From contig NZ_JACCBA010000001.1 of assembly GCF_013409365.1 (NCBI RefSeq), forward strand, positions 7,378,001 through 7,442,000: a stretch of DNA of 64,000 nucleotides, read 5' to 3'. The notes beneath the pieces are model-generated. The model did no database searches and was not told the origin of the DNA. It was given only the letters and a program-made list of their open reading frames with translations. The stretch is from Actinomadura luteofluorescens (GTDB lineage: Bacteria; Actinomycetota; Actinomycetes; Streptosporangiales; Streptosporangiaceae). Made by a program: the position numbers and the translations under genes. Of this stretch, positions 1 through 64,000 are shown in pieces. Position 1 is the stretch's first letter; every line of letters begins with the position of its first letter.

Positions 1-2
1 TG

Positions 3-353
3 GCCGGAATGGCGATGATCGCCCCGGCCGTGCCGGCCCGGGCGGACGGCCCGGCCGGCGCCTACCTGCTCACGGTGGCGCCGCGGAGCGGTCCCGCCAC
101 CACGCGGACCCTGTGGTGCGACCCGGACGGAGGGACGCACGGCGCCGCTTCCCAGGCCTGCGACCAGCTCGAAGCCGCCGGCGGCGAGATCGGGCTCGTT
201 CCCGCGCGGCCGGACCCGTGCACGCTGGAGCACGCGCCCGTCACGCTGATCGCGAACGGCGTCTGGCACGGAACCGCCCGGCATTTCACGCGGACGTATG
301 CGAACCGGTGCCTCGCCGTGCGCGCCACCGGTGGAATCCTTTTCGGCGAGTAA
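3..353 (+). CDS. Subtilisin inhibitor-like (SSI family) secreted protein, 5' end outside window
   Basis: Secreted serine-protease inhibitor of the Streptomyces subtilisin inhibitor family (inference from sequence). Counting from the ATG at 9, four cysteines sit at residues 37, 51, 71 and 101, the spacing expected for the two SSI disulfides. The family stretches after the reactive loop (APVTLIANGVW) and near the end (YANRCLAV) are visible. The reactive loop is C-T-L-E, so the P1 residue would be Leu73 by analogy with Met73 of SSI, favouring subtilisin- or chymotrypsin-like targets. The ATG at 9 is probably not the real start: the residues before ADGPAG look like the end of a signal peptide whose beginning lies before base 1. 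An emfourin-like inhibitor follows after 72 bases, in the same direction. Confidence 0.85.
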   Translation, partial: AGMAMIAPAVPARADGPAGAYLLTVAPRSGPATTRTLWCDPDGGTHGAASQACDQLEAAGGEIGLVPARPDPCTLEHAPVTLIANGVWHGTARHFTRTYANRCLAVRATGGILFGE

Positions 354-425
354 CCCACGATCTGCGGGCCGCCGGAATGGGGAGCGGGGTGCCGTCCGGC
401 GGCCCGCGCAAAAGGAGAGAGAGCC

Positions 426-749
426 ATGCTCGCCCACATCGGGCCGGACGTGCTGGTCACCTACGAGCGTTCCGGGGGTTTTGCCGGAATTCACCAGAAA
501 GTTACCGTGGACAGGTCGGGAACGGCGCTCGTCAATGACGAGAAGGTCGCGGTCGGCGCGGAGGAGATGCGCGGCCTGGAGGACGCGCTGAGCCGCGTCG
601 TCACCACCGGGTCCTCGTCCGCGGGCTGCCAGGTGGCCGACCACTTCACCTACACGCTCACCTACCGCGGGCACCGGGCGACCCGGTGCTGGCTGCCGTC
701 CGACTGGCGCGACGCCGTCGAGCGGCTGGAGGCACTGACCGGGCCGTGA
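426..749 (+). CDS. Emfourin-like protease inhibitor (107 aa)
   Basis: Small protein resembling the emfourin (protealysin-inhibitor) family, whose members block M4 metallopeptidases. The family hallmark seen here is the early segment RSGGFAGIHQKVTVD, followed by a short alpha/beta domain. Two cysteines (near residues 68 and 83) could pair. The start is well fixed by an AAAGGAGAGAG ribosome-binding site 5-15 bases upstream. There is no signal peptide, so it should act in the cytoplasm, unlike its secreted SSI neighbour. The family assignment rests on the SGGFAG motif and length only. Confidence 0.6.
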   Translation: MLAHIGPDVLVTYERSGGFAGIHQKVTVDRSGTALVNDEKVAVGAEEMRGLEDALSRVVTTGSSSAGCQVADHFTYTLTYRGHRATRCWLPSDWRDAVERLEALTGP

Positions 750-767
750 GCCCCGGGGGCGCCGCCC

Positions 768-1250
768 TCAGGCGGAGGCGCGCGTGTGCAGCTCGCGCAT
801 CGCCGCTTCGAGGGCGGCGACCGGGCCGTCCACCGGGACGCCCGGCGCCACCTCCCGCACCGGGATGGCGTTGACCGGCCCGGCCTCGGCGCCCAGCTCG
901 GTGCGCAGGGCCACGAGCTGCCGGGACGACATGATGTAGACGATCCGGCCGAGACCGACCCAGGCGTGCGCGGCCGAGCACATCGGGCAGTGCTCGCCCG
1001 AGGTGTAGACGGTGGCCGCCGCGCGCTCGTCCGGCGTCATGTGGTTCGCCGCCCACCGCGCGATCTCGAACTCGGGGTGGCGGGTCTGGTCGCCGTCCGC
1101 CGTGCGGTTGCGGTCTTCGAACAGGACCTCGCCGGACGCCGACACCAGCACGGACCCGAACGGCTCGTCGGCCGACTCCAGCGCCTCCCGCGCAAGCTCC
1201 ACGCAGCGGTCGAGGAAGACGCGCTCGGCGGCGGTCGGTTCGTAGGCCAT
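768..1250 (-). CDS. Nucleoside/guanine deaminase, CDA-like zinc fold
   Basis: Zinc-dependent deaminase of the cytidine/deoxycytidylate deaminase superfamily, about 160 aa, probably deaminating a free purine or nucleoside in salvage. The catalytic HPE motif is at residues 58-60 (Glu60 as proton shuttle) and the zinc cysteines are in CPMC at 88 and 91. HPE instead of the HAE of tRNA-adenosine deaminases, together with the long C-terminal tail, points to a guanine-deaminase-like or general nucleoside deaminase. A longer reading begins at 1289, but the AAGGAG at about 1258-1263 sits correctly for the ATG at 1250. It converges on the emfourin-like gene and shows no operon partner. Confidence 0.85.
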   Translation of the reverse strand: MAYEPTAAERVFLDRCVELAREALESADEPFGSVLVSASGEVLFEDRNRTADGDQTRHPEFEIARWAANHMTPDERAAATVYTSGEHCPMCSAAHAWVGLGRIVYIMSSRQLVALRTELGAEAGPVNAIPVREVAPGVPVDGPVAALEAAMRELHTRASA

Positions 1251-1314
1251 GTCTGAGCTCCTTGCCCGCGGGACGACTCGCACGATCATAGGCGCGGCGC
1301 GGGCCGGCCCGGGC

Positions 1315-2325
1315 TCACGCGGAGTCGCGCAGCACCAGGTGGGGGCGCAGGATGACGACCGGGTCCGCGACGGTCTCGCCGCGGATCCGGGACACCAGCA
1401 GCCGGGCCATCTCCCGGCCCATCTCCTCCGGCGACTGGTGGACGGTGCTGAGCGGCGGGTCGGCCAGCGGCGCGGCGGCCGAGTCGTCGAAGCCGATCAC
1501 CGCGACGTCGCCGGGGATGCTGCGCCCGCTGCGGTGCAGGACCCGCAGCGCGCCGAGCGCCATCGGGTCGTCGGCGGCGAACACCGCGTCCAGCTCCGGC
1601 TCGGCGGCCAGCAGCCGCTCCGCCGCGGTGATGCCGCTGGCCTCGCCGAAGTCGCCGTACTCGACGTACTCGGGCAGCCCCGCCGCGGCGAGGGCCTCCC
1701 GGTAGCCGGCCAGCCGGTCGATGCCGACCCCCATGTCCTGGGGGCCGGCGATGGTCGCGATGCGCCGCCGGCCGCCCGCGATGAGGTGGCCGACGGCCTC
1801 GCGGGCGCCGCTGCGGTTGTCGACGTCGACGTAGCTGACCGGGTGCAGGCCGGGCGGGCGGCCGCCGAGGACGGTCGGCACGCCGTTGGCCTCCAGCTTC
1901 GCGGGCAGCGGGTCCTCGGCGTGCAGGGAGGTGAGGAGCACCCCGTCCACGTGCTGGGTGGTGAGGTAGTCCTCCAGCCGGCCGTACTCGTCGGGGGAGC
2001 GGGCGAGGGCGAGCAGGAGCTGCAGGCCGGTGTCGCCGAGGCCGTTGCTGATCCCGCGGATGATCCCGGCGAAGTACGGCTCGCCGAACAGCCGCTGGTC
2101 GGACTCGGCGACGACCAGGGCGACGGTGTCGGTGCGGCGGGTGACGAGGGTGCGGGCCGCGCGGTTCGGCACGTACCCGAGCTCCTCGATCGCCTTCAGC
2201 ACCGCCTCGCGGGCCTGCGGGCTGACCCGCGGCGAGCCGTTGACCACCCGGGACACCGTGCCGCGGCCCACGCCGGCCCGCGCCGCGACCTCCTCCAGGG
2301 TCGGGCGCGTGCTCCTGCCCGTCAT
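1315..2325 (-). CDS. cebR: LacI-family cellobiose regulator CebR
   Basis: Transcriptional repressor, 336 aa. The N-terminal LacI helix-turn-helix reads TLEEVAARAGVGRGTVSRVV, followed by the hinge helix and a periplasmic-binding-like sensor domain to the end. It lies directly downstream of bglC (36-base gap, same strand) and so belongs to the cebEFG-bglC-cebR unit. The perfect TGGGAGCGCTCCCA palindrome in front of cebE is the published recognition sequence of Streptomyces CebR, which releases DNA on binding cellobiose or cellotriose. The start is supported by AAGGGGG upstream. The other LacI protein (7254-8309) is assigned to the alpha-glucoside genes by position. Confidence 0.87.
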   Translation of the reverse strand: MTGRSTRPTLEEVAARAGVGRGTVSRVVNGSPRVSPQAREAVLKAIEELGYVPNRAARTLVTRRTDTVALVVAESDQRLFGEPYFAGIIRGISNGLGDTGLQLLLALARSPDEYGRLEDYLTTQHVDGVLLTSLHAEDPLPAKLEANGVPTVLGGRPPGLHPVSYVDVDNRSGAREAVGHLIAGGRRRIATIAGPQDMGVGIDRLAGYREALAAAGLPEYVEYGDFGEASGITAAERLLAAEPELDAVFAADDPMALGALRVLHRSGRSIPGDVAVIGFDDSAAAPLADPPLSTVHQSPEEMGREMARLLVSRIRGETVADPVVILRPHLVLRDSA

Positions 2326-2361
2326 CTGGCCCCCTTCGTCCGTGCCGTCGCCCCCGCCGGG

Positions 2362-3786
2362 TCAGCCCCGCTCGGGCAGCCCGCCCCGCCGGATCACTCC
2401 GGCGTACCACCGTGCGCTGTCCTTGGGCACCCGGCGCTGCGTGGCGTAATCGACGTGGACCAGCCCGAAACGCTTGGAGTAGCCCCAAGCCCATTCGAAA
2501 TTATCCAGCAGCGACCACGTGAAATAGCCGTGCAGTGGGACGCCCTCGGAGATGGCGTCGTGGCAGGCCCGCAGGTGCGCGTCGAGGTAGGCGATGCGGC
2601 CCGCGTCTTGGACCGTGCCATCCTCGTCAGGGACCTCGTCGTAGCCGGCGCCGTTCTCGGTGATGTACAGCGGGACGGACGGGTACTCGCGGTGCAGCCG
2701 GGTCAGCACCTCGTGCAGGCCGCCCTCGTCGATCTCCCAGCCCATCCCGGTGACCGGGCGTCCCGCCGGGACGAACCGGACGTGGGCGCTTCCGGGCCAG
2801 GGGGAGTTCGTCGCGAACGGCGACGACGCGGTCTGCGCCGCCTCGCCGGGCGTCCCCGCGACGGTGTGCCGCGAGTAGTAGTTGATGCCCAGCTGGTCGA
2901 GCGGCTGGTTGATGACCGCGAGGTCCGCGTCGGGCGGGGTGAACCCGTAGCGGGAGGTGTCGGCGAGGACGTCCTCGGGATAGTGGCCGAGCAGCAGCGG
3001 GTCGAGGAACAGCCGGTTCTGCAGCCCGTCGATCCGGCGCGCCGCGTCGGCGTCGGCGGGGTCACCGGTCGCGGGGGAGACCGCGTAGAGGTTGACGGCG
3101 GCGCCGAAGCGGTTGTCCGGGTGGCGCGCCCGCATCGCCTCGACGGCCAGGCCGTGCCCGAGCATGAGGTGGTGCGCGGCCAGCAGGGACGCCGGCGGGT
3201 CGACGCGCCCGGGCGCGTGGTCGCCGGAGGCGTAGCCGAGGAACGCCGCGCACCACGGCTCGTTCACCGTCATCCAGTGCGTGACGCGGTCGCCGAGCGC
3301 CGCGTGCACGTGGTCGGCGTACTCGGCGAACCGGTGGGCGGTCTCCCGCTCGGGCCAGCCGCCCTTGTCCTCCAGCGGCTGCGGGAGGTCCCAGTGGTAG
3401 AGCGTCGGCCACGGCTCGATGCCCGCCTCCAGCAGCGCGTCCACCAGCCGCCGGTAGAAGTCGAGGCCCTCGGAGTTGAAGGCCCCGGCCCCGGACGGCT
3501 GCACCCGCGGCCAGGAGATCGAGAACCGGTACGCGGTGAGCCCGAGGTCGGCCATGAGCGCCACGTCCTCGGGGAAGCGGTGGTAGTGGTCCACCGCGAC
3601 GTCGCCGGTCTCGCCGCGCAGGACCTTGCCCGGCGTGCGGCAGAAGGTGTCCCAGATGGACGGGCCGCGCCCGCCCTCGCCCGCGGCGCCCTCGATCTGG
3701 TAGGCGGCGGTGGCGGCCCCCCAGCGGAACCCGGTCGGGAAGGGGGCGGCGGGAGCCGCGCTGGTGTCGTCCTTGAGGGAGGTCAC
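2362..3786 (-). CDS. bglC: GH1 beta-glucosidase BglC
   Basis: Family 1 glycoside hydrolase of 474 aa, cytoplasmic (no signal peptide). It hydrolyses imported cellobiose or cello-oligosaccharides to glucose. Visible motifs are the N-terminal FRWGAATAAYQIEGA, the acid/base motif TVNEPW and the nucleophile motif YITENGAGYDE; the length is normal for the family. The start is taken as the GTG at 3786, which overlaps the TGA of cebG as GTGA, so translation is probably coupled. A much longer upstream reading in this frame only mirrors cebG. In Streptomyces the same gene order is induced by cello-oligosaccharides through CebR. Confidence 0.95.
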   Translation of the reverse strand: MTSLKDDTSAAPAAPFPTGFRWGAATAAYQIEGAAGEGGRGPSIWDTFCRTPGKVLRGETGDVAVDHYHRFPEDVALMADLGLTAYRFSISWPRVQPSGAGAFNSEGLDFYRRLVDALLEAGIEPWPTLYHWDLPQPLEDKGGWPERETAHRFAEYADHVHAALGDRVTHWMTVNEPWCAAFLGYASGDHAPGRVDPPASLLAAHHLMLGHGLAVEAMRARHPDNRFGAAVNLYAVSPATGDPADADAARRIDGLQNRLFLDPLLLGHYPEDVLADTSRYGFTPPDADLAVINQPLDQLGINYYSRHTVAGTPGEAAQTASSPFATNSPWPGSAHVRFVPAGRPVTGMGWEIDEGGLHEVLTRLHREYPSVPLYITENGAGYDEVPDEDGTVQDAGRIAYLDAHLRACHDAISEGVPLHGYFTWSLLDNFEWAWGYSKRFGLVHVDYATQRRVPKDSARWYAGVIRRGGLPERG

Positions 3787-4685
3787 GCCTTCACTGCACC
3801 TTCCATGATCCCGCCGATGATCTGGCGGCCGAAAACGATGAACACCACGAGCAGCGGCAGGATCGCCACGCTGGTCCCGGCGAACATGAGCGTGTAGTCC
3901 TTGAAGTAGGCGTTGGCCAGGTTGTTGATGGACAGCTGGACCGTCGGGTTGTCCGGGCTCAGCACGGCCAGCGGCCACATGAACTCGTTCCAGGTCTGCA
4001 TGAACGTGAACAGCCCGAGGACGCCCGCGGCGGGGCGCAGCGCGGGGAGCACGACCCGCCAGTAGATGCCGAACGTGGTGCACCCGTCGACGCGGGCCGC
4101 CTCGATCAGCTCGTCCGGGACGGCCTGGTCGGCGTACTGCCGCATCATGAACACCCCGAACCCGGTGACCAGGAACGGGACGATGACCGCCTGCAGGTGG
4201 TTCTGCCAGCCCAGCTTCACCATGATCATGTAGAGCGGGATGATGCCCATCTGCACCGGGATCATCATCGTCGCGATGATGGTGAGCAGCAGCCCGTTCT
4301 TGCCGCGGAAGCGCAGCTTGGCGAACGCGAACCCGGCCAGCGAGGCGAAGAACACCGTGGAGACCGTCACCGCGGCGGAGGCGATCGCGGAGTTCAGCAG
4401 GCCCTTGGCGAAGTAGGCCTCCGGGTTGTCGAACAGCCGGCCGACGTTGTCGCCGCCGTGGCCGCCCGGCAGCAGCGGCGGCGGGACGTCGGCGACCACG
4501 CTGTTCGTGCGGGTCGCCACGATGATCATCCAGTAGATCGGGAAGATCGACAGCGCGAGCGCCACGACCAGCGTGAGGTAGGTGAGCGGGCTGGCGTTCC
4601 ACAGGCCGCGGTAGCGGCCGGGGTGCGCGGCGGCGCGCCTGCCGCCGCGGTCGCGGCCGCCGGGGCCGGCGAGGAGCGTGGTCAC
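3783..4685 (-). CDS. cebG: Cellobiose ABC transporter permease CebG
   Basis: Inner-membrane permease of a CUT1 carbohydrate importer, 300 aa. The cytoplasmic EAA loop (EAARVDGCTTFGIYWRVVLP) is visible in the C-terminal half and about six membrane segments can be read, the first at LTYLTLVVALALSIFPIYW. It pairs with CebF. The ATPase is not encoded here; in Streptomyces a shared MsiK-type ATPase serves such importers. The GTG start at 4685 overlaps the cebF stop by four bases, and the stop overlaps the bglC start the same way. Confidence 0.92.
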   Translation of the reverse strand: MTTLLAGPGGRDRGGRRAAAHPGRYRGLWNASPLTYLTLVVALALSIFPIYWMIIVATRTNSVVADVPPPLLPGGHGGDNVGRLFDNPEAYFAKGLLNSAIASAAVTVSTVFFASLAGFAFAKLRFRGKNGLLLTIIATMMIPVQMGIIPLYMIMVKLGWQNHLQAVIVPFLVTGFGVFMMRQYADQAVPDELIEAARVDGCTTFGIYWRVVLPALRPAAGVLGLFTFMQTWNEFMWPLAVLSPDNPTVQLSINNLANAYFKDYTLMFAGTSVAILPLLVVFIVFGRQIIGGIMEGAVKA

Positions 4686-5671
4686 TTGGTGCCTCCCGTG
4701 CGGCGCACGGCCAGGAAGTTGATCAGGGAGAACACGATGATCATCACGAACAGCGCCCAGGCGACCGTCGCGCCGTAGCCGTAGCGGTCATGGCCGAACG
4801 CGTTGTCGTACATGTACATCGTGATCGTCTGGAACTGGTGCATCGGGCCGCCGTCCATCTTGTTCGGCGTGCCGACGCTGAACAGCACGGGCTCGGTGAA
4901 CAGCTGGAGCCCGCCGATCGTCGAGATGATCACCGTGAAGATGATGGTGGGGCGCAGCATCGGCACCGTGATCTGCCAGAACTGCCGGAGCCGGGACGCG
5001 CCGTCGATCGCGGCGGCCTCGTAGAGGTCCTTGGGGATCGCCTGCATGGCGGCCAGGTAGATGAGCGCGTTGTAGCCGGTCCAGCGCCAGTCCACCATCA
5101 TCGCGATGGCGGCCCAGGACCAGCCGCGGCTGCTCGACCAGTGGATCGGGTCGATGCCGACCAGCCCGATCGCCCAGTTGATCATGCCCCAGTCCTTGTC
5201 GAACATCTGGGTGAACACGATCGCGACGGCGGCGGTCGAGGTGACCAGCGGGGCGACCATCCCGATCCGGAACATGGTCGGCAGCCGCATCCGCCGGTTC
5301 AGGGTGTTGGCGATGAGCAGCGCGAGCACGAGCTGCGGGCCGGTCGACAGGACGAAGATCCCGAGGGTGTTGACCGTGGCGTGCCAGAAGTCGGCGTCGC
5401 TCAGCAGGTAGTCGTAGTTGTCGAGCCCGACGAACTCGCGGGTCCCGGAGGCCAGCTCCCAGTCGTGCAGGGAGACCCACAGCGTGTAGACGAGCGGGAA
5501 GGCGCCGAAGACCAGGAAGACGAGGTAGAACGGCGAGATGAAGGCGTAGGGGGCGCCCTTCACGTCGAGCCGGGCCAGCCGGGCGCGCCAGGTGGGGCGC
5601 GGCCCCGGCGGCGCCGGCGCCGGGGAGGCCGTCGGCGGGCCGTTCCGGCCGGGGCGCAGATCGGTGGTCAC
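4682..5671 (-). CDS. cebF: Cellobiose ABC transporter permease CebF
   Basis: First permease of the cellobiose importer, 329 aa, MalF-like. After a Pro-rich cytoplasmic tail (about residues 1-35) the first membrane helix reads FISPFYLVFLVFGAFPLVYT. The EAA motif EAAAIDGASRLRQFWQITVP is in the C-terminal third. The GTG start at 5671 has AAAGGAGG eight bases upstream. A 109-base gap with a perfect 14-bp inverted repeat separates it from cebE, which may keep binding-protein levels above permease levels. Confidence 0.92.
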   Translation of the reverse strand: MTTDLRPGRNGPPTASPAPAPPGPRPTWRARLARLDVKGAPYAFISPFYLVFLVFGAFPLVYTLWVSLHDWELASGTREFVGLDNYDYLLSDADFWHATVNTLGIFVLSTGPQLVLALLIANTLNRRMRLPTMFRIGMVAPLVTSTAAVAIVFTQMFDKDWGMINWAIGLVGIDPIHWSSSRGWSWAAIAMMVDWRWTGYNALIYLAAMQAIPKDLYEAAAIDGASRLRQFWQITVPMLRPTIIFTVIISTIGGLQLFTEPVLFSVGTPNKMDGGPMHQFQTITMYMYDNAFGHDRYGYGATVAWALFVMIIVFSLINFLAVRRTGGTK

Positions 5672-5719
5672 GTCGTGCGCCTCCTTTCCGAGGACGGGAC
5701 GAAGCGGGGGAGTGGGAAC

Positions 5720-5761
5720 GGCGGCGGCGCCGGCGGGGAGGTGCGGTCCGGCGCCGCCGCC
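5720..5761 (-). promoter_or_regulatory. Perfect 14-bp inverted repeat between cebE and cebF
   Basis: Arms at 5720-5733 and 5748-5761 are exact reverse complements (GGCGGCGGCGCCGG on the + strand) around a 14-base loop. There is no T-tract. As RNA this would be a very stable hairpin just after the cebE stop. Such structures between binding-protein and permease genes (as in malE-malF) protect the upstream mRNA or partly terminate transcription. That role is inferred. Confidence 0.8.
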
Positions 5762-5780
5762 GTGGTCGGGGGACCGCCGG

Positions 5781-7088
5781 TTACCTGGCGGCCTTCTTCG
5801 CCTCGTCGACGGACTTCGTCCAGGCCTGGTCGGGCTTCTGCTTGCCCTGGCCCACGGAGATCAGGACGTTCTCCACCGCGGCGCGCACGTCCTCGTTCTT
5901 CGGCCCGAGGTGCACCGGCTTCACCGCGGCCACCAGCTGGCCGAAGATCTGCCCGATCGGGGCGTCGTTGAAGTACGCGCTCTTGGCGCCCGCGACCGCC
6001 GGGTCCTGCGCGGCCTGCGGCGAGGACGGGAAGACGTTCGCGGCCTTGAACGCGCCGACCTGGCCCTCGGGGGAGGTCAGGTACTCGGCCAGCTCGGCGG
6101 CGGCCTTGGCGTGCTTGGTCTGCTTGGGCACCGCGAGCCACGAGCCGCCCCAGTAGCCGGAGCCGCCGGGCGTGGTCGCCACGTCCCACTTGCCCTTGCC
6201 GGCCGAGCCGGAGAACTCCTCGATGCCGCCGAGCATCCAGGACGGGCACGGCAGGGTCGCGAAGGTGTCGCGCTTGAGGGCGGTCTGCCACGGCGGCGTG
6301 AAGATCGACATGTCGGAGGTGAGCTTGCTCGTCTCGAACTTCAGCGACGTGTCGAACGCCTGCTTGACCGCCGGGTTGCTGTCGAAGACGAGGTTGTCGC
6401 TCTTGTCGAAGAAGCTGTAGCCCGCGCCGCTGCCGGCGTTCTGCAGGACGGTGGCGCGGAAGACGGCGGTGGGGCCGTCCAGCCACTTGCTGCCGGGCAC
6501 CTTCTCCTGGAACTTCTGGCCCGTGGACAGGAACGCGTCCCACGTCGGCCAGAGCTTGCCGACCTCGGTGCGGTCGGTGGGCAGGCCCGCCTTCTTGAAC
6601 AGGTCCGTGCGGTAGCACATGGCGAGGGGGCCGACGTCGGTGCCGAGGCCGATGAGCTGCTTGCCGTCGGGGGTGAGGCCCGCCTGCCACTTCCACGGCA
6701 GGAAGTTCTTCTCCAGGTTCTTGCCGCCGTAGTCGAACAGGTTGAGGAACTTGGCCTTCTGCTGCATGTAGAGCGGCAGGATGCCCTCCTCCAGCATGAC
6801 GACGTCGCCCGCGCCGCTGCCGGTCGCCATCCACTGCTGGATGCGCGGCTTGTACTCGTCCAGGGTGGAGACCTTGCGCTGCTTGATCTTCACGTTGGGG
6901 TGGGACTGCTCGTACTGCTTGTAGAGCGCGTCGTAACCCGGCTCGCCGAAGACGTCGACGGTCAGCTCGACCGGCCCGCTGTCGGAGCCCCCCTTGTCGT
7001 CGTCGCCGTCGCCGCACGCGACGGCGAGGCCGCCGACGAGTACCGCCGCCATCGCCGTACTCAGTCCGCGCCGCATGATGGCCCTCAT
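5781..7088 (-). CDS. cebE: Cellobiose-binding lipoprotein CebE
   Basis: Extracellular solute-binding protein of the CUT1 importer, 435 aa. The N-terminus has a charged MRAIMRRG stretch, a hydrophobic run and a lipobox-like LAVAC, followed by a Gly/Asp/Ser-rich linker, so it should be lipid-anchored outside the membrane. The mature part is a family 1 binding protein (the region beginning VELTVDVFGEPGYDALYKQY). GAGAGGGG upstream supports the ATG at 7088; an internal ATG at 7076 is possible. It is the first gene of the unit and carries the CebR box in its leader. Confidence 0.93.
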   Translation of the reverse strand: MRAIMRRGLSTAMAAVLVGGLAVACGDGDDDKGGSDSGPVELTVDVFGEPGYDALYKQYEQSHPNVKIKQRKVSTLDEYKPRIQQWMATGSGAGDVVMLEEGILPLYMQQKAKFLNLFDYGGKNLEKNFLPWKWQAGLTPDGKQLIGLGTDVGPLAMCYRTDLFKKAGLPTDRTEVGKLWPTWDAFLSTGQKFQEKVPGSKWLDGPTAVFRATVLQNAGSGAGYSFFDKSDNLVFDSNPAVKQAFDTSLKFETSKLTSDMSIFTPPWQTALKRDTFATLPCPSWMLGGIEEFSGSAGKGKWDVATTPGGSGYWGGSWLAVPKQTKHAKAAAELAEYLTSPEGQVGAFKAANVFPSSPQAAQDPAVAGAKSAYFNDAPIGQIFGQLVAAVKPVHLGPKNEDVRAAVENVLISVGQGKQKPDQAWTKSVDEAKKAAR

Positions 7089-7124
7089 GGCGGACCCCTC
7101 TCAGGTTGTGGTGGTGCATCGGTG

Positions 7125-7138
7125 TGGGAGCGCTCCCA
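7125..7138. promoter_or_regulatory. CebR operator (CebR box)
   Basis: The 14-bp perfect palindrome TGGGAGCGCTCCCA lies 37 bases before the cebE start. It is identical to the CebR box described for Streptomyces ceb genes. It sits just downstream of the predicted -10, where a bound repressor would block initiation or clearance. Confidence 0.93.
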
Positions 7139-7141
7139 CGG

Positions 7142-7171
7142 ATGAAAGACCGTGACCCGGCTCACTGTCAA
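7142..7171 (-). promoter_or_regulatory. Predicted cebE promoter
   Basis: On the minus strand a perfect -35 hexamer TTGACA (7171-7166) is followed after 18 bases by TTTCAT (7147-7142) as a weak -10. The CebR box begins four bases further on. The arrangement fits a housekeeping-sigma promoter repressed at its start point. Confidence 0.55.
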
Positions 7172-7253
7172 TGTGCCGAAACATAACCGTTACAAGAACC
7201 TGGCTCGCGCGACAGCCGGGTCAGGCCTGGTCCGACACCCCGTCAGGCCCGGG

Positions 7254-8309
7254 TCAGCCCTCCTTGGCGGAGGTCAGCCGGGCCGCCGACGGGGCCGGCG
7301 CCGTCGACCGCCGGACGACGAGTTCCGGCCGGTAGAGCAGCTCGGTGCGGGGCGCGCGGGCGCCGCGGATCTCGTCCAGGACGGTGCTCACCGCGGCCAT
7401 CGACATCTCCCGCACCGACTGCCGGACGGTGGTCAGCGGCGGGTCGAGGTAGGCGGTCAGCAGCGAGTCGTCCATGCCGGTGACCGACACGTCCTCGGGC
7501 ACCTGGAGGCCGCGCGCCCGGGCGGCCCGGATCGCGCCGAGGGCCATGATGTCGTTGCCGCCGCAGATCGCCGTGCAGCCCGCGTCGAGCAGCTTCGCGG
7601 CCGCCGCCTGCCCGCCCTCGACGGTGTACATGGTGTTGACGACCAGCTCGTCCACCTCGTCCGGGGCGAGCCCGGTGTGCGCGGCCATCCCGCGCCGGAA
7701 CCCCTCGCTCTTGCGCCGCGTCGGCACGTACACGTCCTGGCCGATCGCGAGGCCGATCCGGCGGTGGCCCATTGCGGCCAGGTGCGCGACCACCGCCTCC
7801 ATCGACGCCACGTCGTCGTTGGAGATGTACGGCGCGTCGATGTCGGGTCGGTAGCCGTTGATCAGGACGATCGGCAGGGCCTGCTCGAGCAGCCGGGCGT
7901 AGCGGGCGCGGTCGGAGTTGGCGTTGGCGTGCAGGCCGTTGACGAAGATGATCCCCGCGACGCCGCGCTCCAGCAGCATCTCGATGTAGTCGTCCTCGGC
8001 GACGCCGCCCGGCGCCTGCGAGCACAGCACCGCCATGTACCCGTGCCGGGCCAGCGCGCTCTCGATGACCTCCGCGAACGCCGGGAAGATCGGGTTGGTC
8101 AGCTCGGGGATGATCAGCCCGATCAGCCCGGCCCGCTGCTGGCGCAGCCGGGCCGGGCGCTCGTACCCGAGCACGTCCAGGGCGGTCAGCACCGCCTGGC
8201 GCGTGGTCGGGGACACGCCCGGCTTGCCGTTGAGCACGCGGCTCACGGTCGCCTCGCTCACCCCGGCGTGCGCCGCGATGTCCGCCAGGCGTGTCGTCAT
8301 GGCTTTCAA
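7254..8309 (-). CDS. LacI-family regulator of the alpha-glucoside genes (MalR-like)
   Basis: LacI/GalR repressor of 351 aa: helix-turn-helix RLADIAAHAGVSEATVSRVL at the N-terminus, then a sugar-sensing domain. It follows the GH13 gene on the same strand and, by position, controls the binding protein/permease/alpha-glucosidase operon; the likely operator is the inverted repeat at 13246-13268. Start choice: GGAGG at about 8316-8320 is ideally placed (about 6 bases) for the TTG at 8309, which lies one base past the GH13 stop. The ATG at 8300 would have a 15-base spacing, although homologues usually begin near MTTRLADIA. I give the TTG start; the difference is three residues. Confidence 0.85.
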   Translation of the reverse strand: MKAMTTRLADIAAHAGVSEATVSRVLNGKPGVSPTTRQAVLTALDVLGYERPARLRQQRAGLIGLIIPELTNPIFPAFAEVIESALARHGYMAVLCSQAPGGVAEDDYIEMLLERGVAGIIFVNGLHANANSDRARYARLLEQALPIVLINGYRPDIDAPYISNDDVASMEAVVAHLAAMGHRRIGLAIGQDVYVPTRRKSEGFRRGMAAHTGLAPDEVDELVVNTMYTVEGGQAAAAKLLDAGCTAICGGNDIMALGAIRAARARGLQVPEDVSVTGMDDSLLTAYLDPPLTTVRQSVREMSMAAVSTVLDEIRGARAPRTELLYRPELVVRRSTAPAPSAARLTSAKEG

Positions 8310-8310
8310 G

Positions 8311-9957
8311 TTATCCCTCCTCGACGTCCCACCACAGTGCGGTGTCCGGGGGCAGGTCGACGTCTCCGCCGTTCACGGAGCCGTCGGCGCGGACCGGCCC
8401 GCTCGCCAGGAGCGGGGTCCCCCGCACACGGACGCGCGCGGTGGCGTCGCCCATGTTGACCGCGCACGCGAGCCGCCCGTTCCCGCCCCCGGCCGCACGC
8501 ACGAAGACCAGTGTGCCGGGTGAGCTCGCTATCCAGGACAAATCCCCGTCCCCGAGTGCCGGATGCTCGCGGCGCAGGCGCAGCGCCGCGCGGTAGAGCG
8601 CCAGCATGGAACCGGGCTCGCCGTCCTGCGCGGCGACGGTCAGGTCGCGCCACGCGGTGGGGATCGGGAGCCACGGCGCGGCGCCCGCGCCGAACCCGAA
8701 CGGGGGCTCCTCGCCCTCCCACGGCAGCGGGACGCGGCAGCCGTCGCGGCCCGCGCCCTCGCCGCGCAGCCGCTGCGGGTCCTGCTGGAACTCCTCCGGC
8801 AGGTCCAGCACCTCCGGCAGGCCGAGCTCCTCGCCCTGGTAGACGTAGGACGAGCCGGGCAGCGCGAGCGTCAGCAGCGCGGCCGCGCGGGCGCGCCGCA
8901 GGCCGGTCTCGCCGTCGCCGTACCGGGTGACGTGCCGTTTCACGTCGTGGTTGGACAGCACCCAGGTCGCGGGCGCGCCGACGGCCCCGGCGGTGTGCAG
9001 CGACTCCTCGATCACCGCCCGCATCCCGGCCGCCTCCCAGGGCGCGGTCAGGTAGTGGAAGTTGAACGCCTGGTGCAGCTCGTCGGGACGCGTGTAGTCG
9101 GCGAGCCGCTGAGGCGTGGGCGCCCACGCCTCAGCGACGGCGATCCGCTCGCCGCCGTAGGAGTCGAGCAGGCGGCGCCACGCGCGGTGGATGTCGTGGA
9201 CGGCGTCCTGGTCGAAGTAGGGCAGGACGGCCGTGCCGAGCATTTCCGTCTGGTTGGGGTGGCCCACGTCGGGCAGGCCCGGCGCCTTGGCCATGCCGTG
9301 CGCGACGTCCACGCGGAAGCCGTCCACGCCGAGGTCGAGCCAGAACCTCAGGACGTCGGCGAACTCGGCGTGGACCTCGGGGTTCTCCCAGTTCAGGTCG
9401 GGCTGCTCGGGTGCGAACAGGTGCAGGTACCACTGGCCGTCCGGGACCCGCGTCCAGGCGGGGCCGCCGAACACCGACTCCCAGTCGTTCGGGGGTTCGG
9501 CGCCGTCCGGCCCCCGCCCGTCCCGGAAGACGTAGCGGTCGCGCTCGGCGGATCCGGGGGGCGCGGCGAGCGCGGCCCCGAACCAGGCGTGCCGGTCGGA
9601 GGTGTGGTTCGGCACGACGTCCACGATGATCCGCAGCCCGTGCGCGTGCGCGTCCGCGATGAGGTCGCGGGCGTCGGCGAGGGTGCCGAACAGCGGGTCG
9701 ACGTCGCGGTAGTCCGCCACGTCGTAGCCGAAGTCGGCCATCGGCGAGACGTAGAACGGCGTGAGCCACAGCGCGTCGACGCCGAGGCCGGCCAGGTAGG
9801 GCAGCCGGGACCGGATGCCCGGCAGGTCGCCGACGCCGTCGCCGTCGGAGTCGGCGAAGCTGCGCACGTACACCTGGTAGATGACGGCGTCGCGCCACCA
9901 GCCGCCGCCCTCGGCGCGGTCGCCCGCGGTGTGGACGAGCAGGGTGTCCTGGGTCAT
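8311..9957 (-). CDS. GH13 alpha-glucosidase (AglA-like)
   Basis: Cytoplasmic glycoside hydrolase family 13 enzyme, about 548 aa, which would cut alpha-1,4 or alpha-1,6 glucosides brought in by the adjacent importer. The catalytic TIM-barrel signatures are all visible: WWRDAVIYQVYVRSF at the start, DVVPNHTSD (region I), GFRVDVAHG (nucleophile Asp), AEAW (acid Glu) and LSNHDVKRH (third Asp). There is no signal peptide. The ATG at 9957 has AAGGA five bases upstream and is preferred over the ATG at 9963. It lies 31 bases after the second permease gene, in the same operon. Confidence 0.93.
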   Translation of the reverse strand: MTQDTLLVHTAGDRAEGGGWWRDAVIYQVYVRSFADSDGDGVGDLPGIRSRLPYLAGLGVDALWLTPFYVSPMADFGYDVADYRDVDPLFGTLADARDLIADAHAHGLRIIVDVVPNHTSDRHAWFGAALAAPPGSAERDRYVFRDGRGPDGAEPPNDWESVFGGPAWTRVPDGQWYLHLFAPEQPDLNWENPEVHAEFADVLRFWLDLGVDGFRVDVAHGMAKAPGLPDVGHPNQTEMLGTAVLPYFDQDAVHDIHRAWRRLLDSYGGERIAVAEAWAPTPQRLADYTRPDELHQAFNFHYLTAPWEAAGMRAVIEESLHTAGAVGAPATWVLSNHDVKRHVTRYGDGETGLRRARAAALLTLALPGSSYVYQGEELGLPEVLDLPEEFQQDPQRLRGEGAGRDGCRVPLPWEGEEPPFGFGAGAAPWLPIPTAWRDLTVAAQDGEPGSMLALYRAALRLRREHPALGDGDLSWIASSPGTLVFVRAAGGGNGRLACAVNMGDATARVRVRGTPLLASGPVRADGSVNGGDVDLPPDTALWWDVEEG

Positions 9958-9988
9958 GAACATCCTTCGTGTCGGGAGCTGTCGGGTG

Positions 9989-10819
9989 CTACTTGACGCC
10001 GCCGGCGGTGAGCCCGGCGACGATCCGGCGCTGGAAGACCAGCACCACGGCGATGAGCGGGACGGTCACGATCACCCCGGCCGCCATCTGGGTGCCGAAC
10101 GGCTGGTCGAACCCGGAGACGCCGGTGAACTTGGAGATCGCGACGGTCGCGGTCTGCATCTCCTTCTTGTTGACCATGGACAGCGCGATGAGGAACTCGT
10201 TCCACGCGGCGATGAAGGTCAGGATCGCCGTGGTGAACACCCCGGGCGCCGCCAGCGGGACGATGATCTTGCGGAAGGCCTGGCCGCGGGTGCAGCCGTC
10301 CACCATCGCCGCCTGCTCCAGCTCGAACGGCAGCTGCCGGAAGAACGCGGTGAGCAGCCACACCGACAGCGGCAGCGCGAACCCGAGGCTGGGCAGCACC
10401 ATCGCCTGGTAGGTGTTGATCCACTTGATGTCGGTGAAGAGCTTCAGCAGCGGGACCAGCTGCGAGATTCCCGGGAACATCGTCGTCGCGACGATCAGCC
10501 CGAGCACCGCGTTCTTGAACCGGAAGTCCAGGCGGGCGAGCGCGTACGCGGTGAACGTGCCGATCAGCAGGGTGAGCACGGTGGTGGTGCCCGCCACGAT
10601 GACGCTGTTCAGCAGCGCGCGGCCGAAGCCGTTGTCGCCGGAGAACACCGCGGAGAAGTTCTCCCACGACCACCGCGCCGGGACGAGCGAGTTGTCGAAC
10701 TGGTCCTGCGGCCGGCGGAACGCCGAGATCGCCATCCAGTAGAACGGCGCGAGGCAGTACACGGCCACGGCGGCGAACCCGAGGTAGGACAGCGTCCGCT
10801 TCAGCGGTGAGCCGGTCAT
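9989..10819 (-). CDS. Alpha-glucoside ABC transporter permease (MalG-like)
   Basis: Permease of 276 aa for a CUT1 importer. The N-terminal membrane segment reads LSYLGFAAVAVYCLAPFYW. The EAA loop appears as EQAAMVDGCTRGQAFRKIIVPL, with EQAA in place of the more usual EAA. The ATG at 10819 overlaps the TGA of the partner permease (ATGA). Longer upstream readings in this frame only mirror the partner gene. The next gene is the alpha-glucosidase, so substrate import and hydrolysis are co-expressed. Confidence 0.92.
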   Translation of the reverse strand: MTGSPLKRTLSYLGFAAVAVYCLAPFYWMAISAFRRPQDQFDNSLVPARWSWENFSAVFSGDNGFGRALLNSVIVAGTTTVLTLLIGTFTAYALARLDFRFKNAVLGLIVATTMFPGISQLVPLLKLFTDIKWINTYQAMVLPSLGFALPLSVWLLTAFFRQLPFELEQAAMVDGCTRGQAFRKIIVPLAAPGVFTTAILTFIAAWNEFLIALSMVNKKEMQTATVAISKFTGVSGFDQPFGTQMAAGVIVTVPLIAVVLVFQRRIVAGLTAGGVK

Positions 10820-11841
10820 GACGCCCTCCTTCCGGCGCGCGCGGGCCGGACGGCGCGCGGACGCCTGGTGCGCTGGCGGGCCTCGCCGATGATGTCGGCG
10901 CCGAGCAGCTTCACGAACAGGTAGGCGATCAGCGCGATGTACAGGAACAGGATGGTCGCGTACGCCGCCGCCGACCCGTACCGCAGGTTGGACGCCTCGA
11001 ACCAGGCGATCATCGTCAGCGTCTCCACGGACTTCTGGTTGACGCCGATGAGCACGGCGGGCAGGTCGAACATCCGCAGCACGTCCAGCATCCGGAACAG
11101 CACGGCGACCAGCAGCGCGGGCTTGACCAGCGGCAGCGTGATGCGGAAGAACTGCTGGACCGGGCCGGCGCCGTCCACCCGGGCGGCCTCGTAGACGTCC
11201 CGGGGGATCATCTGGAGCCCGGCGAGGACGAGCAGCCCGATGAACGGGGAGGTCTTCCACACCTCGGCGATGACGACGGCCGCCTTGGCGGGGAAGCCGT
11301 CGGCGGTCCACAGGATCTCCTGGCGCAGCACCGCGTTCGCGGCGCCGTCGGCCTGGAAGATCCACCGCCACAGCAGCCCGGAGATCGCGGTCGGGATCGC
11401 CCACGGGACGAGGATGCTCGCCCGCACCAGCGCCCGCCCGCGGAACGCCTGCTGCATGATCAGCGCCATCGCGACGCCGATCACCGTCTCCAGGACGACC
11501 GTGGTGAGGGTGAAGAACGTGGTGTTGGAGAAGGCGTTCCAGAACGCGTCGGCGCGGTCGCCCTGGAAGATGGCGGTGTAGTTGCCGAGGCCGACGAAGC
11601 GGTCGCCCTCCACGACGAACCCGTCGGCGTCCAGTCCCTCGCCCCGCGCGTACAGCGACTCGCGGAACCCGGCGAGGACCGGGTAGCCGATGACGAGCGC
11701 GAGCACGAGCAGGGTGGGCGACAGCAGCAGCGCCGCGAGCCGCCGCGTCCCCTGCACGTCGCTCTTCCCGCGTCCGCGGGGCGCGCCCGCCGCGGCGGTT
11801 CCGGCGGCGGGCGCGCTCTCGGTGGTGGTCATCCCGCTCAC
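10816..11841 (-). CDS. Alpha-glucoside ABC transporter permease (MalF-like)
   Basis: Permease of 341 aa. A long soluble N-terminus (about residues 1-33, Ala/Gly rich) precedes the first helix AALLLSPTLLVLALVIGYPV. The EAA loop is EAARVDGAGPVQQFFRITLP. The start is the GTG at 11841, overlapping the binding-protein stop as GTGA; an ATG at 11832 is an alternative three codons in. The two permeases, the binding protein and the alpha-glucosidase form one operon. No ATPase gene is present in the window. Confidence 0.92.
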   Translation of the reverse strand: MSGMTTTESAPAAGTAAAGAPRGRGKSDVQGTRRLAALLLSPTLLVLALVIGYPVLAGFRESLYARGEGLDADGFVVEGDRFVGLGNYTAIFQGDRADAFWNAFSNTTFFTLTTVVLETVIGVAMALIMQQAFRGRALVRASILVPWAIPTAISGLLWRWIFQADGAANAVLRQEILWTADGFPAKAAVVIAEVWKTSPFIGLLVLAGLQMIPRDVYEAARVDGAGPVQQFFRITLPLVKPALLVAVLFRMLDVLRMFDLPAVLIGVNQKSVETLTMIAWFEASNLRYGSAAAYATILFLYIALIAYLFVKLLGADIIGEARQRTRRPRAVRPARAGRRAS

Positions 11842-13139
11842 TGCGCGGTCAGCGGCTGGAGCTTGGACTGCAGGTCGCTCAGGGCCTGGTCGGCGGGCTT
11901 CTTGCCGGTCACCGCGTCGTACATCTCGCCCTGGACGGCGGCGGTGACGTCGCCGTACTTGACCGCGACCGGACGCGGCTTGGCGTTCGCGATGGCCTGC
12001 TTCAGGACGGGCAGGTACGGGAACTTCTTCACCATCTCGGGGTCGTCGTACAGCGCCGCGACGGTGGGCGCCTGCGAGGTCGCGAGGAGGTTGGCGCGCT
12101 GGGCCTGCTCACCGGTCAGGTAGCGGATGAAGTCGAGCGAGGTCGCCTTGTTCTTGGCGAACGCGGAGATCGCGAGGTTGTGGCCGCCGAGGTTGGCGAC
12201 GCCCGGGCCGTTCGGGCCGGGCAGCGGCGCGACCGCGAACTTGCCCGCCACCTTCGACGAGCCGTCGCCGGAGTCGGCCAGCCCGTACTGGTACGGCCAC
12301 TGCCGCTGGAAGATCAGCTTGCCGGACTGGAAGTAGCGGCGGCCGCCCTCGGTGTCGAGGGTGACGGCCTCCTTCGGCATGTGGTCCTTCTTGGCGCCGA
12401 TGAGGAACTCGACGCCCTGCTTGGCCTGCGGGGTGTTCAGCGCGGGCTTGCCGTCGGGGCCGATGATGGAGCCGCCGGCGCTCTCGATCGCCTCGACCGC
12501 GCTGATCGTCATGCTCTCGGTCTTGTTGACCTCGGTGAAGAAGCAGTCGGCGTCCTTGGCCTCGGGCAGCTTCCTGACCTTGGCGCAGTCGTCCCACATC
12601 TCGGTGTAGGTCTTCGGCGGGCCGGAGATGCCGGCCTTCTCCAGCAGGTCCTTGCGGAAGTAGAGCATCCCGGCGTCGGAGGTGGACGGCACGGCGTACA
12701 GCTTGTCGCGGTACTGCCCGGTGGCGATGGTCGCGGGAAGCATCCTGGACAGGTCGATCTCGCCCTTGGGCAGCTGCGCCAGCCACCGGTTGGCGGCGAA
12801 CTCGGCCGTCCACACCACGTCGAGGTTCAGCACCGAGTAGGCGTCGGACTTGGTCGTGGCGTTCTGGATCATCTGCTGCCGCTGGTCGTTCGGCTCGTCC
12901 GGCAGCTCGATGATGCGGACCTGCTCCTTCGGGTGCTCGGTGTTCCAGCCGTCGAGCTGCTTCTGCAGGTAGCCCGAGCGGTCCTTGCCGGTGACGAAGG
13001 TGATCGGGCCGCGGCCCTGCAGGCTCGCCGCTCCCGCGCCGCCCTTCGAGCCGCCGTCGTCATCGCCGCCGCAGGCGGAGAGCGAGAGCGCGAGGGCGGC
13101 GCAGACGACGGTGCCGCCGATCATGGGGGTGCGCCGCAT
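11838..13139 (-). CDS. Alpha-glucoside-binding lipoprotein (MalE/trehalose-binding-like)
   Basis: Solute-binding protein of 433 aa. The signal peptide ends in a clear lipobox, LSAC, followed by a Gly/Asp-rich linker, giving a membrane-anchored lipoprotein. The early region (IRIIELPDEPNDQRQQMIQNA-like, then DVVWTAEFAANRWLAQLP) resembles actinobacterial trehalose/maltose-binding proteins. Substrate specificity among maltose, trehalose and other alpha-glucosides cannot be fixed from sequence. GGAGGACACC precedes the ATG. It is the first gene of the operon, and its upstream region holds a LacI-type inverted repeat. Confidence 0.9.
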   Translation of the reverse strand: MRRTPMIGGTVVCAALALSLSACGGDDDGGSKGGAGAASLQGRGPITFVTGKDRSGYLQKQLDGWNTEHPKEQVRIIELPDEPNDQRQQMIQNATTKSDAYSVLNLDVVWTAEFAANRWLAQLPKGEIDLSRMLPATIATGQYRDKLYAVPSTSDAGMLYFRKDLLEKAGISGPPKTYTEMWDDCAKVRKLPEAKDADCFFTEVNKTESMTISAVEAIESAGGSIIGPDGKPALNTPQAKQGVEFLIGAKKDHMPKEAVTLDTEGGRRYFQSGKLIFQRQWPYQYGLADSGDGSSKVAGKFAVAPLPGPNGPGVANLGGHNLAISAFAKNKATSLDFIRYLTGEQAQRANLLATSQAPTVAALYDDPEMVKKFPYLPVLKQAIANAKPRPVAVKYGDVTAAVQGEMYDAVTGKKPADQALSDLQSKLQPLTAQ

Positions 13140-13245
13140 GGTGTCCTCCTTCGCGGGGACGCCCCTGGCCGGGCCGCCGTCCCGCAGGTCAAGAGTTGGG
13201 GTGGCTGGTCCGGGACGTTAGCAACGCGTTTCAACCTCGTAAACC

Positions 13246-13268
13246 ACTTGCAGAAACTTTCTGCAAGT
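13246..13268. promoter_or_regulatory. LacI-type operator upstream of the alpha-glucoside operon
   Basis: Perfect inverted repeat ACTTGCAGAA-ACT-TTCTGCAAGT. The CTTGCAG half-sites match the TTGCA-containing sites known for Streptomyces MalR/Reg1-type maltose regulators. It lies 107 bases upstream of the binding-protein start and about 80 bases before the divergent nucleotidyltransferase, so it could influence both. Confidence 0.75.
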
Positions 13269-13347
13269 CCGTGGCCGATCTGTAACCGGTTTGCACAAGC
13301 CAGACAATCCGGTCGACACGCCAGCGGCCCTGCGCCAGGCTGCCCGG

Positions 13348-14049
13348 GTGACGAACCCCGACTCCTCCGGCGCGCTCGGCCTCGTCCGCGACCACACGAT
13401 CCTGTCGGTCGTGGTCGGGTCGCGCGCCTACGGGCTGGCCACGGACGACAGCGACGTCGACCGGCGCGGCGTCTACGCGGCCCCGGCCCCCCTGTTCTGG
13501 GGTTTCGCCAAGCCCCCCACCCATCTGGACGGCCCGCTGCCCGAGCAGTTCTCCTGGGAACTGGAGCGCTTCTGCGAGCTCGCGTTGGGCGCGAACCCGA
13601 CGGTCCTCGAATGCCTGTGGTCGCCGCTGGTCGAGCGGGTCACGCCCGTCGGAGAGGAGCTGCTGGCCCTGCGGACGGCGTTCCTGTCCCGGCACGCGCA
13701 CCGCACGTTCCTCCGCTACGCCGAGGCCCAGTTCCGCAAGCTGGACGGTGACTTGCGCAACGGAGGCGCCCCGCGCTGGAAGCACGTCATGCACATGCTG
13801 CGGCTGCTGGAGAGCGGCCTGCACCTCGTCCGGCACGGCGAGCCGCGGATGGAGGTCGGCGACCTGCGCGACCGGCTTCTCGCCGTCCGCCGCGGCGAGG
13901 TCGGCTGGGACGAGGTCGGCGCGTGGCGCGCCTCCCTCGACGCGGCGATCGAGGAGGCCCTGGACCGCAGCCCGCTGCCGCCCGAACCCGACCGCGCCGC
14001 GGTCGAGGAACTGCTGATCTCCGTCCGACGCAGGAGCGTGACCTGGTGA
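13348..14049 (+). CDS. Nucleotidyltransferase-fold protein 1 (RlaP/PF10127-like)
   Basis: Polymerase-beta-type nucleotidyltransferase domain, about 233 aa. The core motif GSRAYGLATDDSDVDRRGVY gives the G-S and D-x-D elements that bind NTP and metal. The rest is helical and similar to predicted RlaP (RNA-repair-associated) proteins. Reading can begin at a TTG at 13291, but the GTG at 13348 gives a compact N-terminus close to the fold. Neither has a strong ribosome-binding site, so a leaderless start is possible. It overlaps the next gene as GTGA. The substrate is unknown. Confidence 0.75.
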   Translation: MTNPDSSGALGLVRDHTILSVVVGSRAYGLATDDSDVDRRGVYAAPAPLFWGFAKPPTHLDGPLPEQFSWELERFCELALGANPTVLECLWSPLVERVTPVGEELLALRTAFLSRHAHRTFLRYAEAQFRKLDGDLRNGGAPRWKHVMHMLRLLESGLHLVRHGEPRMEVGDLRDRLLAVRRGEVGWDEVGAWRASLDAAIEEALDRSPLPPEPDRAAVEELLISVRRRSVTW

Positions 14050-14792
14050 GACTCCCCGAGGGCATGGCCGGCCGCCTCGCCGCCGACCACCCCTATCCCC
14101 GCGCGTTCCTCACCGTCAGCGGCGCGCACCTGTACGGGTTCCCGTCGCGGGACTCCGACGTCGACCTGCGCGGCGTCCACCTGCTGCCGCTGGAGGAGAT
14201 CGTCGGCCTGGAGACGGGGGAGGAGACCGTCACGCTGATGTGGGACCACGCCGGAGTGGAGGCCGACGCGGTCACCCACGACCTGGCCAAGTTCTGCACG
14301 CTGCTCCTGCGGCGCAACGGCTACGTCCTGGAGCAGCTCATGTCGCCGCTGGTCGTGGCCACCTCGCCCGTGCACGCCGAGCTGAAGTCACTCGTCCCCG
14401 GGCTGGTCACCTTCCACCACGCGCACCACTACCTCGGGTTCGCGCGGTCCCAGTGGAAGCTCTTCGAGCGGTCAAGGGAGATCAAACCGCTCCTCTACAC
14501 GTTCCGGGTGCTGCTGACGGGCGTCCACCTGATGCGGACCGGCGAGGTCGAGGCCGACCTGACGCGGCTCGCCGGCGACGGGCCGTCCTACCTGCCGGAC
14601 CTCATCGAGGCGAAGCGGGCGGCCGAGCACGGCGCGCTGCCCGGTGACGCGCCGGACGCGTCCCGCCTCCAGGAGGACATCGCCGCGCTCACGGTCCTTC
14701 TGGAGGCCGAACGCGACCGCAGCGCCCTCCCCGAAGCGCCCGCGAACCGCCGCGCCCTCCACGACTTGGTGGTCCGCGTCCGCCTGGGCTGA
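14046..14792 (+). CDS. Nucleotidyltransferase-fold protein 2, paralogue of the preceding gene
   Basis: About 248 aa, clearly related to its neighbour: SGAHLYGFPSRDSDVDLRGVH aligns with the first protein's active-site motif, and the later QLMSPLV and YTFRVLLTGVHLMRTGE segments match its CLWSPLV and HMLRLLESGLHLVRHGE. Here the serine of the G-S motif is alanine, so catalysis may be weaker or the protein may act as a partner subunit. The GTG start at 14046 overlaps the previous TGA. The tandem, translationally coupled arrangement suggests a heteromer. The role is unknown. Confidence 0.75.
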   Translation: MRLPEGMAGRLAADHPYPRAFLTVSGAHLYGFPSRDSDVDLRGVHLLPLEEIVGLETGEETVTLMWDHAGVEADAVTHDLAKFCTLLLRRNGYVLEQLMSPLVVATSPVHAELKSLVPGLVTFHHAHHYLGFARSQWKLFERSREIKPLLYTFRVLLTGVHLMRTGEVEADLTRLAGDGPSYLPDLIEAKRAAEHGALPGDAPDASRLQEDIAALTVLLEAERDRSALPEAPANRRALHDLVVRVRLG

Positions 14793-14821
14793 ACCCTGGA
14801 GCGCCTCCCCTGCGTGCCATC

Positions 14822-14887
14822 GGTTGTACGGACCGTTTTGGGACACAACCACCTAAGGCGTTCGCGACGTATCAGGGGTGGTTGTGT
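14822..14887 (+). promoter_or_regulatory. Leader with mutually exclusive inverted repeats before the GTP cyclohydrolase gene
   Basis: ACACAACCACC (14843-14853) and GGTGGTTGTGT (14877-14887) are perfect 11-bp complementary arms around 23 bases, ending three bases before the purine-rich AGGGAAGGGGA ribosome-binding region. An earlier GGTTGT (14822-14827) can pair instead with ACAACC (14845-14850), giving a competing hairpin. This is the geometry of an attenuator or structural switch. It could also be a terminator for the nucleotidyltransferase genes. It matches no riboswitch class I recognise. Confidence 0.55.
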
Positions 14888-14905
14888 AGCCAGGGAAGGG
14901 GAGCG

Positions 14906-15568
14906 ATGGACGAGGGCATCGACCAGAAGGACATCGCGGAGGCGGACCTCAGAACCCGGCGGGGCGTGTTCCGCGCCGTCGCGTTCCGGGACCCGGTCGA
15001 CGGGCACGAGCACATGGCGCTGGTGCGGGGCGAGGTGCGGGGACGCGGCGACGTGCTCGTCCGGATGCACTCCGAGTGCATGACGGGCGACATCTTCGGC
15101 GCGACGCGCTGCGAGTGCGGGGACCAGCTCGGCGCCGCCCTGGACGCCATCGCCCGCGAGGGCGCCGGCGTGCTGGTCTACCTGCGCGGCCACGAGGGCC
15201 GCGGGATCGGGCTGGTGGCCAAGGTCCGGACCCACATCCTGCAGGACGACCAGGGCCTGGACACCGTCGACTCCGCCACGGCCATCGGGCTGCCGGTGGA
15301 CGTCCGCGACTACGGCCCGGCCGCCCGGATCCTGCGGCATCTCGGCGTCCGGTCGGTGCGGCTCATGTCCAACAACCCGGTCAAGGTCAGCGCGCTGGAG
15401 TCCTACGGCGTCTCCGTCGCGGCGCGCGTCCCGCTGCTCGTCCCGGTCAGCGCCGACAACGTCCGCTACCTCACCGCCAAGCGCGACCGGCTCGGCCACG
15501 ACCTCCCGCAGCTCGACGCCCCCGCGGGGCCGCTCGGCGACGCGCCGGTCAGGCAGGCCCGCCGATGA
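14906..15568 (+). CDS. GTP cyclohydrolase II homologue (RibA-like paralogue)
   Basis: Zinc-dependent GTP ring-opening enzyme, 220 aa. Zinc ligands Cys58, Cys69 and Cys71 are in HSECMTGD and RCECG, YLRGHEGRGIGL is the substrate loop, and Arg134 aligns with the catalytic Arg128 of E. coli RibA. At the position of E. coli Tyr105 (KIRAYALQD) this protein has His110 (KVRTHILQD). A change at this tyrosine is what I recall distinguishing the Streptomyces paralogue that stops at the formylated pyrimidine. No other riboflavin genes are nearby, so a dedicated role is likely. The ATG at 14906 follows AAGGGGAGCG, and the stop overlaps the next start (ATGA). Confidence 0.88.
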   Translation: MDEGIDQKDIAEADLRTRRGVFRAVAFRDPVDGHEHMALVRGEVRGRGDVLVRMHSECMTGDIFGATRCECGDQLGAALDAIAREGAGVLVYLRGHEGRGIGLVAKVRTHILQDDQGLDTVDSATAIGLPVDVRDYGPAARILRHLGVRSVRLMSNNPVKVSALESYGVSVAARVPLLVPVSADNVRYLTAKRDRLGHDLPQLDAPAGPLGDAPVRQARR

Positions 15569-16428
15569 CGCGCCCGCTGACGCTCACGCGCCCGGCGCCG
15601 GTACGGCTCCAGGCGCCGCGCCGCCCCCGCCTGACGAGGGGCCCGGAGCTGGCCGCGGCCGTCGCGGCGCAGCTCGCACTGCTGGCGCTGCTCCGTCCCG
15701 GCCACGCGGGCCTGGCCGTGGGCGTCGGGTACGCGCTGGCCTCGTGGGCACTGCTGAGCGCCGCGTTCCGCCGGCGGCGGGCGCTGGGCCCGGCCGACCA
15801 CGTGACGCTGGCGCGGGTGGTGCTCACCGGGGGTGTCGCGGCGCTGGTCGCGGGGCATCTCACCGGTGACGCCCGCGTCTGGCCGCTCGTCGCGGCCGCG
15901 TCGGCGGCCCTCGTCCTGGACGGCGTGGACGGGCGGGTCGCCCGGCGCACCGGGACGGTGTCCAGGCTCGGGGCGCGGTTCGACATGGAGACCGACGCGG
16001 TCCTGGTGCTGGTGCTGAGCGTCGAGGTCGCGCGGTCGGCGGGCCCGTGGGTGCTGGCGATCGGGGCGATGCGGTACGCGTTCGGCGCGGCGGCCTGGGC
16101 GGTCCCGTGGCTGCGCGCGGACCTGCGGCCGAGCATCGCCCGCAAGGCCGTCGCCGTGGTGCAGGGAGTGGCGCTGATCGTCGCGGCGTCGGGCCTCGTC
16201 CCGCATTCGGGCGGGCTCGTGGCGGCGGCGCTGGCGCTGCTGGTGTGGTCGTTCGGACGTGACGTGGCGTGGCTGGCGAAGCGGCGGTACGCGCGGCGCC
16301 GTGGTGCTCTTGTGACGCCTGAGGCCCACGACGCTCAGGTGGCTCGGGCCCAGGAGGCCCAGGGGACTCGGGGGAGGGGCACGGATGGAGCGCGACGCGC
16401 GCGCCTTCTGGATCCGGTCGCCAGGTGA
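15565..16428 (+). CDS. CDP-alcohol phosphatidyltransferase family membrane protein
   Basis: Integral membrane enzyme of 287 aa with the complete CDP-alcohol phosphotransferase signature D-x2-D-G-x2-A-R-x8-G-x3-D-x3-D (DGVDGRVARR...GARFDMETD, about residues 118-143). It transfers a phosphoalcohol from a CDP-activated donor to an alcohol, as in phospholipid headgroup synthesis. The acceptor is unknown. The N-terminal 30 residues are Arg/Pro-rich, followed by several helices, and the C-terminus is a charged soluble tail. Its ATG overlaps the cyclohydrolase stop, and its own end overlaps the dehydrogenase start by 44 bases. Context suggests that the pathway product is lipid-linked. Confidence 0.88.
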   Translation: MTRPLTLTRPAPVRLQAPRRPRLTRGPELAAAVAAQLALLALLRPGHAGLAVGVGYALASWALLSAAFRRRRALGPADHVTLARVVLTGGVAALVAGHLTGDARVWPLVAAASAALVLDGVDGRVARRTGTVSRLGARFDMETDAVLVLVLSVEVARSAGPWVLAIGAMRYAFGAAAWAVPWLRADLRPSIARKAVAVVQGVALIVAASGLVPHSGGLVAAALALLVWSFGRDVAWLAKRRYARRRGALVTPEAHDAQVARAQEAQGTRGRGTDGARRARLLDPVAR

Positions 16429-17356
16429 GGGCGAGATCCGCGATGTCGTCCTGCCCGAGCCGGGGCCGGGGGAGGTGCTCGTCCGGACGCTGTTCTCGGG
16501 CGTGAGCCGCGGCACCGAGGCGATCGTGTTCCGCGGCGGCGTCCCGCCGAACCAGCACGCCATCATGCGGGCGCCGTTCCAGGACGGGGCGTTCCCCGGC
16601 CCGGTCAAGTACGGGTACCTGAACGTCGGCGTGGTCGAGCACGGCCCCGCCGAGCTGGCCGGGCGCACGGTGTTCTGCCTCTACCCGCACCAGACCCGGT
16701 ACGTCGTCCCGGCGAGCGCGGTCAGCGCCGTCCCGGACGGTGTCCCGCCGGAGCGGGCCGTCCTCGCCGGGACGGTGGAGACGGCCGTCAACGCGCTGTG
16801 GGACGCGGCGCCGCTCGTCGGCGACCGCATCGCCGTGGTCGGCGCCGGGATGGTCGGCTGCTCGGTCGCGGGCGTCCTAGCGGGGTTCCCCGGGTGCCGC
16901 GTCCAGCTGGTCGACACCGACCCGTCCCGCGCGGACGTCGCGCGGGCGCTCGGCGTCGGGTTCGCCCATCCCGACCAGGCCGAGGGCGGCTGCGACCTCG
17001 TCGTCCACGCGAGCGCGACCGAGGCCGGGCTCGCCCGGTCGCTGGAGCTGCTCGCGCCGGAGGGCGAGGTGATCGAGCTGAGCTGGTACGGCGACCGGCG
17101 GGTCAGCGTCCCACTGGGGGAGTTCTTCCACTCGCGGCGGCTGACGATCCGGGGCAGCCAGGTCGGCGCCGTCCCGCCGTCCCGCCGGTCGCGCCGCGGC
17201 TTCGCCGACCGGATCGCGCTCGCGCTGCGGCTGCTCGCCGACCCCGCGTTCGGCGAGCTGATCACCGGGGAGAGCCCGTTCGCCGAGCTGCCGCGGCTGA
17301 TGCCGCGCCTCGCGGGCGGGGAGCTGCCCGCCCTGTGCCACCGGATCGCGTACTGA
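16385..17356 (+). CDS. Zinc-type alcohol dehydrogenase-like oxidoreductase
   Basis: Medium-chain dehydrogenase fold, 323 aa. The N-terminal catalytic domain is shortened and lacks the structural-zinc cysteine cluster of ordinary alcohol dehydrogenases; the region SGVSRGTEAIVFRG is typical of bacterial 'zinc-binding dehydrogenase' relatives. The NAD(P)-binding glycine motif is VVGAGMVGCSVAG (about residues 148-160). GGGAGGGG precedes the ATG. It probably oxidises or reduces a pathway intermediate. It is encoded within the GTP-derived cluster, on the same strand as its neighbours. Confidence 0.85.
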   Translation: MERDARAFWIRSPGEGEIRDVVLPEPGPGEVLVRTLFSGVSRGTEAIVFRGGVPPNQHAIMRAPFQDGAFPGPVKYGYLNVGVVEHGPAELAGRTVFCLYPHQTRYVVPASAVSAVPDGVPPERAVLAGTVETAVNALWDAAPLVGDRIAVVGAGMVGCSVAGVLAGFPGCRVQLVDTDPSRADVARALGVGFAHPDQAEGGCDLVVHASATEAGLARSLELLAPEGEVIELSWYGDRRVSVPLGEFFHSRRLTIRGSQVGAVPPSRRSRRGFADRIALALRLLADPAFGELITGESPFAELPRLMPRLAGGELPALCHRIAY

Positions 17357-17398
17357 GGCGGACCGCCCGCCGAGACCGCTCACTGAGGAGGACGTTCG

Positions 17399-17797
17399 TT
17401 GTTCGCCATCACCGTCCGCGACCACGTCATGATCGCGCACAGCTTCCGCGGCGAGGTCTTCGGGCCCGCGCAGCACCTGCACGGCGCGACGTTCGTCGTG
17501 GACGCGACGTTTCGCCGGGCGGACCTGGACCCGGACGGCATCGTCGTCGACATCGGGCTCGCCACCCGCGAGCTGGGCGAGGTCCTGGGCGCGCTGAACT
17601 ACCGCAACCTGGACGACGAGCCCGACTTCGCCGGGGTCAACACCTCGACGGAGTTCCTCGCCAAGGTCGTCGCCGACCGGCTCGCTGACCGGGTGCGCGC
17701 CGGGGCGCTCGGCGCGAACGCCGCCGGGCTGGCCGGCATCACGGTGACGCTGCACGAGTCGCACGTCGCCTGGGCCAGTTACGAGCGCGAGCTGTGA
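17399..17797 (+). CDS. 6-Pyruvoyl-tetrahydropterin synthase homologue with a degenerate active site
   Basis: T-fold protein of 132 aa in the PTPS/QueD family. The pterin-anchoring Glu is kept (Glu120 in TLHESH). His14 and His28 match two zinc ligands, but the third is Ala30 (HGA for HGH). The catalytic Cys-Asp-His set is replaced by Ala24, Asn67 and Tyr68. It can probably bind a pterin- or pyrimidine-like ligand but cannot do standard PTPS chemistry. This resembles S. coelicolor SCO6650, whose structure was reported to lack zinc and the triad. The TTG start has GGAGG seven bases upstream, and the stop overlaps the glycosyltransferase GTG. Confidence 0.85.
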
Positions 17798-18867
17798 CGG
17801 CCCGCGAGGTGTGGATGCTCGTCCCGGGCGGCGTCGACGACCCCGCCGCCCCGAGCGGAGGCAACCGCTACGACCGGCGGCTGTGCGAGGAGTTCGCGGC
17901 GTCCGGGCGTCCCGTCCGGGAACTGGCGGTGCCCGGCGCGTGGCCGCGGCCGGACGAGGCCGCCCGCGCCGGGCTGGGGCGCGCGCTCGCCGCGCTGCCC
18001 GACGGGTCCGTCGTCCTGATGGACGGGCTGGTGGCCTGCGGCGTCCCGGACGTCGTCGTCCCGGAGGCGGGGCGGCTGCGGCTCGCCGTCCTCGTCCACC
18101 TCCCGCTGGCGGACGAACCCGGACAGGCTGACCTGAACGCGGGCGAACGCGAGGTACTGGAGGCGGCCGGGGCCGTCGTCGCGACCAGCCCGTGGGCCCG
18201 GGACCACCTGATCGCCCACCACGGCCTGGAGCCGTCCCGCGTCCACGCCGTCGCCCCGGGCACCGATCCCGCGCCGCTCGCGTCCGGCACCGACGGGGCG
18301 GCGGGCCTGCTGTGCGTGGCGTCGGTGACCCCGCGCAAGGGGCACGACGTCCTCATCGAGGCGCTCGCCAACGTCGCGCACCTGGCGTGGGACTGCGAAT
18401 GCGTCGGGCCGCTGGGCGGCGACGCCGAACACGTCGCGCGGGTGCGCCGGCTGATCGGCGGGCACCGCCTCGACGGGCGCGTCGCGCTGACGGGGCCGCT
18501 GGCCGGCAAGCGGCTGGACGACGCCTACGCCGGCGCCGACCTGCTCGTCCTGGCGTCCCGCGCGGAGACGTTCGGGATGGTCGTGACCGAGGCGCTGGCA
18601 CGCGGCATCCCGGTGCTCGCGACCTCGGTGGACGGGGTCCCGGACACGCTGGGCTGGGATCCGTCGGGGAGCGTCCCGGGCATGCTCGTCCCGCCGGACG
18701 ACCCCGTCGCGCTGGGCGCGGCGCTGCGCCGCTGGCTCGTCGAACCGGAGTTGCGCGAACGGCTGCGCGCCTCCGCCCGGCTGCGGCGCGGCGCGCTGCC
18801 CGGCTGGGACGACACAGCCCGCCGCATGGGAACCGTCTTGTCGAAGCTGCGAAGGGAGGCGCCGTGA
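17794..18867 (+). CDS. GT4-type glycosyltransferase
   Basis: GT-B fold glycosyltransferase of 357 aa. The N-terminal acceptor domain starts with [13 protein letters not shown]. The C-terminal donor domain has [20 protein letters not shown] and the E-x7-E-type stretch [20 protein letters not shown] that binds the nucleotide-sugar. Sugar donor and acceptor are unknown; context suggests glycosylation of the GTP-derived intermediate or of a lipid carrier. The GTG at 17794 overlaps the upstream TGA, and its own TGA overlaps the methyltransferase GTG. Confidence 0.9.
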
Positions 18868-19691
18868 CCGGGGTCGAGGCGCGGGGAGGCGCTGTGACGG
18901 GGTTCGATCCGACCTGGCTGGAACTGCGCGAAGGCGCGGACGCGACGGCGCGCGCCGCGGAACTGCTCGACCCGCTCCGCGCCGCGCTCCCGCCCGGCGG
19001 GCCGCTGGTCATCTGGGACCTCGGGTGCGGCACCGGCTCCCAGGGGCGCTGGCTGGCGGGACGGCTTCGCGGCCCGCAGCACTGGATCCTGCATGACAGC
19101 GATCCGCGCCTGCTCGACCGCGCCCGCGCGAGCACCTACACCACCGCCGACGGGACGCCCGCGACGGTCGAGACGCGCGCCGGCGGCATCGGCGCGCTCC
19201 GTGCGTCCGACCTGGTGGGCGCGTCGCTCGTCACCGCGTCCGCGCTGCTGGACGTGCTCACCGCCGCCGAGGTCGAGGCGATCGCCGCCGCGGCGGACTG
19301 CCCGGCGCTGCTCACCCTCTCGGTCGTCGGGCGCGTCCGGCTCTCCCCGTCCGAGCCGCTCGACGCCGAGTTCGCCGCCGCCTTCGACGCCCACCAGCGG
19401 CGCGGCGGGCTTCTCGGGCCGGGCGCCGTCGCCGCCGCGACCCGGGCGTTCGGCCGCCGCGGCGCGTCCGTCCAGGCGCGCCCGAGCCCGTGGCGGCTCG
19501 GCCCCGGCCAGGCCGCGCTGACCGCCGAGTGGCTGCGCGGCTGGGTCGCCGCCGCCGTCGAGCAGCGACCGGACCTGGCGCCCTTCGCCGAGGACTACCT
19601 CGGCCGCCGCCTCACCGAATGCGCCGCCGGGCGCCTCACCGCCGAGGTCCACCACGTCGACCTGCTCGTCCTCCCCGGGAGCGCCTCGTGA
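18864..19691 (+). CDS. SAM-dependent class I methyltransferase
   Basis: About 275 aa. The SAM-binding glycine loop is VIWDLGCGTGSQGRWLAG (about residues 47-64), with an acidic motif further on in WILHDSDPRLL. The C-terminal half is less conserved and probably sets the substrate. There are two equally good starts: GTG at 18864 (overlapping the previous stop, GGGAGG upstream) and GTG at 18894 (GGGGAGG upstream), produced by a local duplication of the start region. I give the longer form. It is coupled by GTGA to the next gene. Confidence 0.85.
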   Translation: MTGVEARGGAVTGFDPTWLELREGADATARAAELLDPLRAALPPGGPLVIWDLGCGTGSQGRWLAGRLRGPQHWILHDSDPRLLDRARASTYTTADGTPATVETRAGGIGALRASDLVGASLVTASALLDVLTAAEVEAIAAAADCPALLTLSVVGRVRLSPSEPLDAEFAAAFDAHQRRGGLLGPGAVAAATRAFGRRGASVQARPSPWRLGPGQAALTAEWLRGWVAAAVEQRPDLAPFAEDYLGRRLTECAAGRLTAEVHHVDLLVLPGSAS

Positions 19692-20617
19692 CGAAGTACC
19701 TGCCCTGGCTGCGCCTCCTCGTCGGGCTGGGCATCCTCACCGCGCTGCTGTGGTGGCACAGCACGGACGCGTTCGTGGACGCGCTCCACGCCGTGGACGC
19801 CGGGGCCGTGGCCGTCGCGCTCCTCCTGGGCCTGCTGACCACCGTGCTCAGCGCGGCCCGCTGGTGGCTGGTCGCGAGGCGGCTCGGCCTGAGCCTTCCG
19901 CTCGGCGGGGCCGTCGCGGACTACTACCGGTCCCAGTTCCTCAACGCCGTGCTGCCCGCGGGGGTGCTCGGGGACGTCCACCGCGCGGTGAGCCACGGGC
20001 ACCGGTCGGGCGACGTCGCCCGCGGCGTGCGGGCCGTGTTCCTCGAACGCGTCGCGGGCCAGGGAGTCGCGATCGTCGCGGGCGCCGCCGCGCTGCTCGC
20101 CCACCCCGCGCTGGTGTCGGCGATGGCGCCCGCGCTGGTCCCGGCGGCGGGCGTCCTGGTGCTGGTGCTGGTCCTCGCCCGGTGGCGGCGCCGGTCGCTG
20201 GCGCCGGCGTTCGCGGACGTGCGCGCCGCCCTGCGCGCCTGGCCGGCGATCGTGGGGCTGTCGGCCGCGGCGCTGGCGGGGCACCTGGCCCTGTTCGTGG
20301 TCGCCGCCCGCCTCGTCGGCGCGACGGCCCCGCTGCTCACCCTCCTGCCGCTGCTCCTGCTGGCGCTCCTGGTGATGGTGCTGCCGGTGAACGTCGGCGG
20401 CTGGGGCCCGCGCGAGGCCGTCCTCGCCCTGGCGTTCGGCGCGGCCGGGCTCGGCTCAGCGCAGGGCCTGACCGTCTCCGTCGTGTACGGGGTGCTCACC
20501 TTCATCGCGGCCCTGCCGGGCGCGGCGGCCCTGCTGCTGAAGCACCGCGAGGACGTCCCCGAACGACTCGACGAAGCTCCGCAGCGTCTCCCGGCCCTTG
20601 CCGGCGCTGGCCAGTGA
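19688..20617 (+). CDS. UPF0104 / lysylphosphatidylglycerol-synthase-like membrane protein
   Basis: Polytopic membrane protein, 309 aa, with about eight hydrophobic segments beginning LRLLVGLGILTALLW. The family hallmarks are the conserved QFLNAVLPAGVLGDVHRA and the late VLPVNVGGWGPREAVLA. Relatives include the flippase-like domain of MprF and AglD-type proteins that handle lipid-linked sugars. Here it may move or act on a glycolipid made by the upstream glycosyltransferase and phosphotransferase. The last 162 bases overlap the 3' end of the convergent creatininase gene, so the C-terminal tail (after LLLKHRED) is poorly constrained. Confidence 0.82.
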   Translation: MTKYLPWLRLLVGLGILTALLWWHSTDAFVDALHAVDAGAVAVALLLGLLTTVLSAARWWLVARRLGLSLPLGGAVADYYRSQFLNAVLPAGVLGDVHRAVSHGHRSGDVARGVRAVFLERVAGQGVAIVAGAAALLAHPALVSAMAPALVPAAGVLVLVLVLARWRRRSLAPAFADVRAALRAWPAIVGLSAAALAGHLALFVVAARLVGATAPLLTLLPLLLLALLVMVLPVNVGGWGPREAVLALAFGAAGLGSAQGLTVSVVYGVLTFIAALPGAAALLLKHREDVPERLDEAPQRLPALAGAGQ

Positions 20618-21217
20618 CGGCCGCCCGACGACACCGGAGGTCGTGTAGGCCGCCATTCCCGTCGTCAGGAGGTGCCGCCTTTCGTCGGCCAGGTGGTCGG
20701 CGGTCTGGTACCCGTCCCGCACCAGCTCCGGGTGGGCGTACAGCAGGATGGAGGTCTCCAGCTCCCCGGCGTGCATGTCGCTGACGGCGGGAGTCTCGGC
20801 GCCGGCCGCCCTCTCCGCCGCCTCCCAGTGCTCCAGCGCGGGGAACAGGGCCATGTCGCCGCGCGCCTCCTGGACGACGTTGCCGAGCACGTAGTTGCCC
20901 CCGTGCCCGTTGACCAGCACGAGCTTGGGGACGCCCGCCCGGCGCAGCGACTCGGCGACGTCCCTGACCACCGCGTACAGGGTCGCCGCCGAGATGCTCA
21001 CCGTCCCGGGCCAGTCGGCGTGCTCATGCGAGCACGAGATCGTCACTGGCGGGAGCGTCCGCACCGGGTACGCCTTCGCGATCTCCGCCGCGATCGTGCA
21101 CGCGATCACCGTGTCCGTCGCGAGCGGGAGGAACGGGCCGTGCTGCTCGTGGCTCCCGATCGGCAGGACCGCCACGGGGACGTCCGGGACCTCGGGACTC
21201 GTGTGCGTCGGCAGCAT
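20456..21217 (-). CDS. Creatininase-family amidohydrolase
   Basis: Metal-dependent hydrolase of 253 aa. Metal ligands are visible in IGSHEQHGPFLPLATDT, VNGHGGN and DMHAGELETS. The family includes creatininase, MftE-type peptidases and the archaeal FAPy deformylase ArfB. Next to a GTP cyclohydrolase homologue predicted to yield a formylated pyrimidine, an ArfB-like deformylase role is attractive but is inference. It is transcribed towards the cluster. Its start lies 194 bases inside the upstream PAP2 gene in another frame, and its end overlaps UPF0104 by 162 bases. The N-terminus from VAVLPIGS onward is essential to the fold, so a much later start is unlikely. Confidence 0.85.
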   Translation of the reverse strand: MLPTHTSPEVPDVPVAVLPIGSHEQHGPFLPLATDTVIACTIAAEIAKAYPVRTLPPVTISCSHEHADWPGTVSISAATLYAVVRDVAESLRRAGVPKLVLVNGHGGNYVLGNVVQEARGDMALFPALEHWEAAERAAGAETPAVSDMHAGELETSILLYAHPELVRDGYQTADHLADERRHLLTTGMAAYTTSGVVGRPSLASAGKGRETLRSFVESFGDVLAVLQQQGRRARQGRDEGEHPVHDGDGQALR

Positions 21218-21941
21218 GATTCACAGCTTGCCGCATCCGCCCGGCCAGGGAAACCAGCGCCATGGCGCCGGCCAGCAGGAGCGCGGCGACGATCCCGTCC
21301 GTCCAGTAGTGGTTGGCCGTCACGACCACCACGAGGACCGTGAGCGGCGCGTGCAGCGCGACGACCCACCGCCACCGGCTCCGCGACACCCGCACCACCG
21401 CCACGGCCACCAGGATCGCCCACCCGATGTGCAGCGACGGCATGGCCGCGTACTGGTTGGCGATCCCGTCCGCCGCCGCCGGATAGGCCGACGGGCCCAC
21501 CGTCAGCATCGTGTCCACGGCCCCGATCCCCGCCAGGCGGGGCGGCGCCAGCGGGAACATCGTGTGCACCACGAGCCCGGCCGCCGTCAGCGCCACCAAT
21601 TCGTTCCGCACCCGCGCATAGGACGACCTGTGCCGCACGTAGAGCCAGATCAGCAGCAATGCCGTTCCGGGGAAATGGACGCTCACGTAATAGATATTGG
21701 CGAGGAGCGCCGCGTGGTCCCAACCGAGCGCCCAATGCTGGAATCCGACCTCGCTCGGCAGCCATTCCCGCTCGAACCCCCACAGGAGGTGCGCGTTCGC
21801 CATCGCCTGCCCGGGGCCCTGCTCGATCAGCGTCCGGCCCCACTTGTAGAAGGCGAACAGGACCGCCAGCAGCCCCATTTCGGTGAGCAGCGGCCTCAAC
21901 CGGCCGCGCACCGCCCCGCCCACTGCCGCTCCGCCCACCAT
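21024..21941 (-). CDS. PAP2-superfamily membrane phosphatase/transferase (AUR1-like)
   Basis: Polytopic protein of about 305 aa. The PAP2 active-site elements are PSLHIGW and ANHYWTDG; the early NIYYVSVHFPG and the missing classic KX6RP motif place it with the inositolphosphotransferase-like subgroup. The start is the ATG at 21941 with GGGAGG just upstream; the reading to 22067 lacks a ribosome-binding site. No stop occurs until 21024, so the Arg/Pro-rich last ~65 residues come from reading into the creatininase gene in another frame. It may dephosphorylate or transfer a headgroup related to the neighbouring pathway. Confidence 0.82.
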   Translation of the reverse strand: MVGGAAVGGAVRGRLRPLLTEMGLLAVLFAFYKWGRTLIEQGPGQAMANAHLLWGFEREWLPSEVGFQHWALGWDHAALLANIYYVSVHFPGTALLLIWLYVRHRSSYARVRNELVALTAAGLVVHTMFPLAPPRLAGIGAVDTMLTVGPSAYPAAADGIANQYAAMPSLHIGWAILVAVAVVRVSRSRWRWVVALHAPLTVLVVVVTANHYWTDGIVAALLLAGAMALVSLAGRMRQAVNHAADAHESRGPGRPRGGPADREPRAARPVPPARDGHGDRVHDRGGDREGVPGADAPASDDLVLA

Positions 21942-22100
21942 CGTGCCTCCCAGCCCGGTCGTCCCCGTCCAATGACAACCCTCGCGTCTGACATTTCCGG
22001 AGACACTGGGTTCAGCTACCCGATCATGGGAGGTAAAACCCACCCCAGGTGGTGGGGTTGACTCCACCCCCTGACGTGGATTCCGGCCCGGCGGCGCCGG

Positions 22101-23573
22101 TCATTTGCAGTCGAACTCCTTGGTGGCCCCGGTGCTCAGCGTGCAGTCCAGCGGCCACGCCTGCCCGGAGACCCCGTGGAAGGTGAGATGCCACTGGCCG
22201 CCCGTGTCGCGCAGCATCGCGTAGCCGTGAACGCCCCGCGAGACCGAGTGCTGCACGGTCTGGCCGTCGACGTTCTTGCCCGTCACCTTGGTGTCGTCCG
22301 GCGGCGTGTCGAGCGTCGTCCCGGACGAGCCGACGGTCAGCTGCGGAGGACGCGAGCTGTTGAGGAAGTCGAGCATCTGGTACAGGTGCACGTGCCCGGA
22401 CATCACGAGGTCGATGTTGCCGGCCAGCGCCCCCTTCGCCGTCTGCCCGACCGCGCTGGCCAGCGTCGGGTTGATCCACGTCACGGCGCCGGACGAGGCC
22501 CGCTTGACCATCCACAGCGGCTTGTGGGTGATGAGGAAGTAGTCGTGCGTCGGATGGTTGGCGGCCAGGGCGTTCACCTCGTCGAACCATTTCGCGTACT
22601 GGGCGGCCTGCGCCTGGTCCGGCTTGTTCCTCTCACTCGCCGAACTGGAGTCGAACAGCACGAAGTGCAACGTGCCCGCATTGATCTGGACGGGCTCCGT
22701 CTGGGTCTGCGGCACCGAGAAGCACTCGTTGTTCTTCTGGGGGACCGTGGCGAAATAGCGGAACCATTCGGCGCCCCGTCCCACTTTTCCGGGCGTGCAG
22801 ACCTCGTGGTTGCCGCGCGCGAAGACGAAGGGCGCCTCGGCGAGCAGGGCCTGGGCAGGGCGCAGGAAGTCCTTGATGAGGCACCTCCAGTCGGCGGCCT
22901 GCCCCTGGCTGTCACACCCCGGGGTGGCGTCGTTCGCGCCTTCCGGCGTCTCCCGGTACACGTAGTCGCCGACGTGGACGACGAGGTCCGGGCGGGACTG
23001 CGCCGCCGCGTGCACGGAGAGCGGCTCCAGCGGCCAGTTCTTCTGGCAGTCCTGGTTCTGCGCGGCGCCGACCGTGGGCGAGGTGACCTCGCATCCCGCG
23101 TCCCCGATCACCGCGACGCTGCGCGGGCGCCCGTTCACCGGCCACTCGGGCAGCGGAAGCTGGAGATTCCCCGGATACACGGTGGCCGCCACGGTCGTGG
23201 ACGGCTCGATCAACGCGTTGCTCGCCCCGTCCGGGACGGGCGCCACGCAGAAGGTCGTCGGAAACTGCTGGAGCCCGCCACCGGTGACGTAAGGGTCGCT
23301 GACCTTTCTCAGAACCGCGGTCTGCACCTTGCCGCCCACGGTGTACTGCAAGGTGGGGCAGTGCCCGGCGGGCTTCTCGGTGGTGGCGAACCGGACCTCG
23401 GTCGTGTGGCTCGTCCCGTTCACCAACTGTGTCCAGGCCCACGCCTCGCCGTTCTTCCCCACGCCGGGCGGCGTGGGCTTGGCGGCCGGGCTCGGGGCGG
23501 ACTGCGCGAGCCCGGACATCACGGCGATCAGCAGTCCCACGACGCCCACCACCGCCGCAGCTATTCGCGACAT
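22101..23573 (-). CDS. Secreted calcineurin-like metallophosphoesterase
   Basis: Exported protein of 490 aa. The signal peptide runs MSRIAAAVVGVVGLLIAVMSG with a cut near AQSA. After a beta domain of about 145 residues, the metallophosphoesterase motifs follow in order: IGDAGC, HVGDYVYRE, ARGNHEV, THKPLW and SGHVHLY. It should hydrolyse phosphate mono- or diesters outside the cell. Seven or more cysteines are consistent with extracellular disulfides. It appears monocistronic, and no PHO-box-like repeat was recognised upstream. Confidence 0.9.
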   Translation of the reverse strand: MSRIAAAVVGVVGLLIAVMSGLAQSAPSPAAKPTPPGVGKNGEAWAWTQLVNGTSHTTEVRFATTEKPAGHCPTLQYTVGGKVQTAVLRKVSDPYVTGGGLQQFPTTFCVAPVPDGASNALIEPSTTVAATVYPGNLQLPLPEWPVNGRPRSVAVIGDAGCEVTSPTVGAAQNQDCQKNWPLEPLSVHAAAQSRPDLVVHVGDYVYRETPEGANDATPGCDSQGQAADWRCLIKDFLRPAQALLAEAPFVFARGNHEVCTPGKVGRGAEWFRYFATVPQKNNECFSVPQTQTEPVQINAGTLHFVLFDSSSASERNKPDQAQAAQYAKWFDEVNALAANHPTHDYFLITHKPLWMVKRASSGAVTWINPTLASAVGQTAKGALAGNIDLVMSGHVHLYQMLDFLNSSRPPQLTVGSSGTTLDTPPDDTKVTGKNVDGQTVQHSVSRGVHGYAMLRDTGGQWHLTFHGVSGQAWPLDCTLSTGATKEFDCK

Positions 23574-23757
23574 AAAACCAGGTATCCCATCAGATCAAGA
23601 AAAATGGACTAATCGGACGCCTTTCCATTCGACGCCCGACGCCGCTCGATCTGCCCTGGTTGTCCGCCACCATGTCAATTGCCGCGTGCGGTGTTGTTCA
23701 AGATATCTTCGCCCGATCCCAAGCCCGGCCGCGCCCTCGGGTAAGGCGCGAATCGTC

Positions 23758-24705
23758 CTACGGGCGGGGGATGGCGACCGCTTCGTACGCGACACCGGGA
23801 GTCGGCCCCGTGGCGAAGAACCGGATGTTGGGGAGGTACAGCCGCGAGCCGAAGGCGGCCACGGTCGTCGGCAGGGCGAACCGGGCATCCGTCACCCGCC
23901 GCACGACACGGCCCTCGGTTCCCGCCGCGTTCAGACGCAGGACGGCCACGGTGTTGAGCCGGTTCTGCACCGCGTACAACGTCCGTCCTTGCAGCAGCAG
24001 GCCGTCGCCCTCCGGCAGCGACTCTCCGTGCAGGTCCACCCTGCGCGTCCTGCCGGCCGGGTCGACGCGGAAGAGCCCACCGGTGTTCGACTGCACGACG
24101 ATCAGTCCCCGCCCGTCCGGCGTCGCCGTGATGCCGTTGGCGTTGAACCCGGCGCTGCCGGGGCTGTCGGGACCGCCCTGGTAGACGAGGTCGCCGGTGA
24201 GCGGCACGCGCACCACGTCCGAGGGCAGCCGACCGCCGTCGAGCGGCAGCTTGTAGAGCACCGGATTGGTGGAGTCGGTGAACCACGCGGCGCCCTGCGC
24301 GAGGATGACGTCGTTGACGAACGACGGGCCGCCGGCCAGCCGGTAGGACGCCAGCACCCGGCCGGTACGGGCATCGAGGACGCGAGCGTCACCTCCCGCC
24401 CCGCCGGCCACGAACACCCGTCCGCGCGCATCGCTCTTCAATCCAAGAGCCTGCGTACCGGGCCCGCGGCTGAGGATCGCGCCGCGCCCCGTCCGCAGGT
24501 CGGCGCGGTAGACCGAGCCATCGGCCATGGACCCGACGTAGGCGACCGGCCCGGGACCGGTCGCGATGCCCTCGGGCTGGAACCCGTCCGGCAGCCGGAT
24601 CGTGGTCGGGTACGCGGCCGCCTCGCCCTCGGCGGCCCGCGCCGGCGCGCCCATCGCGGCGGCCAGCCCGAACACCAGAACGGCAGAGATCATCTCACGT
24701 CGCAC
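23758..24705 (-). CDS. Secreted SMP-30/gluconolactonase-like beta-propeller protein
   Basis: Exported beta-propeller protein, about 315 aa. The GTG at 24705 is chosen because AAAGGAT lies just upstream; the signal peptide then ends near APARAA. Repeated blades with GI.T..G...Y and N.I...dG patterns (for example FNANGITATPDGRGLIVV) resemble SMP-30 and NHL-like propellers. The enzymatic activity, if any, is unknown; similar genes are sometimes annotated 'superoxide dismutase' without support. It is divergent from a MarR gene and shares an operator region with it, so that regulator very probably controls it. Confidence 0.8.
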   Translation of the reverse strand: MRREMISAVLVFGLAAAMGAPARAAEGEAAAYPTTIRLPDGFQPEGIATGPGPVAYVGSMADGSVYRADLRTGRGAILSRGPGTQALGLKSDARGRVFVAGGAGGDARVLDARTGRVLASYRLAGGPSFVNDVILAQGAAWFTDSTNPVLYKLPLDGGRLPSDVVRVPLTGDLVYQGGPDSPGSAGFNANGITATPDGRGLIVVQSNTGGLFRVDPAGRTRRVDLHGESLPEGDGLLLQGRTLYAVQNRLNTVAVLRLNAAGTEGRVVRRVTDARFALPTTVAAFGSRLYLPNIRFFATGPTPGVAYEAVAIPRP

Positions 24706-24714
24706 GACGAATCC

Positions 24715-24789
24715 TTTCAACGTTGAAATGTTCAACACTGAAGACGCTAGGCCGGGTGCTACCTTGATGTCAAACAGTTCAACGTTGAG
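24715..24789. promoter_or_regulatory. Triple MarR-type operator in a divergent promoter
   Basis: Three copies of a TTCAACGTTGAA-type dyad: a perfect 14-mer TTTCAACGTTGAAA at 24715-24728, an imperfect TTCAACACTGAA at 24731-24742 and TTCAACGTTGAG at 24778-24789. The first overlaps the ribosome-binding site of the propeller gene and the third abuts the MarR start, so both genes should be repressed. Confidence 0.82.
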
Positions 24790-24797
24790 AGGTGCTC

Positions 24798-25295
24798 GTG
24801 GAGCGTGACGCCGTCGATCGCATCGTGGAGCAGTGGGCCCGCGCCCGCCCCGACCTCGACGCGTCCCCCATGAGGGTGCTCGGCCGCCTCTCCCGGCTGA
24901 CCCGGATCGCCGAGCGCGAACTCAAGGCGCTCTTCGCCGAGTTCGGGCTGGAACGGGGCGAGTTCGACGTCCTGGCCACCCTCCGCCGCGCCGACTCGCC
25001 GGGCGGCATCACCGCGGGCACGCTGGCCCGCTCCTCCATGGTGACCTCGGGCGCCGTCACCAACCGCCTGGACCGCCTCGTCGCCAAGGGCTACGTCACG
25101 CGCGACCTGGACCCCGCCAACCGCCGCACCGTCCTCGTCGCCCTCACCCCCGCCGGCCGCGACCTCATCGACCGCGCCGTCACCGCCCACCTCGAAAACG
25201 AGCGCCGCCTCCTCGCCGCACTGGACGAGCACCAGCAGGACGACCTGGCCGCCACCCTGCGCACCCTCCTCCTCAGCCTCGGCGACCGGCCGTAG
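24798..25295 (+). CDS. MarR-family transcriptional regulator
   Basis: Winged-helix repressor of about 165 aa. The recognition region GITAGTLARSSMVTSGAVTNRLDRLVAKGYV and the wing DLDPANRRTVLVALT are classic MarR. The GTG at 24798 is preferred over the GTG at 24792 because GAGAGG is then five bases away. It is divergent from the propeller gene, with three dyads between them, and should autoregulate. The effector is unknown; MarR proteins often sense phenolics or oxidants. Confidence 0.9.
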   Translation: MERDAVDRIVEQWARARPDLDASPMRVLGRLSRLTRIAERELKALFAEFGLERGEFDVLATLRRADSPGGITAGTLARSSMVTSGAVTNRLDRLVAKGYVTRDLDPANRRTVLVALTPAGRDLIDRAVTAHLENERRLLAALDEHQQDDLAATLRTLLLSLGDRP

Positions 25296-25312
25296 CTAGC
25301 GCGCCACGCGGT

Positions 25313-26188
25313 CTAGGCCTTGCGGAAGTGCTCGACGAGCCTGGAGTAGCTGTCGTCTCCGTGGCCCCGCCCGATCGCCGCCGCCACGAGCGCGCGGGAG
25401 TACTCGGGAAGCTCGTCGTCGATGCCCCGCGCCCGGCTCTCCCGCGCGAGATCCTCGATCGAGGGCAGATGGTGACGAAGCGCCCCGTACGGCGTCGCGA
25501 ACCGGCCCCTGTCGACCTCCTCCGCGATCGACGGCAGGAACGCCGACAGCGCCGCAAGCGGGCCTTTGGCCTCCTCCAGGAACCGTCCGACCTCGACACC
25601 TTCGTCCGACAAGGCCGCGGCCGCGTGCAGGAACCCGTTGAGCAGCCCCCACATCGTCCCGTGGACGGCCATGCCGTAGAGGACCGCGACCCCGGGATCC
25701 TCCGACACCAGCGGTGCCTGCCCGCTGAACAGCCCCAGCACCTCCCGGTGACGCTCGTACACGGCCGCGGAACCGCCGTAGAAGACCGTCGCGTCCGGAT
25801 GACCGATCCCCGGCGCGATGGTCATGATCTGCCCGTGCAGGTACTCCCCGCCACGCTCGGCGACCGCCGCGGCCACCTCCCGGACCTCGCTCGACGTCCC
25901 GTCCGTCAGGTTGACGACGACCCGCCCGCGCAGGACGTCCCCCGCCGCCTCCAGCAGCTCGCGAGCGACGGAGTTCCCCTTCACGTTGACCACCACGACC
26001 CGCCCGGCGGCAACGGCCTCACGAACGCCGGCGACCTCCCGCGCCCCCTCGGCGACCAGCGCATCCGCCTTCCCCGCGGTGCGATTCCACACGACGGTCG
26101 GATGCCCACCGCCCAGAACCGCCCCGGCCAGCGCACCCCCCATCTCCCCAAGCCCGAGCACCGCCACGTCCACCCGCGAAGAAACCAT
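25313..26188 (-). CDS. NAD(P)-dependent oxidoreductase (beta-hydroxyacid dehydrogenase / imine reductase-like)
   Basis: 291 aa. An N-terminal Rossmann domain with VAVLGLGEMGGALAGAVL, then a long interdomain helix and an all-helical C-terminal domain, as in 6-phosphogluconate dehydrogenase relatives. The beta-hydroxyacid catalytic lysine motif (GxxGxGxxxK) is not evident, and the segment YGMAVHGTMWGLLNGFLHA is more like imine-reductase homologues. The ATG at 26188 has GGGGGGAG five bases upstream. It converges on the MarR gene and seems to stand alone. Confidence 0.83.
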   Translation of the reverse strand: MVSSRVDVAVLGLGEMGGALAGAVLGGGHPTVVWNRTAGKADALVAEGAREVAGVREAVAAGRVVVVNVKGNSVARELLEAAGDVLRGRVVVNLTDGTSSEVREVAAAVAERGGEYLHGQIMTIAPGIGHPDATVFYGGSAAVYERHREVLGLFSGQAPLVSEDPGVAVLYGMAVHGTMWGLLNGFLHAAAALSDEGVEVGRFLEEAKGPLAALSAFLPSIAEEVDRGRFATPYGALRHHLPSIEDLARESRARGIDDELPEYSRALVAAAIGRGHGDDSYSRLVEHFRKA

Positions 26189-26303
26189 CACAACTCCCCC
26201 CAGAAGCCACCAGTGGCCGCCACGCTAGAACCCCAACCGAACTTGAGGTCAAACCCGAGCCGTACTGCCGCAGGTCCCAGCGGCACGAGCACTGCGCCGA
26301 CCG

Positions 26304-26492
26304 TCAGCGTCGGCGGACGAAGACGCGACGGACGAGAGGCCCCAACAGCAGAACGGCTACCGCCGAGCCGGCGGGAAACCTCCAGGGACGCCGCGCCCGC
26401 GCCCGCTCCGGCGGGGGAGCGGGCGCTCGCCGGTACTCCTCGTCCAGGACCTCGTGAAACCGTCGCGCCCGCTTACCTCCGGCGGTGCTCAT
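26304..26492 (-). CDS. Possible small single-pass membrane protein (62 aa)
   Basis: Unrecognised short reading frame: a basic N-terminal half with FHEVLDEEYRRAP, then an Arg-flanked hydrophobic stretch (AGSAVAVLLLGPLV) and a basic end. The composition suits a tiny membrane protein, but there is no good ribosome-binding site and no neighbour in phase. It may not be translated. Confidence 0.3.
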   Translation of the reverse strand: MSTAGGKRARRFHEVLDEEYRRAPAPPPERARARRPWRFPAGSAVAVLLLGPLVRRVFVRRR

Positions 26493-26730
26493 ACGGACCC
26501 GACGCGCCTCCTCCGAGAAGGTTCGGCCAGGACGTCCAGAGAACATCTCACACGGGATGGTGCGCAGCCTCTTCTCAGGAAGAGCCTTCGTCGGCTGAGA
26601 TCCTCCGGATCGCGGAAGACTGGGAGCGTTCGAGCTTCCAGTTGGTCCCCGCGCGGGTCTTCGCGCTGGCGGGCGAACTGCCGGTGGCAGGGCGCGTGGT
26701 CCAGCAAGTCCCCGGACCCGGGCGATCCGA

Positions 26731-27012
26731 TCAGGCGTCGCGGATGTCGGGTTTGGCGGCTGAGAGCAGCCGCCCGGAGATGATCACGAGACGTTCGTCG
26801 GAACCGATGCTCACACCGGGGGGCAGGCGGTCCCGGTAGGCGCCGGTGGCGTCGCGGCCGATGACGGCGATGTCGCCGTTGTCCAACTCCCAGATCTCCG
26901 GGCAGTCCTGCGTCGTGCGGCTGTCGCCCACTTCGGCCGCCGTCTTTCCCAGCCTTCGCTGGAACCCCGCACCGTGATCGGCTTCCCACGGTCTGGCCAT
27001 GATGTCGCCCAC
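26731..27012 (-). CDS. Conserved small actinobacterial hypothetical protein (93 aa)
   Basis: Unknown function. The core CPEIWELDNGDIAVIGRDAT, then YRDRLPPGVSIG and ERLVIISGRLL, recalls small proteins frequent in actinomycete genomes near XRE/DUF397 genes. Two starts are possible: GTG at 27012 or ATG at 27000 (MARPWEAD); neither has a good ribosome-binding site. The inverted repeat TGTTGC-N5-GCAACA lies 37 bases upstream. No membrane segment or signal is visible. Confidence 0.65.
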   Translation of the reverse strand: MGDIMARPWEADHGAGFQRRLGKTAAEVGDSRTTQDCPEIWELDNGDIAVIGRDATGAYRDRLPPGVSIGSDERLVIISGRLLSAAKPDIRDA

Positions 27013-27048
27013 TTTCGGTAGCCAACGATAGGGCGGATCATCCCGTTA

Positions 27049-27065
27049 TGTTGCTATCTGCAACA
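27049..27065. promoter_or_regulatory. Inverted repeat TGTTGC-N5-GCAACA
   Basis: Six-base perfect arms upstream of the 93-aa protein gene, in a locally A/T-richer stretch. The shape fits a helix-turn-helix operator, possibly for the XRE protein encoded at 28706. The partner is inferred. Confidence 0.4.
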
Positions 27066-27243
27066 AGTGTCATTAAAGCGACTGTTTGATGACAAGGGAC
27101 GCGCAGGGGACGTTGAGGGCCTGGGGCGCCCAGTGGTGACCAGGTCATCGGGGCTGGCGGCGGGTGAATCCTTTGCGGGGGGTCGTTCCTCTCATAGGGG
27201 TGTCGGGCAGCGCGCCCGGCAGGGACTCGACTGGGAGGTTGTC

Positions 27244-27336
27244 GTGATCGTTGGTGCCGTTGTGATCGGTGTGGCCGTGCTCGTGTGCGCGTGCAGCGTG
27301 ACCGTGCTGCGCAGGCGGGGGCGCTCGCGTGGCTGA
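27244..27336 (+). CDS. 30-residue membrane peptide upstream of an ECF sigma gene
   Basis: A GTG at 27244 preceded by GGGAGG five bases away opens a 30-codon frame: one hydrophobic helix (IVGAVVIGVAVLVCACSVTVL) and a basic tail RRRGRSRG. It overlaps the sigma-factor start by eight bases, suggesting coupled translation. It could be a membrane anchor or sensor peptide. The evidence is the strong ribosome-binding site, the overlap and the composition; I recognise no family. Confidence 0.5.
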   Translation: MIVGAVVIGVAVLVCACSVTVLRRRGRSRG

Positions 27337-27886
27337 GGGGGCCTGGCCCGGGGAGCGGCTGATCGCCTCCGCGCAGGGCGGTGACCTGGAGTCGATCGCC
27401 GCGCTGGTGTCCGGCTCGCATCCGCACGTGCGCCGGTTCGCCCGGACGCTGTGCGCGTCCCCGGAAGACGCCGAGGACGCCGCGCAGGAGGCGTTGATCA
27501 TTCTGTATCGCAAGATCGGGACGTTGCGGGCGTCGGGGGCGCTGGCGTCGTGGATGTTCCGTATCGTCCGCAACGAGTGCCTGCGGCGGGCGCGGCTGAG
27601 GCCGCTGCACCACGAGGTCCCGGACGCCGGCACCGTCTCGGCCGAGGACGAGGTTCTGCGACGCCTGGAGGCGGGCCGGGTCGCGGCGGCCATCGCCGCT
27701 CTGCCCGCCGATCAGCGCAACGTCCTCATCATGCGCGACATCCAGGGTTACAGCGGGCGCATGGTCGCCGATGCGCTCGGCCTCAGTGTCCCCGCGATGA
27801 AGTCACGGCTGCACCGCGCCCGTGCATCGGTCCAACAGGCGCTGCAAGGTGCACTCGACTCGGTCTCAGGAGAAGGCGATGACTGA
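27329..27886 (+). CDS. ECF-type RNA polymerase sigma factor
   Basis: 185 aa. Region 2 includes DAEDAAQEALIILYRKIGTLR and SWMFRIVRNECLRR; region 4 includes LPADQRNVLIMRDIQGYSG and the helix-turn-helix MVADALGLSVPAMKSRLHRAR. The GTG start lies in the end of the 30-residue membrane peptide frame, and the last codons overlap the next gene by eight bases, so three genes form one coupled unit. No classic anti-sigma (ZAS) protein is adjacent; the following Cys-containing membrane protein is the candidate partner. Confidence 0.93.
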   Translation: MAEGAWPGERLIASAQGGDLESIAALVSGSHPHVRRFARTLCASPEDAEDAAQEALIILYRKIGTLRASGALASWMFRIVRNECLRRARLRPLHHEVPDAGTVSAEDEVLRRLEAGRVAAAIAALPADQRNVLIMRDIQGYSGRMVADALGLSVPAMKSRLHRARASVQQALQGALDSVSGEGDD

Positions 27887-28205
27887 CAGGCAGGGCTTCG
27901 CGAGCACGTCACTTTCCCGGCACCTGCTACGCGGGGCGACGGGCTTCGGGGCGTTGGTCGGCTCGGTCGCGCTGCTGCCGGTGCTGGGGATCGGCAGCCT
28001 CCTGCTCGCGCCGATCGGTCTGCTCGCGCTGCGCGGGTGTCCGGCCTGCTGGGCGATCGGGCTGGTGCAGACCATCTCCATGGGCCGGTTGCAGCGCTCC
28101 TGCAAGGACGGCGTGTGCGAACTGACCGTCGCTCGCCCCGCCCGCTCACACGAGCACCGCGAAAGCCAACCCGTTGATTCGCTCACTGCGCGGTCGCGGG
28201 CATGA
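27879..28205 (+). CDS. Small Cys-containing membrane protein encoded with the sigma factor (108 aa)
   Basis: Unrecognised membrane protein with one or two hydrophobic segments (about residues 20-50: GFGALVGSVALLPVLGIGSL, then LAPIGLLALRG). It has a CPAC motif near residues 54-57 followed by WAIGLVQTIS, and a second pair in CKDGVCELTV. Two Cys pairs could bind metal or form redox disulfides. AGGAGAAGG precedes the ATG, which overlaps the sigma stop. Possible roles are redox- or metal-sensing anti-sigma factor, or effector of the regulon. Confidence 0.7.
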   Translation: MTDRQGFASTSLSRHLLRGATGFGALVGSVALLPVLGIGSLLLAPIGLLALRGCPACWAIGLVQTISMGRLQRSCKDGVCELTVARPARSHEHRESQPVDSLTARSRA

Positions 28206-28608
28206 GGGCCCAGACGATCTTGCCCTGGCCGGTGGCGGACGGGCGGACGCCGGTGTCCTTGGCATAGGCGGCGATGATCGCGAGGCCTCGGCCGCCCAGC
28301 GCGTCGAGGCCCGCATCGCAGAATCGGGGGAGTTCGGGCGACGGGTCCCAGCACTCCAGTAGCGGCAGCCCCTCGCGAACGGCGATCCGGATCCTGAGGG
28401 CGTGCCCCCTGGCCGCCTCGACCGCATTCGTGACGATCTCACTCATGACGACCGCCGAGTCGTGAACGAGGGAGAGTTCGTAGCCCCAATTGACCAGCGC
28501 GTAGCGGACGAGTTCTCGGGCGAGGCTGACCGAAGCCTCCTCTCCATGGATGGTCATCCGTATTTCGCCGGATTTGAGCATCTCCACCGCGGGTGATTGA
28601 TTCTTCAT
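28183..28608 (-). CDS. HATPase domain anti-sigma/regulatory ATP-binding protein
   Basis: About 141 aa, a GHKL (histidine-kinase-like) ATP-binding domain of the RsbW/SpoIIAB type. The N-box is MSEIVTNAVEAA and the G-box LGGRGLAIIAAYAKDTG. AAGG eight bases upstream supports the ATG at 28608. It is divergent from the XRE and DUF397 genes, the arrangement seen at whiJ-like loci of Streptomyces, where such trios affect development. The end overlaps the convergent membrane-protein gene by 23 bases. Confidence 0.88.
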   Translation of the reverse strand: MKNQSPAVEMLKSGEIRMTIHGEEASVSLARELVRYALVNWGYELSLVHDSAVVMSEIVTNAVEAARGHALRIRIAVREGLPLLECWDPSPELPRFCDAGLDALGGRGLAIIAAYAKDTGVRPSATGQGKIVWALMPATAQ

Positions 28609-28705
28609 GGTCGCCACCTTGTCTTCCCTGGATTTGAGTCCATGGTCGGTGGCGAAGGTTTACCGTGTGATGGATTGGAATTCAGGAAATACACCGGAGG
28701 TCGAC

Positions 28706-29518
28706 GTGAGCGTCCGAGAGTCCATCGATCCGGCTTCGTCGCTGTGGGCTTGGTTGGCCTTTGACCTGTGGTTCCATCGAACCCGGCGGAATCTTTCGCT
28801 GGCGCAGACCGCCCAGATCGTACGGGTGGCGCGTGGCACTGTCTCCAACTGGGAGGCGGGTCGGCTTCGTCCCAGTGACGCGTATATGGCCACTTTGGAT
28901 CAAGCGTGGGACACTGGCGGGCATTTTCAGCGTCTGCTGTACTATGCGCGCAGCGGGCACGATCCAAACTGGTTTGCGCAATATATCCAGTATGAATCTG
29001 CTGCGAAGGTTCTCAAGATTTATCATGGGAAAACGATCCCGGTGCCCGTGCAGACGCCCGAGTATGCGAAAGCGCTGCTGCTGTCGGGAGGTCAAGCCCG
29101 GCACAGCGACAGAGAAGTGGAGGCGCGTCGAAAGCGCCAGGAGATCCTGACGAGACGCGATCCGCCGTACATATGGATCCTCCTTGATCAGGACGTGTTG
29201 GAGCGTCCTGTGGGAACGCTAGAGATCATGGAGGCGCAGCTCGCCTATCTGTTGCAGGTGGCTGAGCTTCCGCATGTGTCAGTGCGCTGCATTCTGAGGG
29301 CGGCGGGTGCTCACCCTGGATTGGACGGTGCCTTTCAGATCCTCGACCTGGGAGGACGGCAGATTTCCTACGCCGGTGCGCAACTCGCGGGTCGTCTGAT
29401 TGAGGCCGGTGACGAAGTTGCTACTCTCGCGATACACTTCGACCAACTTGGGGCATTGGCTCTATCTCGTGATGATTCGCGAGAGTTGATCGAGAAGGTG
29501 CGGGAGAGTTACTTATGA
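28706..29518 (+). CDS. XRE-family regulator with DUF5753 (WhiJ-like)
   Basis: About 270 aa. An N-terminal helix-turn-helix (LSLAQTAQIVRVARGTVSNWEAG) is followed by the DUF5753 effector domain to the end. CGGAGG five bases before the GTG at 28706 decides the start over the ATG at 28670. The gene overlaps the following DUF397 gene by ATGA, the standard whiJ-type pair. Base composition from about 28.6 to 29.6 kb is visibly less GC-rich than the surroundings, common for this family and compatible with transfer. Confidence 0.92.
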   Translation: MSVRESIDPASSLWAWLAFDLWFHRTRRNLSLAQTAQIVRVARGTVSNWEAGRLRPSDAYMATLDQAWDTGGHFQRLLYYARSGHDPNWFAQYIQYESAAKVLKIYHGKTIPVPVQTPEYAKALLLSGGQARHSDREVEARRKRQEILTRRDPPYIWILLDQDVLERPVGTLEIMEAQLAYLLQVAELPHVSVRCILRAAGAHPGLDGAFQILDLGGRQISYAGAQLAGRLIEAGDEVATLAIHFDQLGALALSRDDSRELIEKVRESYL

Positions 29519-29703
29519 CCGAATGGCGCAAAAGCTCGTGGAGCGGTGGAGTGAACGACAACGCGTGTGTTGAGCTGGCCAAGCTCGGCGATCGGGTAGG
29601 CGTGCGGGATTCCAGGAATCGACTCGGTGCCCGCCTTGAACTCACTGTCCCCGAGTTCGGCGTGCTGCTCACTCGGATCCGGCGGGGGGAACTGGATCTT
29701 TAG
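29515..29703 (+). CDS. DUF397 small protein
   Basis: 62 aa, a typical DUF397 member: WRKSSWSGGVNDNACVELA at the start and VRDSRNRLGARLELT in the middle. It is coupled to the XRE gene by ATGA. DUF397 proteins are thought to work with, and often antagonise, the adjacent XRE regulator; that is known for some family members and inferred here. Confidence 0.93.
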   Translation: MTEWRKSSWSGGVNDNACVELAKLGDRVGVRDSRNRLGARLELTVPEFGVLLTRIRRGELDL

Positions 29704-29710
29704 GGGTGCC

Positions 29711-31420
29711 TCAGGTGTGCCAGTGGCCTACTAGGTCCGCGTAGGTTTCGCTGCGGGTCTGGAGGGTCTCGTGGGTGCCCAGGAGGGGGACGGGGCCGTC
29801 CAGTAGGAGGACCTGGTGGGCCCGTTCGGCCGAGGTTATGCGGTGCGCTATGACGATGAGGGTGCCGCTGCGGGTCGCCAGGGCGTTTTCGGCGCGGGCC
29901 TCGGTGGCGGGGTCCAGGTGGCTGGTGGCCTCGTCCAGGACGATGACCGGGGCCGGGGACAGGTAGGCGCGGGCCAGGGTGATGAGCTGGCGCTCGCCCT
30001 GGGAGAGGTCGCCGCCACCGGGTGGGATGCCGGTCTCGTAGCCGCCTAGGCGTTCGACGAGTTCCTGGAGCCCGACGGCGGCCGCGGCCTCGTCCAGGTC
30101 GGGGGTGGTGGCCTCGGGGTTGAGGTAGGCCAAATTGTCGCGGAGGGTGCCGGCGAAGACGTAGCTCTCCTGCGGGATCAGCGTGATCGAGGAGCGCAGG
30201 TCCGCCGGGTCCAGGTCGGGGAGGGGGACCTTGCCCAGTGTGATCTTGCCTTGGCGGGGTCGCAGGAGGCCGGTGAGCAGGTTCGCGAGGGTGGACTTGC
30301 CGGTGCCGCTCGGGCCGACGACGGCCAGGTGCGTGCCCTCGGGGACGTGGAGTGACAGGTCCTCGATGACGGGGGCGGCGTGCGGGGAGTAGGCGAAGGT
30401 GACGTGGTCGGCCTCGATGCCGGACGATTCGGCCGTCGCGGTGCCGGGCGGAGGCGAATCGGGGACGGCGCAGACCTCGGCGAGGCGGCCCAGGACCACC
30501 GCGAGGCTGAGCAGGAGCGTGCCGCCCGCGTCGACCAGGACGGTGATGCCCGGCTGGAGTCCGGCCACCAGGTAGCCCGCGCCGCCCGCGATCTGCCCGG
30601 CGGTGAGTCCGTGGTGTGCGGTCAGGTAGGGCGCCAGGACGAGCAGGGCGACCAGGGGGACGTGCACACCGAGCGCCAGGACGGGGAGGCGGACCCAGCG
30701 GGTGCGCGCGTAGGCGCGCAGGGCCTCCGCCTGCGTGTCCACGACCTCGCCGACGGTGGCGGCGGCGCGGTCCTCGGCGGCGCAGGCGGCGACGTCCCGG
30801 ACGCCGTGCACGATGGTGGCGGCGGCCTCCCCGATGCGCTCGGCCTGCCGGATGACCGCCCGGTAGCGGCGGATCTGCAGGCCCACGAACGCCGCGTACA
30901 CCCCCAGGGCGAGCGCCACCGACAGGCAGATCACGAGGGCCAGCACGGGGGACAGCAGGGCGAGGCCCACGAGCGCGGCGGCGCCCGCGGAGACCAGCTG
31001 GCGGACGTTGCGCAGCGCGGTCCCCACCAGCGCCCGGACGGCCTCCGCCTGCTCGGTGACCTGGGAGACGCCCGCCCCGGCGGCGTCCGGGGTCCGGTCG
31101 GTCATCCGCCGGAGGGCGGCGGCGACGACCTCGGTGACCAGGGAGTCGCGCAGCGGTTCGACGGTCGCGGCGAGCCACGGGTAGACCCGTCCGGTCGCGA
31201 CCGCGCCGACGGCGTACAGCGCGGCGAGGACGGCCAGCCAGCCGAGGCCGGTCAGGGTGCGGCCCGCGAGGAACCCGTGGTCGACGGCGCGGGCCAGGAG
31301 CAGCCCGGACGCGAACACGGGAAGGGACTCCACGACCGACCAGGCGGAGAGGCGGCGCATCGCGGGCCACTGCCCGCGCAGGTGGCGGTGCAGCAGGCGC
31401 GCGGCGGGCGGGACCGTCAT
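29711..31420 (-). CDS. ABC exporter subunit 2 (TMD-NBD) of the lanthipeptide cluster
   Basis: 569 aa. An N-terminal six-helix exporter domain (about 1-320) and a C-terminal ATPase. Walker A is VGPSGTGKST, the signature is LSQGERQ, Walker B with catalytic Glu is VIVLDEATSHLD and the H-loop is IVIAHRIT. The catalytic Glu and His are intact but the signature deviates from LSGGQ (Gln for Gly). The partner subunit shows the opposite pattern, so the two should form an asymmetric heterodimer. The start overlaps the partner's stop (ATGA). It probably exports the lanthipeptide. Confidence 0.9.
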   Translation of the reverse strand: MTVPPAARLLHRHLRGQWPAMRRLSAWSVVESLPVFASGLLLARAVDHGFLAGRTLTGLGWLAVLAALYAVGAVATGRVYPWLAATVEPLRDSLVTEVVAAALRRMTDRTPDAAGAGVSQVTEQAEAVRALVGTALRNVRQLVSAGAAALVGLALLSPVLALVICLSVALALGVYAAFVGLQIRRYRAVIRQAERIGEAAATIVHGVRDVAACAAEDRAAATVGEVVDTQAEALRAYARTRWVRLPVLALGVHVPLVALLVLAPYLTAHHGLTAGQIAGGAGYLVAGLQPGITVLVDAGGTLLLSLAVVLGRLAEVCAVPDSPPPGTATAESSGIEADHVTFAYSPHAAPVIEDLSLHVPEGTHLAVVGPSGTGKSTLANLLTGLLRPRQGKITLGKVPLPDLDPADLRSSITLIPQESYVFAGTLRDNLAYLNPEATTPDLDEAAAAVGLQELVERLGGYETGIPPGGGDLSQGERQLITLARAYLSPAPVIVLDEATSHLDPATEARAENALATRSGTLIVIAHRITSAERAHQVLLLDGPVPLLGTHETLQTRSETYADLVGHWHT

Positions 31421-33153
31421 GAGGCCGCCTCGGTGGAGAACACGGCGCGGTAGGCGGGGTCGGCCCACAGTTCCGCGTGGGGGGCGAGCGCCCTCACGCG
31501 TCCGGCGTCCAGCCAGGCGACGAGGTCGGCGCGGGCGGCGGTCGCCGGGCGGCGCGCGACCACCAGGCTGGTCCGTCCGGCCAGGATCTGCCGGAGGGCC
31601 TGGGTCACCTTCATCTCCGTCGCGGTGTCGAGGCTGCTGGTGGCGTCGTCGAGGAGGACGATCCGGGCGTCGGCGAGCGCCGCGCGGGCCAGGCCCAGCC
31701 GCTGCAACTCGCCGCCCGACAGCGGGGCGCGGTCGAGGGGGGTGTCGTAGCCGTTCGGCAGGGCGCGGATGAAGGCGTCGGCGACGGCGTCGCGTGCGGC
31801 GCGGTGCACCTCCGCGCGCGTCGCGCCGGGACGGGCGTAGGCGATCGTCTCGCGCACGGTCGCGCCGAGCAGCGCGGGACGTTCGAAGGCGTAGGCGACG
31901 GCGCGGCGCAGTTCCGCGAGCGGGACGGCGGTGACGGGGACGCCGTCGAGTTCGACCACCCCTTCGTCGGGGTCGAGGAGCCGCCCGATGGTCGACATCA
32001 GGACGCTCTTGCCCGTCCCGGACGTGCCGACGACCGCGACGGTCGCCCCGGGCGGCACGTCGAGGTCGAGCCGGTCGAGGACGGCGCGGCCGCCGAGCCG
32101 GACGGTGACGCCGCGCAGCCGCAGTTCGCCGGGCCCGTCCGGCAGCCGCACCGGACGCGCCGGGGGCCGCACCGCCGGGACGGCCGTCAGGATCTCGCTG
32201 ATCCGCCCCGCGCCGACCTGGCAGTTGAGCAGCGCGACGACGGTGTCGAACACCGACGCTGACGCCGCGGCCATGGCGGCGTAGGACAGGGCGCCCACGA
32301 GCTGGCCGGTGGTGATCTCGCCGGCGCCCAGGCGGACGCCCGCGACGCCGACGACCAGGACCTGGGTGAGGGGTGCCAGCAACGCGAGCCGCCGGCTGAC
32401 CCTGCCCTGCACGGCCCACGTCTCCCGGCCCGCCCGGCCGAGGCCGGGCAGCGGCGCGAGGATGCGCCGCACCTCGGCGGCGGCGGTGCCGCTCGCCCGG
32501 ATCGTCCGGATGCCCTGCCGGGCGTCGAGCAGCCGCGTCGCGATCGCCGCCTGGCACGCCTGGTAGCGGGCGAACGGTTCGGTGGCCCGGACGACGAACA
32601 CGCGCAGCGCGACCAGCAGCGGCGGCACCCCGGCCGCGAACGCGGCGGCGAGCCACCAGTCGATCAGGGCCAGCCCGATCAGCGCGCCCACGGTGGTGGC
32701 CAGCGTGGCGGCGGCCGACAGCAGCAGGACGGGGAACGCCGCCGGGCCCGACGCGGACTCGGTGAGCCGCGACAGGACGTCCCCCGCGGGGAAGCGGCGG
32801 CGCCCCGCCGGGCCGAGGGCCAGCACGTGCCCGAGCAGCCGGTGCCGGAGCCAGGCGGTGATGTCGCTGCCGCAGTAGGAGCCGAGCACGTCCTCGGCCG
32901 TGGTGGCGACGGCCGCCGCGGCCAGGACGAGCGCGAGCCACGCGGCGGAGGCGCCGGCGTCGTGCTGGGCGCGGGCCGCGTCGACCGCCCGGGCCAGCAT
33001 GACCGGCGTCGCCAGCGTCGCGGCGACGCGGACGGCCGTGAGCAGGACGAGCACGCCCAGGGCCGGCCGGAAGCGGGCCATGGCGCCGCGCAGCAGCCGC
33101 CGGCCGCCGGCGCGCAGCACCGCGGAGTCGCCCGATGCGCCGGTGAGGGCCAC
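31417..33153 (-). CDS. ABC exporter subunit 1 (TMD-NBD) with degenerate ATPase site
   Basis: 578 aa from a GTG start (CGGAG about nine bases upstream). Membrane domain first, then the ATPase: Walker A VVGTSGTGKS and signature LSGGELQRLGLARA are intact. The catalytic Glu after Walker B is Asp503 (VLLDDATS) and the H-loop His is Arg534 (VVARRPA). Its own site should therefore be non-hydrolytic, while its good signature completes the site of subunit 2. It lies downstream of the precursor gene, separated by a strong hairpin. Confidence 0.9.
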   Translation of the reverse strand: MALTGASGDSAVLRAGGRRLLRGAMARFRPALGVLVLLTAVRVAATLATPVMLARAVDAARAQHDAGASAAWLALVLAAAAVATTAEDVLGSYCGSDITAWLRHRLLGHVLALGPAGRRRFPAGDVLSRLTESASGPAAFPVLLLSAAATLATTVGALIGLALIDWWLAAAFAAGVPPLLVALRVFVVRATEPFARYQACQAAIATRLLDARQGIRTIRASGTAAAEVRRILAPLPGLGRAGRETWAVQGRVSRRLALLAPLTQVLVVGVAGVRLGAGEITTGQLVGALSYAAMAAASASVFDTVVALLNCQVGAGRISEILTAVPAVRPPARPVRLPDGPGELRLRGVTVRLGGRAVLDRLDLDVPPGATVAVVGTSGTGKSVLMSTIGRLLDPDEGVVELDGVPVTAVPLAELRRAVAYAFERPALLGATVRETIAYARPGATRAEVHRAARDAVADAFIRALPNGYDTPLDRAPLSGGELQRLGLARAALADARIVLLDDATSSLDTATEMKVTQALRQILAGRTSLVVARRPATAARADLVAWLDAGRVRALAPHAELWADPAYRAVFSTEAAS

Positions 33154-33208
33154 GCGCCACGACTCCGTTCACGGTCGGGGGAAGTCTTCTACACTCGCAA
33201 GTGGGTCC

Positions 33209-33241
33209 GGTCACGGACCGGCTCGTGGCCGGTCCGTGACC
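33209..33241 (-). terminator. Strong hairpin between the lanthipeptide precursor and exporter genes
   Basis: Perfect 13-bp inverted repeat (GGTCACGGACCGG at 33209-33221, complement at 33229-33241) around a 7-base loop, about 60 bases past the precursor stop. There is no T-run. It would partly terminate transcription or stabilise the precursor mRNA, keeping precursor levels above exporter levels. Confidence 0.75.
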
Positions 33242-33301
33242 GGGGTTCTGCGGGCCGGGGTTCTTCTCAGGGGTCCCGGGTACCGCATGGGATGCGCGGC
33301 A

Positions 33302-33457
33302 TCAGGCGCAGGAGATGCCGATGCACACGGTGTTCAGCAGCGTGAGCAGACCGACGCAGTTGCAGGTACCGCCGAGCTGGATGCCGTCGATCTCCACGGG
33401 GTCGGTCTCGGGCAGCTCCTGCAGAGCGGCCACGAGGTCACCGTCGAACGTGTTCAT
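33302..33457 (-). CDS. lanA: Class IV lanthipeptide precursor (venezuelin-like)
   Basis: 51-residue peptide missed by length-filtered gene finding. The leader MNTFDGDLVAALQELPETD is acidic, with the LQELPETDPV motif. The core after a GlyGly (29-30) is Thr-Cys-Asn-Cys followed by VGLLTLLNTVCIGISCA. Cys32, 34, 45 and 50 with Thr31, 39, 43 and Ser49 can form up to four (methyl)lanthionines. From memory, the core differs from that of Streptomyces venezuelin chiefly at the residue between the first two cysteines. The near-perfect AAGGAGGTGA ribosome-binding site (33464-33473) overlaps the stop of the S9 peptidase gene. Confidence 0.93.
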   Translation of the reverse strand: MNTFDGDLVAALQELPETDPVEIDGIQLGGTCNCVGLLTLLNTVCIGISCA

Positions 33458-33463
33458 TGCGAT

Positions 33464-35344
33464 TCACCTCCTTTCCTTGTCGAGGGCCAAGGCCCGCCCC
33501 GCCGTGAGGCAGAAGCGGACCACCGCTTCGCGGAGGACCGGGGACCATGCCTGGACGACCCCGTTGTGGTCGTCGGCGGTCTCCAGGTAGTCGAAGTCGA
33601 CTCCTTCGGTCCTGCCGAGTTCGAGGAGGCGCCGGCGCAGCGCCCTGGACTGCTCGACCGGGACGACCTCGTCCCGGACGCCGTGCGCCACCAGCAGCGG
33701 CGCCGCCAGCGCCGCGCACGCCCGCAGCACGTCGCGCCGCCCGTCCTGCTCGTCGGGCACGCGGGAGAGGTTGAGCTGTGACACGCGGTCCCTGACGATC
33801 CCGGTGGCGGTGCTGTGGAGGCCGGACGCCGAGGTGAAGGGCGCGAGCGCGGCGCAGCCCGACCACAGGTCCGGAGTGCGGCAGGCCGCGAGCAGTGCCA
33901 GGTACCCGCCGTAGCTGGCGCCCAGCACGATCGGGCGCGGCAGCGCGATGTCCCGGCCGTGCGCGATCGCGTTTCCGAGATGGACGACGTCGTCCAGGTC
34001 GGGGCCGCCCCAGTCGCCGAGGACGGGCCGCAGGTGATCGTCGCCGTAGCCGGTGCTGCCCCGGTAGTTGGGGGCCACGACGGAGACGCCCGAGGCGGCC
34101 AGGTACTGGAAGAGCGGCTCGAACTCGTACCGCCACGCCGACAGCGGGCCGCCGTGCAGGGCCAGGACCAGCCGGGGCCGGTCGCGCCAGCCGGGGCCGC
34201 CGTAGACGATCGCCTCGATGGGCCCCGCCGGGCCGGAGAGCTCGACGAGTTCGGCGTGCCGCCAGGCCGCCGCGCCGTCGGAGGGATGCGCGGCCATGTC
34301 CCAGCCGGAGCGCGCCCGGCGCCGCACCGTGGCGAGCGTCGGCGGCTGGTGCGGGGCCGAGAAGCGGACGTGCATCCGGCCGTCGCCGCCCCAGCGGGCG
34401 GGCCCCCAGAGCATGCCCGCCGGACCGGGGACCGGCGTGATCCGGTCGCTCCCGGTGGCGTACACGGCGAGGCGTGCGGTGGCGCCGGCGATCTCCCGGA
34501 CGAGCAGCCGCTCGCCGGAGACGTCGAAGGCCAGCGGGGCCCGGTACGCGGCCGACCGGTTGAGGATCTCGGGGAACCGGACGGGCCCGCCGCCGGGCAG
34601 GCGCAGCCCGATCTGGGGCGCGCCGCGCTGCTGCGCGCCCGGCGTGGTGGTGGTCACCGCGAGGGCGCCCGAGCGCGGGCTGTAGGCCGCGATCCGGTCG
34701 CTGGAGGTGTCGGAGACCGACCAGAAGGGCCGCCAGGCGCGCTCGCGCAGATCGACCAGGATGCCCTCGGTCCGGTGCCCGGCGCCGTCGTGGTCGAGGG
34801 CGAGGGTGCGGCCCTCGTCGGCCCAGACGCCTCCCGACAGCACGCCGGGGATCCGCAGCACCGGCTCCAGGACGGGGGAGGAGAGCGAGACCCGCCAGAT
34901 CCGCGAGTGGCGTTCGTTCTCGACGACCACGAGCACCGCGGTCTGCGCCTGCCCCGGGGCGGCCAGCAGGAACCCGGCGAGCATCCTCGGCACCGGCCAC
35001 GACCGGACGATCCTCAGCCCGGTGGCGGTCGGCTCGGCGGCGACGAGGGTGCCGTGGCCGGCGGGCTCCCCGTGCTCGCCGACGGCGGGCCGCACGACCA
35101 GGACGCGGCCGTCGTTCAGCGGCAGCGCCCCGCTGCGGCGGTCGATGGTCAGGTCCGCGGCCCCGTCCGGGAGGCCGGCGCCGTCGAGCGTGCGCAGGGA
35201 CGGCCGCGGCCAGGTCAGGTCCCACCGCTCCAGGACGACGCTGTCCTGCGCGGACCGCAGGCAGGTGGCCCAGCGGCCGTCGGCCGAGAAGGCGAAGCCG
35301 AACCGGCTCGGCATCGGCGGAAGGTCCGGAAGGGTCTCGGTCAT
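33464..35344 (-). CDS. S9-family prolyl-oligopeptidase-like serine peptidase
   Basis: 626 aa, no signal peptide, so cytoplasmic. An N-terminal beta-propeller (about 1-370) is followed by an alpha/beta-hydrolase domain. The triad is visible: Ser477 in GASYGGY, Asp558 in GVRDEVVP and His593 in DDHNGV; ALHGGPLSAW supplies the oxyanion region. It is encoded between the synthetase (ATGA overlap) and the precursor, so it is the obvious candidate for removing the leader. Prolyl oligopeptidases do this in some class III clusters. The leader has Pro at residues 16 and 20 as possible sites. Confidence 0.9.
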   Translation of the reverse strand: MTETLPDLPPMPSRFGFAFSADGRWATCLRSAQDSVVLERWDLTWPRPSLRTLDGAGLPDGAADLTIDRRSGALPLNDGRVLVVRPAVGEHGEPAGHGTLVAAEPTATGLRIVRSWPVPRMLAGFLLAAPGQAQTAVLVVVENERHSRIWRVSLSSPVLEPVLRIPGVLSGGVWADEGRTLALDHDGAGHRTEGILVDLRERAWRPFWSVSDTSSDRIAAYSPRSGALAVTTTTPGAQQRGAPQIGLRLPGGGPVRFPEILNRSAAYRAPLAFDVSGERLLVREIAGATARLAVYATGSDRITPVPGPAGMLWGPARWGGDGRMHVRFSAPHQPPTLATVRRRARSGWDMAAHPSDGAAAWRHAELVELSGPAGPIEAIVYGGPGWRDRPRLVLALHGGPLSAWRYEFEPLFQYLAASGVSVVAPNYRGSTGYGDDHLRPVLGDWGGPDLDDVVHLGNAIAHGRDIALPRPIVLGASYGGYLALLAACRTPDLWSGCAALAPFTSASGLHSTATGIVRDRVSQLNLSRVPDEQDGRRDVLRACAALAAPLLVAHGVRDEVVPVEQSRALRRRLLELGRTEGVDFDYLETADDHNGVVQAWSPVLREAVVRFCLTAGRALALDKERR

Positions 35345-38178
35345 GACGCCCGCCCCGCGATCGTCGCGTCCTCGGCGGCGTGCGCGGCGGCCTCGTCGGC
35401 CATCCACTGCCGTGACGTGCCGTGCTGGAGGCGCACCAGGAAGCCGAGGACGCCGGCGAGGCCGTCTCCCCAGGAGGTCGAGACGCCGCCCTGCTCGTCG
35501 GGGAACACCACGCGTTCGCCGCGGTGCGCCCGGTTGGCCAGGACGATCTGGGCCAGCCGCCACGCGTCGGCGCGGTGCCGCTCGGCGCCGGTGAGCGCGG
35601 CCAGGTCGAGCAGGAAGTCGCCGTTGCCCGCCAGGCCGTGGCACTGCCCGAGGATCGCGCGCCAGCGGTTGTCCATGACCGCGCGGGCGGACATCTCGGC
35701 GGCCCACCGGAAGCGCCCGTCGCCGGTGGCCCGGCCGAGGCGGCCGAGGAAGCCGCCGATGCCGGCCGAGCCGTGGCACCAGTACGGCGCGGTGGCGACG
35801 TCCCCCGAGCTCGCCGCCCACATCGCCGACCGGCCGGTGTCGATCATGGTGTCGAGCAGCGTCTCCCCGACGCGCGCGGCGAGCGCCCGGTGGGCGTCGC
35901 CGCCGACCGACTCGGCGCAGGCGAGCAGGAAGCAGCCGACACCCGAGACGCCGTGCGCGAACCCGTAGTAGCGGGCCCCGGCGAGCTTGGACTCGATCTC
36001 GGCGGGCGTGCTCCAGTCGAGCCCGCCCTCCCGTTCCTCGGCGGTCTCTGCGAGGGCGTGGGCGGCGGCGAGGGCGCGGTCGGCGAACCGCGCCTGCCCG
36101 GTGCGCGACCACAGGTGCAGGGCCGTCAACCCGAGGCCCGCGGTCCCGTGGGTCACGTCCGGGCTGGGGACCGCCTCCGGAAGCCGGTCGGCGACGGCGA
36201 GCGCGCCCTCGACCAGGTCGGCGTCGTCCAGGGCGAGACCGGCGTCGAGCACCGCCCACGCGGCGCCCGCCGTGCCGAAGTACAGCCCGGGAGGACGGTC
36301 GCCGTCCTCGCCCAGCCGCCGCAGGATCCAGCGGCCCGCGTCGGCGACGGCCCCGGCCAGGCGCGGTTCGGGCTCGACCTCGAAACACCGGGTCAGGGCG
36401 CCGAGGGTCCCGGCGGCGCCGTGCTGGAGGCTGCAGGGGTCGGGAGCGCCGTAGACGCACGAGGCGGGCCAGAGCGTCTCGGTCGACGCCGGGTCCATGG
36501 TGGCGATCAGCTGGTCGACGATCCCGGCGGTCGACAGCCGGCACTGCTCCCGCAACGAGGGAGTGCGGACGGCCCCGCTCAGCTCGGCCGGAGCGTCGTG
36601 CGTCCCGCGGCTCCCCGCCGAGTCCGGGCCCATCTGCGCCAGCGCCTCGCGGGCCCGGTGCGGGGTCCAGCGGTGGCCGGGCTCGTCGGCCATCAGCGCG
36701 AGCAGCAGCGGGGCCAGCGGGCCGGGCAGGTCGAGGTCCAGGGTGCGGGCGGCCAGCCATTCCTCCAGGCGCTCGCTCAGCGGCCGGGTCGCGGGGTCCT
36801 CGTCCAGGAAGTAGGGCGGCCCGCCGGTGAGGACGTGGCAGAGGGTCGCGCCGAGGGCGAAGTGGTCCGCCGCCTGGTCCGGGGCGGCGCCGGCCATCTG
36901 CTCCGGCGCGCTGTAGCCGGGGGTGCCCACCCGCATCCCTTCCGCCTCGGTGTCGTCGGCGGTGAGGGCCAGCTCCAGGTCGATCATCACCGGGGTGCCG
37001 TCCGGGCGGACCATGACGTTGCTCGGGTTGAAGTCGCGCACGATCAGCCCGGCGTCGTGCGCCTTCGCCAGCAGCGCCGCCAGGCGCCCGCCCATCTCCA
37101 GGACGGCGGGCACGTGCGGGCCCCACCCGGCGTCGCCGATCACGTCGGCGATCCACTGCCGGAGCGAGGTGCCCGGGATCATCTCCTGCGCCAGGAACAG
37201 GTGGCCCGCCTGGGCGAAGAGCGCCACGGGGCGCGGGGCGATCCCCAGGGCCTCGACCGCCTCCAGCACGCGGGCCTCCGTCCGCAGCCGGTCGCGGGTG
37301 TCGCGCCCCTTCGCGTCGACGTCGACGTGCGGGCGGCCCTCCTTGATGACGATCGCGTCGCCGGTCTCGGTGTCGGTCGCCCGGTACACACCGCCCTTGT
37401 TGGTGTGGCGGATCGCCTCGTGGACGGTGAACCGCGATCCGATCAGGACGCTCTTCCGGTTCCCGGCGCCATTCTGGGCTACGCTCTTTCGGGCGCTCTC
37501 AGGCCCGCCGGCCGCGCCGGCGTCGTCGTGGCCCTCCACCGGCGGGACGTCCTGAGGGAAAGGACAGACGGCCCAGGAGGGCGGCGTGTACGTCGCGCCG
37601 CGGCGGTCTTCCACGGGTTTGCCGTCGGGGTCGAGAATTACCCACGCATAGAATCCGTCGTTGGTGATCCTGCGCACCTCGACGAATGCTCCATAGCGGT
37701 AATGGACGAGGCTGCCCGGTCCGTAGGGCCGGTCGGACAGAATACGCGGCCCGGGAAGGCCGGCGGTCGCCGCGTGGAGTTCCGCCGCGAGGCTGACGGC
37801 CGCGTCGTCGTCGACCGGGTAGACGGTGATGAACTTCCCGGAATGGCCGCGCGAGGTGTTGCGCGCGTTCATGGCCGCGACGTGGTCGCGGGTGGCGGCG
37901 AACTTGAACGTGGAACGGCCCGCCAGCAGCACGGGCAGCGAGCGGGCCAGGACGTCCTGGGCGGAGGCCGGCGTCGCGGAGACGTGCAGCTTCCAGCCCT
38001 GCTGGGGACACTCGCCGTTCTCCGGGCGGACGTGCGCCCACATCCCGCTGCGGACCGTCTTCCAGCGGAGCGGGCCGTCCGCCGCGGCGAGCGCCCTGTC
38101 GAGAACGTCGAGCAGGCGGGTGTCGTCGCTCTCCGCGGCGACCGCCCCGGACAGGACACTGAAATGGAAGTCCGCCAT
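35341..38178 (-). CDS. lanL: Class IV lanthionine synthetase LanL
   Basis: 945 aa, three domains. Residues about 1-220 are the phospho-Ser/Thr lyase. About 250-520 is a Ser/Thr kinase (GGVYRATD loop, VIKEG lysine, Asp382 in IVRDFNPSN, MIDLELA in place of DFG). About 560-945 is a LanC-type cyclase. The cyclase keeps all zinc ligands: Cys801 (YWCHG) and Cys846-His847 (GQCHGLAG). This separates it from class III LanKC, which lacks them. It phosphorylates and dehydrates Ser/Thr of the precursor and closes lanthionine rings. It is the first gene of the operon and is preceded by an A/T-rich promoter region. Confidence 0.95.
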   Translation of the reverse strand: MADFHFSVLSGAVAAESDDTRLLDVLDRALAAADGPLRWKTVRSGMWAHVRPENGECPQQGWKLHVSATPASAQDVLARSLPVLLAGRSTFKFAATRDHVAAMNARNTSRGHSGKFITVYPVDDDAAVSLAAELHAATAGLPGPRILSDRPYGPGSLVHYRYGAFVEVRRITNDGFYAWVILDPDGKPVEDRRGATYTPPSWAVCPFPQDVPPVEGHDDAGAAGGPESARKSVAQNGAGNRKSVLIGSRFTVHEAIRHTNKGGVYRATDTETGDAIVIKEGRPHVDVDAKGRDTRDRLRTEARVLEAVEALGIAPRPVALFAQAGHLFLAQEMIPGTSLRQWIADVIGDAGWGPHVPAVLEMGGRLAALLAKAHDAGLIVRDFNPSNVMVRPDGTPVMIDLELALTADDTEAEGMRVGTPGYSAPEQMAGAAPDQAADHFALGATLCHVLTGGPPYFLDEDPATRPLSERLEEWLAARTLDLDLPGPLAPLLLALMADEPGHRWTPHRAREALAQMGPDSAGSRGTHDAPAELSGAVRTPSLREQCRLSTAGIVDQLIATMDPASTETLWPASCVYGAPDPCSLQHGAAGTLGALTRCFEVEPEPRLAGAVADAGRWILRRLGEDGDRPPGLYFGTAGAAWAVLDAGLALDDADLVEGALAVADRLPEAVPSPDVTHGTAGLGLTALHLWSRTGQARFADRALAAAHALAETAEEREGGLDWSTPAEIESKLAGARYYGFAHGVSGVGCFLLACAESVGGDAHRALAARVGETLLDTMIDTGRSAMWAASSGDVATAPYWCHGSAGIGGFLGRLGRATGDGRFRWAAEMSARAVMDNRWRAILGQCHGLAGNGDFLLDLAALTGAERHRADAWRLAQIVLANRAHRGERVVFPDEQGGVSTSWGDGLAGVLGFLVRLQHGTSRQWMADEAAAHAAEDATIAGRAS

Positions 38179-38634
38179 CCCCGCTCGCCCTCTCCCTTTC
38201 CATTCGTCCGCCCGGTCACCCGGTCCGCCTTATTGATCATTTTTGTCTTTTGGGGTCAAAAGTCAAAGAACGATCGGATGTTGCTTTCGTTGAGCAAGGA
38301 CACGGTAACCACGAATCCTCCGGAAACGCCAGTCAGTCTCATTCGTCCGAGCTCTGCTTGAGGGAGATAAAAGTCTTACCCGCCAGGGGATGGGGGCCAT
38401 GGCAGATATGCGGAGAGTGACAATGATCGCCGATTGGCGCTCCGCAATGGGGGGAAATGTCGAGTTTGTCGTCACCGGAACCGATGATCGCTTTGCCCAT
38501 TGAGTTGCGGGGCGGTTTCCGCCGAGTCATGTCCGATGGCTGCCACCCCGCCCGGTGGCGACCCGCCGGGCGGGTGTGCTAGCGCCGCGTCGCGCACGAA
38601 GGCGCGGACGCCGGCGGTGTCCGGCGCGCTCTTC
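38179..38634. promoter_or_regulatory. 456-bp A/T-richer intergenic region upstream of lanL
   Basis: No convincing large gene. The stretch 38228-38300 is unusually A/T-rich for this window and contains the hairpin CTTTTG-GGGT-CAAAAG (38247-38262), a candidate operator. It is the likely promoter region of the lanthipeptide operon, and the end of the ROK gene borders it. A short Cys/His-rich frame (38339-38500) is listed separately. Confidence 0.5.
38339..38500 (-). CDS. Possible Cys/His-rich small protein upstream of lanL (53 aa)
   Basis: Frame beginning MGKAIIGSGDDKLDISPHCG, then GDHCHSPHICHGPHP, ending LKQSSDE. Three Cys and five His in a short span suggest metal binding if translated. There is no ribosome-binding site before the ATG, and the codon composition is less GC-biased than neighbours. 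I recognise no family. It may be non-coding promoter DNA. Confidence 0.22.
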   Translation of the reverse strand: MGKAIIGSGDDKLDISPHCGAPIGDHCHSPHICHGPHPLAGKTFISLKQSSDE

Positions 38635-39762
38635 TCAGGCGCCGGCCGCGGCGTCGACCGCGTCGGGGGACAGGATGCGGTCCAGGACCATGGCCGCGCA
38701 GCCGGTCAGGCCGGCGCTCTCGCCGAGGCGGCTCGGCTCGATGCGCAGATCGCGGGTCGCCAGCGCCGTGGCCCGCTGGTAGACGATCTCGCGCACGCCC
38801 GCGATCAGGGGCTCGTTCGCGCCCGCGAGATCGCCGCCCAGGACGACGACCGCGGGGTTGAGCAGGTTGACGGCGGTGGCGACGACCTCGCCGATGCGGC
38901 GGCCGGCGTCGCGGAGCAGGGCGACGGTCGCGGGGTCGCCGGAGCGGGCGAGCGCCGCCAGGGCGGGCAGGTCGTCGGCGGGGGAGCGGGCCAGCAGGGC
39001 GGTGCCGCCGGCGACGGCCTCGACGCAGTTCACGTTGCCGCAGCGGCAGGGGGCCTCGCCGGGGACGGGCACCGGGATGTGGCCGATCTCCCCGGCCGCG
39101 CCGAGGGCGCCGCGCTGGATGCGGCCGCCCACGATGATGCCCGCGCCGATCCCGGTCGAGACCTTGACGAACAGCAGGTCGCCGACGCCGGGGTGGGCCT
39201 GGTGCTCGCCGAGGGCGGCGGCGTTGACCTCGTTGTCGAGGTAGGCGGGGACGCCGAAGCGCTCGGAGATGGGGGCGCCGATCTCCACGGCGTCCCAGCT
39301 CCCGGCCACGTGCTCGACGGCGTCGGGGACGCCCAGGCCGACGCCGCGGATCCTCGACGCGTCGGTGCCGGACTCGGCGAGGAGGGACTCCCACTGCTCG
39401 AACAGGCGCGGGAGCGTCTTGCCCGGGCTCACCTCCGCCGGGGGGCCGTCGGCGCGGGCCAGGGTCGTGCCGGCGAGGTCGCAGACGGCGAGCTGGCCGC
39501 GGGACTGGCCGAGGTTGGCGAGCAGCACGGCGCCGCCCGCGGCGTTGAACTCCAGCCGGGCCGGGGGGCGCCCGCCCGTGGAGGGCCCGTCGGCGCGCTC
39601 GACCACCAGGCCGCGCCGGATCAGGGCCGCGACGCGGGACGCCACGGCGGGCCGGGACAGCCCGGTGATGCGGCCGAGCTCGGCGCGGGTGGCCACGCCC
39701 TCCTCGCGGATCAGGCGCAGCATGTCGCCGCCGGAGGCCGGGCGGGTGACGGGGCGGGGCAT
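38635..39762 (-). CDS. ROK-family transcriptional regulator
   Basis: About 375 aa. An N-terminal winged helix (ATRAELGRITGLSRPAVASRVAAL) precedes a ROK sugar-kinase-like domain with the zinc motif CRCGNVNCVE and EIGHIPV. The ATP-binding residues are partly kept, as in regulators. The start is uncertain: ATG at 39762 or TTG at 39774, neither with a strong ribosome-binding site. Its position divergent from edd-glk-eda suggests that it controls that operon in response to glucose or a phosphorylated sugar. Confidence 0.88.
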   Translation of the reverse strand: MPRPVTRPASGGDMLRLIREEGVATRAELGRITGLSRPAVASRVAALIRRGLVVERADGPSTGGRPPARLEFNAAGGAVLLANLGQSRGQLAVCDLAGTTLARADGPPAEVSPGKTLPRLFEQWESLLAESGTDASRIRGVGLGVPDAVEHVAGSWDAVEIGAPISERFGVPAYLDNEVNAAALGEHQAHPGVGDLLFVKVSTGIGAGIIVGGRIQRGALGAAGEIGHIPVPVPGEAPCRCGNVNCVEAVAGGTALLARSPADDLPALAALARSGDPATVALLRDAGRRIGEVVATAVNLLNPAVVVLGGDLAGANEPLIAGVREIVYQRATALATRDLRIEPSRLGESAGLTGCAAMVLDRILSPDAVDAAAGA

Positions 39763-39815
39763 CCGGCCAGTCAAGCACCCGGGGCTTTCGTGCGTCCAGT
39801 TAGGAGAACATCCTT

Positions 39816-39833
39816 ACTTTTGTCATCCAAAGT
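39816..39833. promoter_or_regulatory. Candidate operator for the ROK regulator
   Basis: Inverted repeat ACTTT-N8-AAAGT between the ROK gene and edd, about 13 bases upstream of the predicted edd -35. The flanking CTTA/TAAG (39813-39816 and 39837-39840) adds a wider dyad. Assignment to the ROK protein is by position only. Confidence 0.4.
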
Positions 39834-39845
39834 TCATAAGTCCGC

Positions 39846-39875
39846 TTGAACGAGTGACCGATGTCTCGCTAGTTT
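39846..39875 (+). promoter_or_regulatory. Predicted edd promoter
   Basis: TTGAAC at 39846-39851 and TAGTTT at 39870-39875 with an 18-base spacer, ending 36 bases before the edd ATG. It is a reasonable housekeeping-sigma promoter. Confidence 0.5.
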
Positions 39876-39911
39876 GGTGATCCTGCGATCCCCCTGGTCT
39901 TGGAGCATCTG

Positions 39912-41726
39912 ATGGCTGTGCATCCCGTGCTGGCGGCAGTGACCCGGCGCGTCGTCGAGCGGAGCGCCGGTCCGCGCGGCGCCTACCTGAACCGGATCCG
40001 CGAGGCCCGGTCACAGGGCCCGGTGCGCGGCGGGATGGGGTGCGCGAACCTCGCGCACGGCTTCGCCGCCTGCGGCGTCCAGGACAAGCTGTGGCTGCGC
40101 GGCGACGTCACCCCGAACATCGCGATCGTGTCGGCGTACAACGACATGCTGTCCGCCCACCAGCCGCTCCAGGACTACCCCGAGATCCTGAAGACCGCGA
40201 TCCGCGCGGGCGGCGGCACCGCCCAGTTCGCCGGGGGCGTCCCCGCCATGTGCGACGGCATCACCCAGGGCCGGGCCGGCATGGAGCTGTCGCTGTTCAG
40301 CCGGGACGTGGTGGCGATGGCGACGGCCGTGGCGCTGTCGCACGACATGTTCGACGGCGCGGTGCTGCTCGGCGTGTGCGACAAGATCGTGCCGGGGCTG
40401 GTGATCGGGGCGCTGTCGTTCGGGCACCTGCCGGCGATCCTGGTGCCCGCCGGGCCGATGGCGTCGGGGCTGCCGAACGGCGAGAAGGCCAAGGTCCGCA
40501 AGCGGTTCGCGGCGGGGGAGATCGGGCGCGAGCAGCTGCTCGCCGCCGAGGCCGCCTCCTACCACTCGCCCGGCACCTGCACCTTCTACGGGACGGCGAA
40601 CTCCAACCAGCTGCTCATGGAGGTCATGGGGCTGCACCTGCCGGGCGCCAGCTTCGTCCCGCCGGGCACGAAGCTGCGCGACGGCCTCACCGAGGCGGCG
40701 GGCCGGCGCATCCTCAAGCTCACCGACCTGGGCGAGGGCTACACCCCGATCGGCGAGATGCTCGACGAGCGCGCCTTCGTCAACGGCGTCGTCGCGCTGC
40801 TCGCGACGGGCGGCTCGACCAACCACACGCTGCACCTGGTGGCCATGGCCGCGGCGGCGGGCATCGAGCTGACCTGGGACGACTTCGACGAGCTGTCCAA
40901 GGCCACGCCGCTGCTCACCCGCCTCTACCCGAACGGGACCGCCGATGTGAACCACTTCCACGCGGCGGGCGGCACCGCGTTCCTCATCGGCGAGCTGATC
41001 GACGCCGGGCTCCTGCACGAGGACGCGCGGACGGTCGGCGGCGACACCCTCGCGGCCTACCGGAACGTCCCGGAGGTCGCCGGCGGCAAGGTCGCGTGGC
41101 GGGAGGCGCCCGGGGAGTCCGGCGACACCGAGGTCCTGCGCCCGGCCGCCGATCCGTTCGACACGCACGGCGGGCTGCACACCGTGCGCGGCAACCTCGG
41201 GCGGGCGGTCGTCAAGGTGTCGGCGGTGAGGCCGGAGCACCGGACCATCGAGGCCCCCGCCCGCGTGTTCGACTCGCAGGAGGCGCTCCAGGACGCGTTC
41301 GCCGCCGGGGAGCTGGACCGGGACGTGGTGGCGGTCGTCCGCAACCAGGGGCCCCGCGCGAACGGCATGCCGGAGCTGCACCGGCTCACCCCGCCGCTGT
41401 CGGTGCTCCAGGACCGGGGGCACCGCGTCGCGCTGGTGACCGACGGCCGCATGTCGGGCGCCTCGGGTGCGGTGCCCGCCGCGATCCACGTGTCGCCGGA
41501 GGCCGCGGCGGGCGGGCCGCTCGCCCGCGTCCGCGACGGCGACGTCGTCCGGCTCGACGCGGACGCCGGGGTGCTGGAGGTCCTCGTCTCCGCCGAGGAG
41601 TTCGCCGCCCGCGAGCCCGCCGAGGGGCCGTCCGGCCAGACCTACGGCACGGGACGCGAGCTGTTCCAGGCCTTCCGTCAGGTCGTCGGCCCGGCGGAAC
41701 GTGGTGCGGGGGTCTTCTCCTCATGA
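39912..41726 (+). CDS. edd: 6-Phosphogluconate dehydratase
   Basis: 604 aa, IlvD/Edd family iron-sulfur dehydratase of the Entner-Doudoroff pathway; converts 6-phosphogluconate to 2-keto-3-deoxy-6-phosphogluconate. The family segments [40 protein letters not shown] and [13 protein letters not shown] contain the Fe-S-cluster cysteines. The Edd-type length and the following eda distinguish it from dihydroxyacid dehydratase. GGAG six bases upstream fixes the ATG at 39912. The stop overlaps glk (ATGA), making one operon edd-glk-eda. Confidence 0.96.
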
Positions 41727-42742
41727 GCGGAGCGGACCGGGGGGTGTGGGGGGTCGCCCCCCCACAGGAAACACCGAGCGAGGCGAAGTGGCTGGTCGCG
41801 GATGTGGGCGGGACCAATGCCCGGTTCGCGCTGGTGGAGGGGCCTGACGGCGCCCTGTCGGAGGTCAGGGCGCTGCCGACCCGCGACCATCGGGGCCTCG
41901 CGGAGGCCGCGGCCGCCTATCTCGACGCGGTCGGCGTGCGCCCGGTGGCGGCGTGCCTGGCCGTGGCGGGCCCCGTGACTAATGGCACGTTCCATCTGAC
42001 CAACGCGGGCTGGCCCAGGAGCGCCCCGGAGGCGGTGCGCGCCCATCTCGGCCTCGCGCACCTGGACGTCATCAACGACTTCGAGGCGCTCGCCCTGGCC
42101 CTGCCGCGCCTCGGTGCGGACGACCTCGTCTCCATCGGGCGGGGACGCCCGGACCCCGGCGCGCCCCTCGCGGTGGTCGGGCCCGGTACCGGCCTCGGGG
42201 TCGCCGGGCTCGTCCGGACCCCCGCGGGCTACGTGCCGCTGCCCGGCGAGGGCGGCCACGTCGACGTCCCGGCGGCGACCGACCGCGAGCTCGTGGTGGC
42301 GCGGCTGCTGCGCGCCGAGAAGGGCGCGGCCTCCGCCGAGTACCTCCTGTCGGGGGCGGGCCTGGCCCGCATCCGCCGGTACCTCGCCGCGATCGACGGC
42401 CGCCCCGCGCTGGACCTGACCCCGCGGCAGATCAGCGAGGACCGCGACGACCCCCTGAGCCGCGAGGCCGTGGAGATGTTCTGCGCGCTGCTCGGGTCGC
42501 ACGCGGGCAACGTCGCCCTCACACTCGGCGCGCGGGGCGGCGTCTACCTCGGCGGCGGCATCCTGCCGCGGATCGCGGACGTGCTGCGGGGCAGCGCGTT
42601 CCGGGCCCGTTTCGAGGGGAAGCCTCCCGTCGAGGACTACATGCGCGCCATCCCGACCGCCCTCATCGTCCATCCCGCCCCCGCCCTGCTCGGTGCCGCC
42701 GCCCGGCTCGCGCAGAGCCTGCCCGACCTGGAGCCCGCATGA
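41723..42742 (+). CDS. glk: Glucokinase
   Basis: 339 aa, hexokinase-fold glucokinase of the bacterial Glk family. The phosphate motif is [22 protein letters not shown] with the DFE glucose-binding residues, [12 protein letters not shown] and [12 protein letters not shown] follow in order. It phosphorylates glucose released by the two glycosidases upstream. The first ~20 residues ([15 protein letters not shown]) are an unusual extension before the fold. Start and stop both overlap the neighbouring genes as ATGA. Confidence 0.93.
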
Positions 42743-43365
42743 TCGCCGAAGACCTGTTCGACCTCGCGCCCGTCATCCCCGTGGTGGTGCTGGACGACGC
42801 CGAGGCCGCCGTCCCGCTGGCCCGCGCCCTGGTGGAGGGCGGCCTCCCGGTGATCGAGGTGACGCTGCGCACCCCGTCCGCCCTGGCGGCGATCGCGCGG
42901 ATCGCCGCCGAGGTCCCGGACGCCGTGGTGGGCGCGGGGACCGTCGTGCGCCCCGAGGACGCCGAGCGCTCGGCGGCGGCCGGGGCGAAGTTCCTGGTCA
43001 GCCCCGGCTGCACGGCCCGCCTCCAGGCGGCGATGGTCGCGACCGGCCTGCCGTTCCTGCCGGGCGTCGCGACCGCCTCCGAGGCGATCGCGCTGCTGGA
43101 GGGCGGGATCACGGCGATGAAGTTCTTCCCGGCCGAGGCCGCGGGCGGCGCCTCCTACCTGAAGGCGCTCGGCGGGCCGCTGCCGCAGATCCGGTTCTGC
43201 CCGACGGGCGGGATCAGCCTGCGGAACGCCGCCGACTACCTCGCGCTCGGCAACGTCGGATGCGTCGGCGGCTCCTGGCTCACCCCCGCGGACGCCGTCC
43301 GCGACGGCGACTGGGACCGTGTCCGCAAGCTCGCCTCCGAGGCGGCGGCCCTCCGCACGGGGTGA
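42739..43365 (+). CDS. eda: KDPG aldolase
   Basis: 208 aa TIM-barrel class I aldolase cleaving 2-keto-3-deoxy-6-phosphogluconate to pyruvate and glyceraldehyde 3-phosphate. The Schiff-base lysine is in AMKFFPAEA, the catalytic Glu in VIEVTLRTP, and the phosphate site in PTGGIS. It is the last gene of edd-glk-eda, coupled by ATGA to glk. Confidence 0.96.
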   Translation: MIAEDLFDLAPVIPVVVLDDAEAAVPLARALVEGGLPVIEVTLRTPSALAAIARIAAEVPDAVVGAGTVVRPEDAERSAAAGAKFLVSPGCTARLQAAMVATGLPFLPGVATASEAIALLEGGITAMKFFPAEAAGGASYLKALGGPLPQIRFCPTGGISLRNAADYLALGNVGCVGGSWLTPADAVRDGDWDRVRKLASEAAALRTG

Positions 43366-43418
43366 CGCCCGGGCCGCGGTGATGTCACATCCGGGCGCGG
43401 CCTCCACGTCTCCCGGGT

Positions 43419-43808
43419 ATGGACACCACAACGACGCTGGAGAAGTTGAGGAAGCAGCGCACCGTCCTGCTGACGAGCTACCGCAAGGACGGGACGCCGG
43501 TAGGGACGCCGGTGAACGTCGTCGTTCGGGGCGACCGCGCCTACTTCCGTACCTATGACAAGGCGTTCAAGGCGAAGCGGCTTGCGCGCAACCCGGAGGT
43601 GGAGCTCGCCCCGAGCACCTTCCGGGGCAAGGTCAAGGGACCCGAGGCGCGCGGCCGCGTCCGCCTGCTCACCGAGGAGGAGGCGCGGCCGATCCGCCGG
43701 CTGCTCGCCCGCAAGCACCCGCTCCTGCAGGGGTTCGCGGTGCCGCTGGCCCACAAGCTGAAGGGCTACCGGACGCTGCACTACGAGCTCACGCTCCACG
43801 GGGGCTGA
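43419..43808 (+). CDS. PPOX-class F420-dependent oxidoreductase-like protein
   Basis: 129 aa split-barrel flavin/F420-binding protein. It starts with a sequence typical of the group (LRKQRTVLLTSYRKDGTPVGTPVNVVV) and continues FRTYDKAFKAKRLARNPEVELAP. It probably reduces a small molecule with F420H2; the substrate is unknown. Its 3' end overlaps the small minus-strand gene by 20 bases. Confidence 0.88.
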   Translation: MDTTTTLEKLRKQRTVLLTSYRKDGTPVGTPVNVVVRGDRAYFRTYDKAFKAKRLARNPEVELAPSTFRGKVKGPEARGRVRLLTEEEARPIRRLLARKHPLLQGFAVPLAHKLKGYRTLHYELTLHGG

Positions 43809-43959
43809 CCGCGCGGTGCGGGCACGGGCCCGCGGCGAGGCCGCGCCCGCCGCCCGCGGGGACGAGGTCCATCCGCAGCCGCCCGCAAGCGCAGCGCGTC
43901 CAGGTGACGACGCCGTCGCTGGTGAGGTGCCGGGACACGAGAGTGGTCGGTTCGCTCAT
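43789..43959 (-). CDS. Conserved small Cys-containing protein (56 aa)
   Basis: Short protein MSEPTTLVSRHLTSDGVVTW followed by TRCACGRLRMDLVP and, at the end, CPHR. Cys23, Cys25, Cys46 and His48 could make a zinc knuckle. It recalls small actinobacterial proteins with the VSRHLTS...W.RC.CG pattern. It is divergent from a LysR gene whose start lies 74 bases away, the usual layout for a LysR target. There is no ribosome-binding site, so the start is uncertain. Confidence 0.6.
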   Translation of the reverse strand: MSEPTTLVSRHLTSDGVVTWTRCACGRLRMDLVPAGGGRGLAAGPCPHRAVSPRGA

Positions 43960-44032
43960 GACGGCAGTCTGCGGCCGGTGGAACGTTCTCGTCCATTTCA
44001 GATTCGCGCAGGGGATCGTGCAAGATGTTCGC

Positions 44033-44959
44033 ATGATCGAGTTGCGCCGGCTGCACATGCTGAGGCTCGTCCACCAGTACGGGACCGTCACGTCGGCGGC
44101 GGAGGCCATGCACCTGACGCCGTCGGCGGTCTCCCACCACCTGCGCGAGCTGGCGCGGGAGCTGAAGGTGCCGCTGCTGGAACCGCAGGGCCGCAAGGTG
44201 CGGCTGACCCCGGCGGCGCACCTGCTGGTCGGGCACGCCGACGGGCTCCTCGCCCGGTGGGAGGAGGCCCTGGCCGACCTGGAGTCGCACCGCGCCGGGG
44301 CGGCGGGCCCGCTGCGCATGTGCGGGTTCCCCACGGCGATCTCGGGGCTCGTCGCGCCCGCCGCCGGCGCCCTGCTGCGCGCCGACCCGGCTCTGGCGGT
44401 CGAGGTCCGCGAGTGCGACACCGAGGAGGCCGTCGGGCTGCTCGCGGCGGGCGAGACCGACATCGCGGTGATCGAGCCGACCCCCGCAGCGCCGCCGCCG
44501 GGCGACCCGCGCTTCGACCGCGAGCCCCTGCTGGAGGAGGCGCTCGACCTCATCGTCCCGGTCGGGCACCCGCTGGCGCTGCGCGAAGGCGTCCGGCTGG
44601 AGGACGCCTCGGGCGAGCCGTGGATCAGCGTCCGGCCCGAGAGCTGCGGCCACCACCAGCAGGTCATGGCCTACTGCGCCGCCGCCGGGTTCACGCCGCG
44701 GATCGCGCACCACACCACCACCTGGCCGGTGATCTGGGCGCTGGTCGCCAACGGCCTCGGGGTGTCGCTCGTGCCGCGGCTGGCCGGCGGCCCGGCCGAC
44801 CAGCCGGTCGTGCGGGTGCCGCTCGGCGGGGACGGCGTCCCGAAGCGGCGCGTGCTGACCTGCGTGCGGCGCGGCGGCCGCGGCCACCCGCTGGTCGCGC
44901 GCGGCCTGCGGGCCCTCCGCGAAGCCGTCCCCGACCGCTGTGTCCTGGCGGCCGCCTGA
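44033..44959 (+). CDS. LysR-family transcriptional regulator
   Basis: 308 aa. An N-terminal winged helix (LRRLHMLRLVHQYGTVTSAAEAMHLTPSAVSHHLREL) and an effector-binding domain (GPLRMCGFPTAISGLVAPAA to LGVSLVPRLAGG). Longer upstream readings are not supported; the ATG at 44033 matches where the family begins. Divergent from the 56-aa Cys protein, which it may regulate. The effector is unknown. Confidence 0.92.
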   Translation: MIELRRLHMLRLVHQYGTVTSAAEAMHLTPSAVSHHLRELARELKVPLLEPQGRKVRLTPAAHLLVGHADGLLARWEEALADLESHRAGAAGPLRMCGFPTAISGLVAPAAGALLRADPALAVEVRECDTEEAVGLLAAGETDIAVIEPTPAAPPPGDPRFDREPLLEEALDLIVPVGHPLALREGVRLEDASGEPWISVRPESCGHHQQVMAYCAAAGFTPRIAHHTTTWPVIWALVANGLGVSLVPRLAGGPADQPVVRVPLGGDGVPKRRVLTCVRRGGRGHPLVARGLRALREAVPDRCVLAAA

Positions 44960-44970
44960 GGGTTCCGGGG

Positions 44971-45432
44971 TCAGGGGCCGGGGGCGTGGTGGCGGGCCCG
45001 GCGGATCCCGAAGGCCAGCAGGACCGCGCGCAGGACCCAGACGGCCAGCGCGATCTGCAGGACGACGAGGAACCCCGTGCCGGGCCCGGCCGTGAAGGCG
45101 AGCACCAGGAACGCCGCGAACAGCAGCGGGAAGACCGGGAAGATCGGCCTGTGCCGGTGGCGGTGAGCCAGGTGCCGGTGGTGGTGGGCCGGGTACCGGT
45201 GGTGGGCCGTCCGAGGGTGACGGTCCACGGCGGGTTCGGGCAGCCCGGTCGGGGACGGCAGGTCTCGGACGTGGGCGCGCAGGTCGCCGCGCGTCTTGGC
45301 GGTCAGCACGGACTCCAGCCGCTCGTCGAGCTCGGTGCGGTCCAGCCGTCCCGCGGCGAAGTGGTCGTGCAGGGCGACCATGACGGCGTCGCGCTCGGCG
45401 TCGCCGATGCGGATCTCGTCGGGCGGGGCCAT
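44971..45432 (-). CDS. DUF1707 membrane protein with His-rich linker
   Basis: 153 aa. The DUF1707 (SHOCT-like) domain occupies residues about 4-57 (IRIGDAERDAVMVALHDHFAAGRLDRTELDERL). A linker with about a dozen histidines (ending HHHRHLAHRHRHRP) follows, then two hydrophobic segments. GAGGAG five bases before the ATG at 45432 fixes the start. It lies two bases after the PadR stop, so the two are co-transcribed. The His-rich linker could bind metal; the function is unknown. Confidence 0.82.
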   Translation of the reverse strand: MAPPDEIRIGDAERDAVMVALHDHFAAGRLDRTELDERLESVLTAKTRGDLRAHVRDLPSPTGLPEPAVDRHPRTAHHRYPAHHHRHLAHRHRHRPIFPVFPLLFAAFLVLAFTAGPGTGFLVVLQIALAVWVLRAVLLAFGIRRARHHAPGP

Positions 45433-45434
45433 GA

Positions 45435-46088
45435 TCACTCCTCGGTGTCGTCGGCCGTCGGCCCGGGGCCGTCCAGGTCGTCGGCCAGGATGCGGTACAG
45501 GCTGCGGCGGGTCTCCGACAGGACGTCCCGCGCTTGGGCGACCTGCTCGGGCGAGCCGGAATGGACGATCTGCATCACCGCGGCCCCCGTCTGCGCGGCC
45601 TGCTTGAACAGCTCCGGGACGCCCTCGCCGAACTCGGGCGTCATCTCCGCCCACGGCTCGGCCAGCCGCTCGGCGTTCTCCTCGACGTAGGCGCGGCCCT
45701 CGCCGGTGAGCTGGAAGGTGCGGCGGCCGCCGGACTCGTCGCCCGCGATCAGGCCCTCGTCGGCGAGCTGCTGCAGCGCCGGGTAGACGGCGCCGGGGCT
45801 CGGCTTCCAGGCCCCGTCGCTGCGCTCGTTGATCTCCTGGATGATCTGGTAGCCGTTGCGCGGCTCCTCGGCCAGCAGGACGAGGATCGCCGCCCGGACG
45901 TTGCCCTTGCGGGCCTTGGCGCCCCGGCCCCACGGGCCGCCGCGCCCGCGCGCCCACGGCGGCCGCCCGCCGGGTCCGTGACCGAACCCGCCGGGAGGGC
46001 CGAAGGGGCCCGGCCCGCCGCCGAACAGGGCGCCGAAGTTCGGGAGGTCGCCGCGGCCCCAGGGCCCGCGGCCGTGCATGTGCCCCAT
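45435..46088 (-). CDS. PadR-family transcriptional regulator
   Basis: About 217 aa. A Gly/Pro/Trp-rich N-terminal stretch (about 1-60, GPWGRGDLPNFGALFGGGP) precedes the PadR winged helix (AAILVLLAEEPRNGYQIIQEINERSDGAWKPSPGAVYPAL) and a helical dimerisation region. Such Gly-rich N-termini are common in actinobacterial PadR proteins. A palindrome lies 50 bases upstream, probably its own operator, also placed to affect the divergent fusion gene. Confidence 0.9.
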   Translation of the reverse strand: MGHMHGRGPWGRGDLPNFGALFGGGPGPFGPPGGFGHGPGGRPPWARGRGGPWGRGAKARKGNVRAAILVLLAEEPRNGYQIIQEINERSDGAWKPSPGAVYPALQQLADEGLIAGDESGGRRTFQLTGEGRAYVEENAERLAEPWAEMTPEFGEGVPELFKQAAQTGAAVMQIVHSGSPEQVAQARDVLSETRRSLYRILADDLDGPGPTADDTEE

Positions 46089-46130
46089 GTTCTCCACCAC
46101 CTTCTGAGAGCTCTCTCTGACCTCTCGCGA

Positions 46131-46156
46131 TACGACAACGATATATCGAAGACGTA
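46131..46156. promoter_or_regulatory. Palindrome in the padR / PAP2-acyltransferase divergent promoter
   Basis: A 10-bp perfect palindrome CGATATATCG (46139-46148) flanked symmetrically by TACG and CGTA (46131-46134 and 46153-46156). It is A/T-rich within very GC-rich DNA, as expected of a PadR operator. The partner is inferred from position. Confidence 0.55.
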
Positions 46157-46293
46157 CGGTTCGGCCAGATGGTTCCCCGATTCTGGAATCCCGCGGGGCC
46201 GGGGCGTGCGGACAAACCGGGCATAGGCTCCGAATGCGGCCATCGCCGTCTGATCGCGGGCGTCCCTGGGTACCACCGTGGACGAGGGGGACG

Positions 46294-48276
46294 ATGGGCA
46301 CACAGGAAGCGGTGGCCGCGCAGGACGCGGTCTTCACCCCTGGCGCCACGGGAACCAGGCTCCGCGCCAGGAACGAGCTGCTGCTCGGCCTGGCGCTGTT
46401 CGCGCTCTACTCGCTGGTCGCGATGCTGCCCGAGCAGGCCAGGATGGCGGCGGCGCGCGAGCACGGGGAGTCGCTCTACGCGCTGGAACGGGCTCTGCAC
46501 ATCGACGTGGAGCGCGCCCTCAACGGCTGGCTGGCCCAGCAGCCCGTCCTGCGGGTCCTGGCCAACTACGAGTACGCCATCACCTACGTCGGCAGCGCGC
46601 TCGCCCTGCTCGTCTGGCTGTTCCTGCGCCACCCCGAGCGGTACCGCACGGCTCGCAACGCGTTCGTCATGCTCAACCTCGCCGGCCTGGCGTGCTTCGC
46701 GCTGTATCCCGTCATGCCGCCCAGGCTCATGCCCCCCGGCCTCGGCTTCGTCGACACCGTCGCCACCGGCCGCACCTGGGGGTCGTGGGGCTCACCGCTG
46801 GTGAAGCACGCCGACGAGTTCGCCGCCGTCCCGTCCCTGCACATGGCCTGGACGCTGTGGGTCGGCGTCGAGCTCGCGCGCGTGAAGGCCAAGCGCTGGG
46901 TGCAGGGGCTCAACACCGTGCACATCCTGGTCACCCTCTACGTCATCCTGGCCACCGCGAACCACTACCTGCTGGACGCCCTCGCCGCCTTGCCGTTCGT
47001 CGCAGTGCCGGTCTGGCTCGCCGAGCGCCTCGCGGGGCCGCCCGTGCCGCGCGTCCAGGGGCCGGACGCGTTCTTCCTCGCGGTGGAGACGCCCGAAGCC
47101 CCGCAGCATCCCGGCGGCGTCATCATGCTCGACACCTCGCGAGGGGACGTCGGCCGCGCCGATCTCGTCCGGGTGGTCGAGGAGCGCCTCGACGGGCTGC
47201 CCCGCTTTCGGCAGCGGCTCGTCCGCCGGGGCCGCTGGCGCCGCCCCGTCTGGCGCGACGTGGACCGGATCGACTGGGAGTGGCACGTCGTCGAGAAGCA
47301 CGTCGACGGCATGGCCGGCCTGCGCGCCGAGGTGGCCCGGCTCCAGTCCGCGGCGCTGCCGCTGGACCGGCCGCCCTGGCGGATGGTCGTGCTGAAGGGC
47401 GCCGAGCCCGGCCGTACCGCGGTCGTCTACATGATGCACCACGTGGTCGCCGACGGCGTCGGCATCGTGGCGCAGGCCGTCTACCTGATGGAGCCGCCGC
47501 CCGAGCCGGTCGCCGCGCCGCCCCGGGCACCGCTGCGCAAGGCCGTCGCCACCGTGGTCGGGCTCGGCCAGCTGGCCACCGCCGTCGGCAGGCCCGAGAA
47601 GCTGCCCGCCGCCGCGACGTGCGAGCGCCGCTTCGGCACCATGGTCCTCCCGCTCGGCACGGTGCGGGACGTGGCCCGCCGCCACGGCGCCCGCGTCACC
47701 GACGTCGTGCTGTGCGCGGTCGCGGGCGCCCTGAACCGGAGCGTCAGCGAGGAGGACGGCCGGCCCGGCACGTGCCGCGTCGCGGTCCCGCTGATGATGC
47801 GGCCGCCGGGCAGCGCGATGGTGGGCAACCACACCACCGCCGTGATGGTGGACCTGCCGATCGGGAAGATGGCCGAGACCGACCGGCTCGCCCTGATCGC
47901 CAAGCGCGGCCGGGTGCTGCGGTCCGGGACGCGGGCGCAGGCGGCGTGGTTCGTGATGAGGCAGGCCGGACGGCTGATGCCGCCTCCGCTGCACGCCCGC
48001 TTCGCGCGCATGTCCTACAGCGGGCGGTTCCTCCAGGGCACCGTGTCGAGCCTTCCGGGGCCCGACCGGCTGCTGCGGCTGTGCGGCGCCCCGCTCACCG
48101 CCGTGTACCCGATCGTTCCGCTCGCCCCCGGCACGCCCCTGGCGATCGCCGGGCTCGGCGTCCACCGCGACCTGTGCTTCGGCCTCTCCGTCGACCCCGG
48201 CCTGGCGGACGACGCCGACGCGCTGATGAACGCCGTCCGCGACGTCTTCGAGGAACTGCGGAAAGAACCGGAGTGA
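46294..48276 (+). CDS. PAP2-family / wax ester synthase-diacylglycerol acyltransferase fusion
   Basis: 660 aa, two enzymes in one chain. Residues about 20-250 are an AUR1-like PAP2 membrane domain with PSLHMAW (His183) and TANHYLLDAL. Residues about 255-660 are a WS/DGAT acyltransferase starting PDAFFLAVETPEAPQHPGG, with catalytic HHxxxDG at 382-388 (MHHVVADG). Dephosphorylation of a lipid phosphate followed by acylation with acyl-CoA would give a neutral lipid such as triacylglycerol. GAGGGGG before the ATG at 46294 fixes the start. It is convergent with the hopanoid operon. Fusions of this kind are known in actinobacterial databases as bifunctional proteins. Confidence 0.9.
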   Translation: MGTQEAVAAQDAVFTPGATGTRLRARNELLLGLALFALYSLVAMLPEQARMAAAREHGESLYALERALHIDVERALNGWLAQQPVLRVLANYEYAITYVGSALALLVWLFLRHPERYRTARNAFVMLNLAGLACFALYPVMPPRLMPPGLGFVDTVATGRTWGSWGSPLVKHADEFAAVPSLHMAWTLWVGVELARVKAKRWVQGLNTVHILVTLYVILATANHYLLDALAALPFVAVPVWLAERLAGPPVPRVQGPDAFFLAVETPEAPQHPGGVIMLDTSRGDVGRADLVRVVEERLDGLPRFRQRLVRRGRWRRPVWRDVDRIDWEWHVVEKHVDGMAGLRAEVARLQSAALPLDRPPWRMVVLKGAEPGRTAVVYMMHHVVADGVGIVAQAVYLMEPPPEPVAAPPRAPLRKAVATVVGLGQLATAVGRPEKLPAAATCERRFGTMVLPLGTVRDVARRHGARVTDVVLCAVAGALNRSVSEEDGRPGTCRVAVPLMMRPPGSAMVGNHTTAVMVDLPIGKMAETDRLALIAKRGRVLRSGTRAQAAWFVMRQAGRLMPPPLHARFARMSYSGRFLQGTVSSLPGPDRLLRLCGAPLTAVYPIVPLAPGTPLAIAGLGVHRDLCFGLSVDPGLADDADALMNAVRDVFEELRKEPE

Positions 48277-48287
48277 CCAGGGGCCCC

Positions 48288-48328
48288 GTGCTCAGATGCG
48301 CAGTGCTCAGATGGCCCGTGCTCAGATG
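48288..48328. repeat. Three-copy 15-bp tandem repeat at the hpnH stop
   Basis: GTGCTCAGATG recurs at 48288, 48303 and 48318, an exact 15-base period with a variable 4-base spacer. The third copy contains the hpnH stop codon. Because 15 is a multiple of three, the two further copies place additional in-frame TGA codons just after the stop. Confidence 0.85.
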
Positions 48329-49326
48329 CTCCGCATGGCGCGCAGCGACTCCTTGAGCGAGCCCATGGTCGCGAACACGGCGGTGGGCTCGTAGCCGCAG
48401 TGCGCCATGCAGTTCGCGCAGCGCTCGTCACGTCCCCGCCCGTAGGCGTCCCAGTCGGTGGTGTCGAGGAGCTCCTGGTAGGTCGCGGTGTAGCCGTCGT
48501 CCATCAGGTAGCAGGGCCGCTGCCAGCCCTTCAGCGAGTACGACGGGATGGCCCACGCCGTGCACGGGAAGTCGACCTTCCCCTCCAGGAAGTCCAGGAA
48601 CAGCGGCGAGTGGTTGAACCGCCACCGCTCGCGGCGCCCGTCCGCGAACGTCTTGCGGAACAGGGCGCGGGTCTCCTGCACGCCGAGGAAGTGGTCCTGG
48701 TCGGGCGCCTTCTCGTAGGCGTACGCGGGCGAGATCATCATCTGGTCGACGCGGAGCTCGTCGTTCAGGTAGTCGAGCACCTCGATGACGGTCTGCGGGG
48801 TGTCGGTGTTGAACACGGTCGTGTTCGTCGTGACCCGGAACCCCCGCTCCCGGCACATCCTGATCGCCTCCACGGCCTGGTCGAACACGCCCTCCTTGCA
48901 GACGGACGCGTCGTGCCGCTCGCGGAGGCCGTCGACGTGCACCGCCCAGGCGAAGTAGCGCGACGGCCTGAACTGGTCGATCTTCTTCGGGATCAGCGCC
49001 GCGTTCGTGCACAGGAACACGTACCGCTTCATCCGCACCAGCTCGGCGACCAGCTCCCCGATCCGCGGATGCATCAGCGGTTCGCCGCCCGCGATCGACA
49101 CCATCGGCGCGCCGCACTCGCGGACCGCCGCGACCGCCTGCTCGACCGGCATCCGCTGCTTGAGCACGTCCGCCGGATGCTGGATCTTCCCGCAGCCCGC
49201 GCACGCCAGGTTGCACGCGAACAGCGGCTCCAGCTCCATGATCAAGGGGTATCTCGTCCGCCCCGCCAGCTTGTTGCGCAGGACGTAGCCCCCGACGCGC
49301 AGGCTCTGGCGCAGTGGCATCGCCAT
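48322..49326 (-). CDS. hpnH: Adenosyl-hopene transferase HpnH (radical SAM)
   Basis: 334 aa. The radical-SAM cluster motif is CNLACAGCG (CxxxCxxC) near residue 38, and GGEPLMHP follows as the GGE-type SAM motif. It joins a 5'-deoxyadenosyl radical to hopene to give adenosylhopane, the first step of extended hopanoid side-chain synthesis. C-terminal cysteines (ERCANCMAHCGYEP) are typical of HpnH. The ATG immediately follows the TAA of shc (TAAATG). It ends the operon; the next-step enzyme HpnG is not in the window. Confidence 0.95.
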   Translation of the reverse strand: MAMPLRQSLRVGGYVLRNKLAGRTRYPLIMELEPLFACNLACAGCGKIQHPADVLKQRMPVEQAVAAVRECGAPMVSIAGGEPLMHPRIGELVAELVRMKRYVFLCTNAALIPKKIDQFRPSRYFAWAVHVDGLRERHDASVCKEGVFDQAVEAIRMCRERGFRVTTNTTVFNTDTPQTVIEVLDYLNDELRVDQMMISPAYAYEKAPDQDHFLGVQETRALFRKTFADGRRERWRFNHSPLFLDFLEGKVDFPCTAWAIPSYSLKGWQRPCYLMDDGYTATYQELLDTTDWDAYGRGRDERCANCMAHCGYEPTAVFATMGSLKESLRAMRSI

Positions 49327-51252
49327 TTAGGACGTCTCCTTCAGGTACCGGCCGAGCGCCGAGAGCGGGAACACGAGCCGGTACAGGTGGTAGTTGATGT
49401 AGAAGTCGCCGGGGAACCCGGTGCCGGTGAAGTGGTCCTCGTCCCAGGTGCCGTCCGGGCGCTGGTGCTCGACGAGCCAGCGGACCCCGCGCTCGACGGC
49501 CGGTCCACGCTCGCCGGCGGCCAGCAGCGCGAGCAGCGCCCACGCGGTCTGCGACGGCGTGGACGCGCCGTGCCCGATCCAGGTCCGGTCCCGGTAGGAG
49601 CGCAGGTCCTCGCCCCAGCCGCCGTCGTCGCGCTGGTGGCGCTCCAGCCAGGCGACCGCGTCGCGGATCGCGGGCCTGCCCGGCCGGACGCCCGCCGCGA
49701 TGAGGGCGGGCACGACGCTGCCCGTCCCGTACACGTGGTTGGCGCCCCAGCGGCCGAACCAGGACCCGTCCGGCTCCTGCGCCTTCAGCAGCCACACGAC
49801 GGCCCGCTTGACCACCTGCGAGTCGGCCATGCCGCGGTGCGCCATCGCCTCCACCACGTGCGCGGTGACGTCGGCGGACGGCGGGTCGATGACCTCGCCG
49901 AAGTCGCAGAACGGCAGCCTGCGGCACAGGGCGCGGGTGTTGTCGGCGTCGAACGCGGCGAACCCGCCGTCCCTGGAGGCCATCCCCGCCATCCAGCGCA
50001 CGCCGCGCTCGATCGCCGGCTCGGCCAGCGGGTGCCGGGCGCGACCGAGCGCGAGGACCACCTCGGCGGTGTCGTCGGTGTCGGGGTAGCAGTCGTTGTC
50101 GAACTCGAACGACCAGCCGCCCGGGGGCAGGTCGGGGCGCCGCACCGACCAGTCGCCGGGGCCCCTCACCTCCTCGCCGATCAGCCATTCGGCGGCCCGC
50201 TCCAGGGCGGGGTGCCCGGCGGGCAGGCCCGCGTCGGCCAGGGCGTTCATCGCGAGGGCGGTGTCCCAGACGGGGGACTGGCACGCCTCCAGGCGCCGCC
50301 CCCGGTCGTCGCGGATCGTGAACCGCTCCAGCCCGTCCAGGCCGCGCCGGACGATCGGGTGGTCAAGGCCGTAGCCGAGCAGGTGCAGCGCGAGCAGCGA
50401 GTACACCCAGGGCGGCTGGATCCCGCCCCAGGACCCGTCCCGCTCCTGCCGCGCGATGATCCAGTCGGCGGCGCGGCGCAGCGCGGCCCGGCGCACGCCC
50501 TTCGCCGGGTGCCGCTCGTACACGTGCAGGGCCGCGTCGAGCGCCCCGAACGCCGCGTCCCACCCGGAGAAGCCCCGCCTGCGGGCCGGGGGGACGTCGT
50601 AGCCCGGGTACAGCTCGTCCAGCGTGAACGGCAGCGGCCGGACGGGGCGCAGCGAGGCCACCACCGTCAGCGGGACGACCGTCTGCCGCGCCCAGCACGC
50701 GAAGTCGTAGACGTTCAGCGGGAACCAGCGCGGCAGGAACATCATCTCCGGCGGCAGCACCGGCAGCCTCTCCCACGGCCAGCGGCCGAACATCGCCAGC
50801 CAGAACCGCGTGAAGACGCGCGTCGCCGGGATGCCGCCGCCGCCGCGGACGAAGGCCGCGGCGCGGACCATGTGGTCCGCGTCCGGCGGGTCGCCCGCGA
50901 GCCGCAGCGCGACGTAGGCCTCGACGGTGGTGGACAGGTCCGGCGGGCCGTCGTGGAAGTTCGCCCAGGTCCCGTCGGCGGCCTGCTGGGACCGGATCCA
51001 GCGGGCGGCCTCGGCGGTGTCGGCGTCGTCGCGGATGCCGAGGAACTCGCGCAGCAGCAGGTCCTCGGCGTCCATCGTCACGTTGGTCTGCAGCTCGCCC
51101 TTCCACCAGCCTTCGGGCGACTGGAGCAGGAGCAGATGGTCGCGGGCGGCCGCCAGCGCCTCGGCGGCCGTCCTGATCCGGGCCGTCCCGCCGGCGGCGG
51201 GCGGTTCCGGGGCGGGCGTCGTCCCGGTGGTGGTGGGCTCTGTCGTCGTCAT
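49327..51252 (-). CDS. shc: Squalene-hopene cyclase
   Basis: 641 aa class II triterpene cyclase. The protonating DxDD motif is D391-T-D-D (YPDTDDTAEV). Several QW repeats such as QEPDGSWFGRWG, QRDDGGWGED and DGTWDEDHFTGTGFPGDFYINYHLYR are visible. It converts squalene to hopene at the membrane. The start overlaps the prenyl synthase stop by one base (TGATG). It is the core enzyme of the hpnCDE-shc-hpnH operon. Confidence 0.96.
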   Translation of the reverse strand: MTTTEPTTTGTTPAPEPPAAGGTARIRTAAEALAAARDHLLLLQSPEGWWKGELQTNVTMDAEDLLLREFLGIRDDADTAEAARWIRSQQAADGTWANFHDGPPDLSTTVEAYVALRLAGDPPDADHMVRAAAFVRGGGGIPATRVFTRFWLAMFGRWPWERLPVLPPEMMFLPRWFPLNVYDFACWARQTVVPLTVVASLRPVRPLPFTLDELYPGYDVPPARRRGFSGWDAAFGALDAALHVYERHPAKGVRRAALRRAADWIIARQERDGSWGGIQPPWVYSLLALHLLGYGLDHPIVRRGLDGLERFTIRDDRGRRLEACQSPVWDTALAMNALADAGLPAGHPALERAAEWLIGEEVRGPGDWSVRRPDLPPGGWSFEFDNDCYPDTDDTAEVVLALGRARHPLAEPAIERGVRWMAGMASRDGGFAAFDADNTRALCRRLPFCDFGEVIDPPSADVTAHVVEAMAHRGMADSQVVKRAVVWLLKAQEPDGSWFGRWGANHVYGTGSVVPALIAAGVRPGRPAIRDAVAWLERHQRDDGGWGEDLRSYRDRTWIGHGASTPSQTAWALLALLAAGERGPAVERGVRWLVEHQRPDGTWDEDHFTGTGFPGDFYINYHLYRLVFPLSALGRYLKETS

Positions 51253-52277
51253 CAGTGGTCCCGGCAGGTGACGAAGTCGGCGATGTGCAGGAACTCGGCG
51301 CGGACGGGCTCGGGCAGCCGCGCGGTGAGCAGGTGCTCGGCGGCGCGCTGGATGCGGCTCTCGGCCTCCATCTCGGCCCAGGCGCGGCCGCCCGCCGCCT
51401 CCACCAGCCCGGCGGCCTCGGCCAGCTCCTCCGCGGCCGCCTCCTCCTCGGCCGGCAGGGGCCGCGCGTACAGCTCGGCCAGCCGCGAGGCCTCCGGCGT
51501 CCCCGCGTTCAGCGCGGCGACGACCGGCAGCGACATCTTGCGGGACCGCAGGTCCGACAGCGCGGGCTTGCCGGTGGTCGCCGGGTCGCCCCAGATGCCG
51601 AGCAGGTCGTCCACGAGCTGGAACGCGATGCCGAGGTCCTCGCCGAACGCCTCCAGGGCGGCGCACAGCCGCTCCGGCGCGCCGTCCAGGACGGCCCCGA
51701 TCGCGCACGAGCACGCGAGCAGCGCGGCGGTCTTGCCGGACGCCATCGTGAGGCACTCGTCCACGCCGATCTGCCTGCGCGTCTCGAAGTCCATGTCGAG
51801 GGACTGGCCGGCGACGAGGCGGCGGACGGCCGCCGCCAGGGCGCGGGCCGCCCGCGCCGAGCCCTGGCCCGGCGCCTCCAGCAGGACCTCGCCGGCGAGG
51901 GCGAGGAGGGCGTCGCCCGCCAGGATCGCGGACGCGTCGCCGAACACGGTCCACGCCGCGGGGCGGTGCCTGCGCGTCCGGTCGCGGTCCATGATGTCGT
52001 CGTGCAGGAGCGAGAACGCGTGGGCCAGCTCGACGGCGACGGCGCCCGGCAGCCCGCTCTCCGGGGGAGCCAGGGCGGCCCGCGCGGACAGCAGCGCCAG
52101 CGCCGGGCGCAGCGCCTTGCCCGCGGGGGCCTTGCGCGGGTGGCCCTCCTCGTCGGTCCAGCCGAGGTGGTAGGCCGCGACCCGGTAGGTGCGCGGGTCG
52201 AGCCGCCCGACCGCGGCGCGCAGCGCGCCGTCGACCAGCTCACGGACATCGGTCAGCGAAACGGGCACGGCCGTCAT
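51252..52277 (-). CDS. Polyprenyl (farnesyl-type) diphosphate synthase
   Basis: 341 aa trans-prenyltransferase. The first Asp-rich motif is LLHDDIMDRDRTRR and the second region QLVDDLLGIWGDP, so both magnesium sites are present. Inside a squalene/hopanoid operon it most likely makes farnesyl diphosphate, two molecules of which HpnC/D/E condense to squalene. The residues before the first Asp motif (VAVELAHAFSLLHDD) are small to medium and do not settle the chain length. The ATG overlaps the hpnE stop (ATGA). Confidence 0.92.
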   Translation of the reverse strand: MTAVPVSLTDVRELVDGALRAAVGRLDPRTYRVAAYHLGWTDEEGHPRKAPAGKALRPALALLSARAALAPPESGLPGAVAVELAHAFSLLHDDIMDRDRTRRHRPAAWTVFGDASAILAGDALLALAGEVLLEAPGQGSARAARALAAAVRRLVAGQSLDMDFETRRQIGVDECLTMASGKTAALLACSCAIGAVLDGAPERLCAALEAFGEDLGIAFQLVDDLLGIWGDPATTGKPALSDLRSRKMSLPVVAALNAGTPEASRLAELYARPLPAEEEAAAEELAEAAGLVEAAGGRAWAEMEAESRIQRAAEHLLTARLPEPVRAEFLHIADFVTCRDH

Positions 52278-53593
52278 CGGTCCTTCACCTTCTCCAGGTG
52301 GCGGCGGACCAGGCGGGCGGCGGTGAGACCACTGCGCACTGCTCCCTCCATGGTGTCGGGCCAGCCCGTGTCGGTCCACGCGCCGGCCAGGTACAGGCCC
52401 GGCGCGCGCGTCGCCGCGCCGGGGCGGGCCGCCCCGCTGCCGGGGCGCTGCCGGAACGTCGCGCGCCGCTCCCGCGTCACGAACACCTCCCGGACCTGCG
52501 CGTCCCACGCCGCGGGCAGCAGCCGCCGCAGCTCGGGGACGAACCGCGAGCGCAGCTCGGCGGTCGGCATGTCGATCCACGGGTCGGCGGCCGACAGCGA
52601 CACCGCGAGGTACTGGCCCTCGCGCAGCCCGCTCACCGCCGTCCGGTCGAACACCCACTGGACGGGCGAGCCGACCGCCGCGGCGAACGGCGCGTCCATG
52701 ACCCTGCGGTCGTAGACGACGTGGACGTTCACGATCGGGCTGGCGTCCAGCTCGGGCCAGCGCAGCGGGTCCGGCAGCGCCTCGGCGGGCAGCAGCCGCG
52801 CCGCCGCCTCGTGCGGCACCGCGATGACGACAGCGTCGGCGGCGATCGGCATCCCGTCCACGACCACCTTCGGGTCGGCGGTGACGGCCTCCACCCTCGC
52901 CTTCAGCCGGACGGTCCCGCCCATCTCCGCGATGCGCCGCAGCGCCGGGCCGCCGTGCAGCTCCTCCAGCGGGACGAGCGGCAGCCCGATGTCGGCCGCG
53001 TCGGCGCGCCCGAACAGGGCCCGCCGGCACACCATCGCCGACAGGCCGAGCGCGGCGTCGTCCACCTCGGCGTTCAGCGCGGACGTGAGGAACAGGCCCC
53101 ACAGCGCCTCCCGCGCCCACGGCCGCTGGCCGCGCTGGGCCAGCCATGCCCCGGCGGAGACCTGGTCGAGCACGGGGTCGCCGGGGTCGAGGCGCGCCAG
53201 CCCCAGCGCGGCACGCGCGGCCCTCACCCGGTCGGCGGCCGACAGCGGCGCGTACCGCGCCAGCGCGGGCAGCAGGTGCAGCGGGCTCGGCAGGCCCGAC
53301 CTGCGCAGCCGCGCCGGCCGCGCGCCCGCCCGCAGGACGGGGACGTCGAACCGGTCCTGCACGTCGACGAGGTGGTCGGCGCGCAGCCGGTGCAGCAGCC
53401 CCTGGTACGCCGTGCAGCACCGCAGGAAGACGTGCTGGCCGTTGTCGACGCTCAGCTCGCCCCGCCCGAACGAGTGCGTGGCGCCGCCCAGCCACGGCCG
53501 CGACTCCAGCAGCGTGACCGGAACGCCCGACTCCTGGAGCGCGATCGCGGCGCTGATGCCCGCGAGCCCCCCGCCCACGACGACGACGCTCAC
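52274..53593 (-). CDS. hpnE: Hydroxysqualene dehydroxylase HpnE
   Basis: 439 aa FAD-dependent amine-oxidase-type protein. The dinucleotide motif is VVVVGGGLAGISAAIALQESG at the N-terminus, followed by LESRPWLGGATHS; the FAD-closing motif LAGAWTDTGWPDTMEGAVRSG is near the end. It reduces hydroxysqualene to squalene in the HpnC-HpnD-HpnE route. The GTG start overlaps the hpnD stop (GTGA). Confidence 0.94.
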   Translation of the reverse strand: MSVVVVGGGLAGISAAIALQESGVPVTLLESRPWLGGATHSFGRGELSVDNGQHVFLRCCTAYQGLLHRLRADHLVDVQDRFDVPVLRAGARPARLRRSGLPSPLHLLPALARYAPLSAADRVRAARAALGLARLDPGDPVLDQVSAGAWLAQRGQRPWAREALWGLFLTSALNAEVDDAALGLSAMVCRRALFGRADAADIGLPLVPLEELHGGPALRRIAEMGGTVRLKARVEAVTADPKVVVDGMPIAADAVVIAVPHEAAARLLPAEALPDPLRWPELDASPIVNVHVVYDRRVMDAPFAAAVGSPVQWVFDRTAVSGLREGQYLAVSLSAADPWIDMPTAELRSRFVPELRRLLPAAWDAQVREVFVTRERRATFRQRPGSGAARPGAATRAPGLYLAGAWTDTGWPDTMEGAVRSGLTAARLVRRHLEKVKDR

Positions 53594-54507
53594 CGCTCCA
53601 CCCCCGACAGCGCGCGCGCCGCCACCACGGCCTTCTGCCAGGTCGGCAGCGACACCCGCGCGTCCAGCGCGATCTGCGGGCGCGCGGCGATGTTCTCCAG
53701 CAGCCGCCGGTAGATGCCGGCCATGGCCGCGGTGCACGCCGCGCTGCGCCGGTCCAGCAGCGGCAGCAGCCGCAGCCCCTCGGCGTACCAGGCCCGCGCC
53801 CGCTCCGCCTGGAAGCCGACCAGCTCGTTCAGCCGCCACGGCGGGTCGATGAACGCGCCCGACTCGTCCAGCTTCAGCGTGCAGCCGAACCGCGCCAGGT
53901 CCTCGGCCGGGATGTAGGTCCGCCCGGCCAGCCGGTCCTCGCGCAGGTCGCGCAGGATGTTGGTGAGCTGCAGCGCGACGCCGAGCGAGTCGGCGAGGCC
54001 CTCGGCGCGCTGCCGGCCGTCCGACCCGAACACCCCGAGCGACAGCCGCCCGACCGAGCCCGCGACCCGCTGGCAGTAGCGCAGCAGGTCGTCGAAGGTC
54101 TCGTAGTCGGCGCCGCGCACGTCGTCCTCGCAGCCGTCGATCAGCTCCTCGAACGCCTCCAGGGGGATCGGGAACCGGCCCGCCGCGTCCGCCAGCGCGG
54201 TCAGCACCGGATGCCCCTCCAGCGCCCGGACGTCCACCTTCCGCCGCAGCACCTCCTGCACGGTCGTCAGCCGCTGCCGCGACCGGTCCAGCAGGTCGAG
54301 CCGCACGCACGCCGGCTCCGGGCCGTCGCCGATGTCGTCGATGCCGCGCGCGAACGCGTAGACCGCGCTCATCGCCCGCCGCTTCGGGGCCGGCATCAGC
54401 CGGATCCCGTAGGAGAAGTTGCGGGCCTCCTCGCGCACCACCCGTTCGCAGTGCCGGTACGCCTCGACCACCCGCTCGGACCCCTCGCACGTCTCCGAGA
54501 CCGTCAT
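53590..54507 (-). CDS. hpnD: Presqualene diphosphate synthase HpnD
   Basis: 305 aa, squalene/phytoene-synthase fold. Asp-rich motifs are AFARGIDDIGDG and, later, LTNILRDLREDRLAGRTYIP. Condenses two farnesyl diphosphates to presqualene diphosphate. GAAGGAGGGGG stands right before the ATG at 54507, which overlaps the hpnC stop as ATGA. A longer upstream frame only mirrors hpnC. Confidence 0.94.
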   Translation of the reverse strand: MTVSETCEGSERVVEAYRHCERVVREEARNFSYGIRLMPAPKRRAMSAVYAFARGIDDIGDGPEPACVRLDLLDRSRQRLTTVQEVLRRKVDVRALEGHPVLTALADAAGRFPIPLEAFEELIDGCEDDVRGADYETFDDLLRYCQRVAGSVGRLSLGVFGSDGRQRAEGLADSLGVALQLTNILRDLREDRLAGRTYIPAEDLARFGCTLKLDESGAFIDPPWRLNELVGFQAERARAWYAEGLRLLPLLDRRSAACTAAMAGIYRRLLENIAARPQIALDARVSLPTWQKAVVAARALSGVER

Positions 54508-55367
54508 CGCCCCCTCCTTCCAAGGGCGCGCGCCCACCCGGCCGGCAGCGTGGCCCGCCGTGGACGCAGCGCATGAGCGAGCACGTCGTACCGCCCGCGT
54601 TCCAGAGCCGACAGCGCGGCGCGCCCGCCCGCCACGTAGCCCGCCACCGCGACGCGCCCCCATCCCGTCAGGTCCGCCAGCAGCGGCGCGGCGCCCCCGT
54701 CGAGCAGTTCGCGGGCGCGGCCGGCCTGCAGCGCCAGGACGCCGCGCAGCCGGGTCGGCGTCACCGGCCGCGCGAGGTCGTCCTCGGCGCAGCCGAACCG
54801 CCGCAGGTCCTCGCCGGGCAGATAGATCCGGCCCGCGCGGTAGTCCTGCCCGGCGTCCTGGCAGTGCTCGACGATCTGCAGCGCCGTGCAGACGTCGTCG
54901 GACGCGGCCGCGAGGCGCGGCGTGTGCGCGCGGAACAGGCGCAGCACGATCCGCCCGACCGGCGCGGCGGACAGCGCGCAGTACCCCTGCAGGTCGGCGA
55001 ACGTCTCGTACCGGTGGACGGTCTGGTCCTGCCGGTTCGCCTGCACGAGGTCGCGGAACGGCTCCTCGGGGATCCGGTGCGCGTGCACCGTCTCCGCCAG
55101 CCTCCGCAGCTGCGGCAGGGCGGGCGTCCGCCCGGCGAACACGCGGTCCAGGTCGTCGTCCACGAGGCCGAGCAGCTTGGGCCGCTGCTCCGGCGGGGCC
55201 TCGTCGCCGATGTCGTCGACGAGCCGCGCGAAGCCGTAGACGGCCCGCAGGGCGGCGCGGTGCCGGGCGGGCAGGACCCGCGCCGCCACCGGGAAGTTCT
55301 CCCGGGCGGCGAGCCGGTCCAGCGCGCGCTCGTGCTCCGCGGCGCTCCAGGGCGGTTCAATGATCAC
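54504..55367 (-). CDS. hpnC: Hydroxysqualene synthase HpnC
   Basis: 287 aa, squalene/phytoene-synthase fold. FARLVDDIGDE is the first Asp motif; the second region is weaker (IVEHCQDAGQDYRAGRIYLP), as usual for HpnC. Converts presqualene diphosphate to hydroxysqualene. The start is the GTG at 55367 with no ribosome-binding site, so it may be leaderless. It is the first gene of the hopanoid operon; 132 bases separate it from the divergent DUF2804 gene, including an A/T patch near 55420-55430 that may hold promoter elements. Confidence 0.92.
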   Translation of the reverse strand: MIIEPPWSAAEHERALDRLAARENFPVAARVLPARHRAALRAVYGFARLVDDIGDEAPPEQRPKLLGLVDDDLDRVFAGRTPALPQLRRLAETVHAHRIPEEPFRDLVQANRQDQTVHRYETFADLQGYCALSAAPVGRIVLRLFRAHTPRLAAASDDVCTALQIVEHCQDAGQDYRAGRIYLPGEDLRRFGCAEDDLARPVTPTRLRGVLALQAGRARELLDGGAAPLLADLTGWGRVAVAGYVAGGRAALSALERGRYDVLAHALRPRRATLPAGWARALGRRGR

Positions 55368-55499
55368 CTAGAGGAGATCGACCGGTCCGGCACGAGAGAA
55401 ACTCTGGCCAAGGTATGGACTTATTTAAACGGGCCGTGTCCGGGGCTGAACCGTTCCAGGGGCCACGGCGTCGCGCGGGCCGCTCGGTAGCCTCGGGGC

Positions 55500-56483
55500 A
55501 TGCCGACCCATGAGCGCGAGATCACCGAGCCCGTCGACCTGTGCACGCCGGACGGGCGGCTCGATCCGCGGGCGGTCGGCTGGACGCGGCGCCCGCTGCA
55601 CCGCGCGAACCTGCGCGGCTGGGGACGGGCCAAGCGCTGGGAGTACTGGGGCGTCGTCACGCCCCGGCACATCGTCGGGCTGGTCGCCTCGTCGCTCGAC
55701 TACGCGGCGGTCCACGGCGTGTACGTGCTGGACCGCGAGACGGGGGAGGAGATCTCCCGGGACGGCGTGGTCCCGTTCGCGCGCGGGGCGGTGTTCCCCG
55801 ACCGCAGCGGATCGGGGGAGGCGTCGGTGCGCGGGGCGGGGTTCGCGGTCGGCGTCCGGCAGGGGCCGTCCGGCTCGCGGTTGCGGGCGCTGGTCCCCGG
55901 GCTGGTCGACCTGGACGTCCAGGTTCCGCTGCCGGAGGGCCACGAGTCCCTCGGCGTGGTCGTCCCCTGGAGCGCCAGGCGCTTCCAGTACACGGTCAAG
56001 GACGTCGGGCGCCCCGTGCACGGGCGGCTGCGGCTTCCGTCCGGCGACCACGAGATCGGGGAGGGCTCCTTCGCCGTCCTCGACCACGGGCGCGGCAAGT
56101 GGCCGTACCGGATGACGTGGAACTGGGCGGCGGCGAGCGGCCCCGGCCTGGCCCTGCAACTCGGCGGCAGGTGGACCGGCGGCACCGGCATGACCGAGAA
56201 CGCGCTGTTCGTCGGCGGCCGTCTGCACAAGATCGGCGATGAGCTCGACTGGACCTACGACCGGTCCGACTGGCTGCGCCCCTGGACGATCCGCGGTCCG
56301 CGCGTCGAGGTCCGGTTCCGGCCGTTCCATGAGAAGGTCGCCCGGACGGAGCTCGGTGTCGTCGGCACCGAGACCCACCAGTGCTTCGGCCATTTCAGCG
56401 GCCGCGCCCAAGCCGACGACGGCACCTGGCACGACGTCGACGGCCTGACCGGCTGGGCCGAGGAGGCCCGCCAGCGCTGGTGA
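55500..56483 (+). CDS. DUF2804 family protein
   Basis: 327 aa, unknown function. Family features: EPVDLCTPDGRLDPRAVGWTRRPLH at the N-terminus, GRAKRWEYWGVVTP, and DHGRGKWPYRMTWNWA in the middle, with a C-terminal THQCFGHFSG. Predicted beta-sandwich, cytoplasmic; distantly related folds bind lipids or carotenoids (CrtC-like), which would suit a place beside hopanoid genes, but that is conjecture. Divergent from hpnC. Confidence 0.85.
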   Translation: MPTHEREITEPVDLCTPDGRLDPRAVGWTRRPLHRANLRGWGRAKRWEYWGVVTPRHIVGLVASSLDYAAVHGVYVLDRETGEEISRDGVVPFARGAVFPDRSGSGEASVRGAGFAVGVRQGPSGSRLRALVPGLVDLDVQVPLPEGHESLGVVVPWSARRFQYTVKDVGRPVHGRLRLPSGDHEIGEGSFAVLDHGRGKWPYRMTWNWAAASGPGLALQLGGRWTGGTGMTENALFVGGRLHKIGDELDWTYDRSDWLRPWTIRGPRVEVRFRPFHEKVARTELGVVGTETHQCFGHFSGRAQADDGTWHDVDGLTGWAEEARQRW

Positions 56484-56637
56484 GCCGCGACGCGACCGCT
56501 GACGCGAGCGCGCCCGGATTCCTCCGGATCGTGTCGTAGACGAACACGTTGGCCGCTCGCGTCCTTTTCGAGATCAAGTCCTGATGTGATGCGAAGAGAT
56601 CGGGGGGTGCCAGAGCGTCGCGCCGAAAGGGGACCCT

Positions 56638-58206
56638 GTGAGGCTCACCGCCATCTCGCTGCTCGCGTCCGTTCTCGTCTTAGGAGGGGCGGCTCCGGCC
56701 GCGGCCCAGCACCGGGCACCGGATTCGTCCGCCGTCGTCCGCACCGACCTGGGGGCGGTGCGAGGCCAGGTGCGGCAAGGCCACCGGCTGTTCCAGGGCA
56801 TCCCGTTCGCCGCACCGCCGACCGGGGGCCTGCGCTTCAGGCCGCCGCAGCCGGCACGGCCCTGGCAGGGCGTCCGCGACGCCACCTTCCCGCGCGGCCA
56901 GTGCGCGCAGCTCCCCGCCCCCTACGGCGGCGAGACGAGCTACGAGGAAGACTGCCTCTACCTGAACGTCACCACGCCTGCCCACGCGCAACGCCGGCAC
57001 GGCCTGCCCGTCATGGTGTGGGTGCACGGCGGCGGCAACACGACCGGCACCGCGAGCATCTACAACGCCGCCAAGCTGGCCGAGGACGGCGGCGTCGTGG
57101 TCGTCACTGTCAACTACCGCCTCGGCGCGCTCGGCTGGCTCGCGCATCCGGGCCTGGAGACCGGCGCAGACCGGCGCTACCAGGCGGGCAACTACGGGCT
57201 GCTCGACCAGCAGGCGGCCCTGCGATGGGTCCGGCGCAACGCTGAGGCCTTCGGCGGCAACCCCGGAAACGTCACGCTGTTCGGCGAGTCCGCGGGATCC
57301 TGGGACTCCTGCGCGAACCTCGTCTCGCCCACCGCCGCGGGGCTGTTCCACAAGGTCGTCGCCCAGAGCTACTCCTGTACCGCGCCCGCCCGCACGGAGG
57401 CCTCGGCAGAGGCCGAGGGGGCGACGATCGCCCAGGCCCTGGGGTGCGACAATGGATCGGCCTCGGCGAACGGCGCGTGCCTGCGCGCGGTGCCCGTCAA
57501 GACGCTGCTGGAGACCTTCGAGGCCAAGGCCACGGACGCGGGCCCTGTGGCGGGCGGCGACCACGTCCTGCCGCTCCAGCCCAAGCGGGCGATCGAACAG
57601 GGCCGCTTCAACCGTGTGCCGGTGATGCACGGCAACACGCTGGACGAGATGCGTCTGTTCGTCTCCCTCTCCTATCCGACCCCCATCACCGCCGCTGAGT
57701 ACGAGGACATCGTCCGCTCCGGCTACGGCGCCGACGCCGACAAGGTGCTGGCCCGCTACCCGGCGGCGGCCTACCCGGATCCCAGGATCGCGTTGGCGAC
57801 GCTCCAGACGGATTCCAACGAGGTGCTGTCGGCCTGCGTCCACCAGGACGCGTTCCGCCTGTTCAAGCGCGCGGGCGTCCCGGTGTACGCGTACCAGTTC
57901 GCCGACCGCGCCGCTCCGCCGCTGCTCGACGTCCCCGGATTCGAGGAGGGCGCCGAGCACGCCAGCGAGCTGACGTTCCTGTTCCCGGGCCTGATCGGCA
58001 CCCTGACCCCGGCGCAGCAGCGGCTCTCCGACGCCATGGTGGGCTACTGGACGTCCTTCGCGCGCAGCGGCAGGCCCCAGGCCGCGCGGGCACCGCAGTG
58101 GCCGCGTTTCCGCTCGCCGGACGACGTCCTGTCCCTGGCCCCCGGCGCCGTCCACCGCACCGACACCGCCACGGCCGCCAACTGCTCGTTCTGGAAGTCC
58201 CTCTGA
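56638..58206 (+). CDS. Secreted type B carboxylesterase
   Basis: 522 aa alpha/beta hydrolase with a signal peptide (cut near AAAQ). The N-terminal FQGIPFAAPPTGGLRFRPPQP and EDCLYLNV are carboxylesterase type B signatures. The nucleophile is in LFGESAGSWD, the oxyanion motif is VWVHGGGNTTG, the acidic residue is near HGNTLDEMR and the His near EHASELTF. The GTG start has AAAGGGGA upstream. It hydrolyses esters outside the cell. A hairpin terminator follows at 58224. Confidence 0.92.
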   Translation: MRLTAISLLASVLVLGGAAPAAAQHRAPDSSAVVRTDLGAVRGQVRQGHRLFQGIPFAAPPTGGLRFRPPQPARPWQGVRDATFPRGQCAQLPAPYGGETSYEEDCLYLNVTTPAHAQRRHGLPVMVWVHGGGNTTGTASIYNAAKLAEDGGVVVVTVNYRLGALGWLAHPGLETGADRRYQAGNYGLLDQQAALRWVRRNAEAFGGNPGNVTLFGESAGSWDSCANLVSPTAAGLFHKVVAQSYSCTAPARTEASAEAEGATIAQALGCDNGSASANGACLRAVPVKTLLETFEAKATDAGPVAGGDHVLPLQPKRAIEQGRFNRVPVMHGNTLDEMRLFVSLSYPTPITAAEYEDIVRSGYGADADKVLARYPAAAYPDPRIALATLQTDSNEVLSACVHQDAFRLFKRAGVPVYAYQFADRAAPPLLDVPGFEEGAEHASELTFLFPGLIGTLTPAQQRLSDAMVGYWTSFARSGRPQAARAPQWPRFRSPDDVLSLAPGAVHRTDTATAANCSFWKSL

Positions 58207-58223
58207 CTCCGGCACGCCGGAGG

Positions 58224-58255
58224 CCCCGCCGTCAGCCCGGTGCGCGACGGCGGGG
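58224..58255 (+). terminator. Terminator of the carboxylesterase gene
   Basis: Perfect 10-bp stem CCCCGCCGTC / GACGGCGGGG with a 12-base loop, starting 18 bases after the stop. No T-run, typical of actinomycetes. Confidence 0.7.
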
Positions 58256-58310
58256 CGGCACCAGCTACCCGCCGTGGGTCCTCTGGCTCAAGTAGGGAAC
58301 GCACCGCGAA

Positions 58311-58351
58311 AACGGTTGCGGCCGCAGAACGTTTCTGCGGCCGCACCCGTT
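58311..58351. repeat. Long inverted repeat upstream of acnA
   Basis: TGCGGCCGCAGAA (58317-58329) and its exact complement (58333-58345) surround a three-base loop; flanking AACGG/CCGTT extends the stem to about 19 bp with one mismatch. It could be a second, bidirectional terminator or a cruciform. No gene lies in 58207-58612. Confidence 0.7.
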
Positions 58352-58378
58352 CTGCCGTCCGGCGCCGGGTGCAAGTAG

Positions 58379-58417
58379 CTTGATGTCGAGATAAATTAGA
58401 GATAGCTTGACGTCAAG
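58379..58417. promoter_or_regulatory. Paired dyads in the acnA promoter region
   Basis: CTTGATGTCGAG (58379-58390, imperfect) and CTTGACGTCAAG (58406-58417, perfect 12-bp palindrome), centres 27 bases apart, with the A/T-rich ATAAATTAGAGATAG between. The layout suggests two operator copies flanking a promoter of acnA. The regulator is not identifiable here. Confidence 0.6.
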
Positions 58418-58612
58418 AGAAAAGCGGTGGAAGTTAGGCGGCCCTGATTCCCGGTCAGGAGTCCGACTAAGGCAGGATCAAGGGAGACGAAGCTCCCGTC
58501 CCGCCGCGCGCCGTCCCGCGTCGGCCTCGGGGACGGGCCTTACTGAAGATCAACCCAGCGCCGCGCGCTCATGTCCCGGACCGGACGCGCGGTGGCGACG
58601 GAGGAGGAGTCC

Positions 58613-61378
<2,766 letters not shown>

Positions 61379-61391
61379 CCCGCACGCCGAG

Positions 61392-61424
61392 ACGGGCCGC
61401 CTCCCAACGCGGGGGGCGGCCCGT
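61392..61424. terminator. Bidirectional terminator between acnA and lysE
   Basis: Perfect 10-bp stem ACGGGCCGCC / GGCGGCCCGT, 13-base loop, 14 bases past the acnA stop and just before the convergent lysE stop. Outer arms CGCACG (61381-61386) and CGTGCG (61428-61433) extend it. Confidence 0.8.
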
Positions 61425-61434
61425 TCCCGTGCGG

Positions 61435-62058
61435 TCAGCGATCGACGGCCAGCCGGACGCCGAAGCCGATGAACGCCAGCCCCGTGACCTGCTGGAGGCG
61501 GCGCTTCACGGCGGGACGGGTGAGGGCGCGGCGGGCGGCGCCGGCGGCGGCGACGATGACGGCCAGCCACAGCAGGCTCTCGGCGGCGTGGACGGCGGCG
61601 AAGAGCATGCTGGTCCAGAACACCGAGGCGCCGTCCGGGACGAACTGGGGCAGCAGGCTCATGTAGAAGACGCCGACCTTGGGGTTGAGCAGGTTCGTCG
61701 TCAGCCCGGCGCGGAAGGCGGCGCGCCCGATCGCCGGGGCCGGCGGACGCTCCTCGGAGGCGCCGGGTGCGCGGCGCCGCGCCGTCCAGAGGGCCCGGAG
61801 GCCGAGCCACAGCAGGTAGCAGGCGCCCGCGAGGCGCACCGCGTCGAACGCGAGACGGGACGCCGCCAGCATCGCGGTCAACCCGATCGCGCTCATCAGG
61901 GCCCAGCACAGCAGGCCGGTCACCACCCCCGCCGACGCCAGCAGGCCCGTGCGGCGCCCCCCGGCCACGGTGGTGCGCACGACGAGCATCGTGTCCACGC
62001 CGGGCGTGATGGTGAGAAGGGCGGCCATGGCGGCGAATGCGAGACATGCGGCTAGCAC
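61435..62058 (-). CDS. LysE/RhtB-family amino acid exporter
   Basis: About 207 aa, six-helix exporter. The N-terminal motif AALLTITPGVDTMLVVRTTVAGGRRTG and the central GLTTNLLNPKVGVFYMSLLPQF are RhtB/LysE hallmarks. The GTG at 62058 (VLAACLAFAAM) matches the usual family start; an ATG at 62028 would cut into the first helix. Exports an unidentified amino acid or derivative. Divergent from the aldo/keto reductase. Confidence 0.9.
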   Translation of the reverse strand: MLAACLAFAAMAALLTITPGVDTMLVVRTTVAGGRRTGLLASAGVVTGLLCWALMSAIGLTAMLAASRLAFDAVRLAGACYLLWLGLRALWTARRRAPGASEERPPAPAIGRAAFRAGLTTNLLNPKVGVFYMSLLPQFVPDGASVFWTSMLFAAVHAAESLLWLAVIVAAAGAARRALTRPAVKRRLQQVTGLAFIGFGVRLAVDR

Positions 62059-62113
62059 AGGGTAATGATCCCTGAGATGCGCGACACGGACAACGAGAGA
62101 GCTGGACACCACC

Positions 62114-63043
62114 ATGCACAAGATCGGTGAACTGGACGTCTTCCCGTTCTGCCTGGGCGGCAACGTCTTCGGCTGGACCGCGGACCGGGAGCGCTCGTTC
62201 CGGATACTGGACGCCTACGCGGCGGCCGGCGGCAACTTCCTCGACACCGCCGACTCCTACTCGGCGTGGGTGGAGGGCAACCGCGGCGGCGAGTCCGAGT
62301 CGATCATCGGGGAGTGGGCGGAGTCGCGCGGCAACCGCGACGACCTCGTGATCGCCACCAAGGGCGGCCGCCACCCCGAGCACCAGGGCCTCTCCGCGGC
62401 GACGATGAGGGCGGCCGTGGACGACTCGCTGCGGCGGCTGCGCACCGACCGCATCGACCTGTACTTCACCCACTTCGACGACCCCTCGGTGCCCGTCGAG
62501 GAGATCATGACGACGCTGGACGGGCTCGTCGCCGCCGGCAAGATCCGCCAGATCGGGGTGTCGAACATCGAGCTGGACCGACTCCAGGCGTCCCTGGAGT
62601 TCGGCGAGCGCGAGGGAACGGCCCGCTACGCGGCCATCCAGCCCGAGTACAACCTCGTCTCCCGCGGCTCCTACGAGGGGCCGCGCCGCGACCTGGCCGA
62701 GAAGTACGGGCTGGCCGCCGTCCCCTACTACGGCCTCGCCTCCGGCTTCCTCACCGGGAAGTACCGTCCCGGCTCCACGGTGGACAGCGCGCGTGCCGGA
62801 GGCGCGGCGCGGCACCTGGAGACCGAGCGCGGGCGCGCCGTCCTGGCGGCGCTGGACATCGTCGCCGAGGAGCAGGACGTCCCGGTCGCGACCGTCGCGC
62901 TGGCCTGGCTCGCCGCCCAGCCGACCGTCGTCGCGCCCATCGCGAGCGCCCGCACCCTGGAGCAGCTCCCGCCGCTCGTGGAGTCCGCCCGCACGACCCT
63001 GACCGCCGCCCAGCTCGACCGCCTGTCCGAAGCGTCCGCCTGA
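62114..63043 (+). CDS. Aldo/keto reductase
   Basis: 309 aa NADPH-dependent TIM-barrel reductase. Family marks: NFLDTADSYSAW (catalytic Asp and Tyr), VIATKGG (Lys), LYFTHFDDPSVPVEE (His), IRQIGVSN and PYYGLASGFLTGKY. The substrate is unknown. Divergent from lysE with 55 bases between, and upstream of the exporter gene at 63066. Confidence 0.93.
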   Translation: MHKIGELDVFPFCLGGNVFGWTADRERSFRILDAYAAAGGNFLDTADSYSAWVEGNRGGESESIIGEWAESRGNRDDLVIATKGGRHPEHQGLSAATMRAAVDDSLRRLRTDRIDLYFTHFDDPSVPVEEIMTTLDGLVAAGKIRQIGVSNIELDRLQASLEFGEREGTARYAAIQPEYNLVSRGSYEGPRRDLAEKYGLAAVPYYGLASGFLTGKYRPGSTVDSARAGGAARHLETERGRAVLAALDIVAEEQDVPVATVALAWLAAQPTVVAPIASARTLEQLPPLVESARTTLTAAQLDRLSEASA

Positions 63044-63065
63044 CCGGACGGTAGGCTCACTCGGC

Positions 63066-63785
63066 GTGCCGCCTGTCGAGTTCGTCCTGATCGGAGGCCT
63101 TGCCGCGCTGGTGGGCGCGATCGTGCAGGGCAGCGTCGGCCTCGGCGTCGGGCTGGTCGCGACGCCGATCGTGACGATGCTGTTCCCGTCCCTGATGCCG
63201 GGCGCGATCCTCGTCATCGCGCTCGCCCTGCCGTTCGCGACGCTCGCCCAGGAGGTGCGGCACGCCGACCTGCGCGGCCTCGGCTGGGCGTTCGCCGGCC
63301 GCCTCGCCGGCACGCCGGCCGGCGTGTGGCTGGTGGCCGCCGCCCCGGACCGCGTCCTCGGCGTCGTGATCGGCGTGGTGGTCCTCGCCGCGCTCGCCCT
63401 GACGACCTGGACCGCGGACCTGCCGCGCAACCGCCGCACGCTCGCCACCGCCGGCGTCATCTCCGGCACGACCGGCACCGCGTCCGGCATCGGCGGCCCG
63501 CCGATAGCGCTGCTCTACCAGCGTGAGAGCGGCCCCCGCGTCCGCGCGACCCTGGCGGTGTTCTTCATCGCCGGGGCCCTGCTGTCGCTCCTCACCCTCG
63601 CCGCCGCCGGACGCCTCCCGGCCCGGCAGGTCGTCGCGGGCGTGGAGCTGGTCCCGTTCGTTTTCGCCGGGTTCCTCGCCGCGGGCCCGCTCCGCCGCTA
63701 CCTGGACGCGGGACGCCTGCGCGTCGCGCTCCTCGCCGTCGTCGGGACGTCCGCGGCGGTGCTCATCGTCCGTAACCTGTTCTGA
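63066..63785 (+). CDS. TauE/SafE-family anion exporter
   Basis: 239 aa membrane protein of the sulfite/organosulfonate exporter family. The N-terminal FVLIGGLAALVGAIVQGSVGLGVGLVATP and the internal repeat around TAGVISGTTGTASGIGGPPIALL are the two family G-rich halves. GTG start with a weak GGTAGG ten bases upstream. The stop overlaps the mug start by one base. Confidence 0.88.
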   Translation: MPPVEFVLIGGLAALVGAIVQGSVGLGVGLVATPIVTMLFPSLMPGAILVIALALPFATLAQEVRHADLRGLGWAFAGRLAGTPAGVWLVAAAPDRVLGVVIGVVVLAALALTTWTADLPRNRRTLATAGVISGTTGTASGIGGPPIALLYQRESGPRVRATLAVFFIAGALLSLLTLAAAGRLPARQVVAGVELVPFVFAGFLAAGPLRRYLDAGRLRVALLAVVGTSAAVLIVRNLF

Positions 63786-64000
63786 TGCGCCCCACCAAGG
63801 CCGACCTGGAGGCCGCCCGCGACCGCGTCATCCCCGACGTCCTGCCCAAGGGGTCCGGGACGCTCCGCGTCCTGTTCTGCGGGATCAACCCGGGCCTGTA
63901 CTCGGGGGCGACCGGCCGCCACTTCGCCCGTCCCGGCAACCGCTTCTGGCCCGCGCTGCACCTGTCCGGCTTCACCGACCGGCGGCTGGACCCGTCCGAG
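63785..64000 (+). CDS. mug: G/U mismatch-specific DNA glycosylase Mug, 3' end outside window
   Basis: The first 72 codons are present. The diagnostic active-site segment LRVLFCGINPGLYSGATG followed by RHFARPGNRFWPALH is intact; the Asn in GINPG positions the water that cleaves uracil or thymine opposite G. The ATG overlaps the previous TGA (TGATG). The protein continues past base 64000. Confidence 0.93.
   Translation, partial: MRPTKADLEAARDRVIPDVLPKGSGTLRVLFCGINPGLYSGATGRHFARPGNRFWPALHLSGFTDRRLDPSE

Follow-up and report, generated by a model that had tools for sequence, protein, structure and literature searches.

Organization of the gene cluster

The window, a 64,000-nt stretch of Actinomadura luteofluorescens DNA, carries seven plus-strand genes and one convergent creatininase homologue between positions 14,906 and 21,217 (Table 1). 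The plus-strand genes encode, in order, a GTP cyclohydrolase II (GCH II) homologue, a CDP-alcohol transferase, a dehydrogenase, a PTPS-fold protein, a GT4 glycosyltransferase, a methyltransferase and a flippase-like protein. Five of the six junctions between them overlap (by 4, 44, 4, 4 and 4 nt), the sole gap (42 nt) lying upstream of the PTPS gene, and the creatininase gene overlaps the last plus-strand gene convergently by 162 nt. Gene calls and Pfam/NCBIfam searches confirm the layout and families of the original prediction (seven mostly overlapping plus-strand genes facing a creatininase-family gene); its gene set and end at 21,217 also stand, but the first gene begins at 14,906 rather than 14,822. 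For two assignments, the dehydrogenase and the methyltransferase, the Pfam score is below cut-off (Table 1). A known RNA element at the locus was discounted, as an Rfam search at E up to 1 gave a single match far under the gathering score, as was a regulatory dyad upstream of the GCH II gene, which by eye is perfect in the window and one other locus (L035) and imperfect or absent in most other aligned Actinomadura rows.

Table 1 Genes of the cluster, with positions in the window and supporting matches
Product	Position	Strand	Evidence
GTP cyclohydrolase II (GCH II) homologue, His110 at Tyr switch position	14906..15568	+	PF00925 212.8 bits, cut-off 23.3; alignment to E. coli 2BZ0
CDP-alcohol phosphatidyltransferase-type membrane enzyme	15565..16428	+	PF01066 47.3 bits, cut-off 22; weak PDB matches to PssA, E 0.004
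BchC-like MDR dehydrogenase	16385..17356	+	BchC model 47.6 bits vs cut-off 291; PF00107 28.5 bits vs cut-off 31.8
PTPS-fold protein without catalytic triad, SCO6650 orthologue, TTG start	17399..17797	+	PF01242 82 bits; 3D7J E 1.9e-70
GT4-family glycosyltransferase	17794..18867	+	PF00534 90.3 bits; PDB matches including MshA-type enzymes
Class I methyltransferase-like protein, start 18864 or 18894	18864..19691	+	PF13649 25.2 bits vs cut-off 27; 24-row alignment
LPG_synthase_TM / flippase-like membrane protein	19688..20617	+	PF03706 108.4 bits; TIGR00374 45.9 bits, cut-off 43.2
Creatininase-superfamily hydrolase, proposed FAPy deformylase	20456..21217	-	PF02633 211.1 bits

In the GCH II homologue, the position aligned with Tyr of the E. 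coli enzyme, which we take to be the switch site, is occupied by His110. In SCO6655, the FAPy-forming GCH II of Streptomyces coelicolor, loss of this Tyr reportedly goes with a reaction that ends at the formylated pyrimidine (FAPy). The genome from which the window comes has another GCH II gene, of the Tyr type, at a different site. That the cluster encodes ordinary RibA only, the outcome named as counter-evidence in the original prediction, is rejected in view of this second gene and His110, although the window protein does score above the cut-off of the ribA model (TIGR00505, 209.7 vs 205.85 bits).

The PTPS-fold protein is the orthologue of SCO6650 (PDB 3D7J), which bears out the link drawn in the original prediction, and residue alignment confirms that the fold is without its catalytic residues: Ala24, Asn67, Tyr68 and Ala30 stand at what are presumably the positions of the catalytic Cys, Asp and His and of one of three zinc His, while His28 and Glu120 are kept in 12/12 aligned PTPS-fold rows. 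By eye, the CDP-alcohol enzyme contains DxxDGxxAR-x8-GxxxDxxxD, which we take to be the CDP-alcohol phosphatidyltransferase motif, and the usual zinc ligands of the dehydrogenase seem absent. The creatininase homologue belongs to its superfamily by Pfam score and by E24, H26, D35 and H105, presumably the metal-site ligands, which with E154 are invariant across 14 aligned creatininase rows. It passes neither the ArfB (NF033501, 41.1 vs 180 bits) nor the MftE equivalog model (TIGR03964, 132.7 vs 172 bits); NCBIfam places it nearer MftE than ArfB, under both cut-offs.

Conservation of the cluster in actinobacteria

The eight genes are a co-inherited set, patchily distributed in actinobacteria, that occurs together more than expected by chance. 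Around the PTPS gene of 80 named loci, the other seven families were each found within 9 kb in 65–80 cases (PTPS and dehydrogenase 80 each, CDP-alcohol transferase 79, flippase-like protein 75, GCH II 69), and in most of 20 further regions they likewise lie near PTPS. Gene orders are rearranged among the loci, the cluster order being found in 51/80, and across 197 genomes of the class the dehydrogenase and PTPS searches picked out an identical set of 30. The co-occurrence proposed in the original prediction is therefore borne out, and scattering of the homologues is ruled out by these 80 loci and 30 genomes. All-against-all clustering of open reading frames covered 41/100 loci. In other families the deeper core includes RibD_C, dehydrogenase, PTPS and GT4, with the CDP-alcohol transferase and flippase-like proteins unmatched there. 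The CDP-alcohol enzyme is fused to a sulfatase/LtaS-like protein in ten loci.

Pairing of the switch residue with the creatininase homologue

Among 100 loci surveyed, the GCH II of creatininase-bearing loci is non-Tyr in 69/69 (70/70 creatininase-linked rows in the alignment), with M, H, C, L or Q at the switch position. Tyr is kept in 13 of 14 GCH II loci lacking creatininase, the remaining one (L082) having Ser in a degraded GCH II domain; conversely, creatininase is missing at all 13 loci whose local GCH II keeps Tyr. Four further GCH II–RibD_C regions from other families have Tyr, with no creatininase matched. This strict pairing with non-Tyr GCH II rules out a creatininase gene unrelated to the rest of the cluster. 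All 14 GCH II loci without creatininase instead carry a RibD_C reductase, and for two such proteins encoded by separate genes (Tyr GCH II loci) the best model is the archaeal APy reductase ArfC, which is not passed. The window has no RibD_C, and the two front ends may therefore not give the same compound.

The non-Tyr GCH II sequences form one clade in the GCH II tree. In a core tree of 35 rows (22/70 non-Tyr and 13/14 creatininase-less GCH II loci, leaving out L121 and loci lacking GCH II), the switch state changes twice, each time together with creatininase. L082 was grouped with the Tyr side in the trees despite its Ser; since its sister L081, which has Tyr, stays in the same place, both contrasts are taken to stand. 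A 50-row core tree, with rows realigned by program, gave eight label changes, compared with two in the 35-row tree from the alignment as concatenated, which was preferred, and a topology uniting the core of the non-Tyr loci in a single clade passes the AU test (p-AU 0.234). The pairing of Tyr loss with creatininase rests on just two evolutionary contrasts.

The nearest creatininase relatives outside the cluster are not beside GCH II, and the other GCH II genes of their host genomes are of the Tyr type. These relatives warn against naming the whole subfamily by FAPy deformylation.

Proposed pathway and alternatives

BrbF of Sinorhizobium carries a creatininase annotation, cleaves formate off FAPy and serves riboflavin supply; its authors regard the FAPy-forming partner as yet to be discovered (PMC9478397). 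A cyclohydrolase acting with a separate deformylase would fit the window cluster well, because Tyr loss pairs with the creatininase and BrbF is a creatininase-annotated FAPy formamidase. The original prediction had GTP converted to a formylated pyrimidine that the creatininase homologue deformylates: the gene pattern supports a single pathway of this kind, with BrbF as a precedent for the deformylation, but its ArfB analogy fared less well, since the ArfB model failed and MftE scores higher.

In the proposed scheme, the GCH II homologue would open GTP and halt at FAPy, as the switch residue and the reported SCO6655 assays suggest, and the creatininase homologue would take off the formate to give the diaminopyrimidine APy, a step to which the gene pattern and BrbF point. 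We consider it likely that the genes form one pathway with these two steps. The triad-less PTPS-fold protein may then bind the 2-amino-4-oxo ring; together with the dehydrogenase it would remodel this ring or the ribose-derived side chain. GT4 and the methyltransferase could decorate the product, which might finally be put on a lipid and brought across the membrane by the CDP-alcohol transferase and the flippase-like protein. One conserved actinobacterial pathway, joining a cyclohydrolase/deformylase front end to a decorated product, is on balance probable. A pterin-like glycoside as that product is a tentative suggestion, and its attachment to a lipid is doubtful. Improbable as it stands is the most specific version: a membrane-bound phospholipid that carries a pterin (or 2-amino-4-oxopyrimidine) with sugar and methyl groups, made from GTP by the split cyclohydrolase/deformylase route, the triad-less PTPS fold, the CDP-alcohol transferase and flipping, and handed on to the envelope by the sulfatase/LtaS-like protein in Micromonospora-type relatives. 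We know of no lipid with a pterin or 2-amino-4-oxopyrimidine headgroup.

The GTP-derived part could instead yield a pterin or pyrimidine that stays soluble and acts as a cofactor or signal, while the CDP-alcohol transferase and flippase-like protein would serve some envelope lipid or glycan unconnected with it. In favour of this, the deeper core of other families has no matches to these two membrane proteins, yet they persist in 79/80 and 75/80 named loci despite rearrangement; we hold such a split to be a genuine contender, if not the favoured one. It is unlikely that the creatininase homologue is a late-acting peptidase or amidase, with FAPy used as such: the pairing in 69/69 loci, and its absence from 13/13 loci with Tyr GCH II, argue against a role remote from the cyclohydrolase, even though the best NCBIfam match, under cut-off, is the peptidase MftE and close relatives are found away from GCH II.

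Very unlikely is a second riboflavin supply, in which flavin synthesis would draw on GCH II and creatininase, a role like the one proposed for BrbF, the other genes being neighbours or concerned with flavin secretion. The ribA model is passed, BrbF serves riboflavin (PMC9478397), and a KEGG-based table lists SCO6655 under riboflavin metabolism (PMC2853524). Against this, no other riboflavin gene families were recognised among the eight genes (NCBIfam, Pfam), the genome already has a Tyr-type GCH II gene, and PTPS and dehydrogenase occur in 80/80 named loci but GCH II in 69.

Relation to known systems

The cyanobacterial biopterin glucosyltransferase pathway uses GCH I and an active PTPS. The window cluster resembles cyanobacterial pterin glycoside synthesis in combining a PTPS fold with a GT4-type glycosyltransferase, but neither GCH I nor an active PTPS was recognised among the eight genes (NCBIfam, Pfam). 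With archaeal ArfA-ArfB-ArfC, the entry to riboflavin and F420, the proposed route would share FAPy and its deformylation, and Micromonospora-type loci have an ArfC-like RibD_C; here, however, GTP would be opened by a GCH II homologue rather than GCH III, and scores fall short of the ArfB and ArfC cut-offs. BrbF is alike in creatininase annotation and in the formate removal from FAPy also proposed here, and differs in serving riboflavin (PMC9478397).

The closest counterpart is the Streptomyces SCO6650–SCO6655 cluster, for which the literature searched gave neither a product nor a pathway. S. tendae, whose PTPS matches SCO6650 in 131/132 residues, has the same eight families, including a GCH II in the same cluster; its switch residue is Met where the window has His, and gene order and strands differ. 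The proposed pathway would give SCO6655 and SCO6650, two proteins studied in isolation, a testable role, and hints at a metabolite shared by many actinobacteria, with no product named in the literature searched. It also predicts a bacterial FAPy-forming cyclohydrolase whose deformylase is encoded next to it; a partner of this kind is described as still awaiting discovery in BrbF bacteria, which are of another lineage (PMC9478397). The natural front-end variants among the loci offer ready-made controls.

Gene organization of the cluster

The window genome is a single contig of 9.6 Mb, and its closest named relative at this locus, among the best 80 of at least 460 relatives, is Actinomadura mexicana (L035; GCH II and PTPS proteins 96% identical). 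Seven plus-strand genes (GTP cyclohydrolase II (GCH II), CDP-OH transferase, dehydrogenase, PTPS fold, GT4, methyltransferase and flippase-like) face one convergent minus-strand gene for a creatininase homologue; the original prediction was right about this gene set, whose members fall in the families it named. Five of the six plus-strand junctions overlap, the remaining one being a 42-nt gap 5′ of the PTPS gene. The flippase-like and creatininase genes overlap convergently, by 162 nt here, and this is a conserved habit of the cluster: among the 68 loci with both ORFs detected on opposite strands the overlap measures 84–244 nt in 58, with 443–733 nt of spacing in 10. A divergent gene for RibD_C, a reductase-type domain accompanying some clusters, lies in this spacing in L047, L052, L071 and L109 (all four that were examined among the 10 spaced loci).

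An RlaP-family nucleotidyltransferase-like gene (PF10127) lies directly upstream of the cluster, adjoined by a second ORF resembling it by appearance, and immediately upstream of the creatininase gene, in the same orientation, is one for a PAP2-family membrane phosphatase (PF14378), whose open frame extends into the creatininase gene. These families were found in 11 and 10, respectively, of the 80 named loci (best 80 of at least 460). The perfect 9-bp dyad 5′ of the GCH II gene is also present in A. mexicana, with imperfect versions in other Actinomadura rows.

Table. Coordinates of features in the window and in compared loci.
Feature	Locus	Position	Strand	Remarks
RlaP-family gene	window	13291-14049	+	PF10127
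Second ORF	window	ends at 14792	+	
9-bp dyad	window	14845-14853 / 14877-14885		ACAACCACC / GGTGGTTGT
Flippase-like and creatininase genes	window	19688-21217	+ / -	convergent
PAP2-family gene	window	21219-22067	-	PF14378; open frame extends to 21024
GCH II-RibD_C fusion	L082	12791-14515	+	Pseudonocardia bannensis
CDP-OH-sulfatase/LtaS-like fusion	L118	13888-16215	-	one ORF
CDP-OH-sulfatase/LtaS-like fusion	L117, L119, L120, L122, L123, L124, L126, L127, L128			

Co-inheritance and distribution

A PTPS protein search confirmed at least 460 relatives; the 80 best matches, some stopping at contig ends, serve as the named loci. In these 80, the co-occurrence anticipated for the eight families was borne out (tblastn), companions of PTPS being present in 65–80 loci: dehydrogenase and GT4 (80 each), CDP-OH (79), methyltransferase (78), flippase-like (75), GCH II (69) and creatininase (65). 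The most frequent arrangement (51 of these best 80) has a gene order and strand pattern unlike that of Actinomadura; the genes have thus been kept together despite rearrangement and are a co-inherited set. In an even sample of the class, PTPS and dehydrogenase (the latter at E 1e-40) each match 30/197 genomes, and the two lists, compared by eye, are identical. As PTPS is present in 22 of the 121 sampled Streptomycetaceae, the cluster is an accessory trait, and its proteins are well conserved.

Searches of open-access literature listed no paper naming a product of the cluster, and the FAPy (formylated pyrimidine) passages of PMC7288161 contain nothing on the cluster. SCO6652, which is the cluster methyltransferase if numbering follows gene order, has values of 0.8, 4.3 and 4.1 in a solid-culture transcriptome table (PMC3610822), and SCO6655, the S. 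coelicolor GCH II, is among the genes tabulated as anticorrelated with predicted flux, the majority of them rising in stationary phase (PMC2853524).

PTPS-fold protein and a probable older core

SCO6650 (3D7J) is the sole PDB match of the window PTPS at E ≤ 0.001. Of the 11 sequences aligned with the window protein (12 rows in all), nine are 70–84% identical to it. Positions 24 and 30 are Ala and positions 67–68 mostly Asn-Tyr, at sites that hold the catalytic Cys, third zinc His and catalytic Asp-His in active enzymes; for the classical reaction, the description of a dead fold therefore holds. His28 and Glu120 are invariant, and this conservation with the retained Glu argues that the triad-less fold still does something.

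A PTPS-family profile matched 97/296 genomes of the phylum, and 20 regions were fetched. In all six from family f50 (L184–L189), RibD_C, dehydrogenase, PTPS and GT4 occur together with a further methyltransferase, and FolB and an acyltransferase adjoin this group. The f50 PTPS keeps HGH and lacks the Cys and the Asp-His pair. Six of the seven f50 genomes searched have no FolB besides this one, which may therefore be just the folate gene. Dehydrogenase, GT4 and RibD_C recur in five other regions (L190, L191, L196, L202, L203), of which four also hold a Tyr-type GCH II, and L201 is a short fragment of a Micromonospora-type cluster. The remaining eight (L192–L195, L197–L200) have no RibD_C/dehydrogenase/GT4 core, and six of these show ordinary PTPS/QueD residues (Cys, HGH, Asp-His), complete or in the portion seen. 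From these shared sets, an old core seems to consist of RibD_C, dehydrogenase, triad-less PTPS and GT4, with CDP-OH and flippase genes as members only in the window's relatives.

GCH II switch residue and creatininase pairing

At the switch position, E. coli GCH II has Tyr and the window protein His (His110). SCO6655 reportedly has Met there and yields FAPy instead of the deformylated diaminopyrimidine (APy), and is said to gain APy formation on change to Tyr (work of Spoonamore and others in Biochemistry, 2006). Among 100 loci (the 80 named, best of at least 460 relatives, plus 20 further), 69 have creatininase, and all 69 also carry a GCH II that is non-Tyr (70 once the window is added: M 50, H 17, C 1, L 1, Q 1). 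GCH II occurs without creatininase in 14 loci, 13 with Tyr and one (L082) with Ser; neither gene is found in 17, partly through contig ends. The GCH II part of the L082 fusion, with an altered metal motif, looks degraded and its RibD_C part intact.

Such pairing is what one would expect if, once Tyr is lost, the formyl group stays in place and is then taken off by the creatininase homologue; of the original prediction, the front end (cyclohydrolase, then deformylation) is thus supported by the pattern of genes and residues. Non-Tyr GCH II form one clade (support 92/87). On the core-protein tree there are two changes of switch state; the two independent contrasts that result both run in the direction expected and are too few for significance; a single clade of non-Tyr cores is not rejected by these data (p-AU 0.234).

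A bacterial FAPy formamidase originally annotated as creatininase, BrbF, provides precedent, its FAPy-forming partner being yet to be discovered at the time of that paper (PMC9478397). By curated models, the window creatininase belongs neither with the archaeal deformylase ArfB (41.1 bits, cut-off 180) nor with the mycofactocin peptidase MftE (132.7 bits, cut-off 172). Copies outside the cluster weigh against a simple cyclohydrolase–deformylase story. At E 1e-30, creatininase matches 18/197 class genomes; 14 of these have the cluster and four lack it (G055, G012, G085, G017), and G173 has a second copy outside the cluster. No GCH II lies near the outside copies in the six fetched regions (L178–L183); a helix-turn-helix-type gene, read by eye, is beside three, and the contig starts at that side in the other three. 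Across 14 genomes, Tyr is present in 19 of 23 GCH II genes, the four non-Tyr being those in creatininase-bearing clusters. Judged from these neighbourhoods and residues, the copies outside the cluster must have another function or draw on a different source of substrate.

RibD_C and alternative front ends

All 14 GCH II loci lacking creatininase contain RibD_C, fused to GCH II in three (L081, L082, L121) and in the other 11 as a protein sharing at least 50% identity with its L118 counterpart. Among NCBIfam models, the L118 and L125 proteins score best with TIGR01508, the archaeal APy reductase (133.8 and 128.1 bits, below the cut-off of 186.45). Divergent RibD_C occurs in 10 of the 69 creatininase loci, and none was detected in the 64-kb window at E 1e-8. 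In genome G189 neither GCH II nor creatininase accompanies the cluster core, and the genome has one Tyr-type GCH II, as if an ordinary enzyme could feed the core. Together with RibD_C at Tyr-type loci, this points to APy as the probable entry compound common to the front ends, in which case most creatininase-type clusters would need a substitute for RibD_C.

Membrane end

A sulfatase-type protein, presumably LtaS-like, was found at 18/100 loci (tblastn), and in 10 it forms a single 755–844-residue ORF with the CDP-OH gene (Table). Through this protein the pathway is tied to the envelope, with no particular substrate indicated. The fused L118 protein and the L052 protein do not reach PF00884, and the separate L112 protein does (31 bits, cut-off 25).
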